64,000 bases of DNA from assembly GCF_014395225.1 (NCBI RefSeq), contig NZ_CP060723.1:1488001-1552000 (forward strand), read 5' to 3'. Below are positions 1-64,000 of this stretch, in pieces. The position numbers were made by a program, and so were the translations under genes. This stretch comes from Pedobacter roseus (GTDB taxonomy: Bacteria > Bacteroidota > Bacteroidia > Sphingobacteriales > Sphingobacteriaceae). Numbering within the stretch: the first letter of the stretch is position 1; each line of letters begins with the position of its first letter. The notes under the pieces are model-generated. The model ran no database searches. It was not told the origin of the DNA and saw only the letters and a list, made by a program, of their open reading frames with translations.

Positions 1-206
1 TGGTTGGCAATATCTACCTGGGTAACATTATTGCTTTCCTTAGAAAGCCAGGCCAGTGCGCAGAGCAATGCAAATTGGGTATGGGTAAGGTCCAAAGGGT
101 CAAGCACACGCTTTAGTTTACGCTGCCATAACATCGTTAGCTGTCCAAGCAGGTAGCCTGGGCTGTCCAGCGGGCTCTTAAAATGGAATTCTATTTTTTT
201 AGGCAT
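1..206 (-). CDS. MarR-family transcriptional regulator, N-terminal part
   Basis: Reading the minus strand from the ATG at 206 gives 68 residues before the window edge. The segment has the helical N-terminus of MarR regulators: a GYLLGQ stretch, then TMLWQRKLKRVL, then LTHTQFALLCAL, running into the first helices of the winged-helix domain (VTQVDIAN). The DNA-recognition helix and wing lie outside the window. The start codon overlaps the last 8 bases of the EVE-domain gene, so the two are translationally coupled and the regulator is the third gene of the VOC-EVE-MarR operon. It probably binds the inverted repeat at 1023-1057 and represses its own operon. The family assignment is good; its ligand cannot be told. 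Confidence 0.8.
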   Translation of the reverse strand, partial: MPKKIEFHFKSPLDSPGYLLGQLTMLWQRKLKRVLDPLDLTHTQFALLCALAWLSKESNNVTQVDIAN

Positions 207-639
207 AGTCTTTTAGTAGCATTTGAGAAGATATCAGTTCAAAGTCGTGGTGTTTGATCTCAAAAAAACCAAAACGAAAGGGATAACCCCAGCTTTTTTT
301 GTTAGGTATGAAATCCAGTTCAGCGATCAAAGGTAGGATAGAAACAGCCATACCAGGCAAAAATTCGACATTTCGCCTTGAGGGACAGAAATCTTCTGAA
401 ACCTGGAATTGGTAAGTCTGCTCATCTGTTACCTTGCCTATTGCGGTAAATTGCTGACAGGGCTGAGGTTGTCCCATTGTCTGTTTGCTGGAATAGTAAA
501 TAATAAAATCACCCTTGCGTATTCTTCTTAGCGGGGATGCTTTCCCATTACAGGCCTGAGCGATGCCCTCAGCTATGCCATTTTTAACATGGTCTTTTGA
601 GGCTACGATGATCCAATATTTTGTATCTTGATTTTCCAT
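199..639 (-). CDS. EVE domain-containing protein
   Basis: This 146-residue protein fills the length of a single EVE domain (PUA-like fold, also called UPF0310). Family features are the N-terminal YWIIVAS strand, a basic loop (PLRRIRKGDFIIYYS) and the later FRFGFFEI strand. EVE domains bind modified nucleobases or RNA, and stand-alone members have no settled function. The gene lies 12 bases after the VOC gene and its end overlaps the MarR start, so the three are almost certainly one transcript. There is no signal peptide, so the protein should be cytoplasmic. The family call is firm and the role is unknown. Confidence 0.85.
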   Translation of the reverse strand: MENQDTKYWIIVASKDHVKNGIAEGIAQACNGKASPLRRIRKGDFIIYYSSKQTMGQPQPCQQFTAIGKVTDEQTYQFQVSEDFCPSRRNVEFLPGMAVSILPLIAELDFIPNKKSWGYPFRFGFFEIKHHDFELISSQMLLKDYA

Positions 640-651
640 GCTACACGTTGC

Positions 652-1011
652 TTAGTTTGGTTGCAAAAAAGTGATGTTGTATCCGTCAGGGTCTTTTACA
701 ATAAGCGTTCTTCCGAATGGAGTATTGCTTACCGGCCCCAGAATTGTAACTTCTCTTTCAGTTAATGTTGTTTGCAGTTCCTCAATGTCTCCATCAATGG
801 CAAACCAGAGCGATGCACCGATACCAAGTTCTTTGCCTGTTAGGTCTGTTAGCGGTTTTCTGATGGCAAAACTTGCTTCTCCTTCATTATATTTAAAAAT
901 ACAGGCTGCAGGATTAACAACAGCTATTTCAAAGCCGAGTTTGCTGGTGTAAAAATCTTTTGAAATGTCTAAATCCCTTACTTGCAGGGATGCAAAATCT
1001 AATTTTCTCAT
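652..1011 (-). CDS. VOC family (glyoxalase/bleomycin-resistance fold) protein
   Basis: This 119-residue protein has the two beta-alpha-beta-beta-beta units of the vicinal oxygen chelate superfamily. It begins LDFASLQVRDLDISKDFYTSKLGFEI and ends with the usual GRTLIVKDPDGYNITFLQ block. The final acidic metal position of many dioxygenases and glyoxalases is not obvious, so it could be a binding (drug-sequestering) protein rather than an enzyme. It is the first gene of a minus-strand operon followed by an EVE protein and a MarR regulator, an arrangement common for drug- or metabolite-responsive VOC genes. A promoter and a palindromic operator lie just upstream (1023-1057). Substrate is unknown. 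Confidence 0.85.
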   Translation of the reverse strand: MRKLDFASLQVRDLDISKDFYTSKLGFEIAVVNPAACIFKYNEGEASFAIRKPLTDLTGKELGIGASLWFAIDGDIEELQTTLTEREVTILGPVSNTPFGRTLIVKDPDGYNITFLQPN

Positions 1012-1022
1012 GTAATTAATTT

Positions 1023-1057
1023 ATTGTTGTCGCAAATATAGTATATACGACAACAAT
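1023..1057 (-). promoter_or_regulatory. Promoter flanked by a perfect inverted repeat, likely MarR operator
   Basis: ATTGTTGTCG (1023-1032) and CGACAACAAT (1048-1057) are perfect 10-base inverted arms around a 15-base spacer. On the minus strand the spacer contains TATATTTG (1033-1040), a match to the Bacteroidota -7 consensus TAnnTTTG, about 21 bases upstream of the VOC start codon. A regulator bound here would block the promoter. The MarR gene at the end of this operon is the obvious candidate; that pairing is inference. Confidence 0.6.
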
Positions 1058-1134
1058 ATGCAAATGCTTTATATTTATTATTAATTTCATGCCGATTTTA
1101 GGAAATACGATTCATATCATTAATCCTTTTTTAA

Positions 1135-2016
1135 CTATTTCCGTTTTTTAGCGTTGGCAATGGTTTTAATCCATTGAACAGCGAATTGAATGGTTTCATC
1201 GGTAACCGTATTATGCCCCAAAGGTTGAAACAACCTGTATTCGTAAGGTTTACCCTTTGCTTTAAGCACGTTGAGGTGTTCTATTGATAAACCTACCGGA
1301 ATCTGTATGTCCTGGCCTCCAAAAAGCCAAAGTCCCTTGCTTTGCAGCGTAGCCAGGGCATCCCTCGGATCAGTAGGTGCAAATTGGTAACGGTCAGGAT
1401 CCTTACTTACGTGTTCACGTGCTTCAGTTTCCGTATGTGTTTCCCAAAAGTTTCGCTTTCCATCCGTATAAAACTGAAACCTGAGCTGCTCGAGCGTGTT
1501 AACAACAGGGCCGCTAAACAATACCATAAAGTTTATGTGATAATTCTTTTTTGCGGCCAAAGGTATAATCCAGCCCGCCTGACTAAAGCCCATTAAACCC
1601 ACAGGTAAATTTTTAGCCGTTAAATGGGTTAAAAGCAAATCAGTGGCCGCACTGGCGTCTAAAGCCAGCAAGTTAAGGTTGGCCGAATCAATGTTATTAC
1701 TTCCTACCTCCGGTCCGGCATAAATCCCACCCGATTTCCCCACTCCGCGTTTATCATAGGTTAATACCGCGATGCCCTTTTTTGCCAGGAGTGAAGCCAT
1801 TTTTTCCATTCTGATTTCCTGGCCTGAACCATGTACCAGCACTAATGCTGCGAAGGCTTGTTTTGGCTTAAATATAGTGCCTTCCAGCATAACCCCGGCA
1901 CTTTTGAATGTTACATTTTCTATGATGATGTCTGCATTGGCAGTAGAATCAGGTATGTTTTGTGCAAATAATCCGGTGCTGAAACAGCAGAGCAAAATAA
2001 ATAGATAGGATTTCAT
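1135..2016 (-). CDS. Secreted alpha/beta hydrolase
   Basis: The start is set at 2016, where MKSYLFILLCCFSTGLFAQ gives a signal peptide; a longer open frame to 2142 adds 42 residues with no secretory character. The mature part has an oxyanion-type motif (LVLVHGSGQE), then LTYDKRGVGKSGG, a nucleophile elbow (MGFSQAGW, GxSxxG), a late acidic turn (LFGGQDIQIP) and a terminal histidine (PLGHNT), which together form a complete alpha/beta hydrolase triad. It resembles periplasmic dienelactone hydrolase/peptidase S9-like acyl hydrolases. It is a single gene, transcribed away from the TonB receptor at 2311. Substrate cannot be predicted. Confidence 0.85.
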   Translation of the reverse strand: MKSYLFILLCCFSTGLFAQNIPDSTANADIIIENVTFKSAGVMLEGTIFKPKQAFAALVLVHGSGQEIRMEKMASLLAKKGIAVLTYDKRGVGKSGGIYAGPEVGSNNIDSANLNLLALDASAATDLLLTHLTAKNLPVGLMGFSQAGWIIPLAAKKNYHINFMVLFSGPVVNTLEQLRFQFYTDGKRNFWETHTETEAREHVSKDPDRYQFAPTDPRDALATLQSKGLWLFGGQDIQIPVGLSIEHLNVLKAKGKPYEYRLFQPLGHNTVTDETIQFAVQWIKTIANAKKRK

Positions 2017-2310
2017 TTTTGTTGATTTTGGCTTTAAATATTGCGCAATATATCCTGATAAACATACTGTTAAAGATAAATGTGATGGAATCGGAAATAA
2101 AAGTGATGAATGGCGGTTTTGTGTTACAAATTTGTATTTCACCAGTTTCTGCAGTTAAAGATTACAGCAAATAGATACACCCTAAAAAATTATCTCCCTG
2201 ATTTTTAAACTTTTTGGATCAATTTCAAGATATGGATGCAACATTCTTAAAACTTTTGCATCTAGTAAACAGCAGAACAGAAATATTTTGTATACCGGAA
2301 AAAACCTTTT

Positions 2311-4731
2311 ATGAGCAGATACTTTTTGATGATCTGCATTGTGATTCAATGCAGTTTAATTATGGGAACATTACAGGCCCAGGAAAACAAATACCAGATA
2401 AGCGGTGTGATTGTAGACAGCCTGACGCAAAAACCCGGTGAATATTTTACCGTCGCCATAAAAAAAGATTCGCTCGTGATAAAAAGCGTGGTTTCTGACG
2501 GGCAAGGTAAATTCTCTTTTCCTGGAATCGGCCAGGGAGAATACAAGCTACTCATCGGATCTTTAGGTTACAAACCTAAACAGCTCATAATTAAGGCCAA
2601 GGCCGATACTGACCTGGGCAAAATTAATATGACACCTGCTGCCAGCAATGAGCTGGGTGAAGTTTCCATCGCAGGAAGCAGGCCGCTCATCAAACAGGAA
2701 TCCGACCGTATTGTTTATGATATCCAGGCCGATGCAGAGAGTAAGGTACTTTCGGTAATGGATATGATGCGTAAAGTGCCGCTTTTATCGGTTGATGCAG
2801 ATGATAATGTGAAGCTTAAAGGGACGGGCAATTACCGTATCCTGATTAATGGCAAACCTTCAGGTATCCTAACCAGGGATCCTAAGGAATACCTAAAAAG
2901 CATGCCTGCTGCCGGTGTGCAGAAAATAGAAGTAATTACTACCCCGCCTTCAAAATACGAGAGTGAAGGCCTATCGGGTATCATCAATATCATCACTTCC
3001 AGAAAAATGGAAAACGGCTATAATGGAAATCTGAACGCCCGTTATCAGTTCCCTGGCGGACCGAGTGGGAATGGAAACTTCACTATAAAACAGGGAAAAT
3101 TTGGTGCTAACTTTTACGGTGGAACAGGCGTGTGGCAGGTTGATGGCATAAAAATAAGCGATATCCGTAATAGCCGCGGAACCTCAATTCCCTCCAGCCT
3201 ATATTCACTGGGTTTTCAGAAAATAGACAACAAGTGGGGTTGGGGCGGAGGCGAGCTGAGCTATGAGATTGATTCTTTGAACCTGATTACCGTTGAAGTG
3301 AATCCTTATGGTGGCTATAACCAGCAAAACCTGATGCAGCATTTTGACATCATGGATGGAGCCGCACTATCTGCCTACGATATGGCCAGCGGCACCAGGT
3401 ACGAGTGGGGCGGCACCGATTATACCTTCAACTATCAAAAAGGTTTCCGCGATAAAAAGGAGCACCTGCTTACCTTTTCTTATAAATTCTTTAACAGTTC
3501 AGAACCTCAGCTGAATGATGTGATGTTTAGTAACAAGGTAAACTTTACCGGGCCGGATTATAAGCAGGAAAATACCAGCAGCTCAAAGGAGCAGACCATA
3601 CAGGTAGATTATGTAAATCCATTTAAAAAGCTTACCGTAGAAGCTGGTGTGAAAGCGATTTTAAGGAGCGGGGAAAGCAATTTTCAATACCTGAACTTTA
3701 ATCCTGCGCAGAACAATTACCTCATCGACCCTTCGCAGAGCAATATTTATGGCAATGACCAGGATATTTTCGGGGTTTACAATACTTACACTTTAAAACT
3801 TAAAGACTGGACTTTTAAAGCAGGAGCACGTTTGGAAGGAACCGCTGTAACCGGCAATTTCGAAAGTACTAATACCACTGTAAAAACAGATTATTTTAAC
3901 CTGATTCCATCGGTTTCGTTTAACCGGACCCTGAAAAATAGTCAAAGTTTAAGTTTGGGTTTCACCCAGCGGATCCAGCGCCCGGGGATATGGGACCTGA
4001 ATCCATTTGTAGACAAATCAAGACCAAATTTTGAGTATTTTGGTAACCCTGATCTTAAAGCTACATTGAGCAATAATTTCGAACTGACTTATAGCAATTT
4101 CAAAAAAGGATCACTCAATCTGAGTCTGAGTTACAACTTTGCCAATAATACGCAACAGCAGGTGTATGAATATCTTCCTGCTCAAAATCTCACCAGGGTA
4201 ACTTCATTCAATATTGGTAAAAGCAGGTTGTTGGGTACAAACGCAAACTTCAATTATCCGATTACCGCCAAATGGAACCTTAATGTTAGTGCAAACCTGA
4301 ACTACATCTGGCTGGAAGGAATGATTAATGGTGTGCTGGCAAAAAACAGCGGTTTAACAGGTTATTCGAGTTTTACCACGAGTTACAAATTTGAAAAAAC
4401 CTGGAAAACCAGTGTCTCCTTCAATTATGGAGCACCCGATGTGATGTTGCAGGGACAGTCGAATTCTTATTATTACATGGGGTTTAGCGGCAGTAAAGAT
4501 ATCATTAAGGATAAACTTACTTTCTCTGCAATGGTTGCCAATCCATTTCAAAAGTATAGGGCTTACAGAAGTTATACTGAAGGGGTCAATTTTACCCAGG
4601 AACGTATCCGCGAAAATCCTTTCCGGCGGATTAGTTTTGGCCTGAACTGGAAATTCGGAAAACTTAAAGGATCAATTAAAAAGAGCGAACGCAGCATTAG
4701 TAATGATGATACCAAAAAATCGTCTAATTAA
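2311..4731 (+). CDS. TonB-dependent receptor-like outer membrane beta-barrel protein
   Basis: This 806-residue protein has a signal peptide (residues 1-23, ending LQAQ). A carboxypeptidase-regulatory-like/CNA-B-like domain follows (about 27-105, ISGVIVDSLTQKPGEYFTV), then a plug-like domain (about 110-220, with VMDMMRKVPLLSVDADDNVKLKGTGNYRILINGKP read in sections) and a long beta-barrel. It fits the Bacteroidota 'outer membrane beta-barrel family' related to TonB receptors but shorter than SusC. The tail is charged and ends with a Ser/Lys-rich stretch instead of the usual terminal aromatic residue. It lies alone, with no SusD partner, regulator or peptidase beside it. Substrate is unknown. 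Confidence 0.85.
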   Translation: MSRYFLMICIVIQCSLIMGTLQAQENKYQISGVIVDSLTQKPGEYFTVAIKKDSLVIKSVVSDGQGKFSFPGIGQGEYKLLIGSLGYKPKQLIIKAKADTDLGKINMTPAASNELGEVSIAGSRPLIKQESDRIVYDIQADAESKVLSVMDMMRKVPLLSVDADDNVKLKGTGNYRILINGKPSGILTRDPKEYLKSMPAAGVQKIEVITTPPSKYESEGLSGIINIITSRKMENGYNGNLNARYQFPGGPSGNGNFTIKQGKFGANFYGGTGVWQVDGIKISDIRNSRGTSIPSSLYSLGFQKIDNKWGWGGGELSYEIDSLNLITVEVNPYGGYNQQNLMQHFDIMDGAALSAYDMASGTRYEWGGTDYTFNYQKGFRDKKEHLLTFSYKFFNSSEPQLNDVMFSNKVNFTGPDYKQENTSSSKEQTIQVDYVNPFKKLTVEAGVKAILRSGESNFQYLNFNPAQNNYLIDPSQSNIYGNDQDIFGVYNTYTLKLKDWTFKAGARLEGTAVTGNFESTNTTVKTDYFNLIPSVSFNRTLKNSQSLSLGFTQRIQRPGIWDLNPFVDKSRPNFEYFGNPDLKATLSNNFELTYSNFKKGSLNLSLSYNFANNTQQQVYEYLPAQNLTRVTSFNIGKSRLLGTNANFNYPITAKWNLNVSANLNYIWLEGMINGVLAKNSGLTGYSSFTTSYKFEKTWKTSVSFNYGAPDVMLQGQSNSYYYMGFSGSKDIIKDKLTFSAMVANPFQKYRAYRSYTEGVNFTQERIRENPFRRISFGLNWKFGKLKGSIKKSERSISNDDTKKSSN

Positions 4732-4837
4732 ATAAAAATCGATTTTGGAGACTGATATTGATACGCTGAGATTAATCGTCATTCCCAGGGCTTACCTTAG
4801 AAAAACACTATCGTGGTGATGATATTTTTAGGTGGGT

Positions 4838-4931
4838 CTCATTTCTACCGCAGTGGAGAAATCTATAAACTATGTAAAAAGATTGCGCTCACGACTTTAA
4901 CGTCGGGACTGTGCTCCAGTCGAAATGATGA
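4838..4931. repeat. Degenerate REP-like intergenic inverted repeat
   Basis: ATTTCTACCGCAGTGGAGAA begins at about 4841 and CTCCAGTCGAAATGATGA lies at about 4914. These match the arms of the better-conserved elements at 48184, 48817 and 49228 (TTTCGACCGCAGTGGAGAAATC and its partner arm). This copy is diverged in the middle. It occupies the 301-base gap between the TonB-like gene and the ABC-F gene, which holds no open frame. Confidence 0.6.
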
Positions 4932-5001
4932 TCAATTTTTGGAATCTGCTGCTAGTAGAGAAAATTGATTGTACAAAAGCTATAATTTACGCGCTTTCCT
5001 T

Positions 5002-5009
5002 TATCTTTG
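5002..5009 (+). promoter_or_regulatory. -7 promoter element of the ABC-F gene
   Basis: TATCTTTG matches the Bacteroidota TAnnTTTG consensus and ends 23 bases before the GTG start at 5033. No convincing TTTG element is seen at the usual distance upstream. Confidence 0.5.
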
Positions 5010-5032
5010 CCGCCAATTAATATTCCAACTTC

Positions 5033-6667
5033 GTGATTAATGTAAATAACATCTCCGTTTCATTTGGCGGAACCACGCTTTTTAGCGATGTAACCTTTTC
5101 GATAAACGAGAATGATAAAATTGCCCTTATGGGTAAAAATGGTGCAGGTAAGTCGACCATTCTTAAAATTATTGCCAATGTAACCAAACCTACTTCAGGT
5201 AACGTAACTGGACCGAAGGAAGCCGTAATTGCCTATTTGCCCCAGCATTTGCTTACACAAGATAATGTGACCGTTTTTGAAGAAACGATGAAAGCTTTCG
5301 CGGAGGTAAACCAGATGCAAAAGGAGCTAGATGAGTTAAACGAACAGTTAACCATCCGTACCGATTACGAAAGCGACGATTATATGAAACTCATTGAGCG
5401 CGTATCGGAGCTGAGCGAGAAATTTTATTCGATTGAAGAAACCAATTACGATGCCGAAGTAGAGAAAGTATTAAAAGGTTTAGGCTTTGAGCGTAAAGAT
5501 TTTAACCGCCAAACTTCCGAATTTTCGGGCGGATGGCGCATGCGCATTGAGCTGGCCAAGATTTTATTAAAAAAACCTGATCTGATATTACTGGATGAGC
5601 CTACCAACCACATGGATATCGAAAGTATTCAGTGGCTCGAAGATTTCCTGATCAATTCGGCAAAAGCCGTAATGGTGATCTCCCACGATCGTGCATTTGT
5701 GGATAACGTTTCTAACCGCACCATTGAGGTTACCATGGGCAGGATTTATGATTATAAAGCCAAGTACACACATTACCTTCAGCTAAGGGCCGACCGACGG
5801 ATCCATCAATTAAAAGCTTACGAAGAACAACAGCGTTTTATTGCCGATAACCAGGAATTTATAGATCGTTTTAGAGGAACTTATTCAAAAACCCTACAGG
5901 TACAATCGCGGGTAAAAATGCTCGAGAAACTCGAAGTAATTGAGATTGATGAAGTAGATACTTCTGCATTGCGTTTAAAGTTTCCGCCATCACCACGTTC
6001 GGGGCAATATCCGGTAATGGTAGAAGAACTGACCAAAACTTATGGCGATCATGTGGTTTTCGAAAAAGCATCAATGGTGATCGAAAGGGGAGAAAAAGTG
6101 GCTTTTGTGGGTAAAAACGGTGAAGGAAAGTCGACGATGATTAAAGCCATTATGGGGGAAATTGATTTTGAAGGAGGTTTAAAAGTTGGTCACAATGCCA
6201 AAATCGGGTATTTTGCCCAAAATCAGGCGGCTTTACTTGATGAAAGTCTGACTGTATTCGAAACCATTGATCAGATTCCATTAAGTGATGGTACCATAAA
6301 AATCAAAGACCTTTTAGGTGCTTTTATGTTCAGTGGCGATGATACCACAAAAAAAGTGAAAGTACTTTCTGGTGGTGAAAAGACCCGTTTGGCCATGATC
6401 AAGTTATTGTTGGAACCCGTAAACGTATTGATCCTGGATGAGCCGACCAACCACCTGGACATGAAAACCAAAGACATTATTAAAGATGCATTGAAAGATT
6501 TTGATGGCACTTTGATTTTGGTATCGCATGATCGTGATTTCCTGGATGGATTGGCACAAAAAGTATTCGAATTCGGTAATAAACGCGTTCGTGAGCATTT
6601 TGAAGACATTAAAGGCTTCCTTGCCTATAAAAAAATGAATAGTTTAAAGGAAATTGAGCAAAACTAA
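5033..6667 (+). CDS. ABC-F family ATPase (ribosome-associated)
   Basis: This 544-residue protein has two ATP-binding cassettes in one chain and no membrane segments, as in ABC-F proteins. Cassette 1 has Walker A GKNGAGKST (34-42), the signature FSGGWRMRIELAK (about 164) and Walker B LILLDEPTNH. Cassette 2 has GKNGEGKST (about 360), LSGGEKTRLAMIK and LILDEPTNHLD. The charged linker between them (about 240-310) corresponds to the P-site tRNA-interaction motif. Most ABC-F proteins act on the ribosome in translation or antibiotic protection; length and linker suit the housekeeping YbiT/EttA-like group. The GTG start directly follows the promoter at 5002-5009. Confidence 0.93.
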   Translation: MINVNNISVSFGGTTLFSDVTFSINENDKIALMGKNGAGKSTILKIIANVTKPTSGNVTGPKEAVIAYLPQHLLTQDNVTVFEETMKAFAEVNQMQKELDELNEQLTIRTDYESDDYMKLIERVSELSEKFYSIEETNYDAEVEKVLKGLGFERKDFNRQTSEFSGGWRMRIELAKILLKKPDLILLDEPTNHMDIESIQWLEDFLINSAKAVMVISHDRAFVDNVSNRTIEVTMGRIYDYKAKYTHYLQLRADRRIHQLKAYEEQQRFIADNQEFIDRFRGTYSKTLQVQSRVKMLEKLEVIEIDEVDTSALRLKFPPSPRSGQYPVMVEELTKTYGDHVVFEKASMVIERGEKVAFVGKNGEGKSTMIKAIMGEIDFEGGLKVGHNAKIGYFAQNQAALLDESLTVFETIDQIPLSDGTIKIKDLLGAFMFSGDDTTKKVKVLSGGEKTRLAMIKLLLEPVNVLILDEPTNHLDMKTKDIIKDALKDFDGTLILVSHDRDFLDGLAQKVFEFGNKRVREHFEDIKGFLAYKKMNSLKEIEQN

Positions 6668-6784
6668 ACCGTTTTTCAATGGATATAAAAACAATTCTGA
6701 AAAGAGTTGCTTTTTTTGTTTTTAATGGAATTTTGGATGAGTCGGCTACTGAAATGGCTATTTTTGTTGATTAAAGAAAAAATT

Positions 6785-7621
6785 ATGAAAATAATACTGT
6801 TGCTTTTCCTCCATCTATCGCTAGTCCAGGTATCTCATGCATTTATGCAGCCTGAAGCTAAAGATTTGCTGCATTTAAAATATGGTCAGGCGGATCAGAA
6901 TCAGCTTGATCTTTTCCTCCCTGCAAGCTACACTCAACATACTGCGGTTATTGTATTGCTCCATGGCGGTGCCTGGATGATGGGAGGGAATGAGTACACC
7001 GATAAAACAGCTAAGGATTTACGTAACCGGGGTTTTATTGTAGCCAATGTTGATTACCGTTATGTGAGCGAGAATGTTAACGGCAAAGACCTTCTTTCAG
7101 ATATCAATCAGGCCCTTTCATTTATACAGCGAAAATCACCCGAATATCATTTTAGATCAAATGGTTATCACCTTGCCGGAATCAGTGCCGGGGCTCATCT
7201 TGCCTTATTGTACGGATACACCAGCAATAAAAATATCCGGTCAATCACTGCACTTTGCCCTCCTGTACGTTTGGATGATCCCGAAACGATGAAAGCGCTT
7301 CAGAAAAACAACCTTTTAAAAAATGTTGAACTTTTGGCTGGTGCACAATATATCCCCAATCAAAAAATCAATAAAAAATTTACCTGGGTAAGTGCGTATA
7401 GCCATGTAAAAGCAATCCCAACATTGCTCTTTCATGGCGATAAAGATGAGCTGGTACCGGATAATCAATCTAAGTTTTTGTTCAAACTATTGACCGATAA
7501 AGGGTTGGTAGCCAAATTTGTTCCTATGATTGGCAAGGGCCATGATTGCGGCATGAACCAGCCTGATAGCGAAAAAATAGTTTTGGACGAAATAGAACAC
7601 TGGGTTAAAAAATTTAACTGA
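6785..7621 (+). CDS. Secreted esterase/lipase of the HGGxW (BD-FAE-like) type
   Basis: The start is placed at 6785 (MKIILLLFLHLSLVQVSHAF), which gives a clean signal peptide; an upstream in-frame start at 6707 would add 26 residues. The protein, about 278 residues, carries the oxyanion motif HGGAWMMGG, a GISAGAHLA nucleophile elbow, an acidic residue in FHGDKDELVP and a histidine in GKGHDCGMN. This is the usual order for the alpha/beta hydrolase-3 / BD-FAE esterases that act on short acyl esters or polysaccharide acetyl/feruloyl groups. The stop codon is inside a strong terminator hairpin (7616-7645). It is probably periplasmic or surface-exposed. Substrate is unknown. Confidence 0.85.
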   Translation: MKIILLLFLHLSLVQVSHAFMQPEAKDLLHLKYGQADQNQLDLFLPASYTQHTAVIVLLHGGAWMMGGNEYTDKTAKDLRNRGFIVANVDYRYVSENVNGKDLLSDINQALSFIQRKSPEYHFRSNGYHLAGISAGAHLALLYGYTSNKNIRSITALCPPVRLDDPETMKALQKNNLLKNVELLAGAQYIPNQKINKKFTWVSAYSHVKAIPTLLFHGDKDELVPDNQSKFLFKLLTDKGLVAKFVPMIGKGHDCGMNQPDSEKIVLDEIEHWVKKFN

Positions 7622-7645
7622 TTATCATTGTTTTGATAATCAGTT
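7616..7645 (+). terminator. Hairpin terminator overlapping the esterase stop codon
   Basis: A perfect 12-base stem (7616-7627 with 7634-7645) closes a 6-base loop, and the TGA stop (7619-7621) is inside the left arm. A T-rich run follows about 20 bases later. The hairpin could act for both converging genes. Confidence 0.65.
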
Positions 7646-7680
7646 AATTAGGTATCTACTTCGCTTTTTTTATATAATGA

Positions 7681-8190
7681 CTATATCGCTGAAAGCTCAA
7701 ACAAACTCACTGGTTTTCCATGGTAATGCGCAGGCAATCCATCCGTATTTTCTAAATCGAACAAACCCAGAAACTTAAATCCCATTTTGGTGTAATGATT
7801 GATCAGTCCTTCATTTTGGCCCACGGTATCCAGGCGTACATAACTTTTGTAATTTTCCTTTGCATATTCCTTTGCCCATTCCACAATTTTGGCTACCATA
7901 TTTAGTCCCTTAAATTCTGGATTGGTGGCGATGCGGTGGATATAAACAGACGGATCAGCATTTTTTGCTTCCCATATCTGTGGATCATCAAAGGTTGTTG
8001 CCCATACGCAGGCCGTTTTTCCATCAATGGTTATTTTCCATTGCCTGTTCTCTTTGATCTCGGTTTCAATCAATGAAGTTTCAAATTTCGGCCAGTGAAT
8101 CGTGTATTTTGTTTTCTGGAAAGCCGTTGCGCTGTGGTAAAGGCGAAAGATTTCTTCGATATCGGCTATTTTGCTGTTGCTGATTTTCAT
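7681..8190 (-). CDS. GNAT family N-acetyltransferase
   Basis: This 169-residue protein matches one GNAT domain. It starts with an alpha/beta pair around IADIEEIFRLYHSA. The acceptor strand IHRIATNPEFKGLNMVAKIVEWAKEYA follows, with the region that normally carries the R/Q-x-x-G-x-G/A acetyl-CoA loop weakly conserved (NPEFKGLNM). It ends with YVRLDTVGQNEGLINHYTKMGFKFLG. The gene begins 27 bases after the DMT transporter gene on the same strand, suggesting an exporter-acetyltransferase operon, possibly for amine or amino-acid detoxification under the divergent MocR regulator. Substrate is not predictable. Confidence 0.85.
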   Translation of the reverse strand: MKISNSKIADIEEIFRLYHSATAFQKTKYTIHWPKFETSLIETEIKENRQWKITIDGKTACVWATTFDDPQIWEAKNADPSVYIHRIATNPEFKGLNMVAKIVEWAKEYAKENYKSYVRLDTVGQNEGLINHYTKMGFKFLGLFDLENTDGLPAHYHGKPVSLFELSAI

Positions 8191-8217
8191 ATTATTGAAT
8201 TTTTTGTTGAATGCATT

Positions 8218-9132
8218 TTATTTCGCAAATTTTTTCGAACCGGCAACGCAAAGGATAATGCCAACCATCACGGCCAGCATATTTAAACTTACCTCTTCAT
8301 GTAATAGCGTAGCCGCAAGCGCCAGACCAAAAAATGGCTGAAGCAGTTGCAATTGCCCTACTGATGCAATGCCGCCCTGTGCCAGGCCTTTATACCAGAA
8401 AATAAAGCCAATAAACATGCTGAACAATGAAATATAGGCTAATCCCATCCATGCACCCGGGCTGATGGCCGATAGTGAGACCGGTTTAAATACAAAGATT
8501 AAGGGCAGCATAAGTGGAAGCGAAATTACCAGGGCCCAGGAGATGACCTGCCAGCCACCAATAGTTTTCGATAAACGGGCTCCCTCTGCATAACCCAGTC
8601 CACAGAGCACAATTGCCGCCAACATGAGCAGGTCGCCCAGAGGTGAAGTATTAATGCCCTGATACACCGCATAACCGACTACCAATAAACTGCCCAGTGC
8701 TGAAAAGAACCAAAATACAGGTTTTGGGCGTTCGCCTCCACGCAACACTGCAAAAATCGCCGTTACCAGGGGCAGCAATCCTAAAAATACCAGCGAATGT
8801 GCTGAGCTGATGTGCGCCAAAGCCAGTGCACTTAACAGCGGAAAACCAATTACGGCACCAAAAGCGACAATAACAAGCGACCACAAACTGCTTTTTGCGG
8901 GGCGTTTCTCTCTAAGTAAAATCAACACGGCAAGTGCAAGCAAACCTGCAATACTTGCCCTGGCAATGGTTACAAAAACAGGGCTCATATCCATCACCGC
9001 TATTTTAGTGGCGGGCATAGACCCACTAAATATCAATACTCCTATAAAACCGTTCAGCCATCCGCCCGAAATTTTGCTGGTAGCCAGGCTACCCGTTGTT
9101 GTGCTTATCATATCTAATATTTGCTTAACCAA
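8218..9132 (-). CDS. EamA-type (DMT superfamily) transporter
   Basis: This 304-residue membrane protein has about ten hydrophobic segments arranged as two EamA repeats (about 20-150 and 165-300). Typical repeat endings are seen: PLVTAIFAVL in the first half and LQLLQPFFGLALAATLLHEE in the second. The family exports amino acids, purines or other small metabolites at the inner membrane. The start may be 9132 or the internal Met at 9111. It is followed by a GNAT gene and is divergent from a MocR-type regulator; the arrangement suggests a regulated efflux function. The substrate is not evident. Confidence 0.88.
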   Translation of the reverse strand: MVKQILDMISTTTGSLATSKISGGWLNGFIGVLIFSGSMPATKIAVMDMSPVFVTIARASIAGLLALAVLILLREKRPAKSSLWSLVIVAFGAVIGFPLLSALALAHISSAHSLVFLGLLPLVTAIFAVLRGGERPKPVFWFFSALGSLLVVGYAVYQGINTSPLGDLLMLAAIVLCGLGYAEGARLSKTIGGWQVISWALVISLPLMLPLIFVFKPVSLSAISPGAWMGLAYISLFSMFIGFIFWYKGLAQGGIASVGQLQLLQPFFGLALAATLLHEEVSLNMLAVMVGIILCVAGSKKFAK

Positions 9133-9172
9133 AAGTGATAAAGAGAAATAGATAAATACAGTATCAGTTTTG

Positions 9173-9190
9173 TATATTTGTATGGATACA
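9173..9190. promoter_or_regulatory. -7 element and overlapping palindrome between the DMT and MocR genes
   Basis: TATATTTG (9173-9180) matches the -7 consensus for the MocR gene. TGTAT-GG-ATACA (9179-9190) is a perfect palindrome placed at the expected transcription start. A second related half-site (ATACAGTATC) lies just upstream at about 9157. This is a plausible autoregulatory and divergent operator for the MocR protein. Confidence 0.45.
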
Positions 9191-9198
9191 GTTTGTTT

Positions 9199-10608
9199 AT
9201 GAAAAAGATTTACAGGTATAATGAAATTGCCGATGGAATAGCGGCTCAGATTAGAAATGGTATTTTGAAGGTTGGCGAAAAACTCCCTTCCGTAAGGATG
9301 CTCTGTAAAGAATACGCCATTGGGATGAACACGGCAAAAAGGGTTTTTTTAGAGCTCGAAGCGCAATCACTGATCGATTCGAAACCCCAATCGGGCTTTT
9401 TTGTGAGCAACCGTTCTGCTCAGCGTTTACCGCTTCCCGGCGTTAGTAAACCCACATTAATGCCGGGTAACAACGAACCTGATGAACTGATTACCAAAGT
9501 GTACTCGAGCATGGGAAATAACGACATTACACTTTTTTCCATTGGTATTCCTTCCGGAAATCTGTTGCCTTTGGCAAAACTTCAAAAAGAAATCCTCCAG
9601 GCCAGCAGATCACTGCAAGGTGGTACGGCTTATGAACCGCTTCAGGGCAATATTGAGCTGCGCAGAATGGTGGCCGTCCGCTCGTTGGGCTGGGGAGGGA
9701 ATTTAAACGAAGATGACCTGATTACCACCAGTGGCGGAATGAATGCGCTTGCTTTTTCGCTGATGGCATTAGCCAAAGCAGGAGATACCGTTGCTATTGA
9801 AAGTCCATGTTATCCGGGTATTTTTCAATTGGCCATTAGTCTTGGCCTCAAAGTGCTCGAGCTGCCCACCCATCCGGTTACTGGTATTGAGATTGATGCT
9901 TTGAAAAAACTGGTTTCTAAAATCAATATCTGTGTGCTGATTCCAAACTTCAATACTCCTTTAGGTAGCTGCATGCCTGATGAACATAAAAAGGAAGTCG
10001 TAAAACTGTTGGCCAGGCACAATATCCCGCTAATTGAGGATGATGTGTACGGTGATCTGTATTTTGGGGCGCAAAGGCCTAAATGCTGTAAGGCTTTTGA
10101 TACTGAGGGAAATGTGCTCTGGTGCAGTGCCATTTCCAAAACACTGGCTCCTGGTTACCGCGTTGGCTGGGTGGCTCCGGGAAAGTATAAGGATAAAATA
10201 ATGAAGTTAAAACTGGTTCATGCCATTGCCACACCATCCCTGGTACACGAAGTAGTGGGCAACTTTTTTAAAAGTGGTCGTTACGATGTTCATATCCATC
10301 AAATCAGGCGTACGCTGATGGGAAATTACCAGCGTTTTAGCCATGCCATTGCCACTTATTTTCCTGAAGGTACCAAAATCAGCCGTCCGCATGGTGGACT
10401 TGCCATTTGGGTAGAACTGGCTAAAGGAGCAGATACCATAAAACTTTATGAGCTGGCCATGAAACAAAAAATCAGCATTTCACCGGGCCGGATGTTTACC
10501 TTACAGGAGCAATACGAAAATTGTCTGCGTATATGCATGGGGATGCCCTGGACAAATGAAATCGATTTTAAATTAAAACAACTGGGAAACCTGGCAAAAA
10601 TGTGCTGA
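9199..10608 (+). CDS. MocR-type regulator (GntR HTH fused to an aminotransferase-like domain)
   Basis: The start is taken as ATG 9199; a TTG at 9178 is also in frame but sits on the -7 element. The first ~70 residues are a GntR winged helix (YNEIADGIAAQIRNGIL, then KLPSVRMLCKEYAIGMNTAKR). After a linker, residues ~95-470 form a fold-type I aminotransferase domain with the PLP lysine in AISKTLAPGYRVGW, NFNTPLGS and IEDDVYGDLYF. MocR/PdxR proteins use PLP or aldimines as effectors. The gene is divergent from a DMT transporter-GNAT pair, which it probably controls. Regulator of an amino-acid or amine exporter is the simplest reading. Confidence 0.9.
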   Translation: MKKIYRYNEIADGIAAQIRNGILKVGEKLPSVRMLCKEYAIGMNTAKRVFLELEAQSLIDSKPQSGFFVSNRSAQRLPLPGVSKPTLMPGNNEPDELITKVYSSMGNNDITLFSIGIPSGNLLPLAKLQKEILQASRSLQGGTAYEPLQGNIELRRMVAVRSLGWGGNLNEDDLITTSGGMNALAFSLMALAKAGDTVAIESPCYPGIFQLAISLGLKVLELPTHPVTGIEIDALKKLVSKINICVLIPNFNTPLGSCMPDEHKKEVVKLLARHNIPLIEDDVYGDLYFGAQRPKCCKAFDTEGNVLWCSAISKTLAPGYRVGWVAPGKYKDKIMKLKLVHAIATPSLVHEVVGNFFKSGRYDVHIHQIRRTLMGNYQRFSHAIATYFPEGTKISRPHGGLAIWVELAKGADTIKLYELAMKQKISISPGRMFTLQEQYENCLRICMGMPWTNEIDFKLKQLGNLAKMC

Positions 10609-10658
10609 TGTTTTGAAAGAAAATGACATCACAAGACTAACTTAATGAAATTACGCTC

Positions 10659-10877
10659 CTAAGTTTTCCTGATCCTGACTACCGCAATAATGGTGAGTGC
10701 CACCGCGAAAAAAATAAAACCTCCATCAAATGATCCAAGGCATATACTTTCGCCTGCTGGATCTGATGATGCTGTAGCTTTGATTGGTGCGGCAAAAGTA
10801 TTAAATACGTAGCAGATCATCAGCAGCAAAAGTAAAAGCACAAATAATCTTTTCAGATAAAACCACATGGCATACAA
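10659..10877 (-). CDS. Small two-TM membrane protein, unknown
   Basis: This 72-residue open frame has two hydrophobic segments: YLKRLFVLLLLLLMICYVFNTF near the N-terminus (read in two parts) and GGFIFFAVALTIIAVVRI at the C-terminus, joined by a short polar loop and ending in basic RIRKT. It lies alone between the MocR gene (converging) and the RibD-like gene. The composition and basic ends fit a small inner-membrane protein, but no family is recognised. It is probably real because the region is otherwise empty and the membrane pattern is well formed. Confidence 0.5.
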   Translation of the reverse strand: MYAMWFYLKRLFVLLLLLLMICYVFNTFAAPIKATASSDPAGESICLGSFDGGFIFFAVALTIIAVVRIRKT

Positions 10878-10983
10878 TTACTATTATACGAAGATAATAT
10901 AGCCATGTTGGAATAAAATGGAAAGTCGGTAAGTAGCCATAATTCTTCTATGGATGCGACTTATGGCTCCATAAACGAAATTG

Positions 10984-11008
10984 AGTCAGAAAGATAATTT
11001 TTCTGACT
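10984..11008 (-). terminator. Hairpin downstream of the RibD-like gene
   Basis: AGTCAGAAA (10984-10992) pairs perfectly with TTTCTGACT (11000-11008) around a 7-base loop, 10 bases past the stop of the minus-strand RibD-like gene. It probably terminates that gene. Confidence 0.5.
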
Positions 11009-11017
11009 TATAGTGTT

Positions 11018-11731
11018 TTAATTCGTTTTTCCGACCTTATAAGTAATCCAAAGCACCTCATTTTCGATCTGTTTTACCTTTTCAAGTTTGAGCAGGGTAG
11101 CGCCATCTTTTTTGGTTTTTGGGTCGATCTCAAAAAGAGTTGATGTTTTTATGGTGCCATCTGCAACTGGCAGCAGCAATTGGTGAAGTTCATCAATCAG
11201 GCCCTCGTTAAGGAAACTTCCGTTAATATGGGCACCACCTTCGAGCATCAGTTTTTCGATTCCGAACAGTTTACGTAGTTTTTTTAAAGCTGTTTTTAAA
11301 TTGATTTCATCTTTACCAGCAAAAATGTACGAAACGCCAATATCCTGCAAATGGGCAAGGTAAGCATCTTTTACACCTTCGGTAAGAATGGTAATCACAT
11401 GGTCGCCCTGCATGGTTTGTTTTTCCCAGCCTAATTTTGCCTTACCATCAATGGCTATTGCAAAAGTGGTTGATTGTTGCCCGGCAACAAAGTCATTCCG
11501 GTCAACTTGATGATGCCCCTTTTTTAATACCGGTTTTGCAAAACCGGTAAAATCTTTTTCCATTGTGGTACGTCCTACAATCCACGCACCTATGCCAATT
11601 TCTTCGTGGATTTTTTCGAATGTTCCCCTCAATAATTCCATTTTTGGACTATTGCCCCATTTTTCGCCTAAAATTTTCCCATCAACAGAGGTCATCATCA
11701 AACAGATTACGTAGGGCAGGTCCTTATTCAT
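11018..11731 (-). CDS. Dihydrofolate reductase/RibD C-terminal domain protein
   Basis: This 237-residue protein resembles the reductase half of RibD (NADPH-dependent pyrimidine-reductase fold) without the deaminase half. It begins PYVICLMMTSVDGKI, carries GAWIVGRTTMEKD in the cofactor region, then VSYIFAGKDEINLKTALKKL, and ends with the GIEKLMLEGGAHINGSFL block that is characteristic of the family. Such stand-alone 'dihydrofolate reductase family' proteins are common and generally of unknown substrate. It is a single gene with its own terminator, so a role in riboflavin synthesis cannot be claimed from context. Confidence 0.85.
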   Translation of the reverse strand: MNKDLPYVICLMMTSVDGKILGEKWGNSPKMELLRGTFEKIHEEIGIGAWIVGRTTMEKDFTGFAKPVLKKGHHQVDRNDFVAGQQSTTFAIAIDGKAKLGWEKQTMQGDHVITILTEGVKDAYLAHLQDIGVSYIFAGKDEINLKTALKKLRKLFGIEKLMLEGGAHINGSFLNEGLIDELHQLLLPVADGTIKTSTLFEIDPKTKKDGATLLKLEKVKQIENEVLWITYKVGKTN

Positions 11732-11823
11732 ATTCGTTTATATTTTATTTCACTTCAACAAAAAAATATAGGTCTTGTTTGCAGGAATACCTCATTTAAG
11801 CATTAGTGCCTTGAATATTTTGC

Positions 11824-12993
11824 TTATACAGTCTCTGTTGAAGCAGCTATATGAAATGAAAATGTTGAGCCTTTAGCAGGTTCGCTTTCTACGGTAATAG
11901 AAGATTGATGAAGACTGATGATAGTGGAGGCGAGGTAAAGACCTATTCCGAAGCCGCTTATAAATTTAGTCTGTTCGCTGTTAACCCTGAAGAATTTTCC
12001 AAACATCAGCTTTTGGTCGGCAGTAGAAATACCAATACCTTCATCACTCACGCTAATAAAAAAGTGTTGATTTTTTTGTTGGCAATTTATGGTTATGGTG
12101 CCACCATTGGGCGAGTATTTTTGGGCGTTGCTGATCAGGTTGGTAAGTACAAGCGAGAGTTTTTCCTGATCGCCGTATACATAAGCTTCATCGGCACCAA
12201 TGTAAACCAGTACATGTTTTGCTGAAGCGATTCGGGCATCCTCCAGGTTTTCCCTTATCAAATTAGCCATATCAAACCGGCCTGGATTAATTTTCATCTG
12301 GCCATCCTCGAATTTCGAAATGCTCAGAAAATCAGAAATCATATTTTCCATTTTTTTGGTCTGCATTTCAGCTCTCGAAAGTGCCTGGCAGATAAACTCC
12401 TGTTCATCCTTTTTGGCTTTATGCAAAGCTACCTGTATATAAGAGCGCAGGGAGGTTAAGGGTGTTTTGAGTTCGTGGCTTACAAAACCAATAAATTCAT
12501 TCTTCTTAATTTCTATGTTTCTTTTATAAGTAATATCCCTTGCAATTTTAGATAAACCGACTACATTTCCATCGCGGTCTTTAATGGGTGAAATGGTTAG
12601 CGAAACGTTAATCAGTGTACCGTCTTTTCTAAGCCGTTCTGTTTCGAAGTGATCCACCCTGATTCCCTGCCTCAGCTGGCCAAGTATATGCGGTTCTTCT
12701 TCAGCACGGTCGGGCGGAATAATTTTCATGATCGATTTGCCAATCATTTCTGATGCACTGTAACCGAAAATCCTTTCAGCAGCATTATTCCAGCTGGTTA
12801 TAATACTATTGAGGTCTTTACTCACAATTGCATCGTCAGAACTCTCAATAATCGAGTTGAGTATCGCGCTTCTTTCATCTGCAATTCGTAATGCCTCGTT
12901 TAAGCTTTTGAGTTGGGCAATGTTCAGTCTCAGGTCCGATTCGCGTGTTTCGTAGGTTTTGATCAGACTAAGGATTTCTGCAGATTCTTTCAT
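11824..12993 (-). CDS. PAS domain sensor histidine kinase
   Basis: This 389-residue protein has a short coiled N-terminus (about 1-40). A PAS domain follows (about 45-160, with SWNNAAERIFGYSASEMIGKS and the PAC part VGLSKIARDIT). The HisKA domain has the phosphoacceptor H173 (VSHELKTPLTSL), and the HATPase shows N-box NLISNAQKYSPNG, G1 DEGIGIS and G2 GFGIGLYLA. There is no transmembrane segment, so it is a cytoplasmic sensor. No response regulator is adjacent, so it is an orphan kinase. The signal is unknown. Confidence 0.92.
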   Translation of the reverse strand: MKESAEILSLIKTYETRESDLRLNIAQLKSLNEALRIADERSAILNSIIESSDDAIVSKDLNSIITSWNNAAERIFGYSASEMIGKSIMKIIPPDRAEEEPHILGQLRQGIRVDHFETERLRKDGTLINVSLTISPIKDRDGNVVGLSKIARDITYKRNIEIKKNEFIGFVSHELKTPLTSLRSYIQVALHKAKKDEQEFICQALSRAEMQTKKMENMISDFLSISKFEDGQMKINPGRFDMANLIRENLEDARIASAKHVLVYIGADEAYVYGDQEKLSLVLTNLISNAQKYSPNGGTITINCQQKNQHFFISVSDEGIGISTADQKLMFGKFFRVNSEQTKFISGFGIGLYLASTIISLHQSSITVESEPAKGSTFSFHIAASTETV

Positions 12994-13196
12994 AAATTCC
13001 TTAAATAATAGGGATCCACAAGATAGCGATATTTAATATTCAAAAAGCGAATCATTTTAGCGTTTTTATCCGCGTTTAACCCGGTCAAATTTGATAGCAT
13101 GAGCAACATAATGGTTACATAAGTGCCAATAAAGCTCATTTGTTATGGTTGAAGTCGGGATAGCATAAACTTAACAAAAAATTAATACGTATAAAA

Positions 13197-13233
13197 TTTG
13201 TTTTGTGTAAACATTGTTTAGTTTTGCTAAACA
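13197..13233 (+). promoter_or_regulatory. Promoter with overlapping palindrome upstream of the phosphonatase-like operon
   Basis: TTTG (13197-13200), an 18-base spacer and TAGTTTTG (13219-13226) fit the Bacteroidota -33/-7 promoter. A perfect palindrome, TGTTTAG-ttttg-CTAAACA (13215-13233), covers the -7 element, the position of a repressor site. A further half-like TGTAAACA lies just upstream. No regulator is encoded next to the operon. Confidence 0.55.
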
Positions 13234-13283
13234 TTTTAATTCCTGCAGGTAAAAGGGAAACAAATACATAAATTAGATTTTAA

Positions 13284-13967
13284 ATGGAAAAGAATAAAAT
13301 AGCAATGGTGGTTTTTGATATGGCCGGAACCACAGTAAATGAAGATAATCTGGTGTATAAAACGCTTCAAAAGGCCATTAACAATGCGGGTTTTGAATTT
13401 AGTTTGGATCAGGTGCTTGCGCAGGGTGCAGGGAAAGAAAAAAGACAGGCTATCCGTTCGGTATTATCTACTTATGCTGGTGTGAGCGATGAAGCCCTTA
13501 CAGCTAAAATATATGATGAATTTATTGTTGCGTTAACCCATGCTTATGCTACTGAAGATATTCTCCCTCAGCCAAATGCGGTAGAACTGTTTAAAGAACT
13601 GAAGAGTAGAAAAATTTTTGCTGTGCTGAATACCGGGTATGACAGTGCTACGGCTAATTCGATTATCACGAAACTTGGCTGGAGCGTGGGAAGAGAGTTT
13701 GATGCGTTGGTTACTGCTTCTGATGTTTCGCGTAACAGGCCTGATCCTGATATGATCGAATTTGCGATGAAAAAATTTAATATCACCGACAGTAGCAGCG
13801 TGGTAAAAATAGGCGATTCGGCCATTGATATAGAAGAAGGACAAAATGCAGGTTGTGGGCTTAGCATCGGGATTACCACCGGAGCACATACTGCGGCCCA
13901 GTTAATGGAGGCTCACCCGGATCTGATCATCGACAACCTGATCGACCTGTTACCACTCATTGATTAA
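13284..13967 (+). CDS. Phosphonatase-like HAD hydrolase
   Basis: This 227-residue HAD hydrolase has the nucleophile motif VVFDMAGTTV (D12, with the acid/base position replaced by A14 as in phosphonoacetaldehyde hydrolase). A lysine-rich cap segment follows (GKEKRQAI, K51/K53), then the motif-II-like NTGYDS and the acidic motif VKIGDSAIDIEEG. It resembles the PhnX-like group that neighbours phosphonate-catabolism genes. K53 could occupy the PhnX Schiff-base lysine position, but that alignment is tentative. The gene leads an operon with a zinc dehydrogenase (48 bases on) and an MFS transporter. Substrate is probably a phosphorylated C2-C3 aldehyde or organophosphate. Confidence 0.8.
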   Translation: MEKNKIAMVVFDMAGTTVNEDNLVYKTLQKAINNAGFEFSLDQVLAQGAGKEKRQAIRSVLSTYAGVSDEALTAKIYDEFIVALTHAYATEDILPQPNAVELFKELKSRKIFAVLNTGYDSATANSIITKLGWSVGREFDALVTASDVSRNRPDPDMIEFAMKKFNITDSSSVVKIGDSAIDIEEGQNAGCGLSIGITTGAHTAAQLMEAHPDLIIDNLIDLLPLID

Positions 13968-14015
13968 TAATTTATTTATACATTCTTTCTATACCTGATA
14001 TTAGTATTTATTGCA

Positions 14016-15092
14016 ATGGATAAAGCCAGAATAGTAGCTTTTAACGGACAAGGGCAACCGATGGAAGTGCTAACAAAAGAAATTCCTAACCTGCAAAAAG
14101 GGGAAATCCTGATCAAAAACCTTTACACCACAATTTGTGGCAGCGACCTGCATACCTATTGTGGCTTGCGAAAAGAGAAAGTGCCAACCGTACTGGGGCA
14201 CGAGATTGTAGGCGAAATTACAGGCTTTGCTGAAGGTCATGAGGAAAAAGATTACCTGGGAAATAAACTGGAAATCGGCGACAGGGTAACCTGGAGTATT
14301 TTTTCTTCCGATCCTGATTCCGCCATGTCGAAAGCCGGGATGCCGCAGAAAGGTGAAAAGCTTTTTAAATACGGGCATGCACAAATTACGGCCAATGATG
14401 CATTGCATGGCGGTTTGTCGACCCATTGTATCTTAAAACCGGGTACAGCAGTACTCAAAATCTCAACGGCAGTACCCTTGCCTGTAGCGGCAATTATTAA
14501 TTGCGCGGTAGCTACTGTAGCTGGCGCATTAAGGCTGGCTGGAGATGTTAAATCGAAAAAAGTGCTTATTACCGGAAGTGGCTTACTCGGGATGGTATGT
14601 GCAGCGATGTGTAAAGACGCAGGAGCCAGTTATATTCACATCGCTGATATCAATCCTCAAAGGCTTGAACAGGCGGTGGCTTTTGGCGCAAACGAAACTC
14701 ACCTGTTAACAGGGGCTTCGGTGGGATTGCCGGAAGGCATTGAACTTGCATTTGACATGAGTGGCTCGGCTGATGCGATGGAAAATAGTATCGAGAAACT
14801 GGCCATCGGTGGAACAGCAGTATGGATTGGTGCGGTATTTAATACGCGTAAAGTGCAGGTTGATGCAGAATCGATAGTGCGGAAGTTAATTACCATTAAA
14901 GGTTTACATAATTACAATTTCGAAGATTTTGTTTATGCGGTAAACTTCATCAGTAAGAATTATCAGGTTTTTCCATTTGAAAAAGTGGTTTCAAAAGAAT
15001 TTGATCTTTTAAATACCAATGAGGCATTTGATTTTGCCGTCGCAAATAAACCGCTTCGTGTAGGTATTAATCTGGATCAGCAGCAAGCTTAG
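14016..15092 (+). CDS. Zinc-binding alcohol dehydrogenase, phosphonate-catabolism-associated type
   Basis: This 358-residue medium-chain dehydrogenase has catalytic zinc ligands C41 (TTICGSDLH) and H62/E63 (LGHEIVGE), and a Rossmann motif at VLITGSGLLGMVCAAM. It resembles the alcohol-dehydrogenase group described near PhnX-like genes. An oddity is the lobe after GDRVTW, where MDR enzymes usually hold four structural-zinc cysteines. Here it reads with Ser, Asp and Lys residues instead, so the structural zinc is absent. It is the second gene of the operon, between the HAD hydrolase and the transporter gene (4 bases from the latter). The reaction is presumed to be oxidation of a hydroxyl group on the imported substrate. 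Confidence 0.85.
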   Translation: MDKARIVAFNGQGQPMEVLTKEIPNLQKGEILIKNLYTTICGSDLHTYCGLRKEKVPTVLGHEIVGEITGFAEGHEEKDYLGNKLEIGDRVTWSIFSSDPDSAMSKAGMPQKGEKLFKYGHAQITANDALHGGLSTHCILKPGTAVLKISTAVPLPVAAIINCAVATVAGALRLAGDVKSKKVLITGSGLLGMVCAAMCKDAGASYIHIADINPQRLEQAVAFGANETHLLTGASVGLPEGIELAFDMSGSADAMENSIEKLAIGGTAVWIGAVFNTRKVQVDAESIVRKLITIKGLHNYNFEDFVYAVNFISKNYQVFPFEKVVSKEFDLLNTNEAFDFAVANKPLRVGINLDQQQA

Positions 15093-15096
15093 TAAA

Positions 15097-16329
15097 ATGG
15101 ATAAGAAATTTAGGGTACAGCAATGGAAAATGCTGTTGATTACCATGTTCTGTTACCTGTTTTTTTATACAGGCAGGCACAATTTTGGTTGGGCTGCAAA
15201 AGGGATGGCGGCAGATCTGCATATTCCGTACACGGGAATTGGCTGGATCAGTTTTTCAATGCTAATGGGGTATTCCATCGGGCAGTTAATCAACGGAAAC
15301 CTTGCCGACCGTTTTAGTGCACGTTTAATGGTTACGGTGGGCGCATATCTTTCTATCATCACCAATGTTGCCATCAGTTTTGCCAACAGCGGAACGCTAA
15401 TTATGATACTGTGGGCTTTGAACGGTTATTTTCAATCGATGGCCTTTGCGCCCGGCGCAAAACTGATTAATAATTGGTGGAGTGAGGAGGAGCGGGGCAA
15501 AGCCTTTGGTTTTTACACCATGGCCGCCGGACTATCTTCTGTAGTTACTTACCTGCTTTCTATTATTTTATTGCAGCAGGGTTATGAGTGGCGTATGCTT
15601 TTCAGGTTACCGGTGCTTTTACTGTTAATTTCGGCAACTGCTTTTCTGATTATCGCCCGCGATAAACCAGATCTTGCCAAAGATACCAAAATAGAAAAAC
15701 AACCAGAAGTAAGCTGGGTAAACCGCTACCGTTTGGTATTGAGCAATAAAAGGTTTATGGTGGCCTCACTTGGTTTTGGCTTTGAAAGTATGGCGCGTTA
15801 CGGCCTTATTTTTTGGGTTCCGGTTCATTATTTAGGAGGTAACTGGAAAGATAATCCTGGTAATTTATGGGTGACCTTTTTATTACCTGTAGGAATGGCT
15901 GCCGGGGCACTTACTTTCGGAATGTTATCTGATAGTTTGTTTAAAAGAGACCGGATCAAAGCCATTATCTTTGGCATGTCGATAAGTGCCATTATTGCCA
16001 TTCTCATTTATGTCGCACCAGTTCATAACCTGCTTTTAGGTGGGGTATTGATGTTATTGGCCGGTTTTTTCGTATATGGTCCACAGGCTTGCTTTTTTCC
16101 GCTTAGTCCCGATTTTTTAGGAAGTAGCCTTACTGGTACCGGTATAGGTTTTATGAATATGATCGCTTACCTTTTTGCCGCTTTTGGCGAGCCTTTACTG
16201 GGTTTTGCTATCGATACAACAGGAAGTACCAATAGTATTTTTATTGTTATTTCGGTACTCTGCCTATTGTCTGCCTGTAGTGTTGGCGCAGTGAAGTTTA
16301 TGAAATTACCAATAGTTAAAACTGTTTAA
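15097..16329 (+). CDS. MFS transporter, organophosphate:phosphate antiporter-like
   Basis: This 410-residue protein has about twelve membrane segments. The first segment ends in FLFFYTGRHNFGWA-like sequence with an RHNF motif resembling the RxNF phosphate-binding arginine region of GlpT/UhpT. The N-half carries NGNLADRFSARL, the MFS loop 2-3 motif. These features suggest the organophosphate:Pi antiporter branch and import of a phosphorylated or phosphonylated compound. It is the last gene of the HAD-dehydrogenase-MFS operon and is followed by a terminator at 16358-16384. Exact substrate is inference. Confidence 0.82.
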   Translation: MDKKFRVQQWKMLLITMFCYLFFYTGRHNFGWAAKGMAADLHIPYTGIGWISFSMLMGYSIGQLINGNLADRFSARLMVTVGAYLSIITNVAISFANSGTLIMILWALNGYFQSMAFAPGAKLINNWWSEEERGKAFGFYTMAAGLSSVVTYLLSIILLQQGYEWRMLFRLPVLLLLISATAFLIIARDKPDLAKDTKIEKQPEVSWVNRYRLVLSNKRFMVASLGFGFESMARYGLIFWVPVHYLGGNWKDNPGNLWVTFLLPVGMAAGALTFGMLSDSLFKRDRIKAIIFGMSISAIIAILIYVAPVHNLLLGGVLMLLAGFFVYGPQACFFPLSPDFLGSSLTGTGIGFMNMIAYLFAAFGEPLLGFAIDTTGSTNSIFIVISVLCLLSACSVGAVKFMKLPIVKTV

Positions 16330-16357
16330 AGCAGTCAGATTAGTCTCTGGATATCAG

Positions 16358-16384
16358 GCGTTCTCTTAATGAGGCGCTTTTTTT
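16358..16384 (+). terminator. Rho-independent terminator of the phosphonatase-like operon
   Basis: GCG-t-TCTC (16358-16365) pairs with GAGGCGC (16371-16377), with one bulge and one wobble pair, and a run of seven T follows. Confidence 0.7.
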
Positions 16385-16421
16385 GTAATCAAAATTTTTA
16401 GCCAGGCAAATGCTGTTAAGG

Positions 16422-16967
16422 TTATTCTAATTTTAACAGTTCTTGCTGAATAATATCCATGGCCTGTTGCCTTAAATAAACATTTCCAAGAGTTAAGTTG
16501 GTTAAAAGAACCGATTTCTTTTTGAGGTATTTGGCCGCATGTTTTAAGTCATATTTCATCATCCAGGCTACATTATCGATCAAATCGGCATATTTTACCG
16601 TTTGGGCAGCAGCACTTAAGGTTTGCAGTCGCTTGTTTTCCAGTTTTTTCCTTTCCTTTTTCCTTAATTCGGGATAAGCTGTTTTAGTGAAAACATCCGT
16701 TAGTTCCACTACGCAGGCAGTAATGAGATCAGCTACTGTTTGAGGATAACCAAAATGCACCAGTGCCGTTTGTAGCTCTGTACTTGTGGTAGCTGTATCT
16801 TCTAATAAATCGTGACAAAGGCCTATTTCGTAACCCCATTCGGTAGCGTTTTTTGCCATTAAGGCTACTTTGTTTAAATGGTCGAAATAGGGAAATAAAG
16901 TGCTTTTAATGAGCTGGTTTTTGTGTTTATCTTCCACCCAATCTGCCAGTTTTTCTGCGCTTGTCAT
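16422..16967 (-). CDS. HD domain-containing phosphohydrolase-like protein
   Basis: This 181-residue protein has an HD-type metal site: H in FDHLNKVALMA, HD in GLCHDLLEDTA, and a later D in VKYADLIDNVAWM. The pattern (H...HD...D with LLEDT and KYADLIDN) matches the ppGpp-hydrolase-like HD domains of RelA/SpoT and of small alarmone-hydrolase-like proteins. There is no synthetase domain. It is cytoplasmic, single-gene, and converges on the MFS gene. It may hydrolyse alarmones or another nucleotide. It is not a PhnZ-type oxygenase, so its position beside the phosphonatase-like operon is probably coincidence. Confidence 0.75.
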   Translation of the reverse strand: MTSAEKLADWVEDKHKNQLIKSTLFPYFDHLNKVALMAKNATEWGYEIGLCHDLLEDTATTSTELQTALVHFGYPQTVADLITACVVELTDVFTKTAYPELRKKERKKLENKRLQTLSAAAQTVKYADLIDNVAWMMKYDLKHAAKYLKKKSVLLTNLTLGNVYLRQQAMDIIQQELLKLE

Positions 16968-17050
16968 AGATTTATGTGATGTAACTTCTTGCTGGTGATA
17001 TTGTTCACTGGTAAATCAACACCGGTCAGACTTAAAATGTTCTGGTCATT

Positions 17051-18022
17051 TTATACCATTACAGCCTGTGCTTTTCTCAATTCTTCGAGCTGGTTATAGA
17101 ATTTAAAAGCTTGTTGTTGATATAAAGGGATTTCCGCTTCAGGCTGAATTTCATGAAAAACCTGATTGGGATGTTTTGCATTAAAATGGCTGCGGATTTT
17201 GATCTGCTCCCAGTCTTTATCATTTAATGTTACACCAGTAAAGTTGCAAAATCGCTGCATCATATCCATAATCCCCTCATTATAATTAATCAGCAGGGAC
17301 AGTGGGTCTCTCTGCGATGTACTGATAAAGGCTTCCAGATAATTTTCGAGTACTTTTGCGGTATGGCCATCAAAATCGCCTGGTTCAATGCCGCCTGCTT
17401 CAATGCCCAATAATTCATTTGGTATTACTCCCGGCACAGCTTGCATTCCCCTCAATTTTTGATGCGAACGGATTACTTCGTCAGGTTTGCGGTATAATAA
17501 GATGAAGGGTACCTTAGGATAAAGTTTCCTGAGCAGGGGCATAAAATGAATGTGCCAGCTATCGGTCTTAATAAACAGGTGTTTTTTCTTGCCTTCAGGA
17601 CTTTGTCCGTAAATTTTAACAACGGCTTTTACCACCTCTTCATGATGTTGGGACGATAGGTATTTATTATTTTTTGTCAGCCTGAGCACTTCATCTATAA
17701 AGGGAGCCTCTGGCAAAACGATGTGCTCATTGTTGAGGCATAACGACTGGGAAATCAATGTAGATCCGCATCTGGATACATGGAATATAAACGCGGTTGG
17801 TTCGAGGCTATTTAGGTTTGACGCCCATTCAGGTATCACGCTTATATGGCTGTAAGGTTTAAATTTACCCGAATTAAAAGGATGCGAGAGGCATTCACCT
17901 ACCGATTCGCTAAAAAAAGGGCCGGTAAACTGATTGCCGTTAGTGTAGAGCCATTTACAGCTATATTCGTCGTTATTATTGACTAATTGATAAGGTATCC
18001 AGTTGTTTAAATGGCTGCTCAT
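17051..18022 (-). CDS. Sulfotransferase-like protein
   Basis: This 323-residue protein carries the PAPS-binding P-loop HVSRCGSTLISQSL (81-94) and a second sulfate-donor motif with LLYRKPDEVIRSHQ (175-188, R178 and S186). These are the 5'- and 3'-phosphosulfate signatures of the sulfotransferase superfamily. No signal peptide or membrane segment is seen, so it acts in the cytoplasm. The start codon overlaps the end of the Asp/Asn hydroxylase gene by 4 bases, so the two are coupled. They diverge from a formyltransferase and three tail-collar genes. The acceptor is unknown; a protein or surface glycan of the neighbouring locus is the tempting guess. Confidence 0.75.
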   Translation of the reverse strand: MSSHLNNWIPYQLVNNNDEYSCKWLYTNGNQFTGPFFSESVGECLSHPFNSGKFKPYSHISVIPEWASNLNSLEPTAFIFHVSRCGSTLISQSLCLNNEHIVLPEAPFIDEVLRLTKNNKYLSSQHHEEVVKAVVKIYGQSPEGKKKHLFIKTDSWHIHFMPLLRKLYPKVPFILLYRKPDEVIRSHQKLRGMQAVPGVIPNELLGIEAGGIEPGDFDGHTAKVLENYLEAFISTSQRDPLSLLINYNEGIMDMMQRFCNFTGVTLNDKDWEQIKIRSHFNAKHPNQVFHEIQPEAEIPLYQQQAFKFYNQLEELRKAQAVMV

Positions 18023-18723
18023 GGCTGGTTACTTAATAATAAGGTATCATATTCTTGTTGTAGCTCATCTGCCATTTGAAGTGCTCTTGGGCTATTTTGT
18101 TCTTTTAATGAAATGATCATCTGCTTTAATAAGTCAGGAGATCGATTTTCGTCTGGAGCATGGGCAATAATTTCGGTATTTAAAATCAATTGCTCCAACC
18201 AGGGGTTTACTTTACAGTCGATAACCAGGTGTATCCTGTCTGTATGTCCATTATTGCTTACGCGATGTAGCAAATTGGCATTAATGTACCAACATTCGCC
18301 TTCATTCATGATCACACGTTCGTTGTTGATGTAAAATTCTACCTCAGCATTGGTCTGGACGGGAAAGTGGAGCCGGGCTTCGCCTTTTTCAAAGGCCAGT
18401 TCGGCATCGCGATGTTGTTTGATTACTGACCCCGCCGTTAGATTAAGCAAGCGTACTGACATTACTTCGCATTGTAATCCATCAATAATCTGTTTCACTG
18501 AAGGGAACAATTGCATGTTGGGATGATCTTTATAACAATCTGCACTAAGCAAATCCGGAAAAATATTATCGGTACCATCTGGTGTGCGTAAAGGCAGCAC
18601 CTTCCACGTACCGTTATAGTGCGATGTATTGAAATGCCCGGTCCAACTGGATGTAATATTTGTTAGATCGATTTGTATTGATTTTATAGGGATGTCATTG
18701 TTTGCTCTGGAGTAAATAACCAT
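18019..18723 (-). CDS. Aspartyl/asparaginyl beta-hydroxylase-like oxygenase
   Basis: This 234-residue protein has the double-stranded beta-helix core of the Asp/Asn beta-hydroxylase family at about 85-170. H104 (IKQHRDAE) and H153 (NANLLHRVSN) are the likely iron ligands, and R163 (HTDRIHLVID) the likely 2-oxoglutarate-binding Arg. It has the family's two-His arrangement. The C-terminal ~65 residues are a helical tail of unknown role. No signal peptide is seen. It is coupled to the sulfotransferase gene and divergent from the formyltransferase-collar operon. Hydroxylation of a protein from this locus is inferred, not shown. Confidence 0.75.
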   Translation of the reverse strand: MVIYSRANNDIPIKSIQIDLTNITSSWTGHFNTSHYNGTWKVLPLRTPDGTDNIFPDLLSADCYKDHPNMQLFPSVKQIIDGLQCEVMSVRLLNLTAGSVIKQHRDAELAFEKGEARLHFPVQTNAEVEFYINNERVIMNEGECWYINANLLHRVSNNGHTDRIHLVIDCKVNPWLEQLILNTEIIAHAPDENRSPDLLKQMIISLKEQNSPRALQMADELQQEYDTLLLSNQP

Positions 18724-18781
18724 AATGTAAATAAAATAAAATTTACTGATAATATTTCTTATGTATGATTAAGATTTTACG

Positions 18782-18801
18782 AATACTTATTTTTAAGTAT
18801 T
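18782..18801. promoter_or_regulatory. Palindrome in the divergent hydroxylase/formyltransferase intergenic region
   Basis: AATACTTA (18782-18789) and TAAGTATT (18794-18801) are perfect inverted arms with a 4-base spacer. They lie in the ~110-base gap between the two diverging transcription units. The site could be a shared operator. No TAnnTTTG element is recognised on either strand. Confidence 0.4.
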
Positions 18802-18831
18802 TATTAATTCCTGTTTGGAGTTAACAATAAA

Positions 18832-19839
18832 TTGAATAAATTTACGTCATCTAAAAATCATCCCATTTTAATCCCGCTCTCAGTGAAAATAATTATATTT
18901 TCTAACCACCTATCGTCTGTTCCTATAATAGACTATTTCAACACGCAGGGTTTATTAAAAGCAGTTGTATCAACTGATAAGCTTAAGGCTCAACATACTG
19001 AAATCGAAAATTTCTGTAATAAAAGTAATATTTCTTTTTTCAAAGTAAACAGACGTCAGTTGCTTACAACTACTAAGCAGCTGTTTGTTGATATCCAGCC
19101 AGATTTAGTGGTGATGTTTGGTTTTTCTTACCGAATCCCAGCTGACCTTTATGAATTTCCAATATTTGGATTCTTTAATGTTCACTTCAGTATGCTGCCT
19201 GCTTACCAGGGGCCCGATCCTCTGTTTTGGCAAATGAAAAACGGAGAGACAAGCGGGGGTGTAAGTATTCATAAAGTTGATTCCGGTTTTGATACTGGCG
19301 CTGTGGTTTTGCAAGAGCCTTTGCCTTTTATACCTGGCGAAACCTGGGGCATTGCCGATGGCAGGCATAGTGCTGTAGCGGTTAATATGGTTGTTCAACT
19401 AGTAGAAAAACTAAAGAACAGTGGCGAAGTAACAGAACAACACACTGTTGCAGTAACGCCAAGCTATTATTCGAAGGCTACAGCTGCTGATATTGCTATT
19501 GACTGGATGTTGCAAACGGCAGCAGAAGTAGAAGCACAGGTGAATGCCTGTAATCCTGGTGCTGGCGGAGCAGTAACTACCTTTAAACGCCAATTGGTTA
19601 GGATTTTGGAAGTCTCGCCAGTTGAGGCTCAAGGAGAATCTCTTGTTGATGCCGGTACAGTAGTGCATGCCGATGCAAGTGGTGTATATGTGCAATGTGC
19701 CGATCGCAAAATTTTGAGAATCAATATTATCAAGCTTAGTGAAGGTTTTTTAACTGGTTCTAAGTTAGCAGCATTGGGCGTAAAGCCGGGTGAAAAATTT
19801 GAAAACAGCATTTTCGAATACCACGAAATATACAATTAA
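18832..19839 (+). CDS. Formyltransferase-like protein (Fmt fold)
   Basis: The open frame starts TTG at 18832 with a GGAG 11 bases upstream; GTG 18883, just before VKIIIFSNHLSS, is an equally good start and is where the fold begins. The N-domain has NVHFSMLPAYQGPDP (N116, H118 by the TTG numbering) and SGFDTGAVV (D154), matching the Asn-His-Asp triad of 10-formyl-THF formyltransferases. The C-domain (about 225-325) resembles the OB-like half of Fmt. It heads the collar-protein operon (24-base gap), so it is not likely the housekeeping methionyl-tRNA formyltransferase. It may formylate an amino sugar or a protein. Confidence 0.75.
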   Translation: MNKFTSSKNHPILIPLSVKIIIFSNHLSSVPIIDYFNTQGLLKAVVSTDKLKAQHTEIENFCNKSNISFFKVNRRQLLTTTKQLFVDIQPDLVVMFGFSYRIPADLYEFPIFGFFNVHFSMLPAYQGPDPLFWQMKNGETSGGVSIHKVDSGFDTGAVVLQEPLPFIPGETWGIADGRHSAVAVNMVVQLVEKLKNSGEVTEQHTVAVTPSYYSKATAADIAIDWMLQTAAEVEAQVNACNPGAGGAVTTFKRQLVRILEVSPVEAQGESLVDAGTVVHADASGVYVQCADRKILRINIIKLSEGFLTGSKLAALGVKPGEKFENSIFEYHEIYN

Positions 19840-19863
19840 TATTTAACCAAAAACCAACTTACT

Positions 19864-20394
19864 ATGTTAGATTCAAATTACGTCGGCGAGATCAGGATGT
19901 TTGCTGGAACTTTTGCGCCAGTAAACTGGCACTTATGCGATGGTGCAACTCTCCCTATCAGTCAGAATGAAGTGCTTTATACACTTTTAGGTACCACTTA
20001 TGGAGGCGATGGAGTAACTACATTTGCAATACCCGATCTTAGGGGCAGGGTACCAGTACACATGGGTACCGGACCTGGCTTGACACCTGTTGTTTTGGGA
20101 CAAAAATCCGGAACAGAGCAGGTTACGATGACCGTAAGCCAAATGGCGAGTCATACCCATCCGTTAATGGCTCAAAGTGCCGAAGGTAATGCCAATTTGC
20201 CAACCAATAATGCATTTGCAAATACTGGGTCGACAGATCCTGATTTTGCTCCGAATACTGTTACACCAGATGTGGTGATGGGTAGCCAGTCGGTATCTTC
20301 AGCAGGTGGCAATGTACCATTCGGAATCAGCCAGCCATCGTTAGCTGTAAATTATATCATCGCTTTAAATGGTATATATCCTGCACGTAACTAA
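19864..20394 (+). CDS. Phage-tail-collar domain protein (Mdp-like), copy 1
   Basis: This 176-residue protein begins with the tail-collar domain (about 7-60: YVGEIRMFAG, a GW-like NWHLCDGATLP, LLGTTYGGDGVTTFAIPDLRGRVPV). A Gly/Thr-rich middle follows, ending with a conserved QPSLAVNYIIALNGIYPARN block. The architecture is that of the microcystin-dependent protein/MdpB group, related to the collar of phage short tail fibres. No other phage gene is present. There is no signal peptide. It is first of three tandem paralogues, 24 bases behind the formyltransferase-like gene. Function of the family in bacteria is not established. Confidence 0.88.
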   Translation: MLDSNYVGEIRMFAGTFAPVNWHLCDGATLPISQNEVLYTLLGTTYGGDGVTTFAIPDLRGRVPVHMGTGPGLTPVVLGQKSGTEQVTMTVSQMASHTHPLMAQSAEGNANLPTNNAFANTGSTDPDFAPNTVTPDVVMGSQSVSSAGGNVPFGISQPSLAVNYIIALNGIYPARN

Positions 20395-20424
20395 CCAATT
20401 ACTTAAAATTTAATAACTGAAAAA

Positions 20425-20946
20425 ATGGATTATTATTTAGGAGATATAAGAATAGTTGCCATGAATTTTGCGCCAAAAGGTTGGGCACTATGCAACGGGC
20501 AAATTTTACCAGTACAACAAAATCAAGCATTATTTTCGCTTTTAGGTACCTTTTATGGTGGTAACGGAACAACTACATTTGCCCTACCCAACTTACAGGG
20601 GCGTGTATCGCTTGGTGTTGGAAGAAACCCAAATAGCGGTACTACCTACGCTCAAGGTCAAATGGCCGGTACTCAAAATGTTACATTATTGCCAAGTCAG
20701 TTACCTGCACACAATCACTTCTTTGCTGCAAATAATGCCCCGGGTACAACTACTGCGCCAGCTGGAACTTACTTTGCTGATTCTGTTGCACCAGATCTTG
20801 ATTTTTCAAATGCAGGCTTAAACACCGTAATGGCCCCCGGAGCACTAAGTGCTACAGGTAGTAGTGCGCCACTACCTATACAACAACCCTATTTGGGCCT
20901 AACTTTTATTATCGCTACAACAGGTATGTACCCGTCTAGAAATTAA
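20425..20946 (+). CDS. Phage-tail-collar domain protein (Mdp-like), copy 2
   Basis: This 173-residue paralogue shows YLGDIRIVAMNFAPKGWALCNGQ, then LLGTFYGGNGTTTFALPNLQGRV, a variable Ala/Thr/Gly-rich centre with a His-containing PAHNHFF segment, and a conserved QQPYLGLTFIIATTGMYPSRN end. It is closer to copy 3 than to copy 1 in the collar domain. The 30-base gaps on both sides put it in the same transcript. The central region differs most between copies, which suggests the conserved ends form a common scaffold and the middle carries specificity. Confidence 0.88.
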   Translation: MDYYLGDIRIVAMNFAPKGWALCNGQILPVQQNQALFSLLGTFYGGNGTTTFALPNLQGRVSLGVGRNPNSGTTYAQGQMAGTQNVTLLPSQLPAHNHFFAANNAPGTTTAPAGTYFADSVAPDLDFSNAGLNTVMAPGALSATGSSAPLPIQQPYLGLTFIIATTGMYPSRN

Positions 20947-20976
20947 TTCACACAGCACCTCAAAAAAATATAAGAA

Positions 20977-21492
20977 ATGAACTTTATAGGAGAAATAAAA
21001 CTGATAGGGGAAAGCTTTGCTCCCAGCGGCTGGGCCCTTTGTAATGGCCAGCTTTTGGCTATTCAATCAAATTCTGCATTATATTCGATCTTAGGTACAA
21101 CCTATGGCGGCAATGGCACAACTACTTTTGCATTACCTAATCTGCAGGGAACCGTTCCGGTAGGGGCAGGTAACGGACCAGGCTTAACTCCCCTTCCGCT
21201 AGGTGAACAGTATGGAACAGAAACTGTAACGCTTAATGTAACTAATCTGCCTTCGCATACCCACAATGTTAAAGCAGTAAGTGCAAATGGAACGGTATCA
21301 ACGCCAACAGGCAACTATTTTGCGGATAAAGGAAGGTTTGATAACGATTACACCACTAATTTGCCAAACGTGCAAATGAATCCGTTAACAGTGGGAGTTG
21401 CCGGCAATAGCCTGCCTGTACCGATAATGCAGCCTTACATGGCATTATACTATGTAATTGCTTTACAAGGAGTGTTTCCTGCAAGAAATTAA
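20977..21492 (+). CDS. Phage-tail-collar domain protein (Mdp-like), copy 3
   Basis: This 171-residue protein shows FIGEIKLIGESFAPSGWALCNGQ, then ILGTTYGGNGTTTFALPNLQGTVPVGAG, a centre with PSHTHNVKAVSANG (the same HTH-type histidine pair as copy 1), and an end with MQPYMALYYVIALQGVFPARN. It ends the collar series. A hairpin (21503-21535) and 134 bases separate it from the giant adhesin gene. All three copies lack export signals, so if they reach the cell surface the route is not obvious. Confidence 0.88.
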   Translation: MNFIGEIKLIGESFAPSGWALCNGQLLAIQSNSALYSILGTTYGGNGTTTFALPNLQGTVPVGAGNGPGLTPLPLGEQYGTETVTLNVTNLPSHTHNVKAVSANGTVSTPTGNYFADKGRFDNDYTTNLPNVQMNPLTVGVAGNSLPVPIMQPYMALYYVIALQGVFPARN

Positions 21493-21502
21493 CATCATGT
21501 TT

Positions 21503-21535
21503 TACCACGGCATTGGTATTCGCAAAGCCGTGGTA
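21503..21535 (+). terminator. Hairpin between the collar operon and the giant adhesin gene
   Basis: TACCACGGC (21503-21511) pairs perfectly with GCCGTGGTA (21527-21535). The T-run after it is short (TTTCG), so it may be a partial terminator or attenuator rather than a full stop. A second AACAGCA/TGCTGTT pair lies at about 21557-21586. Confidence 0.5.
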
Positions 21536-21626
21536 TTTCGAATTCATAATAAAAAACAGCAGATATGCTGATTGCTGATTGCTGTTTCTGATTGTCAATT
21601 GACATTAGAATTATATCCCAAACTAT

Positions 21627-24600
21627 ATGAAAAAAGCTCTACTCGCCTTATTTTCTACCGCCGTTCTTTTACTGGTTGCGCTAACTGTAAGTGCACAGAT
21701 CCAATTTAAAGATACCTATGAACAAAGTCATGGTAACACGACAACTACACTTACGGTTTCCAGTACTAGTAGTGGACGTAATGTGTATTTGGGGACTTCA
21801 ACAGGTTCCTCTACTACATATAGAATAATTTATACTGGTACAAGATGGGAAGTACAAGTGGACATCGGAGGTAGTTATGCGACAGCATATTATAATACGA
21901 CGGCAACAACTCCAGATCCACCTGCACTGGGTAACGGCACCTGGCAATCTACTAGCCCTCCAGATCAGATCACGGTATTCACTGGTAATGTTATCAGTGC
22001 GAGCTCAAATGATGCGACCTTATCAGCCTTAAGCATATCAGCAGGTACATTAACTCCCGCATTTTCAAGTAGTGGAATAACCTATTCGGCAAGTGTTACC
22101 AATGGTACATCGAGTATTAATATTACGCCAACCCGAAACCAGGCAAATGCCACTATTAAAATAAATGGAACTACAGCAACTAGTGGGAGCCCTTTTAGTG
22201 TAAATTTAAGTGTCGGAAACAATGCAATTACTGTTTTGGTTACGGCACAGGATGGAACTACAACTAAAACTTATACAATAAATGTGGGTAGGGCACTACC
22301 TGTCCCAACGGTAACGGCTTTGAGCCCAACCAGTGGCCCTGCCAGCGGAGGCACTAGCGTGACCATTACCGGCACCAACTTCAGCGGGGCGACTGCGGTG
22401 ACCTTTGGCGCTACGGCAGCTACAGGCTTCACCGTTAACTCGGCAACACAGATCACGGCTACCGCACCGGCAGGAACAGGTACGGTTGATGTCCGCATCA
22501 CTACAACAGGTGGCACCAGCGCAACCAGTGCCAGCGACCAGTTTACCTATATCGCTGCGCCAACGGTAACGGCTTTGAGCCCAATCAGTGGCCCTACCAG
22601 CGGAGGCACTAGCGTGACCATTACCGGCACCAACTTCAGCGGGGCGACCGCGGTAACCTTCGGCGCTACAGCGGCTACAGGCTTCACCGTTAACTCGGCA
22701 ACACAGATCACGGCGACCGCACCGGCAGGAACAGGTACGGTTGATGTCCGCATCACTACAACAGGTGGCACCAGCGCAACCAGTGCCAGCGACCAGTTTA
22801 CATATATTGCTGCGCCAACTGTAACGGCTTTGAGCCCAACCAGTGGCCCTACCAGCGGAGGCACTAGCGTGACCATTACGGGCACCAACTTCACTGGGGC
22901 GACTGCGGTAACCTTCGGCGCTACAGCGGCTACAGGCTTCACCGTTAACTCGGCAACACAGATCACTGCGACCGCACCGGCAGGAACAGGTACGGTTGAT
23001 GTCCGCATCACTACAACAGGTGGCACCAGCGCGACCAGTGCCAGCGACCAGTTTACATATATCGCTGCGCCAACGGTAACGGCTTTGAGCCCAACCGGCG
23101 GCCCGACCAGCGGAGGTACTAGCGTGACCATTACGGGCTCCAACTTCAGCGGGGCGACTGCGGTAACCTTCGGCGCTACAGCGGCTGCAGGCTTCACCGT
23201 TAACTCGGCAACACAGATCACTGCGACCGCACCGGCAGGAACAGGTACGGTTGATGTCCGCATCACTACAGCAGGTGGCACCAGCGCAACCAGTGCCAGC
23301 GACCAGTTTACCTATATCGCTGCGCCAACGGTAACGGCTTTGAGCCCAACCAGTGGCCCTACCAGCGGAGGCACTAGCGTGACCATTACGGGCACCAACT
23401 TCACCGGTGCGACCGCGGTAACCTTCGGCGCTACAGCGGCTGCAGGCTTCACCGTTAACTCGGCAACACAGATCACTGCGACCGCACCGGCAGGAACAGG
23501 TACGGTTGATGTCCGCATCACTACAGCAGGTGGCACCAGCGCAACCAGTGCCAGCGACCAGTTTACCTATATCGCTGCGCCAACGGTAACGGCTTTGAGC
23601 CCAACCAGTGGCCCTACCAGCGGAGGCACTAGCGTGACCATTACGGGCACCAACTTCACCGGCGCGACTGCGGTAACCTTCGGCGCTACGGCTGCTGCAG
23701 GCTTCACCGTTAACTCGGCAACACAGATCACTGCGACCGCACCGGCAGGAACAGGTACGGTTGATGTCCGCATCACTACAGCAGGTGGCACCAGCGCAAC
23801 CAGTGCCAGCGACCAGTTTACATATATCGCTGCGCCAACAGTAACGGCTTTGAGCCCAATCAGTGGCCCTACCAGCGGAGGCACTAGCGTGACCATTACG
23901 GGCACCAACTTCACCGGCGCGACCGCGGTAACCTTCGGCGCTACGGCAGCTACAGGCTTCACCGTTAACTCGGCAACACAGATCACTGCGACCGCACCGG
24001 CGGGAACAGGCACCGTTGATGTCCGCATCACTACAACAGGGGGCACCAGCGCAACCAGTGCCAGCGACCAGTTTACCTATATCGCTGCGCCAACGGTAAC
24101 AGCTTTGAGCCCAACCAGTGGCCCTACCAGCGGAGGCACTAGCGTGACCATTACGGGCACCAACTTCAGCGGGGCAACTGCGGTAACCTTCGGCGCTACG
24201 GCAGCTACAGGCTTCACCGTTAACTCTGCAACACAGATCACGGCGACCGCACCGGCAGGAACAGGTACGGTTGATGTCCGCATCACTACAACAGGTGGCA
24301 CCAGCGCAACCAGTGCCAGCGACCAGTTTACATATATCGCTGCGCCAACGGTAACGGCTTTGAGCCCAACCAGTGGCCCTACCAGCGGAGGCACTAGCGT
24401 GACCATTACGGGCACCAACTTCACCGGCGCGACCGCGGTGAGGTTCGGCGCTACGGCGGCTACAGGCTTTACCGTTAACTCGGCAACACAGATTACTGCG
24501 ACCGCACCGGCGGGAACAGGTACGGTTGATGTCCGCATCACTACAACAGGTGGCACCAGCGCGACCAGTGCCAGCGACCAGTTTACATATCTCGCTGCGC

Positions 24601-27600
24601 CAACGGTAACGGCTTTGAGCCCAACCAGCGGCCCTGCCAGCGGAGGCACTAGCGTGACCATTACGGGCACCAACTTCAGCGGGGCGACTGCGGTAACATT
24701 TGGCGCTACGGCTGCTACAGGCTTTACCGTTAACTCTGCAACACAGATCACGGCGACCGCACCGGCAGGAACAGGTACGGTTGATGTCCGCATCACTACA
24801 ACAGGTGGCACCAGCGCGACCAGTGCCAGCGACCAGTTTACATATCTCGCTGCGCCAACGGTAACGGCTTTGAGCCCAACCAGCGGCCCTGCCAGCGGAG
24901 GCACTAGCGTGACCATTACCGGCACCAACTTCAGCGGGGCGACCGCGGTGAGGTATGGGGCTACGGCGGCTACAGGCTTCACCGTTAACTCGGCAACACA
25001 GATCACTGCGACCGCACCGGCAGGAACAGGTACGGTTGATGTCCGCATCACTACAGCAGGTGGAACCAGCGCGACCAGTGCCAGCGACCAGTTTACCTAT
25101 ATCGCTGCGCCTACTGTTACAGCTGCGAAGATTAATATTAGTGGCGGAAGTGGGACGGGCGGTGCATTCAAGATAGGAGATGTAGTAACCGCAATCTGGG
25201 ATAATTCTGCTATTGGCGATAATAATTCGGGTATTATCGCAGTAACTATAGATTTTAGTCAATTTGGTGGTGGCGCTACGGTTACAGCCAGCAACAATAA
25301 TGACATCTGGACAGCTACTTATACTATTGTTGCCGGTACTATTGATGCCACCAACAGGAATATATCCGTAACTGCAACAAATTCTGCTGGTCCAACAACT
25401 ACGACAGGGACCAACAATGCTATTGTAGATAATGTGGCACCGCTGGTCACCGATGCTAACATTAGCATCAACGGCGCCAGCGGAACAGGTGGTACGTATA
25501 AAATCGGTGATGTAATAACCGCTACCTGGAATAATACAGCTGCCGGAGATAACAACACGGATATTATTTCTTCGGTAACCATTAACTTCAGCCAGTTTGG
25601 CAGTGGAAGTGCGGTCGCGGCAACTAACAGCAGCGGTACCTGGACAGCAACTTATACAATTGCTGCCGGGGCAATTAATGCTACTAACAGGAATGTAGCT
25701 GTTACAGCAACAGATAACGCAGGAAATACAAAAACCACAGTTGGTAGTAGTAATGCTACCATAGATAATCAGGCTCCGTTGGTGGTGATCAGCAGTACGG
25801 CCGGTGCATCGGGTGGTTCGACGGGTACTTCACCAATTCCATTTACAGTTACCTTTTCAGAGTCTGTAACAGGGTTTGTGGCAGGGGGGATTACACCGGG
25901 AAATGCCACACTCAGTGGATTTTCGGGCAGTGGAACTACTTATACCTTTAATGCAACGCCAACAGCAAATGGTGCGGTAACCATGAACATTGCAGCTAAT
26001 GTGGCACAGGATGCTGCGGGCAATGGTAATACGGCTGCTAGTCAATATTCGATTACCTATACTCAACCCTCTTTAATTACTGCTTCAGCCGGTACTTTTC
26101 CATCTGCTTTAAGCACAACTTACGGAACCGCATCAGCATCAACCAGCGTCTCGGTATCGGGTACCGGTTTATCAGCAGGTATTACGGCTACCCCATCTTC
26201 TAGCACCAATTTTGAGGTAAGTGCTGATAATGTGAGCTATAGTTCTTCTGTTACTATCGGAAGTTCTGGAACTGTATCGGGAACTGTATATGTAAGATTA
26301 AAAGCAAATGCGCCAGTGGGTACGAATATTTCTGGAAATGTAGTGTTAACCAGCAGCAATGCAAATAGTCCAACAGTGAGTATACCATCAAGTATAGTTG
26401 CTAAAGCGACACTAACTTATACAGCAAATACTTCATCTAAAGTTTATGGTGATGCTGTTCCGGCTTTATCAGGAACAGTTACTGGATTTGTAAATTCGGA
26501 AACGATCTCAACAGCAACAACCGGCACACTTAGCTGGTCAACGCTTGCATCTGCAAATTCTCCAGCTGGTTCGTATGGAATTAACGGAACAGGATTAAGT
26601 GCTAATAATTATGATTTTGTACAAGCTTCATCGAATGCGACAGCTTTAATCGTAACCACAAAAACGATTACGGTAACTGCCGCGGCGAAAAGCAAAACTT
26701 ATGGTGATGCCGATCCGGCCTTAACCTATACTTCTGCTCCGGCATTGGTAACAGGGGATACCTTTACAGGATCATTAACCAGAGCACCTGGTGAAAACGT
26801 GGGTGCTTATGCGATCAATCAGGGTACATTAGCCTTAAACACTAACTATACCTTAACTTATGTTGGTGCAGATTTAACCATCAGTTCGAAAACCATCACG
26901 GTAACAGCCGCTGCTAAGAGCAAAACCTACGGTGATGCCGATCCGGCTTTAACCTATACTTCTGCTCCGGCATTGGTTGGTACTGATACCTTTACAGGAT
27001 CATTGACCAGGGCACCTGGTGAAAACGTGGGTGCTTATGCGATTAACCAGGGAACACTTGCTTTAAACCCTAACTACACTTTAACCTATGTTGGTGCAGA
27101 TTTAACCATCGGCAAGAAAACCATCACGGTAACCGCAGTTGCGAAAAGCAAAACTTATGGTGATGCTGATCCGGTTTTAACTTATACTTCTGCTCCGGCA
27201 TTGGTAACAGGGGATAGCTTTACAGGATCATTAACCAGAGTAGTTGGTGAAAACGTGGGTGCTTATGCGATTAACCAGGGAACACTTGCTTTAAACCCTA
27301 ACTACACTTTAACCTATGTTGGTGCAGATTTAACCATCGGCAAGAAAACCATCACGGTAACCGCAGTTGCGAAAAGCAAAACTTATGGAGATGCGGATCC
27401 AACCTTAACCTATACTTCTGCTCCGGCATTGGTAACAGGGGATAGCTTTACAGGATCATTAACCAGAGTAGTTGGTGAAAACGTGGGTGCTTATGCGATT
27501 AACCAGGGAACACTTGCTTTAAACCCTAACTACACTTTAACCTATGTTGGTGCAGATTTAACCATCGGCAAGAAAACCATCACGGTAACCGCAGTTGCGA

Positions 27601-30600
27601 AAAGCAAAACTTATGGAGATGCGGATCCAACCTTAACCTATACTTCTGCTCCGGCATTGGTAACTGGCGATAGCTTTACAGGATCGTTAACCAGGGCGGC
27701 TGGCGAAAATGTGGGCACTTATGCGATCAACCAGGGAACACTTGCTTTAAGCCCTAATTACACTTTAACTTATGTTGGAGCTAATCTGACCATTGGTGCT
27801 AAAACCATCACGGTAACCGCAGCAGCGAAAAGTAAAACTTATGGTGATGTTGATCCAACTTTAACCTATACTTCTACTCCGGCTTTGGTTGGTACTGATA
27901 CCTTTGCAGGATCATTAACCAGAGCAGCTGGCGAAAACGTGGGTGCTTATGCGATTAACCAGGGTACATTAGCCTTAAGCCCTAATTACACTTTAACCTA
28001 TGTTGGTGCTGATCTAACGATCGGTGCAAAAACCATTACGGTAACCGCAGCAGCGAAAAGCAAAACCTATGGTGATGCCGATCCGGCTTTAACCTATACT
28101 TCTGCTCCGGCATTGGTTGGTACTGATACCTTTACAGGATCATTAACCAGGTCAGCTGGCGAAAACGTGGGTACTTATGCCATCAATCAGGGTACATTAG
28201 CCTTAAACACTAACTATACCTTAACTTATGTAGGTGCAGATTTAACCATCGGCAAGAAAGCCATCACCGTAACCGCAGCAGCAAAAAGCAAAACTTATGG
28301 TGATGCTGATCCGGCTTTAACCTATACTTCTGCTCCTGCATTGGTTGGTACTGATACCTTTACAGGATCATTAACCAGGGCACCTGGTGAAAACGTGGGT
28401 GCTTATGCGATTAACCAGGGAACACTTGCTTTAAGCCCTAACTACACTTTAACCTATGTTGGTGCAGATTTAACCATAGGCAAGAAAACTATCACGGTAA
28501 CCGCAGTGGCGAAAAGCAAAACTTATGGTGATGCTGATCCGGTTTTAACCTATACTTCTGCTCCGGCATTGGTAACTGGCGATAGCTTCACAGGATCGTT
28601 AACCAGAGTAGTTGGTGATAATGTGGGTACTTATGCGATTAACCAGGGAACACTTGCTTTAAGCCCTAACTACACTTTAACTTATGTTGGTGCAGATTTA
28701 ACCATCGGCAAGAAAACCATTACGGTAACTGCAGCAGCAAAAAGTAAAACCTACGGTGATGTTGATCCAACTTTAACCTATACTTCTGCTCCGGCATTGG
28801 TTGGTACTGATACCTTTACAGGATCATTAACAAGAGCAACTGGCGAAAACGTGGGTGCTTATGCGATTAACCAGGGAACACTTGCTTTAAACCCTAACTA
28901 CACTTTAACCTATGTTGGTGCAGATTTAACGATCGGCAAGAAAACCATCACGGTAACCGCAGCAGCGAAAAGTAAAACCTATGGTGATGCCGATCCGGCT
29001 TTAACCTATACTTCTGCTCCGGCTTTGGTTGGTACTGATACCTTTACAGGATCATTAACCAGGGCAGCTGGCGAAAACGTGGGTACTTATGCGATTAACC
29101 AGGGAACACTTGCTTTAAGCCCTAACTACACTTTAACTTATGTTGGTGCAGATTTGACGATCGGCAAGAAAACCATCACGGTGACCGCAGCAGCAAAAAG
29201 CAAAACTTATGGTGATGCCGATCCGGCTTTAACCTATACTTCTGCTCCGGCATTGGTTGGTACTGATAGCTTTACAGGATCGTTAACCAGGGCAGCTGGC
29301 GAAAATGTAGGTACTTATGCGATTAACCAGGGAACACTTGCTTTAAACGCTAACTACACTTTAACTTACGTTGGTGCAGATTTAACCATCGGCAAGAAAA
29401 CCATTACGGTAACAGCCGCTGCTAAGAGCAAAACCTACGGTGATGCAGATCCGGCTTTAACCTATACTTCTGCTCCGGCATTGGTTGGTACTGATACCTT
29501 TACAGGATCATTAACCAGAGCGGTTGGCGAAAATGTGGGCACTTATGCGATTAACCAGGGAACACTTGCTTTAAACCCTAACTACACTTTAACTTATGTT
29601 GGTGCAGATTTAACCATCGGCAAGAAAACCATCACGGTAACCGCAGCAGCGAAAAGCAAAACTTATGGTGATGTTGATCCAACTTTAACCTATACTTCTG
29701 CTCCGGCATTGGTTGGTACTGATAGCTTTACAGGATCATTAACCAGAGTAGTTGGTGAAAATGTGGGTACTTATGCGATCAACCAGGGAACACTTGCTTT
29801 AAACACTAACTACACTTTAACCTACGTTGGTGCAGATTTAACCATCGGCAAGAAAACCATCACGGTAACTGCAGCAGCAAAAAGCAAAACCTATGGCGAT
29901 GCCAATCCGGTTTTAACCTATACTTCTGCTCCGGCATTGATAACCGGCGACAGTTTCAGCGGAAGCCTGACCAGGACACCTGGCGAGAACGTGGGCACTT
30001 ATGCCATCAATCAGGGAACACTTGCTTTAAATGCTAACTACACTTTAACTTATGTTGGTGCAGATTTAACCATCGGCAAGAAAACCATCACGGTAACCGC
30101 AGCAGCGAAAAGCAAAACTTATGGCGATGTTGATCCGGCTTTAACCTATACTTCTGCTCCGGCATTGGTTGGTACTGATAGCTTTGCAGGATCATTAACC
30201 AGGGCAGCTGGCGAAAATATCGGTACTTATGCGATTAACCAGGGTACATTAGCCTTAAGCCCTAATTACACTTTAACCTATGTTGGTGCAGATTTGACGA
30301 TCGGCAAGAAAACCATCACGGTCACCGCAGCAGCGAAAAGCAAAACTTATGGTGATGCCGATCCGGCTTTAACCTATACTTCTGCTCCGGCGTTGGTTGG
30401 TACTGATACCTTTACAGGATCATTAACAAGGGCAGCTGGCGAAAACGTAGGTGCTTATGCCATCAATCAGGGTACATTAGCCTTAAACCCTAATTACACT
30501 TTAACTTATATTGGTGCCAACCTTACCATCGACAAGAAAACCATCACAGTCACCGCAGCAGCGAAAAGCAAAACTTATGGTGATGCCGATCCGGCTTTAA

Positions 30601-31745
30601 CCTATACTTCTGCTCCGGCATTGATAATAGGGGATACCTTTACAGGATCATTAACCAGGGCAGCTGGCGAAAATGTGGGCACTTATGCGATTAACCAGGG
30701 AACACTTGCTTTAAACGCTAACTATACTTTAACTTATGTTGGAGCTAATCTGACCATTGGTGCTAAAACCATCACGGTAACCGCAGCAGCGAAAAGTAAA
30801 ACTTATGGTGATGTTGATCCTGCATTGACGTATACCTTCAGTCCGGCGTTACAAACAGGTGATAGCTTTAGTGGAAGTTTGACCAGGGCAGCTGGCGAAA
30901 ATGCAGGCACTTATGCGATTAATCAAGGTACAGTTACATTAAGCGGCAACTATGCAATTACTTATTTAAGTGCTAACCTTACGATTAATAAAACAGTACT
31001 TACCGTAACAGCAAGCAATGCTTCAATGTGCCAGTCAGATGGTTTCCCAACATTTGGTGTAAGCTACAGCGGATTCAAAGTGGGCGATACTGAAACGGCA
31101 TTGAGCACAAAACCAACAGTAAGCACAACTGCAAATAGAAATGTGGCAGGTACTTATACACTTGTTCCGGCAGGTGGTGTAGCTAATAACTACAGTTTTG
31201 TTTATGTAAACGGTACATTAACTATCAATGCACTTCCAACGGTAAATATTGTAAGCAACAAAGGTACCGATCTTAGTAAAGGCGAAACTGCAGCATTAAC
31301 CGCAAGCGGTGGCACAAGCTACAGCTGGTCTACAGCAAGTGGAATTATAAGCGGACAGAACACGGCAACGCTTACCGTTCGTCCTGCACAAACCACCACT
31401 TATACGGTACGTGTAACCAACGCAAACGGATGTAGCAGTATCGGATCGATCACCATTAAAGTGGCCGAAGATTATAAAATTGTTGCAAACAACATTTTAA
31501 CTCCAAACGGCGATGGCGTGAATGATACCTGGATTGTACAGAACATTGATATGTACCCGGGCAACGAAGTAAGAATCTTCGACCGCAACGGTAGATTGAT
31601 GTACAATAAAAAAGGATATGACAATAGCTGGAACGGCACGATCGGAGGTAACGACCTCGCTGAAGGTACTTACTATTACATCATCACTTATGGACCAGAT
31701 AAACTTGTTCAAAAAGGATTTATCACGATTATCAGAAACCGTTAA
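21627..31745 (+). CDS. Giant secreted repeat protein (TIG/MBG repeats) with T9SS type B sorting domain
   Basis: This 3372-residue protein has a signal peptide (1-24, ending VSAQ) and a short unique region. A cadherin-like beta-sandwich follows (about 128-222). Then come 11 tandem 85-residue TIG/IPT domains (227-1161), two ~110-residue Ig-like units with DNNxDII and FSQFG motifs (about 1162-1385), more Ig-like domains to ~1592, and a diverged MBG-like unit. Nineteen near-identical 76-residue MBG repeats occupy 1679-3121, then another diverged MBG unit and an Ig/PKD-like domain. The end (about 3281-3372) is a gliding-motility/CHU_C domain (ILTPNGDGVNDTW, VRIFDRNGRLMY), the type B signal for type IX secretion. 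It is probably a surface adhesin. A PorP/SprF gene follows by 4 bases. Confidence 0.93.
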   Translation: MKKALLALFSTAVLLLVALTVSAQIQFKDTYEQSHGNTTTTLTVSSTSSGRNVYLGTSTGSSTTYRIIYTGTRWEVQVDIGGSYATAYYNTTATTPDPPALGNGTWQSTSPPDQITVFTGNVISASSNDATLSALSISAGTLTPAFSSSGITYSASVTNGTSSINITPTRNQANATIKINGTTATSGSPFSVNLSVGNNAITVLVTAQDGTTTKTYTINVGRALPVPTVTALSPTSGPASGGTSVTITGTNFSGATAVTFGATAATGFTVNSATQITATAPAGTGTVDVRITTTGGTSATSASDQFTYIAAPTVTALSPISGPTSGGTSVTITGTNFSGATAVTFGATAATGFTVNSATQITATAPAGTGTVDVRITTTGGTSATSASDQFTYIAAPTVTALSPTSGPTSGGTSVTITGTNFTGATAVTFGATAATGFTVNSATQITATAPAGTGTVDVRITTTGGTSATSASDQFTYIAAPTVTALSPTGGPTSGGTSVTITGSNFSGATAVTFGATAAAGFTVNSATQITATAPAGTGTVDVRITTAGGTSATSASDQFTYIAAPTVTALSPTSGPTSGGTSVTITGTNFTGATAVTFGATAAAGFTVNSATQITATAPAGTGTVDVRITTAGGTSATSASDQFTYIAAPTVTALSPTSGPTSGGTSVTITGTNFTGATAVTFGATAAAGFTVNSATQITATAPAGTGTVDVRITTAGGTSATSASDQFTYIAAPTVTALSPISGPTSGGTSVTITGTNFTGATAVTFGATAATGFTVNSATQITATAPAGTGTVDVRITTTGGTSATSASDQFTYIAAPTVTALSPTSGPTSGGTSVTITGTNFSGATAVTFGATAATGFTVNSATQITATAPAGTGTVDVRITTTGGTSATSASDQFTYIAAPTVTALSPTSGPTSGGTSVTITGTNFTGATAVRFGATAATGFTVNSATQITATAPAGTGTVDVRITTTGGTSATSASDQFTYLAAPTVTALSPTSGPASGGTSVTITGTNFSGATAVTFGATAATGFTVNSATQITATAPAGTGTVDVRITTTGGTSATSASDQFTYLAAPTVTALSPTSGPASGGTSVTITGTNFSGATAVRYGATAATGFTVNSATQITATAPAGTGTVDVRITTAGGTSATSASDQFTYIAAPTVTAAKINISGGSGTGGAFKIGDVVTAIWDNSAIGDNNSGIIAVTIDFSQFGGGATVTASNNNDIWTATYTIVAGTIDATNRNISVTATNSAGPTTTTGTNNAIVDNVAPLVTDANISINGASGTGGTYKIGDVITATWNNTAAGDNNTDIISSVTINFSQFGSGSAVAATNSSGTWTATYTIAAGAINATNRNVAVTATDNAGNTKTTVGSSNATIDNQAPLVVISSTAGASGGSTGTSPIPFTVTFSESVTGFVAGGITPGNATLSGFSGSGTTYTFNATPTANGAVTMNIAANVAQDAAGNGNTAASQYSITYTQPSLITASAGTFPSALSTTYGTASASTSVSVSGTGLSAGITATPSSSTNFEVSADNVSYSSSVTIGSSGTVSGTVYVRLKANAPVGTNISGNVVLTSSNANSPTVSIPSSIVAKATLTYTANTSSKVYGDAVPALSGTVTGFVNSETISTATTGTLSWSTLASANSPAGSYGINGTGLSANNYDFVQASSNATALIVTTKTITVTAAAKSKTYGDADPALTYTSAPALVTGDTFTGSLTRAPGENVGAYAINQGTLALNTNYTLTYVGADLTISSKTITVTAAAKSKTYGDADPALTYTSAPALVGTDTFTGSLTRAPGENVGAYAINQGTLALNPNYTLTYVGADLTIGKKTITVTAVAKSKTYGDADPVLTYTSAPALVTGDSFTGSLTRVVGENVGAYAINQGTLALNPNYTLTYVGADLTIGKKTITVTAVAKSKTYGDADPTLTYTSAPALVTGDSFTGSLTRVVGENVGAYAINQGTLALNPNYTLTYVGADLTIGKKTITVTAVAKSKTYGDADPTLTYTSAPALVTGDSFTGSLTRAAGENVGTYAINQGTLALSPNYTLTYVGANLTIGAKTITVTAAAKSKTYGDVDPTLTYTSTPALVGTDTFAGSLTRAAGENVGAYAINQGTLALSPNYTLTYVGADLTIGAKTITVTAAAKSKTYGDADPALTYTSAPALVGTDTFTGSLTRSAGENVGTYAINQGTLALNTNYTLTYVGADLTIGKKAITVTAAAKSKTYGDADPALTYTSAPALVGTDTFTGSLTRAPGENVGAYAINQGTLALSPNYTLTYVGADLTIGKKTITVTAVAKSKTYGDADPVLTYTSAPALVTGDSFTGSLTRVVGDNVGTYAINQGTLALSPNYTLTYVGADLTIGKKTITVTAAAKSKTYGDVDPTLTYTSAPALVGTDTFTGSLTRATGENVGAYAINQGTLALNPNYTLTYVGADLTIGKKTITVTAAAKSKTYGDADPALTYTSAPALVGTDTFTGSLTRAAGENVGTYAINQGTLALSPNYTLTYVGADLTIGKKTITVTAAAKSKTYGDADPALTYTSAPALVGTDSFTGSLTRAAGENVGTYAINQGTLALNANYTLTYVGADLTIGKKTITVTAAAKSKTYGDADPALTYTSAPALVGTDTFTGSLTRAVGENVGTYAINQGTLALNPNYTLTYVGADLTIGKKTITVTAAAKSKTYGDVDPTLTYTSAPALVGTDSFTGSLTRVVGENVGTYAINQGTLALNTNYTLTYVGADLTIGKKTITVTAAAKSKTYGDANPVLTYTSAPALITGDSFSGSLTRTPGENVGTYAINQGTLALNANYTLTYVGADLTIGKKTITVTAAAKSKTYGDVDPALTYTSAPALVGTDSFAGSLTRAAGENIGTYAINQGTLALSPNYTLTYVGADLTIGKKTITVTAAAKSKTYGDADPALTYTSAPALVGTDTFTGSLTRAAGENVGAYAINQGTLALNPNYTLTYIGANLTIDKKTITVTAAAKSKTYGDADPALTYTSAPALIIGDTFTGSLTRAAGENVGTYAINQGTLALNANYTLTYVGANLTIGAKTITVTAAAKSKTYGDVDPALTYTFSPALQTGDSFSGSLTRAAGENAGTYAINQGTVTLSGNYAITYLSANLTINKTVLTVTASNASMCQSDGFPTFGVSYSGFKVGDTETALSTKPTVSTTANRNVAGTYTLVPAGGVANNYSFVYVNGTLTINALPTVNIVSNKGTDLSKGETAALTASGGTSYSWSTASGIISGQNTATLTVRPAQTTTYTVRVTNANGCSSIGSITIKVAEDYKIVANNILTPNGDGVNDTWIVQNIDMYPGNEVRIFDRNGRLMYNKKGYDNSWNGTIGGNDLAEGTYYYIITYGPDKLVQKGFITIIRNR
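22306..25110 (+). repeat. Eleven tandem 255-bp repeats (TIG domains) inside the adhesin gene
   Basis: Units start at 22306 and every 255 bases to 24856, with no indels. Differences between units are few and mostly synonymous (for example TNFSG/TNFTG and ATAAT/ATAAA variants). The block is visibly richer in G and C than the rest of the gene. Perfect phase and high identity point to recent amplification or gene conversion. Confidence 0.95.
26661..30989 (+). repeat. Nineteen tandem 228-bp repeats (MBG domains) inside the adhesin gene
   Basis: Units begin with an AAA codon at 26661 and every 228 bases to 30765; the last unit is one codon short. Each encodes a KTITVTA, KSKTYGD, LTYTSAPAL, GSLTR, AINQGTLAL, NYTLTY pattern. 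Units differ mainly at A/V, D/N and VTGD/VGTD positions, which occur in a mosaic as expected after gene conversion. Diverged units flank the array on both sides. Confidence 0.95.
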
Positions 31746-31749
31746 TAAA

Positions 31750-32619
31750 ATGAAAACGATGAAAACAAAAATATTGATATTGCTTGCTCTTATCGGGGTT
31801 TCGAAGGTAAAAGCACAAACCAGTCCGTTGTTAAACCAATATTTCAATAATACCTACCTCGCTAACCCGGCCATGGCCGGGGCAGCAGCGGGTGCAGATG
31901 TAGATCTTGCCTTCCGTTCGCAGTGGAATGATGTGCCTGGTGCGCCTGTAGTACAAAACCTTACCGCCACTTATGGATGGGAAAGGGTAGGTGTCGGCTT
32001 AAACATGAACCTTGATAAAGCCGGTCTGCAAAGGCAAACACGTATCGTGGCAACTTATGCTTATCACCTTCCGCTCAGCGAAACGGCTAAACTACATTTC
32101 GGTTTATCAGCTGGTTTTATGAATCAAAGGATAGATATGCAGGACCTGATCGGTAACCCGAATGATGGCCAGATCGGTGCTTACAATACCGATCATAAAA
32201 CCTATTTCGACGGCGATTTTGGGGTTGCGCTAACCACTAAAGGATTCAATGCAGATTTTGCAATGGTTAACCTGAAAAATTATTTCAAACGGGATAATTT
32301 CAAACTGATCAATACGCCTGTGGTTTATGCCTCGGCCGGGTATAAAATTCCTTTGGGAGAGAATATCTTTCAGCCAAAGGTCGCCTATCGTTCATTCACG
32401 GAGATTGCCGATATTGTTGATGTAGGCGGACAGTTTGGCATCGCCAATCAGCAGGTATTGTTTACTGCCATGTATCATACCAGTAAAGCAGCAAGTTTCG
32501 GTGTGGGTTTACATTACAAAAAGAAATATTCCATTAATACTTCCTACACCACACAAACTGGTGCATTAAGCGGTTATACCGCCGGAAGTTTTGAGGTTAA
32601 TCTGGGTATCAACTGGTAG
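31750..32619 (+). CDS. PorP/SprF family type IX secretion membrane protein
   Basis: The start is placed at ATG 31750 (or 31759), 4 bases after the adhesin stop; a longer frame to 31618 overlaps the adhesin gene and is rejected. The ~290-residue protein has a signal peptide ending KVKAQ, then the family opening SPLLNQYFNNTYLANPAMAGAA and FRSQWNDVPGAPVVQNLT, and a beta-barrel to a terminal NLGINW. PorP/SprF proteins are outer-membrane partners that hold or help secrete a type B T9SS cargo encoded next to them. The direct neighbour here is the giant adhesin, so this is very probably its dedicated anchor. A strong terminator follows at 32650. Confidence 0.92.
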   Translation: MKTMKTKILILLALIGVSKVKAQTSPLLNQYFNNTYLANPAMAGAAAGADVDLAFRSQWNDVPGAPVVQNLTATYGWERVGVGLNMNLDKAGLQRQTRIVATYAYHLPLSETAKLHFGLSAGFMNQRIDMQDLIGNPNDGQIGAYNTDHKTYFDGDFGVALTTKGFNADFAMVNLKNYFKRDNFKLINTPVVYASAGYKIPLGENIFQPKVAYRSFTEIADIVDVGGQFGIANQQVLFTAMYHTSKAASFGVGLHYKKKYSINTSYTTQTGALSGYTAGSFEVNLGINW

Positions 32620-32649
32620 AAAAAATAACAAGCTAATTATTGTTAATGG

Positions 32650-32680
32650 CGGGTATCGTTCTGATACCCGTTTTTTTTTT
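32650..32680 (+). terminator. Rho-independent terminator after the PorP/SprF gene
   Basis: CGGGTATC (32650-32657) pairs perfectly with GATACCCG (32663-32670) around a 5-base loop, followed by ten T. Confidence 0.92.
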
Positions 32681-32864
32681 GCCATCATTATTGATAAAAT
32701 AGCAGGCGTATCTACTTTGGTACGAAGGGTTGCATGATCTTGATCTGTTTAATATAAAAGAATTGTTTTTTTGCTGATCAGGAGCTTTTTATCCTGTGAT
32801 GACGAGCTTTCGGAGAAACTGATAAAATTATTTATGCTCATTTTCAGTAGTTTGAGAGATTGTA

Positions 32865-32895
32865 TTTGCAGGTATGATTTAGGTTTTTACTTTTG
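32865..32895 (+). promoter_or_regulatory. Promoter of the 111-residue protein gene
   Basis: TTTG (32865-32868), a 19-base spacer and TACTTTTG (32888-32895) fit the Bacteroidota consensus well. The ATG at 32901 is only 5 bases further, which suggests a leaderless mRNA or a start codon downstream. Confidence 0.6.
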
Positions 32896-32900
32896 CGTTC

Positions 32901-33236
32901 ATGGTCGTTACGGTATTGGCTATCCTGGAGACGGATTTTGTTCCGGATAAAGCACTTTCGAGATTAATGAATGGACGTTTGCAGCAAGCGGCTGATGAGC
33001 TGCGTGATCAACACCTGGCTTTTCTTGCTGATGTTGGTGAGCGTAACGACGATATCATTATTTACATCAGTTATAATCCAAAATATAAAATCCGCTTCCG
33101 CGTGGTGAATGATGTGCCTGCAAAAATCGAAAATCAGGTAATCGACGTTTGTGGTATGCTGGGTTACCTCCACTGGCAAACCGGTGTTCTTAACGTGGTT
33201 CGCAACCTGGGTATTGCAGGCGAGGGGGAGAAATAA
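32901..33236 (+). CDS. Conserved-looking hypothetical protein, 111 aa
   Basis: This small soluble protein has no recognised family. It has alternating strand and helix character: an N-terminal VVTVLAILETDFVP strand, a helix with RLMNGRLQQAADELRDQHLAFL, then IIIYISYNPKYKIRFRVVND and a C-terminal helix. No signal peptide or membrane segment is seen. The promoter upstream is unusually complete, supporting a real gene. Because the promoter ends 5 bases before the ATG, the true start may be the internal Met at residue 23 (32967), or the transcript may be leaderless. Confidence 0.6.
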   Translation: MVVTVLAILETDFVPDKALSRLMNGRLQQAADELRDQHLAFLADVGERNDDIIIYISYNPKYKIRFRVVNDVPAKIENQVIDVCGMLGYLHWQTGVLNVVRNLGIAGEGEK

Positions 33237-33265
33237 TTTATTGCTTTATTGGGTTAACTGGCTAA

Positions 33266-33785
33266 TTGTTTAAATCGGTTAATTCCAATCTGATCTATTA
33301 GTTCATTAGCCATTTGTTCATTGGTTAGCATGGAGCAGAAACTTTCGTATTGTTTAAATCAGTTAATTCCAATCTGATTTATTAGTTCATTAGCCATTTG
33401 TTCATTGGTTAGCATGGAGCAGAAACTTTCGTATTGTTTAAATCAGTTAATTCCAATCTGATTTATTAGTTCATTAGCCATTTGTTCATTGGTTAGCATG
33501 GAGCAGAAACTTTCGTATTGTTTAAATCGGTTAATTCCAATCTGATTTATTAGTTCATTAGCCATTTGTTCATTAGTTAGCATGGAGCAGACTTTCGTAT
33601 TGTTTAAATCGGTTAATTCCAATCTGATTTATTAGTTCATTAGCCATTTGTTCATTGGTTAGCATGGAGCAGACTTTCGTATTGTTTAAATCGGTTAATT
33701 CCAATCTGATTTATTAGTTCATTAGCCATTTGTTCATTGGTTAGCATGGAGCAGAAACTTTCGTATTTATTGTTTAAATCGGATA
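33266..33785. repeat. Intergenic tandem repeat, six ~84-bp units
   Basis: Units begin TTGTTTAAATC at 33266, 33350, 33434, 33518, 33600 and 33682, with a partial unit at 33770. Lengths are 84, 84, 84, 82, 82 and 88 bases; the differences are a two-base loss in GCAGAAACTTTC and a small insertion. Units are almost identical and include TAGTTCATTAGCC and TTCATTGGTTAGCATGG phrases. There are no spacers and no cas genes, so it is a minisatellite, not a CRISPR. Similar TTGTTTAAATCGGTTAA phrases recur at about 37100. Confidence 0.95.
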
Positions 33786-33985
33786 ATTTTGTACAAACGC
33801 CGTCTTCTATCGTGATTTTTATTGATCATTGGTTATTGGTCCTTGGAAATTGGTTATTGCTCCTTGATTATTCACTTCCATCATCCTTCAAATTCTCCTT
33901 CTCTCATTAGCAAAATATCCACTTCTTTTTTAACTTCGTAATTGGCATACGCAGGCTCAAATGTTGCATTGCCATTATCCCAATT

Positions 33986-35938
33986 ATGATCCTTGATAAA
34001 GACATTCTGGCCGGGCTTATAGAAGGCTCACCTTATCCCATATACCTGATCCTTGGTGATGAACTTCGGGTTGCTTTGGCAAATGCAGCAACCTTAAAAG
34101 CCTGGGGAAAAGATGCCTCTGTAATTGGTAAACCTTTTTTAGAAGCACTTCCTGAAATTGATGGTCAGCCTTTTGAAGCGCTGTTACGCCAGGTAATGGC
34201 CACGGGAGAAGCCTACCATGCTGTAAACGACCGTGCCGATCTCATAATCGATGGTCAGCTCAAAACATTTTATTTTACCTTTTCCTATCAGCCCGTAAAA
34301 AATACTGATGGCAGGATAATAGGTGTAGTTTGTTATGCAACAGACGTTACCCAGCTCGTAGAATCGGCAGCCAGCATCAATCGCATGGGTTTGGAGGCAA
34401 TAGAAAATAATGCAAGGTTAGCCGCAATAAACGAAGCACTTGCTGCAACCAACGAAGAATTGGCTACCACAAACGAAGAACTTACCGAATCGGCACGTTT
34501 GCTCGAACTGAGCGAAGAAAGGTTTAGAAATCTCATTCAACAGGCTCCTTTTGCGATATGTGTAATCAGGGCAAACGATCTGGTGGTAAGTGAAGTAAAT
34601 GATCGCTACCTCGAACTTGTTGGGAAAGCACGAGATACATTAGATGGAAAACCCATTTGGGATGGCGTGCCAGAAGCCGCAGAAGCTTATTCCCCTATAA
34701 TGGAAAAAGTGTTTCAATCGGGCGAAGCATTTGTTGCTACTGAAGCAGAACTTGTGCTCATCCGCAATGGATCACCAGAACAGGTTTTTATCGATTTTGT
34801 TTACGAACCTGTAACTGACCTTTTAGGGAGCGTTTCTGCCGTAATGGTGGTGGGCATCGATGTATCAGAAAAGGTGCGCACCAGGCATGCCATTGAAGAA
34901 GTTGAAGAACGTATCCGCCTTGCGGTAGAAGCGGCAGAAATTGGTACCTATGAACTTAATTACAATACAGGCGAATTGGTAGGTTCTGCGCGTTTTGATG
35001 AAATTTTCGGACTTGGAAATGGGGTAAATAGAGAAACCATCATCGATCATTATCATCCCGATGATGCCCATTTAAGTGTACTGGCACACGAAGAAGCCAA
35101 AAAAACCGGCCGGATTTTTTACGAGGCCAGGTACATACGTGAAGGTTCCCCCTTAAAATGGCTGAGGTTTCAGGCAAAAGTTTATTTCGATGCCAAAGGA
35201 AACCGTACGCGCACACTCGGCACCGTTATGGATGTTACCGTGTATAAAGCCCTGCAACAGCAAAAAGATGATTTTATATCAATTGCCAGTCATGAATTGA
35301 AAACGCCTTTAACCACGTTAAAAGCCTCGCTCCAATTGCTGGTCAGGATGCGTGAAAACCCGAATACCCTGCTTTTTCCAAAAGTGATCGATCAGGCCTC
35401 CAGGAGTATGGATAAAATCACCGAATTGGTTGATGATCTGCTCAATGTATCCAAAATTAACCAGGGGCATGTAGGCCTTAAAAAGAGCTGGTTCAACCTT
35501 GGCGATATGCTCGAAAAATGTTGCTTACACGTAAGGGAGTCTGGTAGTCACGAATTGGTTTTGGAAGGCGATACGAGCCTGATGGTTTTCGCCGATGAAC
35601 ACCGTATTGATCAGGTAGTAGTTAATCTGGTAAATAATGCCGTAAAATATGCGCCGGATTCTAAGCGTATTTTTCTTGGGATTAAAGCATCGGGTGAATC
35701 TGTAAAGATTTCCGTTCGGGACAATGGCCCGGGAATTCCTGCCGATAAACTTCCGCACTTGTTCGACCGCTATTTTAGGGCTGATGAAATGGGTACACAG
35801 GTTTCGGGACTTGGTTTAGGTCTTTTTATCTGCGCAGATATTGTGCAGCGTCATGGTGGCGAAATCGGTGTTGAAAGCGAACCCGGACAAGGCAGCAATT
35901 TTTTCTTTACCCTCCCCCTTGATAAAAACGAAGTATAA
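33986..35938 (+). CDS. Multi-PAS sensor histidine kinase
   Basis: This 650-residue cytoplasmic kinase has three PAS-type domains: about 5-125 (LIEGSPYPIYLILGDE), about 175-295 (RFRNLIQQAPFAICVI) and about 300-415 (VEAAEIGTYELNYNTGEL with a PAC-like KWLRFQ). A coiled segment of repeated 'AAINEALAATNEELATTNEE' type lies between the first two. HisKA has H436 (ASHELKTPLTTL), followed by an HATPase domain with NLVNNAVKYAPDS, DNGPGIP and GLGLGLFIC. There is no membrane segment. It converges on a single-domain response regulator only 21 bases away, which may be its partner. The ligand is unknown. Confidence 0.93.
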   Translation: MILDKDILAGLIEGSPYPIYLILGDELRVALANAATLKAWGKDASVIGKPFLEALPEIDGQPFEALLRQVMATGEAYHAVNDRADLIIDGQLKTFYFTFSYQPVKNTDGRIIGVVCYATDVTQLVESAASINRMGLEAIENNARLAAINEALAATNEELATTNEELTESARLLELSEERFRNLIQQAPFAICVIRANDLVVSEVNDRYLELVGKARDTLDGKPIWDGVPEAAEAYSPIMEKVFQSGEAFVATEAELVLIRNGSPEQVFIDFVYEPVTDLLGSVSAVMVVGIDVSEKVRTRHAIEEVEERIRLAVEAAEIGTYELNYNTGELVGSARFDEIFGLGNGVNRETIIDHYHPDDAHLSVLAHEEAKKTGRIFYEARYIREGSPLKWLRFQAKVYFDAKGNRTRTLGTVMDVTVYKALQQQKDDFISIASHELKTPLTTLKASLQLLVRMRENPNTLLFPKVIDQASRSMDKITELVDDLLNVSKINQGHVGLKKSWFNLGDMLEKCCLHVRESGSHELVLEGDTSLMVFADEHRIDQVVVNLVNNAVKYAPDSKRIFLGIKASGESVKISVRDNGPGIPADKLPHLFDRYFRADEMGTQVSGLGLGLFICADIVQRHGGEIGVESEPGQGSNFFFTLPLDKNEV

Positions 35939-35959
35939 AATTTATCTGCTACTGATGGC

Positions 35960-36316
35960 TTAGATTGCGTTTTTTACCATATTGACCAAATGATCAATGT
36001 CGAAAGGTTTGGAAATAAAACCATCGGCCTTACATTGGTTTTTCATAGTAATCAGGTCGGCATGTGCACTCATCATCAGTACAGGAACATTACTGGTGGC
36101 TTCTTCAGATTTTAACATATCGCACACATTTAAGCCATTACCGTCAGGGAGCATTACATCGAGCAGAAAAAGATCAGGTACCACATTAGATTTTCGGCTC
36201 ATAAATTCATTTACGTTTGAAAAACCCGTCACTTCGTAATCTTCCTGTGAAAAAATAAGTTCAACGATTTCCCTGATTCCCTGATCATCTTCGAGAATGC
36301 TGATTTTTTTGCCCAT
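35960..36316 (-). CDS. Single-domain response regulator (CheY-like)
   Basis: This 118-residue protein is only a receiver domain: acidic pair E9-D10 (ILEDDQGIR), phosphoacceptor D53 (LFLLDVMLPDGNG), S84 (LMMSAHAD) and a lysine in FISKPFD near residue 102. No output domain is present, so it must act by protein contact or as a phosphorelay link. It lies tail-to-tail with the multi-PAS kinase at 33986-35938. That arrangement gives separate transcripts, so functional pairing is plausible but not proven. Confidence 0.92.
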   Translation of the reverse strand: MGKKISILEDDQGIREIVELIFSQEDYEVTGFSNVNEFMSRKSNVVPDLFLLDVMLPDGNGLNVCDMLKSEEATSNVPVLMMSAHADLITMKNQCKADGFISKPFDIDHLVNMVKNAI

Positions 36317-36425
36317 AAATATAGTTAGTAAACATTAGTGGATAGACTACCCGCGATAAAGATAAATTGTTTTAATAAATTCTATAATTTATTTAACATT
36401 TTTATTGGCTTTGTTACTTTCAGCC

Positions 36426-36620
36426 TTATGATTTAGCCGTCACATTTTTCATCAGGGTTTTAAACTTTACCGAATTTCCCTGTTCTACTGTGATGGTAAT
36501 ATGTCCGGTTTTACTGGTATTAATATCCCGAACGGCACCCCATTTACCTTTATGTGTTCCGGCTATAACAAAGCATAGGTCGCCATCTTTTAGTGTTGTT
36601 GTTTTTGTATCGTTTTCCAT
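36426..36620 (-). CDS. Small KOW-motif-like protein
   Basis: This 64-residue protein is built around CFVIAGTHKGKWGAVRDI and a following strand (HITITVEQGNSVKF). The pattern (hydrophobic strand, G-x-x-K-G-x-x-G, strand) is that of KOW motifs, which bind RNA or partner proteins in ribosomal proteins L24 and NusG. A free-standing KOW protein of this size is uncommon. It is a single gene near the small protein at 36728 on the opposite strand. The family call rests on motif recognition alone. Confidence 0.55.
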   Translation of the reverse strand: MENDTKTTTLKDGDLCFVIAGTHKGKWGAVRDINTSKTGHITITVEQGNSVKFKTLMKNVTAKS

Positions 36621-36727
36621 TTGTTAAAGCTATAAAATAAACCCTGTCATGATTAATTCAATTATCTTCTAAAAATGCTGTTAATTAGGATATTCCGAAC
36701 ACAAAATACTATATTTAACTGAAACAA

Positions 36728-37069
36728 ATGTATAATATGGATCCGAACATTGTTACCCTAAATCTCATTAATTATATCGGCGATTACGACTATTACAATG
36801 CCCTCACGGATGTAAACAGCGACAAACATCCGAAATCCTTTACCAAATTAAGCGAAATCAGGGAAAGGAATAAACGTCACATTACTGAGCTTTTTCCGAA
36901 TGTAAAATTCCGTGATGGTAAGAACCAGTTACTCGCGGTAGGTCTTTTTAAGGATGAAGTTAAAGCCAGGGTAGAAACACTATCAAAAAAGGAAATAGAA
37001 GATTACCTCGATACTTTTAAAAAAGATGCTAAGAAGATTGAAAGGCTTTATAAAAAGGTGAGGAAGTAG
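36728..37069 (+). CDS. Hypothetical protein, 113 aa
   Basis: The protein is charged and mostly helical. Its N-terminus holds an IGDYDYYNALTDVNSD segment; the rest is rich in Lys, Arg and Glu (LSEIRERNKRHI, KVKARVETL-like, KKIERLYKKVRK). No family, signal peptide or membrane segment is recognised. It stands alone, opposite the KOW-like gene, and is followed by repeat-rich DNA. The composition is normal for a coding frame and no alternative frame competes, so it is probably real. Confidence 0.55.
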   Translation: MYNMDPNIVTLNLINYIGDYDYYNALTDVNSDKHPKSFTKLSEIRERNKRHITELFPNVKFRDGKNQLLAVGLFKDEVKARVETLSKKEIEDYLDTFKKDAKKIERLYKKVRK

Positions 37070-37079
37070 TCGGTTCATT

Positions 37080-37797
37080 TGCAGTTATTGGGTTAATCGG
37101 TTAATTGTTTAAATCGGTTAACTGTTGCAAAACGCCCAGCATTAAACTATTCACCTGTAATAACTACCCTTGAATATCCCTTTAAAGATCCTTCGAATAC
37201 GCTACCATAGACTGAATCCATTAGCACGGCCGTATTCCCGCGCAGGCGGGAATCTTAAAGCGCTTGCATTACGATTCCCAATCGGGTTGGGAATGACGAT
37301 CTCGCGCAGCCTGTCATTTTGCCAAAAAGCGCTGTCTTCTATATTGATTTTATGAAATAATTATCCATCAGGATGACAAACCGCGTTAAATCTTCCGTGT
37401 TTCCGTGCCTCCGTGGCTAAAACTAGCGTAAATTTTATTTTCTATCATTTAACCATTAAGGATTTAAGAACATTAAGGTTTACAGTTAACTCCTAAAACG
37501 CTCGCTAATTGGTCATTGAAAATTGCTTATTGGTGATTCATTCCATCATCCCTCTTACATTTTCCATCCTTAAAGATCCTTCGACTACGCTCATGATGAC
37601 AAACCGCGTTAGATTCTCTGTGATTTCCGTGCCTCCGTGGCTAAAACTAGCGTAAATTTTATTTTCTATCATTTAACCATTAAGGATTTAAGAACATTAA
37701 GGTTAACAGTTAACTCCTAAAACACTCGCTAATTGGTCATTGAAAATTGATTATTGGTGATTCATTCCATCTTACATTTTCCATCCTCCATTCTCTC
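37080..37797. repeat. Interspersed repeat block, two ~180-bp direct copies and hairpin elements
   Basis: The ~720 bases without a gene hold repeats. At 37082-37127 there is a GGTTAATCGGTTAATTG-type phrase like the 33-kb array. At about 37230 there is a palindromic ATTCCCGCGCAGGCGGGAAT, followed by an imperfect GATTCCCAATC/GGTTGGGAATGAC pair. Then two direct copies (about 37372-37553 and 37594-37770) begin GATGACAAACCGCGTTA. Each contains CCGTGCCTCCGTGGCTAAAA, AACATTAAGG and CTCGCTAATTGGTCATTGAA. The same family occurs in opposite orientation at 47760-49430. Confidence 0.85.
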
Positions 37798-38619
37798 TTA
37801 TTCGTGTAATACCAAAATAGCCTTCACCGTTTTATTCATTACCTGGTTAACCGTACTGCTGGTAAATAAGCGATAAATAATGTTGTGGTGGTGTTTAACC
37901 AGGCAAAGGATATCGGTATGGTTACTTTTAATGAAATCCATAATACCGTTCGGTGCACTGCTATCCATAATGTAGTTAAATTCGATTTCCGTATCTGGTA
38001 AAAGATCCCTGATCCTTTTTTCTCCCGTCTGGATATGTACCTCATCTGATTTTTCGGCCACATAAAGTACCTGCATTTTTTTTGTTCCCGAGGCTTTTAA
38101 CAGTTCGCTGAGGGCGGTAATATCTTTTGGCGATAATACGGTTTCGTAATCAGTGGCAAGCGTAATAATCGGGAAGTTGGTAAAACTGCTCTCTAAAGGT
38201 ACAATCAGGGTAGGTATTCTCATTTTAGTAACCGCCATGCTGGCGTTGCTGCCTACAATTCCGCTAATTCCCGTGGCACCTGTAATGCCCATTACCAACA
38301 GCTCTACCGGATTGTTTTCGGTGTGTTTGGTAATTACTGTTTTTAAAAAACCAACATCACATATCGTTTCGAGTTTTACGTCTTTAAGGTTTTCCCTTTC
38401 GCGGATGTTTTCGGCCCATTCTTTTAAAGCAGCTCTTTTATTTCCGTAATATGATTCGATAAAAATGGCGTTATAAGTGCTGTTATTTATACCTTCGGTA
38501 GGATGGATGGCATGGATGGCTACCACTTCCATTTTCAGCGTTTTTGCCATAGCCAATGCATAGGAGAGGGCATTTCCGGCGCTTCTTGAAAAATCCGTTG
38601 CTACAAGTATCTGTTTCAT
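37798..38619 (-). CDS. Universal stress protein, two Usp domains
   Basis: This 273-residue protein consists of two Usp (Rossmann-like) domains in tandem. The first (about 1-145) starts MKQILVATDFSRSAGNALSYAL and ends with the ATP-loop pattern VMGITGATGISGIVGSNASMA (G-x2-G-x9-G-S/T type). The second (about 150-273) is less conserved and ends LFTSSTVNQVMNKTVKAILVL. Such tandem Usp proteins are common in Bacteroidota and bind ATP or AMP under stress. The gene starts 27 bases after a phosphate transporter gene on the same strand, so the two are likely co-transcribed. Confidence 0.9.
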   Translation of the reverse strand: MKQILVATDFSRSAGNALSYALAMAKTLKMEVVAIHAIHPTEGINNSTYNAIFIESYYGNKRAALKEWAENIRERENLKDVKLETICDVGFLKTVITKHTENNPVELLVMGITGATGISGIVGSNASMAVTKMRIPTLIVPLESSFTNFPIITLATDYETVLSPKDITALSELLKASGTKKMQVLYVAEKSDEVHIQTGEKRIRDLLPDTEIEFNYIMDSSAPNGIMDFIKSNHTDILCLVKHHHNIIYRLFTSSTVNQVMNKTVKAILVLHE

Positions 38620-38646
38620 TTTTTAGAGAATAATATTTTGAAACTG

Positions 38647-40086
38647 TTAAATAAACAGGTGAAAAAGCATAAATAACAAAATAGACAATACAATCGATAC
38701 CGGCAAGGTAAGTACCCAGGCCAATCCAATATTTTTAAGCGTGTTACTGTTGAGGTTTTTTCTTCCGCCAGAGGCCACCATTGCACCGGCTATCCCGCTC
38801 GATAATACATGTGTGGTGCTTACCGGCAAGCCAAAAGCAGTACTCAGGCCAATGGTAGAAGCTGCAACAATTTCGGAAGTAGCGCCCTGGGCATAATTTA
38901 AATGTTCGTTACCGATTTTTTCTCCAATGGTAACCGCTATGCGTTTCCAGCCAATCATGGTGCCCAATCCGAGTGAAATTGAAATTAAAAGAATTACCCA
39001 AAGCGGCGCAAATTCTACCAGTTTCGATAATTCGGAAGAATTATCATGAAGGAGTTGATCGTCAGCAGGGTTAATTACCAATGTTTTATCTTCCCTTACT
39101 GTTTTTATCGAAGCCACAACCTCTTCAATCTGCTTACGGAAAAGGTAAGTGTTTTTCTTGTCGGTTTCATTTTTAAGCGATAAATGATATTTCGCTTTAT
39201 CTATTTTCTTTACAAGGGAAGTAATATCTAATGTTTTTCCCTGGTTAAGTGTTGCTGTTTTTTGAAGCACCTGTTCGGTTTGATTCAGCTGGAACAATAC
39301 TTTATCATTGGGGATGTGGTGGTTCACGGCAAATTTTGCAGGTAGAAAAGCAATCAGGATCAGCATTAATAAGCCCACACCTTTCTGTCCGTCGTTGCTG
39401 CCGTGGAAAAAGCTCACCAAAGTACAGGTGGTAATCAGTAATCCCCTGATCAGTAAGGGCGGCCTGTCGTTTTCACCTTTTGGGATATGAAAAAGGGCAT
39501 GGTATTTAATTACATGTTTTAAAAAATACATCAGTAACATGGCCAGACCAAAGCCAATAATGGGCGATAAAATGAGCGATAAACCGATTTCTTCGGCCTT
39601 ACCCCAGTTTACTCCCTTGCCGCCGTAGTACCAGGTAAAAGCCAAACCGGCGCCGATCATGGCGCCAATCATGGTGTGCGAACTAGAGCAGGGGATACCC
39701 AGGTACCAGGTGCCGAGATTCCAGGCGATAGAGGCCAGTAAAACAGCCAAAACCATCGCTGCCCCAACGCCAATGGGAAGGTTCATCAAAGTATCTAGCG
39801 GAACGAGTTTTAAAATACCCATCGCAACGGCAATCCCTCCGGTAAATACACCCATAAAATTCCAAAATCCCGACCAGGGGATGGCAATAACTGGTTTTAA
39901 CGCTTTAGTATAAATTACAGTAGCTACCGCATTGGCCGTATCATGGAAACCGTTTACAAACTCAAATCCGACTACGGCGAGCAGGCAAACGATAAAAACA
40001 ATGGCGAGTGGAGTACTTAAATCGGTGTTTCCTATAAAGGGTAATATGGTGCAGAACGACGGCATAAAATCAGTTTGGATATTCAT
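38647..40086 (-). CDS. Inorganic phosphate transporter, PiT family
   Basis: The start is set at Met 40086 (MNIQTDFM); an in-frame Met four residues earlier is possible. The protein is about 479 residues with roughly ten membrane segments. It carries the PiT signatures FVNGFHDTANAVAT near the N-terminus and SFFHGSNDGQKGVGL plus GLSTAFGLPVSTTHVLSS in the second half. A cytoplasmic loop rich in Lys/Asp (about 245-345) separates the halves. It catalyses low-affinity cation-coupled phosphate uptake at the inner membrane. It is first in an apparent two-gene unit with the universal stress protein. Confidence 0.93.
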   Translation of the reverse strand: MNIQTDFMPSFCTILPFIGNTDLSTPLAIVFIVCLLAVVGFEFVNGFHDTANAVATVIYTKALKPVIAIPWSGFWNFMGVFTGGIAVAMGILKLVPLDTLMNLPIGVGAAMVLAVLLASIAWNLGTWYLGIPCSSSHTMIGAMIGAGLAFTWYYGGKGVNWGKAEEIGLSLILSPIIGFGLAMLLMYFLKHVIKYHALFHIPKGENDRPPLLIRGLLITTCTLVSFFHGSNDGQKGVGLLMLILIAFLPAKFAVNHHIPNDKVLFQLNQTEQVLQKTATLNQGKTLDITSLVKKIDKAKYHLSLKNETDKKNTYLFRKQIEEVVASIKTVREDKTLVINPADDQLLHDNSSELSKLVEFAPLWVILLISISLGLGTMIGWKRIAVTIGEKIGNEHLNYAQGATSEIVAASTIGLSTAFGLPVSTTHVLSSGIAGAMVASGGRKNLNSNTLKNIGLAWVLTLPVSIVLSILLFMLFHLFI

Positions 40087-40303
40087 GGTGCAGATCATTT
40101 ATCTGCGCTTTCAAATAACTGAATAAGTAACTGATTTAAATCGTTTTGAATGTTAAATGATTGTTATCAATACGTTAAAGTGGGTGGCTGTTTTTTGACT
40201 CAATAGCGATAAAATCATACCCCTCATTTATCTTCGTTATAAACGATGACAATCGCCAGTTTAATGCTCAATTGTAAAATACTGGAGTATCCAATAAACT
40301 TAA

Positions 40304-40343
40304 TAGGGGGATAACCCGGCAAAATGCCCAGGCTTTCCCCCTT
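40304..40343 (-). terminator. Terminator-like hairpin after the lipoprotein gene
   Basis: GGGGGA and TCCCCC (40306-40311 and 40336-40341) form the stem, with a nested CC-GGC/GCC-GG pairing inside. It lies 23 bases beyond the stop of the minus-strand lipoprotein gene at 40366 and probably ends the TonB-lipoprotein operon. Confidence 0.55.
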
Positions 40344-40365
40344 TATTATAGTTTAATTAATGATT

Positions 40366-41439
40366 TTATTTGAAATATTGAGAAAGATCGGTAATAGCAC
40401 CCGAAAAATAGGTGGATTTTGTTGCGCCGGCCAGATTTTTTGTATCCTTTATAATAAATAACTTTGATGAATTTGCTTCAAAACTGATTGAACCATACCT
40501 TCCTTCGTTCTGTTTAAAAGGAAATGCTGCGTTTACAAATGGTGAGGCTGTGGTAGTGTATGGAACATTGTTTGTTCCCGCTTCAAATACATCAAAACTG
40601 TAGATGTAATTTGCTCCGGGCAGTGGCGGAAGTTCGATCGAATTGAACGAGCCATCTTTTTTGAGGGTAAGCCTAAGCTCAGGTGTAACTTTGGTACCAG
40701 CCGTGGTAATGGCGGCCGATGTGGGTTTTGTATAAAAAACAATATCTACATCAACATTTTTAAATTGCGGGGCAAATATGGTTTCGAACTTTGCACTAAT
40801 CATCATATTGGCAGGGTTTGCCGGAGGAGTGAGTTTTACATTATCTGCGATTTTAGTTCCGTCGAAAAAGAAATCAATATTCTGCCTGGCTATTTCAGAT
40901 TGGATTGTTTTGGTAAAGAGAATTTCGGTTGTCCCTTTTTTACGGATGGTAACTTCTCTGGTGGTGCCTTTATCAATGAGGATAAAAAATGTATTGTTAA
41001 CGATGCTGGTACCCGACGACAGTAGGTTGCCATCCAGCAGGAATTCGATTTCGCCGGATACGACAAAACCTTTAACAACCAGCGAAATGGCACTGTTATA
41101 TATTTTGGTTCCATCATAAAATAAACTGATGTTCTGATCAAATGGTACCGCGGTGATGGTTTTGGTTAATAATATTTCTGTGCTGCCTTTTTTTCTCACT
41201 TTTAAAGTAGCGTTCTGGTCTTTTACAGAAAGAAGTGTTTTTACATTAATGCTGCCAACAGGAGGGGTGGCTATAATACTGTCTTTATACAGGTATTCTA
41301 ACGCTACATCAGATGCCCCTGTAATGCTTAACTGGATAACTTTTGGTTGCTCGGGCTGAAGAAGTTCTGCTTTGCGGCAAGATAAACTTAAGGCAATTAG
41401 GGCAGAAAAAAAGAAAATGGTAAAGATTTTTAGTTTCAT
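40366..41439 (-). CDS. Lipoprotein with two internal repeats, unknown
   Basis: This 357-residue protein has a lipoprotein signal (LIALSLSC, Cys21) followed by a beta-rich body. An 84-residue repeat is visible: LKVRKKGSTEILLTKTI...NISLFYDGTKIYN (79-115) recurs as VTIRKKGTTEILFTKTI...NIDFFFDGTKIADN (163-200), implying two Ig- or DUF4397-like modules. A diverged third half precedes them. No known family is recognised. It is the last gene of the minus-strand TonB/lipoprotein group, 101 bases after the beta-helix lipoprotein. It is probably an outer-membrane surface lipoprotein accessory to the receptor. Confidence 0.65.
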   Translation of the reverse strand: MKLKIFTIFFFSALIALSLSCRKAELLQPEQPKVIQLSITGASDVALEYLYKDSIIATPPVGSINVKTLLSVKDQNATLKVRKKGSTEILLTKTITAVPFDQNISLFYDGTKIYNSAISLVVKGFVVSGEIEFLLDGNLLSSGTSIVNNTFFILIDKGTTREVTIRKKGTTEILFTKTIQSEIARQNIDFFFDGTKIADNVKLTPPANPANMMISAKFETIFAPQFKNVDVDIVFYTKPTSAAITTAGTKVTPELRLTLKKDGSFNSIELPPLPGANYIYSFDVFEAGTNNVPYTTTASPFVNAAFPFKQNEGRYGSISFEANSSKLFIIKDTKNLAGATKSTYFSGAITDLSQYFK

Positions 41440-41458
41440 AAAAGGTTAATTATCGTTT

Positions 41459-41518
41459 AAAACAGGACAATCCTGTTTTTATAATCAAGAGACCATACCT
41501 AAAAAGGTACGGTCTCTT
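41459..41518 (-). terminator. Two consecutive hairpins between the lipoprotein genes
   Basis: AAAACAGGA/TCCTGTTTT (41459-41467 with 41471-41479) and a 13-base stem with one mismatch (41487-41499 with 41506-41518) lie side by side. The second is flanked by TTTT on the plus side. They may stop or attenuate transcription between the 433- and 357-residue lipoprotein genes. Confidence 0.55.
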
Positions 41519-41540
41519 TTGATATTAGAGAGAGAAAAAA

Positions 41541-42842
41541 TTAAAATACAAGTTTAGACCAGCTAGCAGCCCAAGTTGGAAGCGTAACTGTAGATGGAGA
41601 ACCTGGTGTATTGTACCATGGCTGGCTCACACCAAAATAACTTGCGTTGCTTGCATTAACTACCAGGTTGTTACCACCACCATCAACATAAGCACCAACT
41701 GCTGCTGTAATTGAGTTGACGAAACCGTGAACGGATGTAGTAGAGATATCTGAAAGACTTGCATTGGCATCACCATCAAAAGCGATACCGGTGTTGTAAC
41801 CAGAAACAACTACGTTAGATAAAGTAACTTCCGAACCTCTGCGCTCGCGGATACCGTTACGGTAACCTAAACCGGCAATACCTGAAGTATTTTCTGTACC
41901 GAAAACGCTTACATTAATTAAAACAGGGTGTGTTTTAGGAGTTAAGCTAAAAGTAGCATCTTCTGCAGGTGCATTGTTATCAGATTCGATACCGTTTGAA
42001 TCGCTTGCGCCACCGCTTGTGCTGTGTGTAGCGTTTTTATCTGCAATAGCAATACAATCAGTAAGGATACCACTGAAACCATTGTCGAAATCAAACTGAT
42101 CATCGTCAGAAGCTAAGGCAATTAAATTGCTTGGGCTAACTGTACCACCGAAAAATTCGAATCCATCATCTAAACCGTAAGAAACCTGTACGTGATCGAT
42201 AGTAGTACCGCTACCTACACCACCTAAAGTTAAACCGTTAACCTCAACGTTTGCAGCCAGTTGGAAACCTGCATACTCGATACGCACATATTGGAAAGTA
42301 CCACGGTTATCCGCATCGTTAGTACCTCCGTAGTGGAATTTAGATTCGTTAGCTAAACCTTCAATCAGTTTATCGCCAACGTTGATTGTTGCATTACCTA
42401 AAATGATAACACCACCAAAATCGCCAGGAGTACCAGTTGTACCGGCATTACCATCTAAAAGGTTACGGCTTGTAAATACAATCGGATCAGCAGCTGTACC
42501 AGCAGCATTGATGGTACCGTCTTTAGCAATAACCAATACACCATTTTGTACACCTGGAGTATTAACCGATGCTTTGATGTAAGTACCTGGCTGGATGGTT
42601 AAGGTTGCGCCGTTTCTAACGGTTACTACACCACTTAATTCGTAAACGTTTCCTGCTGTCCAGGTTACAGAGCTGGTAATGTCTCCGCTAACCGCTACAA
42701 CCGGTAACGATGACTGTGAATAATCTGCTGCTGAAGTGCTGCGGTTGCCGAATGCAGATGAAGCACCTTCATTTTTTTTACAAGCTGTAAAAGAAACAGC
42801 AACAATTGATAAAAGACCGATTAAGTTTTTGAAATTTTTCAT
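41541..42842 (-). CDS. Beta-helix-like surface lipoprotein
   Basis: This 433-residue protein has a lipoprotein signal (VAVSFTACKKN, Cys21). The body consists of short strands with Gly/Asn/Asp turns, such as RNGATLTIQPGTYIKA, GVIILGNATINVG, GTFQYVRIEYAGF and GLTLGGVGSGTTIDHVQVSYGLDDGFEFFGG. These fit a right-handed parallel beta-helix. An Asp-rich stretch (ALASDDDQFDFDNGFSG) may bind metal. Similar lipoproteins often follow TonB receptors in Bacteroidota. It is the first gene after the STN-TonB receptor (382-base gap). A role as receptor-associated surface protein, perhaps a binding or enzymatic module, is inferred. Confidence 0.75.
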   Translation of the reverse strand: MKNFKNLIGLLSIVAVSFTACKKNEGASSAFGNRSTSAADYSQSSLPVVAVSGDITSSVTWTAGNVYELSGVVTVRNGATLTIQPGTYIKASVNTPGVQNGVLVIAKDGTINAAGTAADPIVFTSRNLLDGNAGTTGTPGDFGGVIILGNATINVGDKLIEGLANESKFHYGGTNDADNRGTFQYVRIEYAGFQLAANVEVNGLTLGGVGSGTTIDHVQVSYGLDDGFEFFGGTVSPSNLIALASDDDQFDFDNGFSGILTDCIAIADKNATHSTSGGASDSNGIESDNNAPAEDATFSLTPKTHPVLINVSVFGTENTSGIAGLGYRNGIRERRGSEVTLSNVVVSGYNTGIAFDGDANASLSDISTTSVHGFVNSITAAVGAYVDGGGNNLVVNASNASYFGVSQPWYNTPGSPSTVTLPTWAASWSKLVF

Positions 42843-43224
42843 TTTCGTTTTTTTGTTTTCATAGGATCTGATAGGTATGATCCATGTTTTTTAGGTTGAT
42901 TTTTTTTGGTTATTTAGAGGTAAGGGCATATAAATCCTTATTTTTATGGAAATAAAGGCCCACATATCACTAAATAGGATGTTTTTTATATCTTAGTATT
43001 TCTTATCGATAACTAAGCAGATCTGTTGGCTGCCCTTGGCTTTTAACAGCAGGTTTTTAAAATATTTCAGGTTTATCCTGGATTGGCCGTTCCACTAGAA
43101 ATGATCGGTTTAAACGGAGGGTTCTGATACAACCTTTCGTTTTTTTTATGGCTATGCAGGAAACTCTATTCCTCCTTTCTGATTAAATGGTTTAACTTTA
43201 TTTATATTGTTTTTCATGGTCGCA
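42843..43224 (-). other. Intergenic region between TonB receptor and beta-helix lipoprotein
   Basis: No open frame of note. The 382 bases are AT-rich with several T-runs. They may carry a promoter or processing site for the lipoprotein genes, but no TAnnTTTG element could be assigned with confidence on the minus strand. Confidence 0.4.
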
Positions 43225-46200
43225 TTAAAAATTATAGGTAATGGAAGTGCTGTAGGTACGGCCGAATTTCTGTTTGAATAAAATAAGGTCTCCTTCTTCG
43301 TACTTGTTGCTGAAGCCCGGTTTTAAACGCATAAAATCGCTCTCATCACTTTGCCCTGCAACGTAATCGGGATTACGCTCGTAGCTAGCAGTGTTGCGAT
43401 AAAAAAACGAAGCCCTATTTAACAGATTGGCCGCATTTACCTTTATTTCGAATTTATTGTTTAAAAATTTATAGGCCAGTTGTGCATCAATTTGGTCGCG
43501 GGCACGCTCATATTCAATATCAATAGGTTTATCACCTACGATATAGGTTTTATAGCCCGACTTATTATAGGCTATATTAAAACTGAAGTGTTTATCCATG
43601 TACTGAAGTCCTGCGTTGAACTGATAGGGTGACTGGCCGTACATGGCCCTTTTTTGGTTGATCGTTGCCTGTATGTTCGGTCCGGTTGGATTTGCAGGAT
43701 CGGGGATTAGATAGGTGCTCCTCACAACCGACCTTTGTAGGGTGAGATTCCCATAGGCGGTTAATTTCGACAAAAGAGGCCATTCAGTAACAAAGCCGAG
43801 GTTTTTGCGGAATTCGAATTCAAGTCCGTAAACTTTTGCCCAGTCGGAGCTTTTGGTGTAATACGTGTAATTGCCACTAGCAGAACTAATGGTGATTTCG
43901 GCAGGTTTGTCGAAATATTTATAGTATCCTCCCACAGAAATGATTTCGCCCAGTTCAGGAAACCATTCAGTTTTGATGTCATAACTGTTAATCCTGGTGC
44001 TGTACAATCCCTGGTTACCAAACTGTCCGTCGAGATAAGGACTATACCTGAAAAAACGGCTGTTATCCAGTAGTTCAGGGCGGATAACACTGCTTGAAAC
44101 AGCGGCCCTTACATTCAGGGCATCAATAGGACTATAGGTTAAATTTGCAGAAGGAAGCCATTGCCATTTGCGATCGGGCTTAAGGGCGAAAATTGATTGC
44201 GACTGGGCATTGCTATAGCCATTTTTAACTTCTTTATACTGGTAATATTCAGCGCGGATTCCCCAAACCAGGCGGAGGTTCGGTAATAAACGGTTATCAA
44301 GCATAATAAAACCTGCATGTGTATTGCTTTTTCCTTCATAATTATCCAAAAAGTATGGATTAACCGAGTAGAAATACTTGTCGAAACTGATGTTGGCCGG
44401 ATTGATCATTTCGCTTACCGGGATGTATTTTAAACTATCTGCTAAAGTATTACTTCCCGAAAATGATGCGATCTGCCAGTTGAATTCTGCTTTTTTCCGG
44501 TTACCAAAATAACCTGTTTTTAAACTGTTGCGGGTGCTTTTAACATTAAATGGAACGGCAGCCGAAATATTCCAGGAGTAATGCCCTTCCTCATTTTCAT
44601 AATGGTGGCGCGACATCGGCATTACTTCTATTTGTGTAGAAAGGTTATAGTTGTAAAAATACTGGTATTCATTTCCGATCAGTTTAGGACTGCTGGAAGC
44701 AATTACCAGGTCTTTTTCTTCCCTGTGGATACTGGTACGTGCAAGATCCCATTCTATTTTTACCTTTCCCAGCTGATGTTGCCCGCTCAGTTTATTTTGT
44801 AGCAAATCGGTATAAGTTGGGTCATCAGCTTCCTGAATGCGGTTGGGCGGAAGGTTAAAATTGGTTTCATCTTTGTTGAAACCGGTAATCCTTACCATAT
44901 TGTTATCATACAAATGGGTGTAGGTATTGCGTAGGCTGAACCTGTTTTTGCCTAGTTGTAAACCGAAATTCAATATTCCTCCCAATGTGGTATTAAAATC
45001 ATAGGCAGCACCGCTGTTATTGGGGTAAGCAATATTCCAGTCGCTTCTGTTCTGATTTTCGATGAGGTTGATGTTTTGTGTGTTTCTATAACTCAGTGCA
45101 CCTGTAAAGCCAAATTTATTCTGGCCTGCAGTATCCAGGTTTACAGAATGTCCGATGGTGAACTGGTAATTCTGCGAAGGTGCAGCCTTGTATTTATACA
45201 CACTCACATTATCCTGAGTAAATCTTTTGCTCTGATCGGTTACCTTTTTCTGATACTCGGTGTCTGTAAGTGTATTGTTGGGTGCAACGGTTTTAACGGT
45301 ATGCTCTAAACCCTCAGGATAATCCCTTCTGCCATCGTCGAAGCCGAAATAATCATATTTGCCTCTTTTATGGCTTAAAAAATCTTTGCCTGTACTCTGG
45401 TCGTTGTATGATGTACCTGCAGTAAAACTTATAAAATTTTCGGAGGGAATATCTTTCGTGTTGATCTGGATAAGGCCGCCACCAAAGCTTGTATTCATAT
45501 CGGGCGTTACCGATTTGCTTACCACCACATTATCAACCAGGTTGGAAGGGATGAGGTCGAAAGAAAAATTGCGGGTTTGCGCTTCTGTACTCGGCAGGGT
45601 TACACCATCTAACTGAGCCGAATTGTAACGCTCACCGATTCCCCGAACAATAACAAATTTATTGTCTATCGAGCTTACACCGCTGATTCTTTTTAAACTT
45701 TCGCCGATATTCTTGTCCGGTGTGCGGGCAATCTGTTCGGCACTGATCCCGTTACTGATTTCGGAAGCATTTTTCTGACGGGCCAATAAACCTTCAACTG
45801 ACGCTTTTTTGTATGTGGCGGTTATCACTACATCCTGAAGTCCTTTTGCATCAGGTTTTAACGAAATATCCAAAGGTGTGGCTTTATCAGCCTTTACTGT
45901 TACATCACTAATGCGTTGTGTTGCATAAGAAATATAACTGATTTCTACTGTATAGGTACCTGGTTCTACATTGATGCTGTAACTTCCGTCGCTGGCCGTT
46001 TGGGTGGCTTTACCCGTTTCGATAATTTTAATAGAAGCACCAGGTAGGGTTTCACCTTTTTCATCGAATATTTTTCCAGATATCCGGCCCGGTTTTACCG
46101 GATCCGGTAATTTATAAAGTAATATGGTATTGGCATCAGCAAACCTGTACGTTACCCTGGTGCCCGACAATATTTTTTTGAGGATAAGCTCAAGAGCCAT

Positions 46201-46476
46201 GTTTTTTACTTCAAGGCTTACTTTTCCATTTTGACTGAAAATCGATTTATTGTAATTGATTGAAAATCCTGCTTTTTCTTCAAGCAACGAAAGTGCACCT
46301 GGAATGCTCATTCCGGCTATTTTAATGCTCAAACTGCTTTCTTTTGGTGTTTGTGCAAAGCTGCTGGCCATGCCCTGATTAAATAAAAAAGTGCACAGCA
46401 CCATTATGGCTACCATAGGGCGGTAATCCAAATTGATAAAATATTCTTTTATATAGTCGTAAAACCCTATTTTCAT
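43225..46476 (-). CDS. TonB-dependent receptor with STN signalling domain (FecA-like)
   Basis: The start is set at ATG 46476; an upstream GTG (46503) adds nine residues. The ~1083-residue protein has a long signal region, an STN domain (about 50-125, AGMSIPGALSLLEEKAGFSIN) and a carboxypeptidase-like domain (about 130-215, ISGKIFDEKGETLPGASIKI). Then come a TonB plug (about 220-350, SLKRISGVSSIDNKFVIVRGIGERYNSAQLDGV) and a barrel ending TSITYNF with the terminal Phe typical of outer-membrane proteins. The STN domain signals to the FecR-type anti-sigma factor encoded just upstream. No SusD follows; two lipoprotein genes do instead. The ligand is unknown. Confidence 0.92.
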   Translation of the reverse strand: MKIGFYDYIKEYFINLDYRPMVAIMVLCTFLFNQGMASSFAQTPKESSLSIKIAGMSIPGALSLLEEKAGFSINYNKSIFSQNGKVSLEVKNMALELILKKILSGTRVTYRFADANTILLYKLPDPVKPGRISGKIFDEKGETLPGASIKIIETGKATQTASDGSYSINVEPGTYTVEISYISYATQRISDVTVKADKATPLDISLKPDAKGLQDVVITATYKKASVEGLLARQKNASEISNGISAEQIARTPDKNIGESLKRISGVSSIDNKFVIVRGIGERYNSAQLDGVTLPSTEAQTRNFSFDLIPSNLVDNVVVSKSVTPDMNTSFGGGLIQINTKDIPSENFISFTAGTSYNDQSTGKDFLSHKRGKYDYFGFDDGRRDYPEGLEHTVKTVAPNNTLTDTEYQKKVTDQSKRFTQDNVSVYKYKAAPSQNYQFTIGHSVNLDTAGQNKFGFTGALSYRNTQNINLIENQNRSDWNIAYPNNSGAAYDFNTTLGGILNFGLQLGKNRFSLRNTYTHLYDNNMVRITGFNKDETNFNLPPNRIQEADDPTYTDLLQNKLSGQHQLGKVKIEWDLARTSIHREEKDLVIASSSPKLIGNEYQYFYNYNLSTQIEVMPMSRHHYENEEGHYSWNISAAVPFNVKSTRNSLKTGYFGNRKKAEFNWQIASFSGSNTLADSLKYIPVSEMINPANISFDKYFYSVNPYFLDNYEGKSNTHAGFIMLDNRLLPNLRLVWGIRAEYYQYKEVKNGYSNAQSQSIFALKPDRKWQWLPSANLTYSPIDALNVRAAVSSSVIRPELLDNSRFFRYSPYLDGQFGNQGLYSTRINSYDIKTEWFPELGEIISVGGYYKYFDKPAEITISSASGNYTYYTKSSDWAKVYGLEFEFRKNLGFVTEWPLLSKLTAYGNLTLQRSVVRSTYLIPDPANPTGPNIQATINQKRAMYGQSPYQFNAGLQYMDKHFSFNIAYNKSGYKTYIVGDKPIDIEYERARDQIDAQLAYKFLNNKFEIKVNAANLLNRASFFYRNTASYERNPDYVAGQSDESDFMRLKPGFSNKYEEGDLILFKQKFGRTYSTSITYNF

Positions 46477-46524
46477 AGGTTCAAGATGTTTTTTAATTCT
46501 CACGGGTTAAAAACTTTTGTTTTA

Positions 46525-46554
46525 GGAGCTGGATTGTTCGAGCAATCCGGCTCC
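46525..46554 (-). promoter_or_regulatory. Strong hairpin between fecR-like and TonB receptor genes
   Basis: GGAGC-t-GGATTG (46525-46536) pairs with CAATCC-g-GCTCC (46543-46554) with one mismatch and a 6-base loop. No T-run follows on the minus strand, so it is more likely an attenuator or mRNA-processing or stability element than a terminator. Confidence 0.5.
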
Positions 46555-46644
46555 TTGTTCATGTTAAGAGGTTTAATTTGTTTTTCACAGGTATAAATCC
46601 GGTTTATTGCGCCTTTTGCAGCGCCATAGCATATCGCTAACTCA

Positions 46645-47670
46645 TCATTGACAGCCCTCCCCCCATACGGTAATTGTTTTGTTCGCAGTGTCTATTTTAT
46701 ATTTCATCTTTTTGCCGCTCATCACGCGGATTTCTTCCATTATATTGCCAATGCTTTTGTTGGTAAACGTAGCGTTAAACCTGCAGTGGTCGAATTTATT
46801 GGTCTTCAGTTCAAAATGAACATTGTAATACCTTTCCAATGATTTAAACATATTGGGAAGGGCTACATCTTTAAAAGCAAAGCTGTTTTTAATCCAGGCG
46901 TTAACTTCGGTGATGCGCTCGTTACGGACAGTGTAATCGTGTGCTTTTAAATGGTATAATAATTTCATTCCTGGGGTAAGCAGCGAAAGTTGTTTTAATT
47001 TTCCCTCCCTGTTTTCCGAAACTTTTACTTTACCGGTACGCACCGCCACACTAAAGGTCCCGTCTTTCGGATAAGCATAAATATTAAAGGAAGTACCCAA
47101 AACCCTGGTCTGCATTTGTCCGCTATGTACTATAAATGGACTGCTGGTATCATGTTTAACTTCAAAAAAGGCTTCACCCTCCAGCCGGATATTTCTCAGT
47201 TTGCCTTTAACAAAATGTGATGGCCAGGTGAGTTTACTGCCGGCGCCAAGGTATACAATGGAACTATCTGGTAGTATCAATTTCACTTTTTCGCCCTTTT
47301 GGGTCGTTTTACTTAAAAAGGCAATGGCTGCTTGTATAGGCTCTTGTGCTTTTTTGTAGGCGTACCAACCAAACGCTGCAGAAATAACCACAACGATAGC
47401 GGCGGCATATTTTAGTATTGGGTATAGCGATCTGCTTTTTGGTTTTCGCTCTTCAATTTTGTTCCAGATTTGGTTAAGACCCTGGTTGGCTTCCGGAGTG
47501 TAATCGGCTTGATGGTTTTGCTTTTTCCATGCTTTATCCATCACCGCATGAAATTCGCTGTCGCCATTCGCCGGATCGGCGAGATAATCCAACAGGATTT
47601 TTTCCTCCTCCTGATTGGTTTTGCCCTCCAGGTATTGTTCAAATAATATTTTAATGTAATCTTGTTTCAC
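46645..47670 (-). CDS. FecR-family anti-sigma factor
   Basis: This 341-residue protein has a cytoplasmic N-terminus for sigma binding (about 1-80, with YIKILFEQYLEGKTNQEEEKIL), one membrane segment (about 86-105, YAAAIVVVISAAFGWYAY), a FecR periplasmic domain (about 120-220, VKLILPDSSIVYLGAGSKLTW and FEVKHDTSSPFIVHS) and a C-terminal STN-like/DUF4974 region (about 265-335, VALPNMFKSLERYYNVHF). It transmits occupancy of the TonB receptor to the ECF sigma factor at 49433-50047. The cognate sigma gene is unusually far upstream because a repeat array is inserted between them. Confidence 0.92.
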   Translation of the reverse strand: MKQDYIKILFEQYLEGKTNQEEEKILLDYLADPANGDSEFHAVMDKAWKKQNHQADYTPEANQGLNQIWNKIEERKPKSRSLYPILKYAAAIVVVISAAFGWYAYKKAQEPIQAAIAFLSKTTQKGEKVKLILPDSSIVYLGAGSKLTWPSHFVKGKLRNIRLEGEAFFEVKHDTSSPFIVHSGQMQTRVLGTSFNIYAYPKDGTFSVAVRTGKVKVSENREGKLKQLSLLTPGMKLLYHLKAHDYTVRNERITEVNAWIKNSFAFKDVALPNMFKSLERYYNVHFELKTNKFDHCRFNATFTNKSIGNIMEEIRVMSGKKMKYKIDTANKTITVWGEGCQ

Positions 47671-48183
47671 TTTTATACTTGTTCTTAACGCTTTTATGCT
47701 GCGCGTTACTGTATATATGCACGAGAGTTGGCATACAGCTATAGGAGGAGAAGATTTTTTTTAAAAAAAGAAGAATTAGGTAAATTAATGACCAATATCA
47801 ATTTTCAATGATCAATTAGCGAGCGCTTTAGGAGTTAGCCACGGAGACTCAGAAACACGGAAAATTTAGCGCCGATTGTCATCCTGAGCGTATTTGAGGG
47901 ATCTTTTAGGATGGGAAAATGTAAGGTGGATGATGGACATGAATAAATCAATGACCAATGACCAACAATCAATGACTAGTTAGCGATTGTCGCAGTAGTT
48001 AACTATAAACCTTAATGTTCTTAAATTCTTAATGGTAAAAATGGACTAAAATTTACGCTAATTTTAGCCACGGAGACTCAGAAACACGGAAGACTTGACG
48101 CGGTTTGTTATCCTGAGCGATAATTTATTTTATAAAAATCAATATAATGACAGATGGATAAGAAGCTGAATGCTCTCAAAGTA

Positions 48184-48281
48184 TCGTCATTTCGACCGCA
48201 GTGGAGAAATCTTTTAAATTTGATTTCGATAACTTGATAAATAGATCTCTCCATTTCGCTGCGCTACAGTCGAGATGACGA
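48184..48281. repeat. REP-like element with inverted ends, copy 1
   Basis: TCGTCATTTCGAC (48184-48196) pairs imperfectly with GTCGAGATGACGA (48269-48281). Inner arms GTGGAGAAATCT and AGATCTCTCCAT extend the stem. It is a palindromic intergenic element like the degenerate one at 4838-4931. Confidence 0.85.
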
Positions 48282-48816
48282 CTTTTCTCTTGGATTCTGT
48301 CAATGGTAGCGTAGCCGAATGATCTTTTACAATGGAAAATGTAAGGTGGATGATGGACATGAATAACCAATGATCAATTTTCAATGACCAGTTAGTGAGT
48401 GTCTCAGTAGTTAACTATAAACCTTAATGTTCTTAAATTCTTAATGGTAAAAAATGCAATAAAACTTACGCTAATTTTAGCCGCGGAGACTCAGAAACAC
48501 GGAAAATTTAGCGCCGATTGTAATCCTGAGCGTAGTCGAAGGATCTTTTACGATGGAAAATGTAAGGTGGATGATGGACATGAATAACCAATAACCAACG
48601 ATCAATGACCTGTTAGCGATTGTCTCAGTAGTTAACTATAAACCTTAATGTTCTTAAATTCTTAATGGTAAAAATGCAATAAAACTTACGCTAATTTTAG
48701 CCACGGAGACTCAGAAACACGGAAAATTTAGCGCCGATTGTCATCCTGAGCGATAATTTATTTTATAAAAATCAATATAATGACAGATGGATAAGAAGCT
48801 GAATGCTCTCAAAGTA

Positions 48817-48914
48817 TCGTCATTTCGACCGCAGTGGAGAAATCTTTTAAATTTGATTTCGATAACTTGATAAATAGATCTCTCCATTTCGCTGCGCTAC
48901 AGTCGAGATGACGA
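48817..48914. repeat. REP-like element with inverted ends, copy 2
   Basis: It appears identical in sequence to copy 1, 633 bases further on, with the same TCGTCATTTCGAC and GTCGAGATGACGA ends. Confidence 0.85.
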
Positions 48915-49227
48915 CTTTTCTCTTGGATTCTGTCAATGGTAGCGTAGCCGAAGAATCTTTTACAATGGAAAATGTAAGATGGATGATGGACATGAATGAC
49001 CAATGACCAACAATCAATGATCAGTTAGCGATTGTCTCAGTAGTTAACTATAAACCTTAATGTTCTTAAATTCTTAATGGTAAAAATGGACTAAAATTTA
49101 CGCTAATTTTAGCCACGGGACTCAGAAATACGGAAAATTTAACGCTAATTGTCATCCTGAGCGATAATTTATTTTATAAAAATCAATATAATGACAGATG
49201 GATAAGAAGCTGAATGCTCTCAAAGTA

Positions 49228-49325
49228 TCGTCATTTCGACCGCAGTGGAGAAATCTTTTAAATTTGATTTCGATAACTTGATAAATAGATCTCTCCATTT
49301 CGCTGCGCTACAGTCGAGATGACGA
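49228..49325. repeat. REP-like element with inverted ends, copy 3
   Basis: It appears identical in sequence to copies 1 and 2, 411 bases after copy 2, about 110 bases before the end of the sigma factor gene. Confidence 0.85.
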
Positions 49326-49432
49326 CTTTTCTCTTGGATTCTGTCAATGGTAGTGTAGTCGAAGGATCTTTTACAATGGAAAATGTAAGGTGGATGATGG
49401 ACATGAATAACCAATGACTAATGACTAATTAA

Positions 49433-50047
49433 CTAATGACCAATGAACCAGTGGCTAATGAACAATTGAACCACTACCAATGATATTATCGTTTCTGGCG
49501 AATAAGTCTTAAAGTATTTCCGCATGATGCTCAGCGATTTTTTGATGTGGTTGTTCACCGTGTTTTTAGAAATCCCCATTAGCTGCGATATTTCCTCGTG
49601 AGTATGGTGGTCGTTCCGGCTCATCAGGTATATCCGTTTTACCTGTGGAGACAGGCTTTCGATCGCTTCCTGTGCCAGCTGTTTAGATTCTTTGGCATCA
49701 AGTTCATCCTCGATCGCATTAAAAGATTGTTGTTGTGCTAAATTTTCACTACTGTAGGCTTTTTCCCTTGCTTTTTTACGGAGTGTGCCCAAAAAATTAT
49801 TGCGGATCAGGGTATAAAGAAAAGCATCGAAATTCTTTTCCGGGTCTACTTTAGTCCTGTTTTCCCAGAGTCTCACAAAGCTATCTTGCGTAAGTTCTTC
49901 GGCTTCTTCGCGGCAGCGGGTAAAATGGTAGGCATAACCAAATATTTTTTGGCGGTACTTGTGGTAAATTTCATTAAAAGCGGCAGAATCGCCAGCTTTC
50001 AATGCATTCAGGAGTTTTATATTTTTAAAATCTTCCAACTTTTCCAT
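49433..50047 (-). CDS. ECF RNA polymerase sigma factor
   Basis: This 204-residue protein has sigma region 2 (about 25-95, FNEIYHKYRQKIFGYAYHFT and ELTQDSFVRLWENR) and region 4 (about 130-185, IESLSPQVKRIYLMSRNDHHTHEEISQLMGISKNTVNNHI in sections), typical of the FecI-like sigma factors of Bacteroidota. It should direct transcription of the fecR-like/TonB unit downstream on the same strand. An oddity is its end: about the last 16 residues (SLVVVQLFISHWFIGH) are encoded by DNA of the CAATGAACCAGTGG repeat type that continues into the array, so the repeat appears to supply the C-terminal tail. Confidence 0.92.
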   Translation of the reverse strand: MEKLEDFKNIKLLNALKAGDSAAFNEIYHKYRQKIFGYAYHFTRCREEAEELTQDSFVRLWENRTKVDPEKNFDAFLYTLIRNNFLGTLRKKAREKAYSSENLAQQQSFNAIEDELDAKESKQLAQEAIESLSPQVKRIYLMSRNDHHTHEEISQLMGISKNTVNNHIKKSLSIMRKYFKTYSPETIISLVVVQLFISHWFIGH

Positions 50048-50125
50048 GAGTAGCGGTTAACGGAGGCAAGTTAGGGCTTGCGTTTAAAGTTAATGTTAAG
50101 CTAATGAGAACCTTTTCTGTCTCTG

Positions 50126-51526
50126 CTATCGGTGAGTAATAATTATGCCCTGTTGCGCCGATTGGGCCCTCGAATCCATTAAAATATTTCCGGGTTGGAA
50201 AGCTCCCGAAAGCATAGTGTTAAGGCTTACACCTGTTTTGGCTACTTTACCACTTATCCTGGCCATTGCTGCTTTAATCAGCGGATCGGCCTGATCGCCA
50301 AATGGGAGCAGGGGTAAGGTGTTGATTTCATTTACAGTCAAATCGGGTGGGATACCAGCACTATAATTACCAGTTCCCTGTGCGTTAAATAGTTTATACA
50401 CAATCGGGTGCATTTCCCAGTTGACTTGTTTTGGAATCCGTGCATCAAATATCCTGAACGATGCTTCATCTTTTCCCCTCGTTTTTTCACCGATTTGTAT
50501 CACCTGGATAAAGGGTTTTAAATTGTTGATCATCACTTCCGAAGCTGATGCTGTGGCGGCGGTTGACAGAATATAAACCTTGCTTAAGCCCAGGTTTTGC
50601 TGAAGAAGGACATTGAAATTTACAGTCCGATCGAAAGTAGCTGCGGTACCGATGGATTCTGTTCTGGTTCCGCCGTTTTTATTACCCTTATAGGTAATGA
50701 ATGCTTTATCGAAAGATATATTCTGTACAATCATGGCACATATTGCTGCCGCTTCTGCTACCTGACCGCCAGAATTATAACGTAGATCGAGGATCAGGTC
50801 GGTAATGCCCTCAGCCTTAAAATTACTGAAAACCGGAATTAATGAACTGGCTAATCCACCATTAAAATCAAGAAAATAGAGGTAACCGATCTTTTTTCCA
50901 TCACTTTCTATCACTTTACTGATTTCTTTTTGATCGAGGATTGCCCCTTTAGTCAGTTCTATGGCACGTGTATCTGTCCATACATTGTTATTCTGCTCTG
51001 CCAGCGTTATCGAAAAGCGGTCGCTACTTAAAATTTCCTCCTGCAGGGCCTGTGCATTGGCAGTTGTTAAGGTTTTTCCGTTTATTTTGCTGATGTAATC
51101 TCCACGTTTCAATCCTGACCGTGATGCAGGTGAATCTTTTAAAACCAGTTTAATAATTCCAATTACCTTTGCGCTGTTCTGGTCGCTAACGGTAACATAA
51201 TCAAAACCGAAGTTCCGGTTGTTCGGTGTAATGGTTGTGGCATCGTTGGGGATATTGATATAAGAAAAGCGGTCGGATGCATTGCGCACCGAATTAAAAA
51301 AAACTTTGGGTGATAAACCGATATTAGGATCGGAGGGTAGCTGCTCGTTCCAGTAATAATAACGTTTTAGGCTATCAATTATCCAGGTATTGATGTTTTC
51401 GTTGCTTCCCGCAGGATAATCGGGGCTTTTTTTATCTTTTTTGCAGGAATGAAGGGAAATGATCAGAAAAATAAAATAAGAACAGCAATAAAGTATTCTT
51501 TTTAAGTGAGTTGAGCGTTTTTTCAT
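50126..51526 (-). CDS. S41 family peptidase, PDZ-containing lipoprotein
   Basis: The start is set at Met 51526. The ~466-residue protein has a lipoprotein signal (LIISLHSCKKD). An N-terminal helical region (WIIDSLKRYYYWNEQLP) precedes a PDZ domain (about 105-185, GIIKLVLKDSPASRSGLKRGDYISKINGK). The S41 catalytic domain (about 205-420) has the nucleophile region in AATASASEVMINNLKP and a following GEKTRGKDE, the likely lysine. Tail-specific S41 proteases cleave unstructured or damaged periplasmic proteins. It lies immediately upstream of the ECF sigma gene on the same strand but with 78 bases between, so a link to the sigma cascade is only possible. Confidence 0.88.
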   Translation of the reverse strand: MKKRSTHLKRILYCCSYFIFLIISLHSCKKDKKSPDYPAGSNENINTWIIDSLKRYYYWNEQLPSDPNIGLSPKVFFNSVRNASDRFSYINIPNDATTITPNNRNFGFDYVTVSDQNSAKVIGIIKLVLKDSPASRSGLKRGDYISKINGKTLTTANAQALQEEILSSDRFSITLAEQNNNVWTDTRAIELTKGAILDQKEISKVIESDGKKIGYLYFLDFNGGLASSLIPVFSNFKAEGITDLILDLRYNSGGQVAEAAAICAMIVQNISFDKAFITYKGNKNGGTRTESIGTAATFDRTVNFNVLLQQNLGLSKVYILSTAATASASEVMINNLKPFIQVIQIGEKTRGKDEASFRIFDARIPKQVNWEMHPIVYKLFNAQGTGNYSAGIPPDLTVNEINTLPLLPFGDQADPLIKAAMARISGKVAKTGVSLNTMLSGAFQPGNILMDSRAQSAQQGIIITHR

Positions 51527-51694
51527 AACTTTTCTGAATTTCAACAACAAACTTAAAACTACTATTGTTAAGCGGGGATTAAGTTTTAAACTCCGGCTGG
51601 TGAACTGAAATGAAAAATGGGCACTGTTAATTTATGATTAGCAGATGAATTAACGTTAACATAACAATAATTAAATGTTTGCTTTTTATTGTGT

Positions 51695-51702
51695 TAACTT
51701 TG
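51695..51702 (+). promoter_or_regulatory. -7 element abutting the 79-aa gene
   Basis: TAACTTTG (51695-51702) matches TAnnTTTG and ends one base before the GTG at 51704, implying an essentially leaderless transcript. TTTG at 51678-51681 is closer than the usual -33 distance. Confidence 0.5.
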
Positions 51703-51703
51703 C

Positions 51704-51943
51704 GTGGTGAATATCCCGCTCTACATCTATTACGAATTGCTGATCCGTTTATCTGAAATTGAAGCCGAAATCGGACATTATGTATCCTCTACCGCCGATC
51801 ACGAAATCTGCATCATCCGTACCACCAATGGAACGATAAAAGTACCCATAAATCTTTTGAAAAAGCAGTTTGATGATCCTAATCTTATTGATAACGAAGA
51901 ATTAAAAGTATTAAGCCAAACCTTCAGGCCAAATTACCTGTAA
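51704..51943 (+). CDS. Small conserved-looking hypothetical protein, 79 aa
   Basis: The first two codons are both GTG (51704 and 51707) and no later Met is suitable, so the start is at or next to the promoter. The protein is soluble, opening IPLYIYYELLIRLSEIEAEIGHYV and continuing with a strand pair around EICIIRTTNGTIKVPINLLKK. It has no recognised family, signal or membrane segment. It is divergent from the S41 peptidase gene and lies upstream of the tRNA-like element. The good codon pattern and promoter support a real gene. Confidence 0.55.
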   Translation: MVNIPLYIYYELLIRLSEIEAEIGHYVSSTADHEICIIRTTNGTIKVPINLLKKQFDDPNLIDNEELKVLSQTFRPNYL

Positions 51944-52008
51944 ATCAGTTAAATGGGCTGCAGGTTGTTTTTTGCTTAAAAAAGTCCATGTTATTAAAGC
52001 GTTAAGCT

Positions 52009-52040
52009 TTTGGTTTGAGCATTTAAATGTAAGCTGACTT
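52009..52040 (+). promoter_or_regulatory. Promoter of the tRNA-like element
   Basis: TTTG (52009-52012), a 20-base spacer and TACTTTTG (52033-52040) make a consensus Bacteroidota promoter. Transcription would begin near 52046, about 30 bases before the tRNA-like fold. Confidence 0.6.
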
Positions 52041-52074
52041 TTTACTTTTGCGGCGATCTAAAGAAAAAGGTCGA

Positions 52075-52125
52075 TGTAGAGCGCTGGCCGGTAGCATGCC
52101 GAAGGTTCGACTCCTTCCTCTACAA
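52075..52125 (+). ncRNA. tRNA-like element lacking an anticodon arm
   Basis: TGTAGAG (52075-52081) pairs perfectly with CTCTACA (52118-52124) as a 7-base acceptor stem. GAAGG-TTCGACT-CCTTC (52101-52117) is a perfect 5-base T stem with a canonical 7-base T loop. The 19 bases between hold a GG pair in CCGGTAGC resembling a D loop and a weak TGGC/GCCG stem, but there is no room for an anticodon arm. A discriminator A follows; CCA is not encoded. This recalls the tRNA-like half of tmRNA, or a tRNA remnant used as an attachment site. A consensus promoter (52009-52040) and a terminator (52286-52330) flank it, so it is probably transcribed. Confidence 0.5.
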
Positions 52126-52285
52126 CTATTTATCCCGATTGTCATGTATCTGTTCGATTGTCTGCAGAAATAAAAACTTCATTTTTTATTCATCTTGCCT
52201 TGCTAGTTTTGAGGCATATCTATCATAGATATTAGTTATTATTTGGTTATTTGATAAGCCTAAATGGATGTTTGGCTTATTTCAT

Positions 52286-52330
52286 AAACGGGATAAATAG
52301 GTGCCTTACCGATTTATCCCGTTTTTATTT
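52286..52330 (+). terminator. Strong Rho-independent terminator
   Basis: AAACGGGATAAAT (52286-52298) pairs perfectly with ATTTATCCCGTTT (52312-52324), with T-rich sequence after it on the plus strand. It suits transcripts from the tRNA-like locus and may also serve the converging copper operon. Confidence 0.75.
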
Positions 52331-52335
52331 TATCA

Positions 52336-54846
52336 CTAATAATTAAAAGTTAATCCACCGCCAAGGCCCATATCGCTATCATAGTGCGTAGATAGTGAGA
52401 TATATTTCGTTAGTATATACCGAAGGCCTGCGGCATATTCTTTATCCGTATTCACCATAAAGTTTGCCCGTAAACGTTTCGAAACCGGGATGTCTTCCCG
52501 TCCCAGCTGAAACCTTAATTTTCCGTTACCATCAATCCTGGCGTCGGCAACAATGAGTATCGGTAGGGTATAAGCGATACCCGCCACAATGGTTTTCCGG
52601 TTTTCTTTATTGCTGATCTGCCCGAACATATTGCGTTCATCACTTCCGAAAATGTTTTTTTCATCGGGATTGAATTTTTTGTAATGATAATCGAAACCCA
52701 CATAAGGAAACAACCATTGGTTCCGGCCAATAAACCTGCCCAACATGGTTTCGCTCTCGTAACCCATCATAGCGTTGGTTCCCAAATGCCACATGGTATT
52801 GAGCGACCAACGGGTTTGTGCCAGCATCAACTGTCCATCGCTACCACTGCTTTCTATGCCTACACGCCCCATCAGGTGCGGCATCCGATCGTCCCGGAAG
52901 AGTTTGCGTTGGGCTAGTTTTGGATCGGGTACATCAGGATTGGGAGGCGAATTTTCATAGCTGAATACCCGGCCCATGCCACTCATCATGTGGTATAAAA
53001 TATGGCAATGGAAAAACCAATCGCCACCATTTTCTGTAGCGGCAAATTCGATCGTATCCCGTTCCATAGGCATAATGTCGAGTACATTTTTCATCGGGGC
53101 ATAATCTCCCTGTCCGTTAATGACCCTAAAATCATGACCATGGAGGTGCATCGGGTGGCGCATCATGCTGTTATTGTATAAAATAATCCTTAGGTTTTCG
53201 CCTTTTTTGATCAGGATTTTATCCGATTCCGAAACCGTTTTATTATCCAGTGTCCATACATAACGGTTCATATTGCCGGTAAGGTCAAATTTGAGTTCCC
53301 GTACCGGTCCTTTAGGCAATACCGTTTTTTTAGGATCGCGCAGCATGTTATAGTTTAAAGTCACGATATCGGGCTTTTCGGTGCTCATGTCCATATCAGC
53401 CATATCCATATCGTCCATTTTATCCATCTTCTTGATGTCTGCCGGCCCTGTAATTACGGTATTCATGTCCATTATCTGGTTCTGCATTTTCATTCCTTTC
53501 ATCTCTACCATATTGCCGTTCATGTCCATCATATCGTTCATCATCTTCATCCCCGCGAAATATTTCAGTTTTGGCATTTTCCCTGCTGCTACTTTTCCCC
53601 CACTTCCCAGCCATAGAGAGGCTGATTTGGTCCGGTCTTCAGGCGTGACTAAAAATTCATAATTTTTATTCTCCGGAATGGTAACCACCACATCATAGGT
53701 TTCAGAAACTGCAATAATCAAACGGTCTACCTCCACAGGTTCTACATCGTTGCCATCAGTTGCCACTACGGTTATTTTCCCGCCAGCATATTTTAGCCAG
53801 AAATAAGATGACGCGCCTGCATTGGCAATCCTTAACCTTACCTTATCGCCAGCCTTAAACTTCGGTTGCAAATATTGGTTTTCTCCGTTGATCAGGAATT
53901 TATCGTAATACACATCACTAACATCCATGGCATTCATTCTTTTCCACTCATTGACTACCTTGGTTTTGAAATTCCCGGTTTTGATGGCCTCTGCATAACT
54001 TTGTGTAGTCCCTTTTTTAATCGAAAACCAATCGGTAGCCGCATGGAGGCTTCTTTGCACTTCCTCTGGTTTCATATTGGTCCATTCGCTTAGTACCAAG
54101 GGTATAGACGGAATGTCCCATTCATTGCGTTTTTTGATGATAAAAGCACCATACATGCCAATTTGTTCCTGCAGCATGGTATGGCTGTGGTACCAGTGTG
54201 TGCCGTTTTGTATAACCGGGAATTTATAATGGTGTGTAGCACCTGGTTTTATCGGCATCTGCGTCATATTGGGCACTCCATCGTAACGGTTTGAAAGGAA
54301 AAGTCCGTGCCAGTGCATAGAGGTTTCTTCCATTAATTTATTGTGCACATAAATTTCGGCGGTATCACCCTCGGTAAAAGTTAAAGTAGGCATGGGGATA
54401 CTGCCGTTTACCGCAATAGCATGTTTAGGTTTACCACCGTAGGTAACAGTAGTGTCAGTAACATATAAATCATAGCGTACGGTTCTTGGAAGCGCATTAG
54501 AAGGTAAAGTTTTTATTGGACCAAGATTGGCTTTCGCTTTTTTAATGTTATCCATTAGGTCGGGATTTCCCATATTCATCCCCTTCATATCCATCTTTTC
54601 CTCCTCTGATCCACGCATTTCCTCATGTTCGGTTTTGCTTTTCGGAGCATTTTCCTTTTTAGCCACCAGGTTCATCCCGCATTTAGGACATTTTCCGGGT
54701 TGATCAGAAAGTACTTCTGGATGCATGGGGCAGGTATAAACCGTACTTGCCGCTTTTTCTTTCTCTTGCATTTTCATTCCTTTCATCTCCTGGGCAGAAA
54801 CGCCTAGTGAAAAGAACATTAAAATGCTGAATATTATATTTTTCAT
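52336..54846 (-). CDS. Multicopper oxidase fused to metal-binding and CopB-like domains
   Basis: The start is at 54846, giving a signal peptide (FFSLGVSAQ) and 836 residues. Residues ~37-60 are a heavy-metal-binding module (YTCPMHPEV, CPKCGM). The multicopper oxidase follows (about 120-620) with copper motifs MHWHG, HWYHSHT, HPMHLHGHDF and HCHILYHMMSGM. Between them is a Met/Asp-rich loop (repeated MKGM, MDMN units) as in CopA. Residues ~650-836 resemble a CopB-type outer-membrane beta-barrel (MPHLMGRVG, ending GGLTFNY). One chain therefore joins what are usually separate CopA and CopB proteins. It is last in a copper operon, 19 bases after the haem-binding gene. It probably oxidises Cu(I). 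Confidence 0.88.
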   Translation of the reverse strand: MKNIIFSILMFFSLGVSAQEMKGMKMQEKEKAASTVYTCPMHPEVLSDQPGKCPKCGMNLVAKKENAPKSKTEHEEMRGSEEEKMDMKGMNMGNPDLMDNIKKAKANLGPIKTLPSNALPRTVRYDLYVTDTTVTYGGKPKHAIAVNGSIPMPTLTFTEGDTAEIYVHNKLMEETSMHWHGLFLSNRYDGVPNMTQMPIKPGATHHYKFPVIQNGTHWYHSHTMLQEQIGMYGAFIIKKRNEWDIPSIPLVLSEWTNMKPEEVQRSLHAATDWFSIKKGTTQSYAEAIKTGNFKTKVVNEWKRMNAMDVSDVYYDKFLINGENQYLQPKFKAGDKVRLRIANAGASSYFWLKYAGGKITVVATDGNDVEPVEVDRLIIAVSETYDVVVTIPENKNYEFLVTPEDRTKSASLWLGSGGKVAAGKMPKLKYFAGMKMMNDMMDMNGNMVEMKGMKMQNQIMDMNTVITGPADIKKMDKMDDMDMADMDMSTEKPDIVTLNYNMLRDPKKTVLPKGPVRELKFDLTGNMNRYVWTLDNKTVSESDKILIKKGENLRIILYNNSMMRHPMHLHGHDFRVINGQGDYAPMKNVLDIMPMERDTIEFAATENGGDWFFHCHILYHMMSGMGRVFSYENSPPNPDVPDPKLAQRKLFRDDRMPHLMGRVGIESSGSDGQLMLAQTRWSLNTMWHLGTNAMMGYESETMLGRFIGRNQWLFPYVGFDYHYKKFNPDEKNIFGSDERNMFGQISNKENRKTIVAGIAYTLPILIVADARIDGNGKLRFQLGREDIPVSKRLRANFMVNTDKEYAAGLRYILTKYISLSTHYDSDMGLGGGLTFNY

Positions 54847-54865
54847 CTTTCGGTATTTATCTTTT

Positions 54866-55333
54866 TTAAAACGGAATTTGTTCAAGGCTATCTCTCGATG
54901 CTGCTGCCCAGGCCATAACCAATTTTTTTTCACTTTTACTCAATACCGCATTTTTATGGATCAATGTGTAAGATGCAATGGGCATAGTACCCTCTTCCAC
55001 ACTGTTCTCAATCGCACGGAGTTTGCTCAACTGCCTCCGGGTACTATAATGCTTAAAGTTATCAAAATTGAGCTGCGCTTTTGCTGCCTTAATGTGTTTG
55101 TTGAGATACCAGTTAACCGGTTGTATTTGAGCATACCAGGGATAACTGGTGTTATTGCTATGGCAATCGTAACAGGCTTTTTTGAGTATGCCATTTACCT
55201 GGTGAGGGATGGTAACAACCTTCGAAATATGATCTGACATAGCTGATAAATCTTTGTTTTGAACAGGCCTGTAAAACTGGGCTGCTACGATAATCAATAG
55301 CAGTCCAATTATAATTTTTTTTACGCTCAGCAT
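54866..55333 (-). CDS. Haem-binding domain protein
   Basis: This 155-residue protein has an N-terminal membrane anchor (IIIGLLLIIVAAQF) and a single c-type haem motif, CYDCHS (CxxCH), within the family pattern ILKKACYDCHSNNTSYPWYA. It ends with a helix containing LSKSEKKLVMAWAAA. It belongs to the small periplasmic haem-binding domain proteins found beside cytochromes and copper enzymes in Bacteroidota. It starts 3 bases after the DUF3347 gene and is followed 19 bases later by the multicopper oxidase, so it is co-transcribed. It may pass electrons from the oxidase, which is inference. Confidence 0.85.
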   Translation of the reverse strand: MLSVKKIIIGLLLIIVAAQFYRPVQNKDLSAMSDHISKVVTIPHQVNGILKKACYDCHSNNTSYPWYAQIQPVNWYLNKHIKAAKAQLNFDNFKHYSTRRQLSKLRAIENSVEEGTMPIASYTLIHKNAVLSKSEKKLVMAWAAASRDSLEQIPF

Positions 55334-55336
55334 TTG

Positions 55337-55879
55337 TTAATGCAATGTTTCCTTGATCGAACCACAGGTAGACATTGCTTTTCCGAAATAAGGGTTTTTA
55401 ATGTCTTTCACCTCACTAAGCCAGATAGCCCCTTTGCCTTTGTTGTACATCGGGCACCTGTCAACGTAAATTTCGCGGCCAGCACCCAATAATTTAGCGA
55501 TGTCGTAGATATCCTTGCTCAGCATATCGAAATGTTCACGTTGGTGAGCAATTTTACCTGCATTAAGTCCAATATGCTCCGCATGCTCTTTAGCATCACT
55601 TTCAATATCGGTATAGGTTTTGCGTTGCGCGGCTGTGAGTTTAGATTGATCGAAATCCTTAAATGCTTTTACCAGTTCGTTTCCGGCTGTTGCGGCATTT
55701 TGAGCATTGTCGGTACTGAGGGCATTTTTTAATTTGAGGTAAGCATCTAAAATTGCAGTCGGACTGTTTTTAGGTGCCTGATCTTCAGCAAGAATGATTA
55801 CTTTTTTAGCTGCAGCATTTGCAGAGTATGTGCTGATGAATAATAAAGAGAAAGCAAAACTATATATTAAAGTTTTCAT
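55337..55879 (-). CDS. DUF3347 domain protein, copper-cluster associated
   Basis: This 180-residue protein has a signal peptide (FSLLFISTYSANAAA). A helical domain follows, with AILDAYLKLKNALSTDNAQNAA and AGNELVKAFKDF, then a distal block of FDMLSKDIYDIAKLLGAGREIYVDRCPMYNKGKGAIWLSE type. The C-terminal segment containing CPMYNKGKGA and SYFGKAMSTCG-like residues matches the DUF3347 group often found with copper efflux proteins and as a C-terminal extension of CusB proteins. The Cys and Met residues may bind copper. It is first gene of the tight three-gene unit ending with the multicopper oxidase. Confidence 0.82.
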   Translation of the reverse strand: MKTLIYSFAFSLLFISTYSANAAAKKVIILAEDQAPKNSPTAILDAYLKLKNALSTDNAQNAATAGNELVKAFKDFDQSKLTAAQRKTYTDIESDAKEHAEHIGLNAGKIAHQREHFDMLSKDIYDIAKLLGAGREIYVDRCPMYNKGKGAIWLSEVKDIKNPYFGKAMSTCGSIKETLH

Positions 55880-55962
55880 GTGTTTTTATTTTAAAATGAT
55901 TTAAACCGCATTAAGATTTTTAATTTTTCCCGCAGATTTAAAGGATTAAAAGCGCAGCTTAC

Positions 55963-56006
55963 AGCAGATGTTATTTAAACATATTATAGATATGTTTAAA
56001 TCTGCT
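55963..56006. terminator. AT-rich hairpin between the His-rich gene and the copper operon
   Basis: ATTTAAACATAT (55973-55984) pairs perfectly with ATATGTTTAAAT (55990-56001), and AGCAG (55963-55967) pairs with CTGCT (56002-56006) across a bulge. It lies after the stop of the His-rich gene. Flanking CGCAGATTTAAAGGATT and TCTGCGAAATCAGCGGGAT phrases look like a further intergenic repeat family. Confidence 0.5.
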
Positions 56007-56054
56007 TCCCTTTTCTGCGAAATCAGCGGGATACAAAAAGATATTATCTTAATG

Positions 56055-56480
56055 CTATATCTGAAAACTCTGTATGGATATCCTGATGTCGGGATGCGGC
56101 GGATGGTATTGATGCTGATCGGTATTTTGCTGATCTGCATTAATGATTTTTTCTTCCTGAATGAAAGTATAGTTAAAACCAAACGGAACCAACGCGGGTG
56201 CTTTAAGGTTCAGCTTTGCATAATCTGGAATGAGTTTGCCCTGTATAAGAAAATCATTCACCAGCGTTTTGCAACAGGAATTTGCAGTTGATGTGATTTT
56301 TAAATTGCTATAAGCACCATCAGGTGATTGATCTGTATAGTGATGATGGCTTGAAGCCTGATGCTGATGTTCCTGATGGCTGTGTTCATGTCCTTCGTTT
56401 CCCATTAATATGGAACAGCCAAAACCCACAAGGGTATTGAGCATAAATACTACGAGGAAGAAAACTGCCTTAAGTTTCAT
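56055..56480 (-). CDS. His-rich secreted protein of the copper cluster (HYC_CC_PP-like)
   Basis: This 141-residue protein has a signal region (VVFMLNTLVGFGC) and a histidine-rich stretch (HEHSHQEHQHQASSHHHY). An adjacent Cys pair (NSCCKTLV) and a terminal HPPHPDIRI motif follow. The HxY...CC...PP order is that of a small Bacteroidota protein group annotated HYC_CC_PP, usually found near metal efflux genes. It should bind copper or another soft metal in the periplasm. It is transcribed in the same direction as the copper operon but separated by 175 bases and a hairpin, so it may be its own unit. The assignment rests on motif order. Confidence 0.65.
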   Translation of the reverse strand: MKLKAVFFLVVFMLNTLVGFGCSILMGNEGHEHSHQEHQHQASSHHHYTDQSPDGAYSNLKITSTANSCCKTLVNDFLIQGKLIPDYAKLNLKAPALVPFGFNYTFIQEEKIINADQQNTDQHQYHPPHPDIRISIQSFQI

Positions 56481-56811
56481 AGCAACAAATTTATGCTGCG
56501 CTGATCGAAGAGAGTTATATAATTCTGGCGAAAGTTTATATGATTTTTAGATGGGATTATATTCATTTAATAGGTTGTCATTCTGAATGCAGTAAAGAAT
56601 CTTATTGTTGTAGATGTGGAGTCGAAGTGGGAAATGTCGTTACATCATGAATGAACACCGAATTGAAATGCAGGTATTGATTTTCAAAAAAAACAATGAT
56701 AGACCGTACTGCGGACACCTTCCGAAAAATCGGAACAGGCGCTGCGAGGCAATGGTAATAACGGCCGGGGATTGCTCAACTCATAAATCCCTGGCCATTA
56801 TAGTTAAGATG
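56481..56811. other. Intergenic region with repeat remnants
   Basis: These 331 bases have no convincing gene. A TGTCATTCTGAATGCAGTAA phrase at about 56578 and a GTCGAAGTGG phrase at about 56621 resemble degraded copies of the intergenic element family seen at 47.8-49.4 kb. An open frame from 56614 runs antisense into the metallopeptidase gene and is taken as a shadow. Confidence 0.5.
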
Positions 56812-58215
56812 TTACTGCAACAACCTCCATTCACTAAACTGCAGATCTGCACTTCCATTGTTCGAAGTGATAAACAATTTATAATATTTGTAGGCTGTGG
56901 TATTGCTGATCAGTATTTTTTTAGTTTGTCTTCTTAAACCAAAAGTCTGGTTGCTCTGGATATCAAGCTGTGTAAAATTCACATTGTCGTTAGATCCCAT
57001 TAATTTCCAACCTTTCGGATCACGGTCTGGAGCATCATTGCCGGCAGTGATGGTATAACCCTTAACCACCTGAGCTGATGTAAAAGTTTGCTGCGCCCAG
57101 AAAGTAGCAGGATAGCCACCCAAAAAGAATTTGGTATTGTAGTAGCTATCGGCCAGTTTCGACGAACCTTCAGCAGCACCAGCACCACCTGCATTTTCAT
57201 TGCTTACGCTTAGGGTTGCCGAGCCTGAAGTATCTTTCAGGTAACTTACACCAGGGAAAGCTGTTCTGGCAGTTGTTAATTGTGTGGTCCAGTTGTTGCC
57301 CTGCTCATCGAGTGTGCCAAAAGCGCTTAAAGCAAGGGGTTTAAGATCTATGCCCGTTGCTCCGCTCCAGAAATGGATAAATTCTCCATAATTCATTGAT
57401 CTCGAAAAACGGGTAATGTTGCCCTGTCCGTTATTTACCGTTTCTTTTGGGAAATATTGCGCCAGTAAACTAAAATATTTGTTTAAAGAAGCTGCATCGC
57501 CCTGCTGACTATAAATCGGAAAAAACCAGTCCCTAAACCAGTAAGTCTGTGCTTTTGGATAATTTTCGGCCCCATTGGCCACCAGGTTATACCAGCGTTG
57601 TACATCGGCAGTGCGGTTAAGGCCAACATAAACGTCATAAATGTAGATTTCCATCCATTTACTGTCGTGCCAGATGCCAAATGCAGGAGAGTTTAGCACA
57701 TTTCTCGATGCACCTTCCACAATATGGCCTACCTCATGCGTGGTAATATCAAGGTCGTTACCCGTCCCCGATAACCATGCGCTGGTGCTCGATGAGCCTA
57801 CATCAATTACATTCCGGTAATCGTGACTGGCATCCATATAGGTGCTGGGGTGGCCGCCGCTATACTTACCCGTGTGAAAAATAGCCCACAAACGTGAATC
57901 AGGGCCGAACGAACCATATTTACTTTTGGTATAGTTCCATACCTGGGCCAGATAGGTATTAGGCCAGGTAACCGTGCTGCTTACATCATTATCGTGGTAA
58001 ACCACAATGCTCGTATCGTGGTAGAAGCGTTGCAGCACCTGTACATGGTCGAACCAGTGTTCCTGCCAGGTTAGCGGTGGTTCGGCCAATAAATTGGTAC
58101 TGGCCAGTGTGACAGGTTTTTTCAAAAGCTGCTCTTGTTGTTCCAGTTCTTTTTTCTTGCAGGAGAGGCTAAGCAAGATCAGGATGCCCGGGATGAGGAT
58201 TAATCTGTGTTTCAT
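56812..58215 (-). CDS. Lipoprotein zinc metallopeptidase-like with discoidin-type C-domain
   Basis: This 467-residue protein has a lipoprotein signal (LILLSLSC, Cys19). The central domain contains an HExxH motif (DITTHEVGHIVEGAS: H160, E161, H164) and a Trp/Tyr-rich stretch, as in gluzincin-like peptidases; the third zinc ligand is not obvious. The C-terminal ~140 residues are beta-rich and include AGNDAPDRDPKGWKLMGSNDN and a terminal DLQFSEWRLL, resembling an F5/8 type C (discoidin) carbohydrate- or surface-binding domain. It is a single gene. It is likely a surface glycoprotein- or mucin-directed peptidase, though activity is unproven. Confidence 0.75.
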   Translation of the reverse strand: MKHRLILIPGILILLSLSCKKKELEQQEQLLKKPVTLASTNLLAEPPLTWQEHWFDHVQVLQRFYHDTSIVVYHDNDVSSTVTWPNTYLAQVWNYTKSKYGSFGPDSRLWAIFHTGKYSGGHPSTYMDASHDYRNVIDVGSSSTSAWLSGTGNDLDITTHEVGHIVEGASRNVLNSPAFGIWHDSKWMEIYIYDVYVGLNRTADVQRWYNLVANGAENYPKAQTYWFRDWFFPIYSQQGDAASLNKYFSLLAQYFPKETVNNGQGNITRFSRSMNYGEFIHFWSGATGIDLKPLALSAFGTLDEQGNNWTTQLTTARTAFPGVSYLKDTSGSATLSVSNENAGGAGAAEGSSKLADSYYNTKFFLGGYPATFWAQQTFTSAQVVKGYTITAGNDAPDRDPKGWKLMGSNDNVNFTQLDIQSNQTFGLRRQTKKILISNTTAYKYYKLFITSNNGSADLQFSEWRLLQ

Positions 58216-58587
58216 AATAGGTTTTTATATTTAGGTTTGAGTTGATTCCCAAATCATACCGGCCATCCCACTTTCGACATCTTTTGCGGCCCATAACAAT
58301 TGTAAAACGTATTTATCGTATAAATAAAACGTTTTAGTAAATTGGTTGAAAATAAATCCACCTGTACGGGCGGATCATTAATTTAAGTTAGCAATTTAAA
58401 ACAGAAAGACTTGTTTGTAATTTAAATATTACGCAAATGTATTTTTGAATGAGTAAGAAAGGCATTAAGCGCACTATTAAAATCGGGTATAAATGCGGGC
58501 ATAAATAACGGCTGTTAGCTGAACAATTGGCAATTACATAAGGTTGTTTAAATAAGGATAATAAAATCCTGATCAACCTATAAAAAC
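58216..58587. other. Divergent intergenic region
   Basis: These 372 bases between the metallopeptidase lipoprotein and the acidic protein gene hold no gene. An ACGTATTTAT/ATAAATAAAACGT pair near 58305-58331 forms an AT-rich hairpin. No consensus -7 element was assigned. Confidence 0.4.
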
Positions 58588-58965
58588 ATGGAAAATTTAA
58601 ATTTTGAGCAGAACGAAAACGAATTGGATCAAAACAAGGTAAATGCTGATCAAACAAATGAGAATGATGGTTCTTATGCTACGGATGGTCCGGTAAGTGA
58701 AAGCGGCGCAGAAGGAGAAGATGAATTATCTGATCTTGATGAACAAACTGAGGGTAGCGATGCCGATAGCGATGAGGCCGTTGAAGATGATGATGCGGAA
58801 GACGAGATGGCTGGAAGTGATGCCGATTACGATGATCCCTCGGTAACTACGGCTGATCTTGATGCCCTGGCCGATGATGGTGCCCTGGCCGATGATGATG
58901 AGGAGGAAATCGGTTTCGAAAGTGAAAATGATGACGAATCAGAAGAGAAAGAAAATAATTATTAA
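58588..58965 (+). CDS. Highly acidic low-complexity protein, 125 aa
   Basis: The protein is dominated by Asp, Glu, Ser and Asn, with runs such as EAVEDDDAEDEMAG and DDEEEIGFESENDDESEE and a duplicated LADDGALADDDE unit. It has almost no hydrophobic core, no Cys, no His and no signal peptide, so it is probably disordered. It starts with an ATG and is followed 21 bases later by a zinc dehydrogenase gene. Acidic proteins of this kind can act as cation buffers or protein-interaction tails. Function is unknown; the reading frame itself is well supported by its strong composition and the neighbouring gene. Confidence 0.65.
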   Translation: MENLNFEQNENELDQNKVNADQTNENDGSYATDGPVSESGAEGEDELSDLDEQTEGSDADSDEAVEDDDAEDEMAGSDADYDDPSVTTADLDALADDGALADDDEEEIGFESENDDESEEKENNY

Positions 58966-58986
58966 TCCAGATGTAACTACCGAATT

Positions 58987-60144
58987 ATGAAAGCAGCTGT
59001 TTTTCACAAACCAGGAGATATCAGGGTAGATAATGTGCCGGATCCGCAAATCCTCGATCCTCGTGATGTTATTTTAAAAGTAACTTCAACCGCCATCTGT
59101 GGTTCCGATCTGCATATTTTAAGCGGCGCAGTGCCACAAAAGGAAAACATGATTTTGGGTCATGAGTTTATGGGTATTGTTGAAGAAGTGGGCGCTGGTA
59201 TCACCAACCTTAAAAAAGGCGACAGGGTAGTGGTACCTTTCCCGATTTCTTGTGGTACCTGTTTTTTCTGTACCCATGAAGCTTCACCCGCTTGCGAAAA
59301 TTCCAATTATGAGCATTATGGCCCGAATGGCGATATGATGGACCAGAAGGGTGGGGCGCTTTTCGGATATACCGATCTTTATGGAGGTTATTCGGGTGGG
59401 CAGGCAGAATACGTACGTGTTCCTTATGCCGATGTAAGTCCGCGCATTGTGCCCGAACATTTAACCGATGAGCAGGCCCTTTTTTTAACGGATATCTTTC
59501 CAACGGGTTGGTCGGCCATTGATTGGGCGCAGTTAAAAGGTGGCGAAGTGGTGGCTGTTTTTGGATCAGGACCAGTGGGTTTAATGGCACAAAAAGCCGC
59601 GTGGATAAACGGAGCAAGCCGTGTTATTGCCATCGATCCGCTCGATTACCGTTTAGAAAAAGCAAAGGCCGTTAATAATGTTGATACCTTAAATCCGCAT
59701 AAAGTTGATGTAGTTGAGGCCATCCGCGCCATGACGGGCGGACGTGGTGCTGATGTTTGTGTTGATGCGGTGGGTTTTGAACCCGAACGTAGTTTTATGG
59801 ATAAGGTAAAGGCAACAGTTAATTTCGAAAAGGGATCGATGAAAGTACTCGATATGTGTTTTGAAGCCGTTCGCCGTATGGGAACCGTTTCCATTGTGGG
59901 CGTTTATGGCTCAACTTACGATAATTTCCCGTTGCACCGTATGTTCGATAAAGGCATTACCATTAAGCAGGGGCAGGCTCCGGTTTTAAATTATATCGAT
60001 AAACTAATCGGTTTGGTTAACGATGGTAAAGTGGTACTTGATGATATCATTACACACAGTTTGCCACTTGAGGAAGCGGCACATGGATACAAAATCTTTG
60101 ATGAGAAAAAAGAGGATTGTGTAAAAGTGGTATTAAAACCTTAA
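58987..60144 (+). CDS. Zinc-dependent alcohol dehydrogenase, formaldehyde dehydrogenase-like
   Basis: This 385-residue medium-chain dehydrogenase has catalytic ligands C38 (TAICGSDLH) and H59/E60 (LGHEFMG) and a complete structural zinc site (C89, C92, C95, C103). A Rossmann motif follows (VAVFGSGPVGLMAQKAA), then an inserted segment (EPERSFMDKVKATVNFEKGSMK), as in glutathione-independent formaldehyde dehydrogenases and related enzymes. It oxidises an alcohol or aldehyde with NAD. It lies 21 bases after the acidic-protein gene and ends in a strong terminator. Exact substrate is uncertain. Confidence 0.9.
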   Translation: MKAAVFHKPGDIRVDNVPDPQILDPRDVILKVTSTAICGSDLHILSGAVPQKENMILGHEFMGIVEEVGAGITNLKKGDRVVVPFPISCGTCFFCTHEASPACENSNYEHYGPNGDMMDQKGGALFGYTDLYGGYSGGQAEYVRVPYADVSPRIVPEHLTDEQALFLTDIFPTGWSAIDWAQLKGGEVVAVFGSGPVGLMAQKAAWINGASRVIAIDPLDYRLEKAKAVNNVDTLNPHKVDVVEAIRAMTGGRGADVCVDAVGFEPERSFMDKVKATVNFEKGSMKVLDMCFEAVRRMGTVSIVGVYGSTYDNFPLHRMFDKGITIKQGQAPVLNYIDKLIGLVNDGKVVLDDIITHSLPLEEAAHGYKIFDEKKEDCVKVVLKP

Positions 60145-60153
60145 ATTTTTAAT

Positions 60154-60186
60154 AAAGGGCAGGCACCAGACCTGCCCTTTGTTTTT
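60154..60186 (+). terminator. Rho-independent terminator after the zinc dehydrogenase
   Basis: AAAGGGCAGG (60154-60163) pairs perfectly with CCTGCCCTTT (60171-60180) around a 7-base loop, followed by GTTTTT. Confidence 0.92.
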
Positions 60187-60362
60187 ACCCATCCTGGATT
60201 GATAAGGTTATAAGCTTAAAACGATACCCGATTTAATTTTTGCAGATTACTACGCGTATTTATAGCAATTTTGCCTTCCTTGATAATTTTCTTACTATTT
60301 TAGAAAGATTTCGTATCTGTACGAATTTTCATCATCGATCCCTGATATATAAAAACATAAAA

Positions 60363-61451
60363 ATGCACGATCAAAAACTGCAGGTTAACGCACTAACCGA
60401 TCTAAATGAAGAACTGGAGAATTATTTCCGTAATACCATTATCCCACAGCTTTTTGTTGATGCATCTTTAACGCTCAGGAAGTTTACGCCTCCTGCAATG
60501 AAACAGTTTAGCCTGAATGACAGTGACATCGGCAAACCAATAACTGATGTTAAAGAAAATTTCCGTTTCCCTTCTATTCTGGAAAATATCCAGCAGGTAA
60601 TTGATACAGGAGAAATCCTCGAAAAAGAAATTCAAACCATCGATTTTCGTTGGTACCAGATGAATATACTACCCTATATCGTAAGGAAAAATAATAAAAC
60701 CAATGGAGTGATTATTACGTTTGTGGAGATCACCATGCGCATCAGAGACCTGAAAGAGCAGGAACGTTTGATTGCCGAACATGAATTATTACTGGATACC
60801 ATATCGCACGACATTAAAACACCTCTTACCAGCCTTGACCTGACCATTGAAATGTTAAAGGCATTGCCGGATAAAGGCATGGAACGGTTTCCCCTTTTAC
60901 TGGAGAAAGTAGAGAACAGTTTACAGAAAATGAAAGATGTGATTTTCGATTTAACGGATTCAAGAAATCACCAGCAAAAATACAAGGCTTTTGCAGAGCT
61001 GATCAGTTTTGAGCATATTGTAGAGGATGCCCGCCTTACACTTGCTCCTCAGATTTTAGAATCCGGAGCAGTAATAAATACTGAAATAGGGGTTTCAGAA
61101 ATAATGTTTGTAAGGCGAAAACTGCGCAGTATTGTATATAATCTTGTTAGTAATGCCATTAAATATCAATCTGCAAACCGTGCTCCTGTAGTTACAATCA
61201 GAACGGCGTTAGAAGAAGCTTATGTTACCATAACCGTTTCTGATAACGGCATGGGGATAGCAAAAGAAAACCTGAATACCATTTTTACTAAATTTCAACG
61301 CTTAAATAATGATGTTGAAGGTACCGGTGTAGGCCTTTACCTGGTAAAGGAAATTGTTGATTATGCGGGTGGAAAAATTACCGTAGAGAGTGAAGTTGGC
61401 AAAGGGTCTGTATTTAAAGTGTATTTAAAATTAGAACATATTACCCATTAA
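60363..61451 (+). CDS. PAS domain sensor histidine kinase (cytoplasmic)
   Basis: The start is taken at ATG 60363 (MHDQKLQVNALTDLNEELEN); an upstream frame to 60240 adds 41 residues of poor composition. The 362-residue protein has a PAS domain (about 30-125, QLFVDASLTLRKFTPPAMKQF, DSDIGKPITDV) of the type found in CheR/CheB-linked kinases. A short coiled linker precedes HisKA with H149 (TISHDIKTPLTSL), and an HATPase domain has NLVSNAIKYQSANR, DNGMGIA and GTGVGLYLV. No membrane segment is present. No adjacent response regulator is seen, so it is an orphan. Signal unknown. Confidence 0.9.
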   Translation: MHDQKLQVNALTDLNEELENYFRNTIIPQLFVDASLTLRKFTPPAMKQFSLNDSDIGKPITDVKENFRFPSILENIQQVIDTGEILEKEIQTIDFRWYQMNILPYIVRKNNKTNGVIITFVEITMRIRDLKEQERLIAEHELLLDTISHDIKTPLTSLDLTIEMLKALPDKGMERFPLLLEKVENSLQKMKDVIFDLTDSRNHQQKYKAFAELISFEHIVEDARLTLAPQILESGAVINTEIGVSEIMFVRRKLRSIVYNLVSNAIKYQSANRAPVVTIRTALEEAYVTITVSDNGMGIAKENLNTIFTKFQRLNNDVEGTGVGLYLVKEIVDYAGGKITVESEVGKGSVFKVYLKLEHITH

Positions 61452-61586
61452 ACCTGATACTAAACTACGCAGCAAATAAAAAAATGCAACTGTGATAAAC
61501 CTCACATTAAAATCGTGCGGTTTATCAACAACAGCTTCCAATTGCTATCTGCAATTTTGTGGTGTTTAATTTAAAACACCAGCAAG

Positions 61587-61976
61587 ATGGAAAAAAGAAT
61601 CATTAATCCCTGGAAATGGCAAGATCAGCGCAGTTATGTACAGGCTGTTGAAGTAAAAAATGTAACCAGTACCTTATATATTTCAGGCCAGACAGCCATT
61701 AGCGATGATGGAATATCGAGCGATGCAGATATGAAAACACAATTGATTGCTGCCCTGAAAAACCTCGAAACCGTAATTGCACAGGCAGGTTACGAATGCA
61801 GTGGCATTGTAAGGCTGAATATTTATACCACAGCTACCCACGAGCTCTGGCCGCACTTTAATATCTTTCAGGATTGGATCGCTAAACACAACATTCAGCA
61901 GTCGCTAACCTTGCTCGAAGTAAAAAGCCTTTTTGAAACTTTGAAAGTTGAGTTAGAAGCTACTGTTGTAAAGTAA
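61587..61976 (+). CDS. RidA family protein (Rid/YjgF)
   Basis: This 129-residue protein matches a single Rid domain: STLYISGQTAISDDG at the front, AALKNLETVIAQAGYECSGIVRLNIYTT in the middle, and SLTLLEVKSLFETLKVELEATVV at the end. RidA proteins deaminate reactive enamine/imine intermediates from PLP enzymes. The conserved Arg of the RidA catalytic site (usually before the acidic C-terminus) appears as Leu or Ser-containing TLLEVKSLF, so catalytic type is uncertain. It could be a Rid subgroup with a different role. It is a single gene with a terminator at 61986-62007. Confidence 0.85.
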   Translation: MEKRIINPWKWQDQRSYVQAVEVKNVTSTLYISGQTAISDDGISSDADMKTQLIAALKNLETVIAQAGYECSGIVRLNIYTTATHELWPHFNIFQDWIAKHNIQQSLTLLEVKSLFETLKVELEATVVK

Positions 61977-61985
61977 ATTAAAACC

Positions 61986-62007
61986 CGGTCTGTGTTCACA
62001 CAGACCG
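61986..62007. terminator. Bidirectional terminator between RidA and patatin genes
   Basis: CGGTCTGTG (61986-61994) pairs perfectly with CACAGACCG (61999-62007) with a four-base loop. T-rich sequence lies on both sides, suiting both converging genes. Confidence 0.85.
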
Positions 62008-62018
62008 AAACTCATTTT

Positions 62019-62951
62019 TTATCTGGTCAGTTTAATTCCCTCATCTGCTTCAACTGCCAGTACATGTGTGGTACAGTCTTTTGCTTTAAACAGGTCGTAT
62101 CCTTCCTGCCACCAGGTGGTCATTTCCTGTTTATTAAATACAAAAGAATGGGTGGTGAGTTCGCGGTTAATGAAATAGAAATTTATTTTTACATTCTTAT
62201 TTGCCGTTTGCAGTTTCGAGATAATCAGGTCGTCGTTCGCAATCTGGTTGAGCATAAAATCACTCGTCCGGGCAAATACCTCAATCGCATTTTGAAGGGG
62301 AGGGTTGTTATAAACCGCTTTTTCCTGTCTTAAAACAATGGTATCTATCTCGGTTGCTCCTTTTACAATCGCTTCCTGCACCGGGATCAGGTTCCCGAAA
62401 CCTCCGTCAGCATAATCGTTGCCATTTTTCTGGTAAAGACTCATTAATGGGGCTAAATTACACGAAGCCCACATCCAGTCGCAAAAATCTTCATAACCAT
62501 AATCATTGCTCGATTTGTATTCAATTAGTTGTGTGGTTAAATTGGCCACGGTAACCACCACTTCTTTACCCAGCGATTTGATGGTTTCGAAATCTTTAAG
62601 CTTAAAATTGTTCCTGATTAAATTTCTTAAACCTGTACTGTCGCCAAGGGTTTTCTGTCGCTTAATAAACTGCTTAATAATCCCGAAATGGTTCATGCGC
62701 AGTTTTACTTTTCCGTTTTTGTATTTAACGATGAATGGACAAACTGTAAAAATATCGGATTGTGAAATGGTGGTGTAGAGCTTTTTAATGCGTGCTACAT
62801 CGCCAATGGCCAAAAAAGGAATAAGCAAACTACCGGTAGAAGAACCCACAAAAAGATCATAATTTGTTTGGCGGTATTTAATGAGGTATTCTGCTACACC
62901 ACCAGCAAAAGCACCTTTGCTACCACCGCCCGAAATAACCAATGTCTTCAT
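62019..62951 (-). CDS. Patatin-like phospholipase
   Basis: This 310-residue protein has all the patatin catalytic elements: the oxyanion GGGSKGAFAGG (8-18), the nucleophile elbow GSSTG with Ser38, and the Asp of the dyad in ADGGFGN (D182). There is no signal peptide or membrane segment. Bacterial patatins hydrolyse acyl ester bonds of phospholipids or other lipids. The C-terminal ~110 residues extend past the core and may be regulatory. It is a single gene, tail-to-tail with the RidA gene. The physiological substrate is unknown. Confidence 0.92.
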   Translation of the reverse strand: MKTLVISGGGSKGAFAGGVAEYLIKYRQTNYDLFVGSSTGSLLIPFLAIGDVARIKKLYTTISQSDIFTVCPFIVKYKNGKVKLRMNHFGIIKQFIKRQKTLGDSTGLRNLIRNNFKLKDFETIKSLGKEVVVTVANLTTQLIEYKSSNDYGYEDFCDWMWASCNLAPLMSLYQKNGNDYADGGFGNLIPVQEAIVKGATEIDTIVLRQEKAVYNNPPLQNAIEVFARTSDFMLNQIANDDLIISKLQTANKNVKINFYFINRELTTHSFVFNKQEMTTWWQEGYDLFKAKDCTTHVLAVEADEGIKLTR

Positions 62952-63091
62952 GATACGCTCCTAAGAAAATTATAATCAAATATAATGGTTTAGTTTTAAG
63001 TCTGGAGTCTGGTGTATAGTCAAAAATGAGTCAATTACGCATTGATTCTTAGAGTTTTTAAGTTAAAAGATTCTGGTATTAACGATGAAAC

Positions 63092-63640
63092 CCTGAGGTT
63101 CGCTGAAGGAGCTTTCAGGTACCTCGCCGGAGCTTTTAGCTGCAACGATGCTGTGCTGAGGGTCGACGAAGGAGCTTTCAGGTACCCCACCGGAGCTTTT
63201 AGCTTCAATGATTAGGCTCTGAGGGGTCGATTAAGGAGCTTTCAGGTGCCTCGCCAGACCTTTTAGCTTCAACAATGCTGCTCTGAGGGTCGACGAAGGA
63301 GCTTTTAGGTGCCTCGCCGAAGCTTTTAGCTTCAACGATGCTGCGCTGAGGGTCGATGAAGGAGCTTTCAGGTGCCTCGCCGGAGCTTTTAGCTTCAACA
63401 ATGCTGCTCTGAGGGTCGACGAAGGAGCTTTTAGGTGCCTCGCCGGAGCTTTTAGCTTCAACAATGCTGCTTTGAGGTTCAATGAAGGAGCTTTCAGGTG
63501 CCTCGCCGGAGCTTTTAGCTTCAACGATGCTGCTCTGAGGTTCGCTGAAGGAGCTTTCAGGTGCCTCGCCGGAGCTTTTAGCTTCAACGATGCTGCGCTG
63601 AGGTTCGACGAAGGAGCTTTCAGGTGCCTCGCCGGGGCAA
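63092..63640. repeat. 63-bp tandem repeat, about nine units
   Basis: GGAGCTTTCAGGT-type starts occur at 63108, 63171, 63235, 63298, 63361, 63424, 63487, 63550 and 63613. All spacings are 63 except one of 64 between the second and third units, where an extra G (GAGGGGTCG) breaks the frame. The period is a multiple of three, so frames stay open on both strands. Confidence 0.95.
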
Positions 63641-63708
63641 GGATGTTCCGGAGCTCCTGGAACTACAGGAATCACGTAAATAAAATAATACACTTTAACC
63701 AGCCTCAT
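63205..63708 (-). CDS. Possible repeat protein encoded by the 63-bp array (doubtful)
   Basis: Read on the minus strand the array encodes a 167-residue protein. A short hydrophobic start (MRLVKVYYFIYVIPVVPG) is followed by 21-residue repeats of the GEAPESSF-VEPQ-SIVEAKSS kind, acidic and Ser-rich. A one-base insertion at about 63220 ends this frame; in the shifted frame two more diverged repeats continue. Because any 63-bp repeat stays open in several frames, coding is uncertain. It could be a variable surface or disordered protein, or non-coding satellite DNA. The plus-strand frame across the same repeat is even less protein-like. Confidence 0.25.
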   Translation of the reverse strand: MRLVKVYYFIYVIPVVPGAPEHPCPGEAPESSFVEPQRSIVEAKSSGEAPESSFSEPQSSIVEAKSSGEAPESSFIEPQSSIVEAKSSGEAPKSSFVDPQSSIVEAKSSGEAPESSFIDPQRSIVEAKSFGEAPKSSFVDPQSSIVEAKRSGEAPESSLIDPSEPNH

Positions 63709-63781
63709 TATTTTTAGTTATCTTTTCCTTTTCTAACCAGTATTCCCTTTTATAGATAAAACGATTTACCGTTTCCGGAAC

Positions 63782-64000
63782 ATGAAAACTATATACAAAG
63801 CAATTTTGGCCATTGGCACTTTACTATTTCTATCCAAATTTGGCTTTGCAGCTGATATCGAAATCAAAATCAACAAGCGTTACCTCAACCTGCCCGTTTC
63901 GCAAAAGCAGGCCAGGGCAAATATGATGTTCGAAATTGGTGGCAAACAGGAACGGATTTTTAAAATCCGGTTGGCAAAAGACGAACCCGAATATTGGGTT
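63782..64000 (+). CDS. Glycoside hydrolase family 32 protein, N-terminal part (DUF4980)
   Basis: The frame opens at ATG 63782 with a signal peptide (LAIGTLLFLSKFGFAA), then IEIKINKRYLNLPVSQKQAR, FEIGGKQERIFKIRLAKDEPEYWV, and runs off the window. The strand order KRYLNLPVSQ...F.I...R.F.IRLA...P.YWV is the DUF4980 domain that precedes the catalytic domain of Bacteroidota GH32 levanases/fructanases. The hydrolase domain itself is outside the window. If the call is right, a fructan-utilisation locus begins at this edge. The function is inferred from the N-domain alone. Confidence 0.75.
   Translation, partial: MKTIYKAILAIGTLLFLSKFGFAADIEIKINKRYLNLPVSQKQARANMMFEIGGKQERIFKIRLAKDEPEYWV

Follow-up and report, generated by a model that had tools for sequence, protein, structure and literature searches.

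RNAs that mimic tRNA are a known kind, represented by tmRNA, the Y RNAs, mascRNA and viral structures; bacterial examples (tmRNA, Y RNAs) are few. The tRNA-like domain of tmRNA is described as consisting of an acceptor stem, a D part and a T arm, with the anticodon arm absent (PMC3929946), and the bacterial Y RNA YrlA is said to hold a tRNA-like domain as well (PMC7790460). The RNAs mascRNA and menRNA are presented as small tRNA-like molecules that are cut from longer transcripts and do not decode (PMC9777231), and animal mitochondria are reported to contain minimal tRNAs that are shortened and lack an arm (PMC2797822, PMC7730189). RNase P is described as measuring from the elbow along the stack of T arm and acceptor stem, and as acting on several tRNA-like RNAs that are not tRNAs (PMC4919913). 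For the initiator tRNA, the C1:A72 mismatch is reported to be critical for the transformylase, and pairs 2:71 and 3:70 to be important for formylation (PMC11231383).

Here we analyze a 52-nt element at positions 52075-52126 (+ strand) of a 64,000-nucleotide stretch of Pedobacter roseus DNA, which we call the window throughout. The element has a tRNA-like fold without an anticodon arm and corresponds to the upper half of a tRNA. Rfam holds no described stand-alone bacterial half-tRNA of such make, and a literature search by title and start of abstract, confined for the most part to papers available without subscription, returned no description of the RNA; we file the element as a new RNA family. 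A family of compact stand-alone half-tRNAs overlooked by ARAGORN and Rfam would be evidence of tRNA processing and elbow recognition put to new use in RNAs unable to decode, and the element would offer a natural minimal substrate, in culturable hosts, for asking which tRNA enzymes require the anticodon half.

Anatomy of the element

The initial annotation proposed a tRNA-like element without an anticodon arm, and the anatomy bears this out, as all seven acceptor pairs form, the T arm is perfect and a 5-nt linker is all that separates the D and T arms. The parts are as follows.

52075-52126, + strand: tRNA-like structure (acceptor stem, mini D arm, linker, T arm, A73, C74), scoring 72.2 bits with the covariance model R2 described below
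52075-52081 / 52118-52124, + strand: acceptor stem TGTAGAG / CTCTACA, 7/7 pairs
52082, + strand: spacer C, 1 nt, leading from the acceptor stem to the D stem
52083-52095, + strand: D arm, with 98.7% of cells paired and double-sided changes in 3/4 pairs in 38 sequences
52083-52086 / 52092-52095, + strand: D stem GCTG / TAGC, 4 bp, the last pair G-U
52087-52091, + strand: D loop GCCGG, 5 nt, with GG at its end
52096-52100, + strand: linker ATGCC, 5 nt in place of the anticodon arm
52101-52117, + strand: T arm GAAGG-TTCGACT-CCTTC, with 100% of cells paired and double-sided changes in 2/5 pairs in 38 sequences
52101-52105 / 52113-52117, + strand: T stem GAAGG / CCTTC, perfect, 5 bp
52106-52112, + strand: T loop TTCGACT, read from the sequence
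52125 / 52126, + strand: A73 and C74, a 3' end of the tRNA type (N73-C74)

Acceptor stem and T stem together make 12 bp, and the T loop, the GG of the D loop and the N73-C74 end are all present, an anatomy that, judged from the sequence, should suit a substrate of RNase P, RNase Z or the CCA enzyme. Standard annotation passes the element by: ARAGORN called 0 tRNA genes in the window and no Rfam family reached its cut-off anywhere in it, the Rfam tRNA model (RF00005) scoring the element at 20.2 bits against a gathering cut-off of 29, with its D and anticodon parts collapsed. The folding energy of the element alone is not significant (z -1.1), and that of the whole presumed transcript is weak (z -2.6; 1 of 200 shuffles was equally good). 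We take the element to be more than chance because it is conserved, not because of its folding energy.

The element is flanked on one side by a small ORF (51704-51943, + strand) and on the other by a convergent gene (52336-54933, - strand) that, by our own reading of its translation, is probably multicopper-oxidase-like. Elsewhere in the window, three nearly identical 64-aa ORFs (48176-48370, 48809-49003 and 49220-49414, - strand) lie between a sigma-factor-like gene (49433-50047) and a FecR-like gene (46645-47670).

Distribution of the fold

A DNA search of 59 genomes gave matches in 27, of which only one besides the genome's own, in a genome of the same genus (G011), covers the element. This match is 86% identical over 85 bases, and the wider locus (window 51996-52126) is 82% identical over 131 bases; the similarity ends at 52126, which is the end of the fold. 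In G011 the element sits between two divergent sigma-factor-like genes, so that its genomic place differs from that in the window. Of the remaining matches of the DNA search, most fall on an unusual tRNA-like gene with a long variable arm, described below, and cover its 3' half.

A covariance model built from the window and G011 copies (R1) found matches in at least 12 of 145 genomes of the genus and in at least 53 of 399 sampled genomes of the family, spread over 4 of 25 genera. A second model (R2), built from 38 sequences and representing the fold alone, found it in at least 18 of the 145 genus genomes (E 1e-6), a patchy spread that marks the element as dispensable. In a sample of the order, at least 118 of 300 genomes pass E 0.001 and, by hand count, at least 48 of 300 reach 34 bits or more. 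All R2 matches listed for this sample fall in Sphingobacteriaceae, and the weaker ones in five genomes (G013, G014, G023, G031, G034) are, by their coordinates, 3' halves of the unusual tRNA-like gene; in the P. roseus genome itself, the next best R2 match (23.1 bits) likewise lies at that gene. Searches of more than 40 genomes used stricter filters and scored part of the candidates, which makes the carrier counts lower bounds.

Beyond the order, 395 genomes of the phylum gave a match in 33 (E 1e-4), three of them in the family at 40 bits or more and the other 30 at 31 bits or less. No match examined outside the family is a member, as ARAGORN called an ordinary tRNA at all 17 loci examined of these 30. 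In a pattern scan of public genomes, carriers were found in Pedobacter, Mucilaginibacter, Sphingobacterium, Arcticibacter, Pararcticibacter and one Sphingobacteriales MAG; Pedobacter alluvionis, Mucilaginibacter lappiensis and Sphingobacterium gobiense are among them. Of the 44 pattern matches in named genomes, 36 belong to Sphingobacteriaceae or Sphingobacteriales; the other eight were rejected, their best model score (27.5 bits, L172) falling on an ordinary tRNA-His and the rest reaching 15.2 bits or less. No similar DNA was found in plasmid or phage collections, and the IMG/VR pattern hit (L210) has no model match at E 1, so that a plasmid or phage element is rejected. Eleven member loci gave no Rfam match above cut-off; in permissive Rfam scans the window gave a tRNA match below threshold, and the other sub-threshold matches were taken for chance.

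Covariation and conserved positions

Covariation in relatives was named beforehand as a test of the element, and it is present. Our alignment (A3) holds 38 distinct sequences from 54 loci (L077-L130), leaving out near-duplicates and the long-D-loop copies L119, L124 and L129; it was gathered with the two-copy model, which biases it toward like sequences, and its rows L088 and L117 are slightly misaligned. Across these 38 sequences, 94.0% of cells are paired and 8 of 16 pairs have changed on both sides. The covariation score is 0.317, compared with 0.160 in shuffles (0 of 500 reach the observed value) and 0.055-0.140 when the structure is slid along the alignment, and RNAalifold, run on the same sequences without a given structure, recovers the same helices except for pair 1:72. 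Five standard pair types are seen at the fourth pair of the D stem, and four at the middle pair of the T stem. This comparison of sequences indicates that the tRNA-like fold is under selection, and we consider it very probable that the element belongs to a real, conserved family of tRNA-mimicking RNAs. Support for the fold comes from this wider family, since the nine copies of the window's own subfamily have invariant tRNA-like helices and covariation measures that do not stand out from shuffles.

To describe individual positions we use the 74 parsed loci (L243 excluded), which reduce to 53 distinct parses once 8 low-score copies and 13 duplicates are removed. GG stands at the end of the D loop in 51 of 53, with a parser score that rewarded GG, and the T loop carries TTCGA in all 53, with a parser that required TCGA. 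C74 is present in 48 of 53. The linker measures 3-7 nt in every one of the 53, within the 2-8 nt that the parser allowed, and an anticodon arm is lacking throughout. At 1:72, only 10 of the distinct parses have a standard pair and 43 are unpaired, with C.A in 17; in the window's subfamily, the pair is U-A in 9 of 9 copies. An initiator-like mismatch therefore does not hold for the window copy. Pair 3:70 is U-A in 20 and C-G in 18 of the 38 aligned sequences, the window having U3-A70.

Upstream and downstream signals

The signals around the element in the window are these.

52043-52050, + strand: promoter -7 box TACTTTTG, matching TAnnTTTG
52054-52073, + strand: 5' leader hairpin CGATCT-AAAGAAAA-AGGTCG, immediately 5' of the acceptor stem, folding both here and in the G011 copy
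52240-52280, + strand: TATTTGGTTATTT and the hairpin ATAAGCC/GGCTTAT, in our own reading a diverged pre-terminator module of the relatives
52286-52324, + strand: strong intrinsic terminator, arms AAACGGGATAAATAGGT / ACCGATTTATCCCGTTT running into TTATTTTA

The initial annotation placed a consensus promoter upstream of the element. What stands of it is the -7 box, matching TAnnTTTG, which we take to be the Bacteroidota -7 consensus, whereas a scan for sigma-70-type sites found none beside the element on the + strand (the nearest lies at 51610-51638). The box is found within 60 nt upstream of the fold in 58 of 74 parsed copies, compared with 443 of 12678 random sites (3.5%) at the same loci; 16 of the 74 copies are without one in that distance. 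From the position of the box in the window, transcription would be expected to start about at the leader hairpin. In nine close relatives, this hairpin has 92.5% of its cells paired, with one pair changed on both sides and three varying on one side. Family-wide, a score of at least 12 is reached by 33 of the 74 copies, compared with 19% of random sites, and 10 copies show none in the scan; a leader hairpin common to the whole family is thus unsupported by the 74-copy scan, and the feature belongs to some subfamilies.

A terminator about 160 bases downstream was also proposed, and the terminator is real, but its distance is a matter of the window copy, since the terminators of relatives are often nearer or elsewhere. 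In 26 of 74 copies a terminator-like hairpin begins no more than 60 nt past the fold, compared with 23 of 796 random sites (2.9%), and one lies within 330 nt in 32 of 74, compared with 114 of 796; the scan found none within 330 nt in 42 copies. With its promoter box and with terminators enriched, the locus looks like a transcribed gene.

What comes after the fold differs among the copies. The tail TTATAATTGGTT, with one extra base optional, follows 16-27 nt downstream of the fold in 25 of 74 copies, and in 18 of these 25 a terminator-like hairpin begins 33-44 nt past the fold. A pattern related to this tail, A[AT]TTGGTTA[GA], is present in 26 of 74 copies no more than 330 nt downstream, where 0.0017 per copy would be expected; its carriers include three members of the window's subfamily (L078, L080, L083), and the window copy does not match it. 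Two further loci (L258, L259) have the TTGGTTAG motif, with a hairpin and a T run after it, about 120-150 nt upstream of a small membrane-protein ORF. The covariance model finds no tRNA-like fold at either locus despite the motif, so the motif is not exclusive to this RNA family; small RNAs of Sphingobacteriaceae may use the TTGGTTAG module more generally at their 3' ends.

Proposed function

Our best explanation, which we hold to be probable, is that the element encodes a small RNA that belongs to a new family and is a free-standing tRNA mimic, unable to decode. The absence of the anticodon arm excludes decoding. Taken together with a 1:72 position that is unpaired in most copies, it also means that the RNA should not serve elongation, and the frequent C.A or A.A at 1:72 would disfavor EF-Tu; on these grounds we favor a non-decoding mimic.

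Enzymes that measure the acceptor/T-arm stack would be expected to recognize such an RNA and to process it at least partly. RNase P would cut on the 5' side and RNase Z or exonucleases on the 3' side, after which the CCA-adding enzyme would act; T-loop modifying enzymes may also use the RNA. We consider processing by tRNA enzymes probable. Where the element lies upstream of a small membrane-protein ORF, tRNA-type cleavage would also free a short mRNA. We are less confident that the RNA acts in trans through a tRNA-binding protein, although this is a serious candidate; it would then serve as a regulator or decoy by occupying some protein that recognizes the elbow or the acceptor stem of tRNA. 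The decoy for tRNA enzymes suggested in the initial annotation would be one form of this explanation. More tentatively still, the family may constitute an undescribed class: a genetically free-standing 52-nt half-tRNA, processed by the tRNA machinery and CCA-tailed, in most lineages a non-elongator with 1:72 unpaired, and used outside decoding. Such an RNA could be an uncharged regulator (of formyltransferase, IF2, EF-Tu or RNase P) or an aminoacylated mini-tRNA that gives its amino acid to a target other than the ribosome.

Neighboring genes and alternative explanations

No constant gene neighbor was found among the loci examined. A Pfam search of 112 of the 134 listed neighboring ORFs gave no family with more than 7 members, the commonest being calcineurin-like phosphoesterase, histidine kinase and sigma-70, and the 25 commonest families of these nearest ORFs include no Ro60/TROVE family. 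Such varied neighbors argue for an RNA standing on its own.

The main rival to a free-standing mimic is a processing site in cis, in which the fold is a landing pad for RNase P and RNase Z whose sole job is to free the RNA downstream of it. That RNA would be the short mRNA of the membrane protein, the mRNA of a phosphoesterase or a small RNA with the UUGGUUAG tail. An ORF for a membrane protein of 50-58 aa does follow the fold in 19 of 74 copies, compared with 5 of 796 random sites (0.6%), its start lying 14-27 nt downstream in 16 copies and 124-129 nt downstream in three. A metallophosphoesterase-like ORF starts 28 nt downstream in L103 and 23 nt downstream in L111, and the conserved tail found downstream in a third of the copies is in keeping with the same idea. 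However, the downstream content varies while the fold stays, and in L124 the terminator starts 6 nt after the fold, so that nothing else is left to free. The membrane protein, moreover, is present in 97 of 251 family genomes (E 0.001; seven by weak, doubtful matches only), but a model search of 36 loci around its gene found the fold in only 5. These figures make it a recurrent neighbor and no fixed partner, and its role as a dedicated partner was rejected. We regard a purely cis-acting processing site as unlikely, though it deserves to be kept in view.

The membrane protein itself is marked by NYP, a hydrophobic stretch and KDEKKFEKDMN.SE..PEKH (loci L084-L087, L096-L101 and L252-L281), and the P. 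roseus genome carries its own copy at 833308-833457. Three of its sequences gave no Pfam or NCBIfam family at cut-off.

Less probable again, and in effect a special form of the free-standing mimic, is a decoy that would draw off toxins or nucleases aimed at the acceptor stem or T arm of tRNAs and would be retained only in lineages exposed to them. The patchy distribution and the conservation of the acceptor and T parts would fit a decoy, but the 25 commonest Pfam families of the 112 neighboring ORFs include no toxin, nuclease or defense family, and we give the idea little weight.

A transcription attenuator, in which the fold or a protein bound to it would decide between terminator and read-through, seems very improbable. 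In the window copy, the segment CTATTTATCCCG just after the fold (52123-52140) is predicted to pair with the left terminator arm (52286-52303, 89% complementary), and it repeats the right arm (52312-52334); the pairing is possibly a competing structure, or else an accident of this copy. As an attenuator would have it, L078, L081 and L083 carry a sigma-factor-like gene 269-284 nt further down the same strand, but in the window the next gene is convergent, leaving nothing to attenuate.

Relation to tRNA genes and tmRNA

For comparison with the tRNAs of P. roseus we collected 44 tRNA genes, distinct when the next 3 bases are included. All 44 have C74, so the 3' end of the element follows the local tRNA convention. 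Pair 1:72 is formed in 42 of the 44, the exceptions being tRNA-Met (U.U) and tRNA-Cys (A.G). A search for the element's 3' half among these genes, as had been suggested, found no identical one, the best match being 19 of 26 bases in tRNA-Tyr. The element was also said to recall the tRNA-like half of tmRNA. This holds as a likeness, but membership in the host's tmRNA is rejected, as that gene lies full length elsewhere in the genome (132.2 bits, 3295698-3296064) and the element is absent from the tmRNA match list.

A closer match to the 3' half of the element (26 nt) is an unusual tRNA-like gene at about 4.904 Mb of the P. roseus genome, with 23 of 26 bases identical by hand count. Common descent by loss of two arms is thus possible; judged by sequence resemblance, this gene may be the ancestor of the element, or the two may share identity elements.

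The P. roseus genome carries two such unusual genes (4903906-4904173, - strand; L003 and L161), with relatives at L041-L061 and L063-L068. Their D arm is Leu-like, their anticodon arm has the conserved sequence CCTCCTTGTCTCGGTGG and their variable region is very long; acceptor stem and T arm resemble those of the 52-nt element. ARAGORN misses them, and none is among the Rfam tRNA matches listed for this genome (150 of 508 candidates scored). In the DNA search, 24 of the 35 other genus genomes were matched through the 3' half of such genes, seven of them twice at a distance of about 200 nt. At a separate locus of the same genome (4801670-4802260, L069), three sub-threshold tRNA matches of 16-26 bits stand in a row, flanked by genes that we named by eye as von Willebrand/TROVE-like and nucleotidyltransferase-like, a layout that resembles RNA-repair operons with Y RNAs.

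The remaining proposal of the initial annotation, that the element is what is left of a tRNA gene or of an integration event, can appeal to the 23 of 26 match, but it is hardly credible given covarying helices in 38 copies, a conserved promoter box, no identical 3' half in 44 tRNA genes, a 3' end with a single occurrence in the window when up to 3 mismatches are allowed and so no second att-like copy there, and the absence of integrases from the 25 commonest Pfam families of the 112 neighboring ORFs; covariation rejects it as a full explanation, though it may still describe the origin of the element.

Comparison with known systems

The non-decoding mimic that we favor can be set beside each of the systems named at the outset. 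With tmRNA (RF00023), it shares the upper half of a tRNA without an anticodon arm, but the element has no mRNA-like part and no insert between its D and T arms, and CCA is not encoded. The alanine identity pair of tmRNA is the G3.U70 of alanine tRNA, whereas the element family has U-A or C-G at 3:70 in all 38 aligned sequences.

The likeness to YrlA is that of one non-decoding tRNA mimic to another. YrlA is laid out with a long Ro60-binding stem, in contrast to the 52-nt fold, which is open at its acceptor end and finishes in a tRNA-type 3' end; the predicted structure of the presumed transcript in the window contains no long stem enclosing the fold. The RNAs mascRNA and menRNA are mammalian and the element is bacterial, and mascRNA retains a small anticodon-like arm.

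Most copies of the family share with the initiator tRNA an unpaired 1:72, G-C at 2:71 and often C-G at 3:70. The unpaired 1:72 of the initiator disfavors EF-Tu. Unlike the initiator, the element has no anticodon arm, and hence neither CAU nor the three G-C pairs, and the window copy has U1-A72. The minimal tRNAs of animal mitochondria, finally, are the reverse case: they drop the D arm, the T arm or both and still decode, whereas the element keeps both of these arms and drops the anticodon arm.
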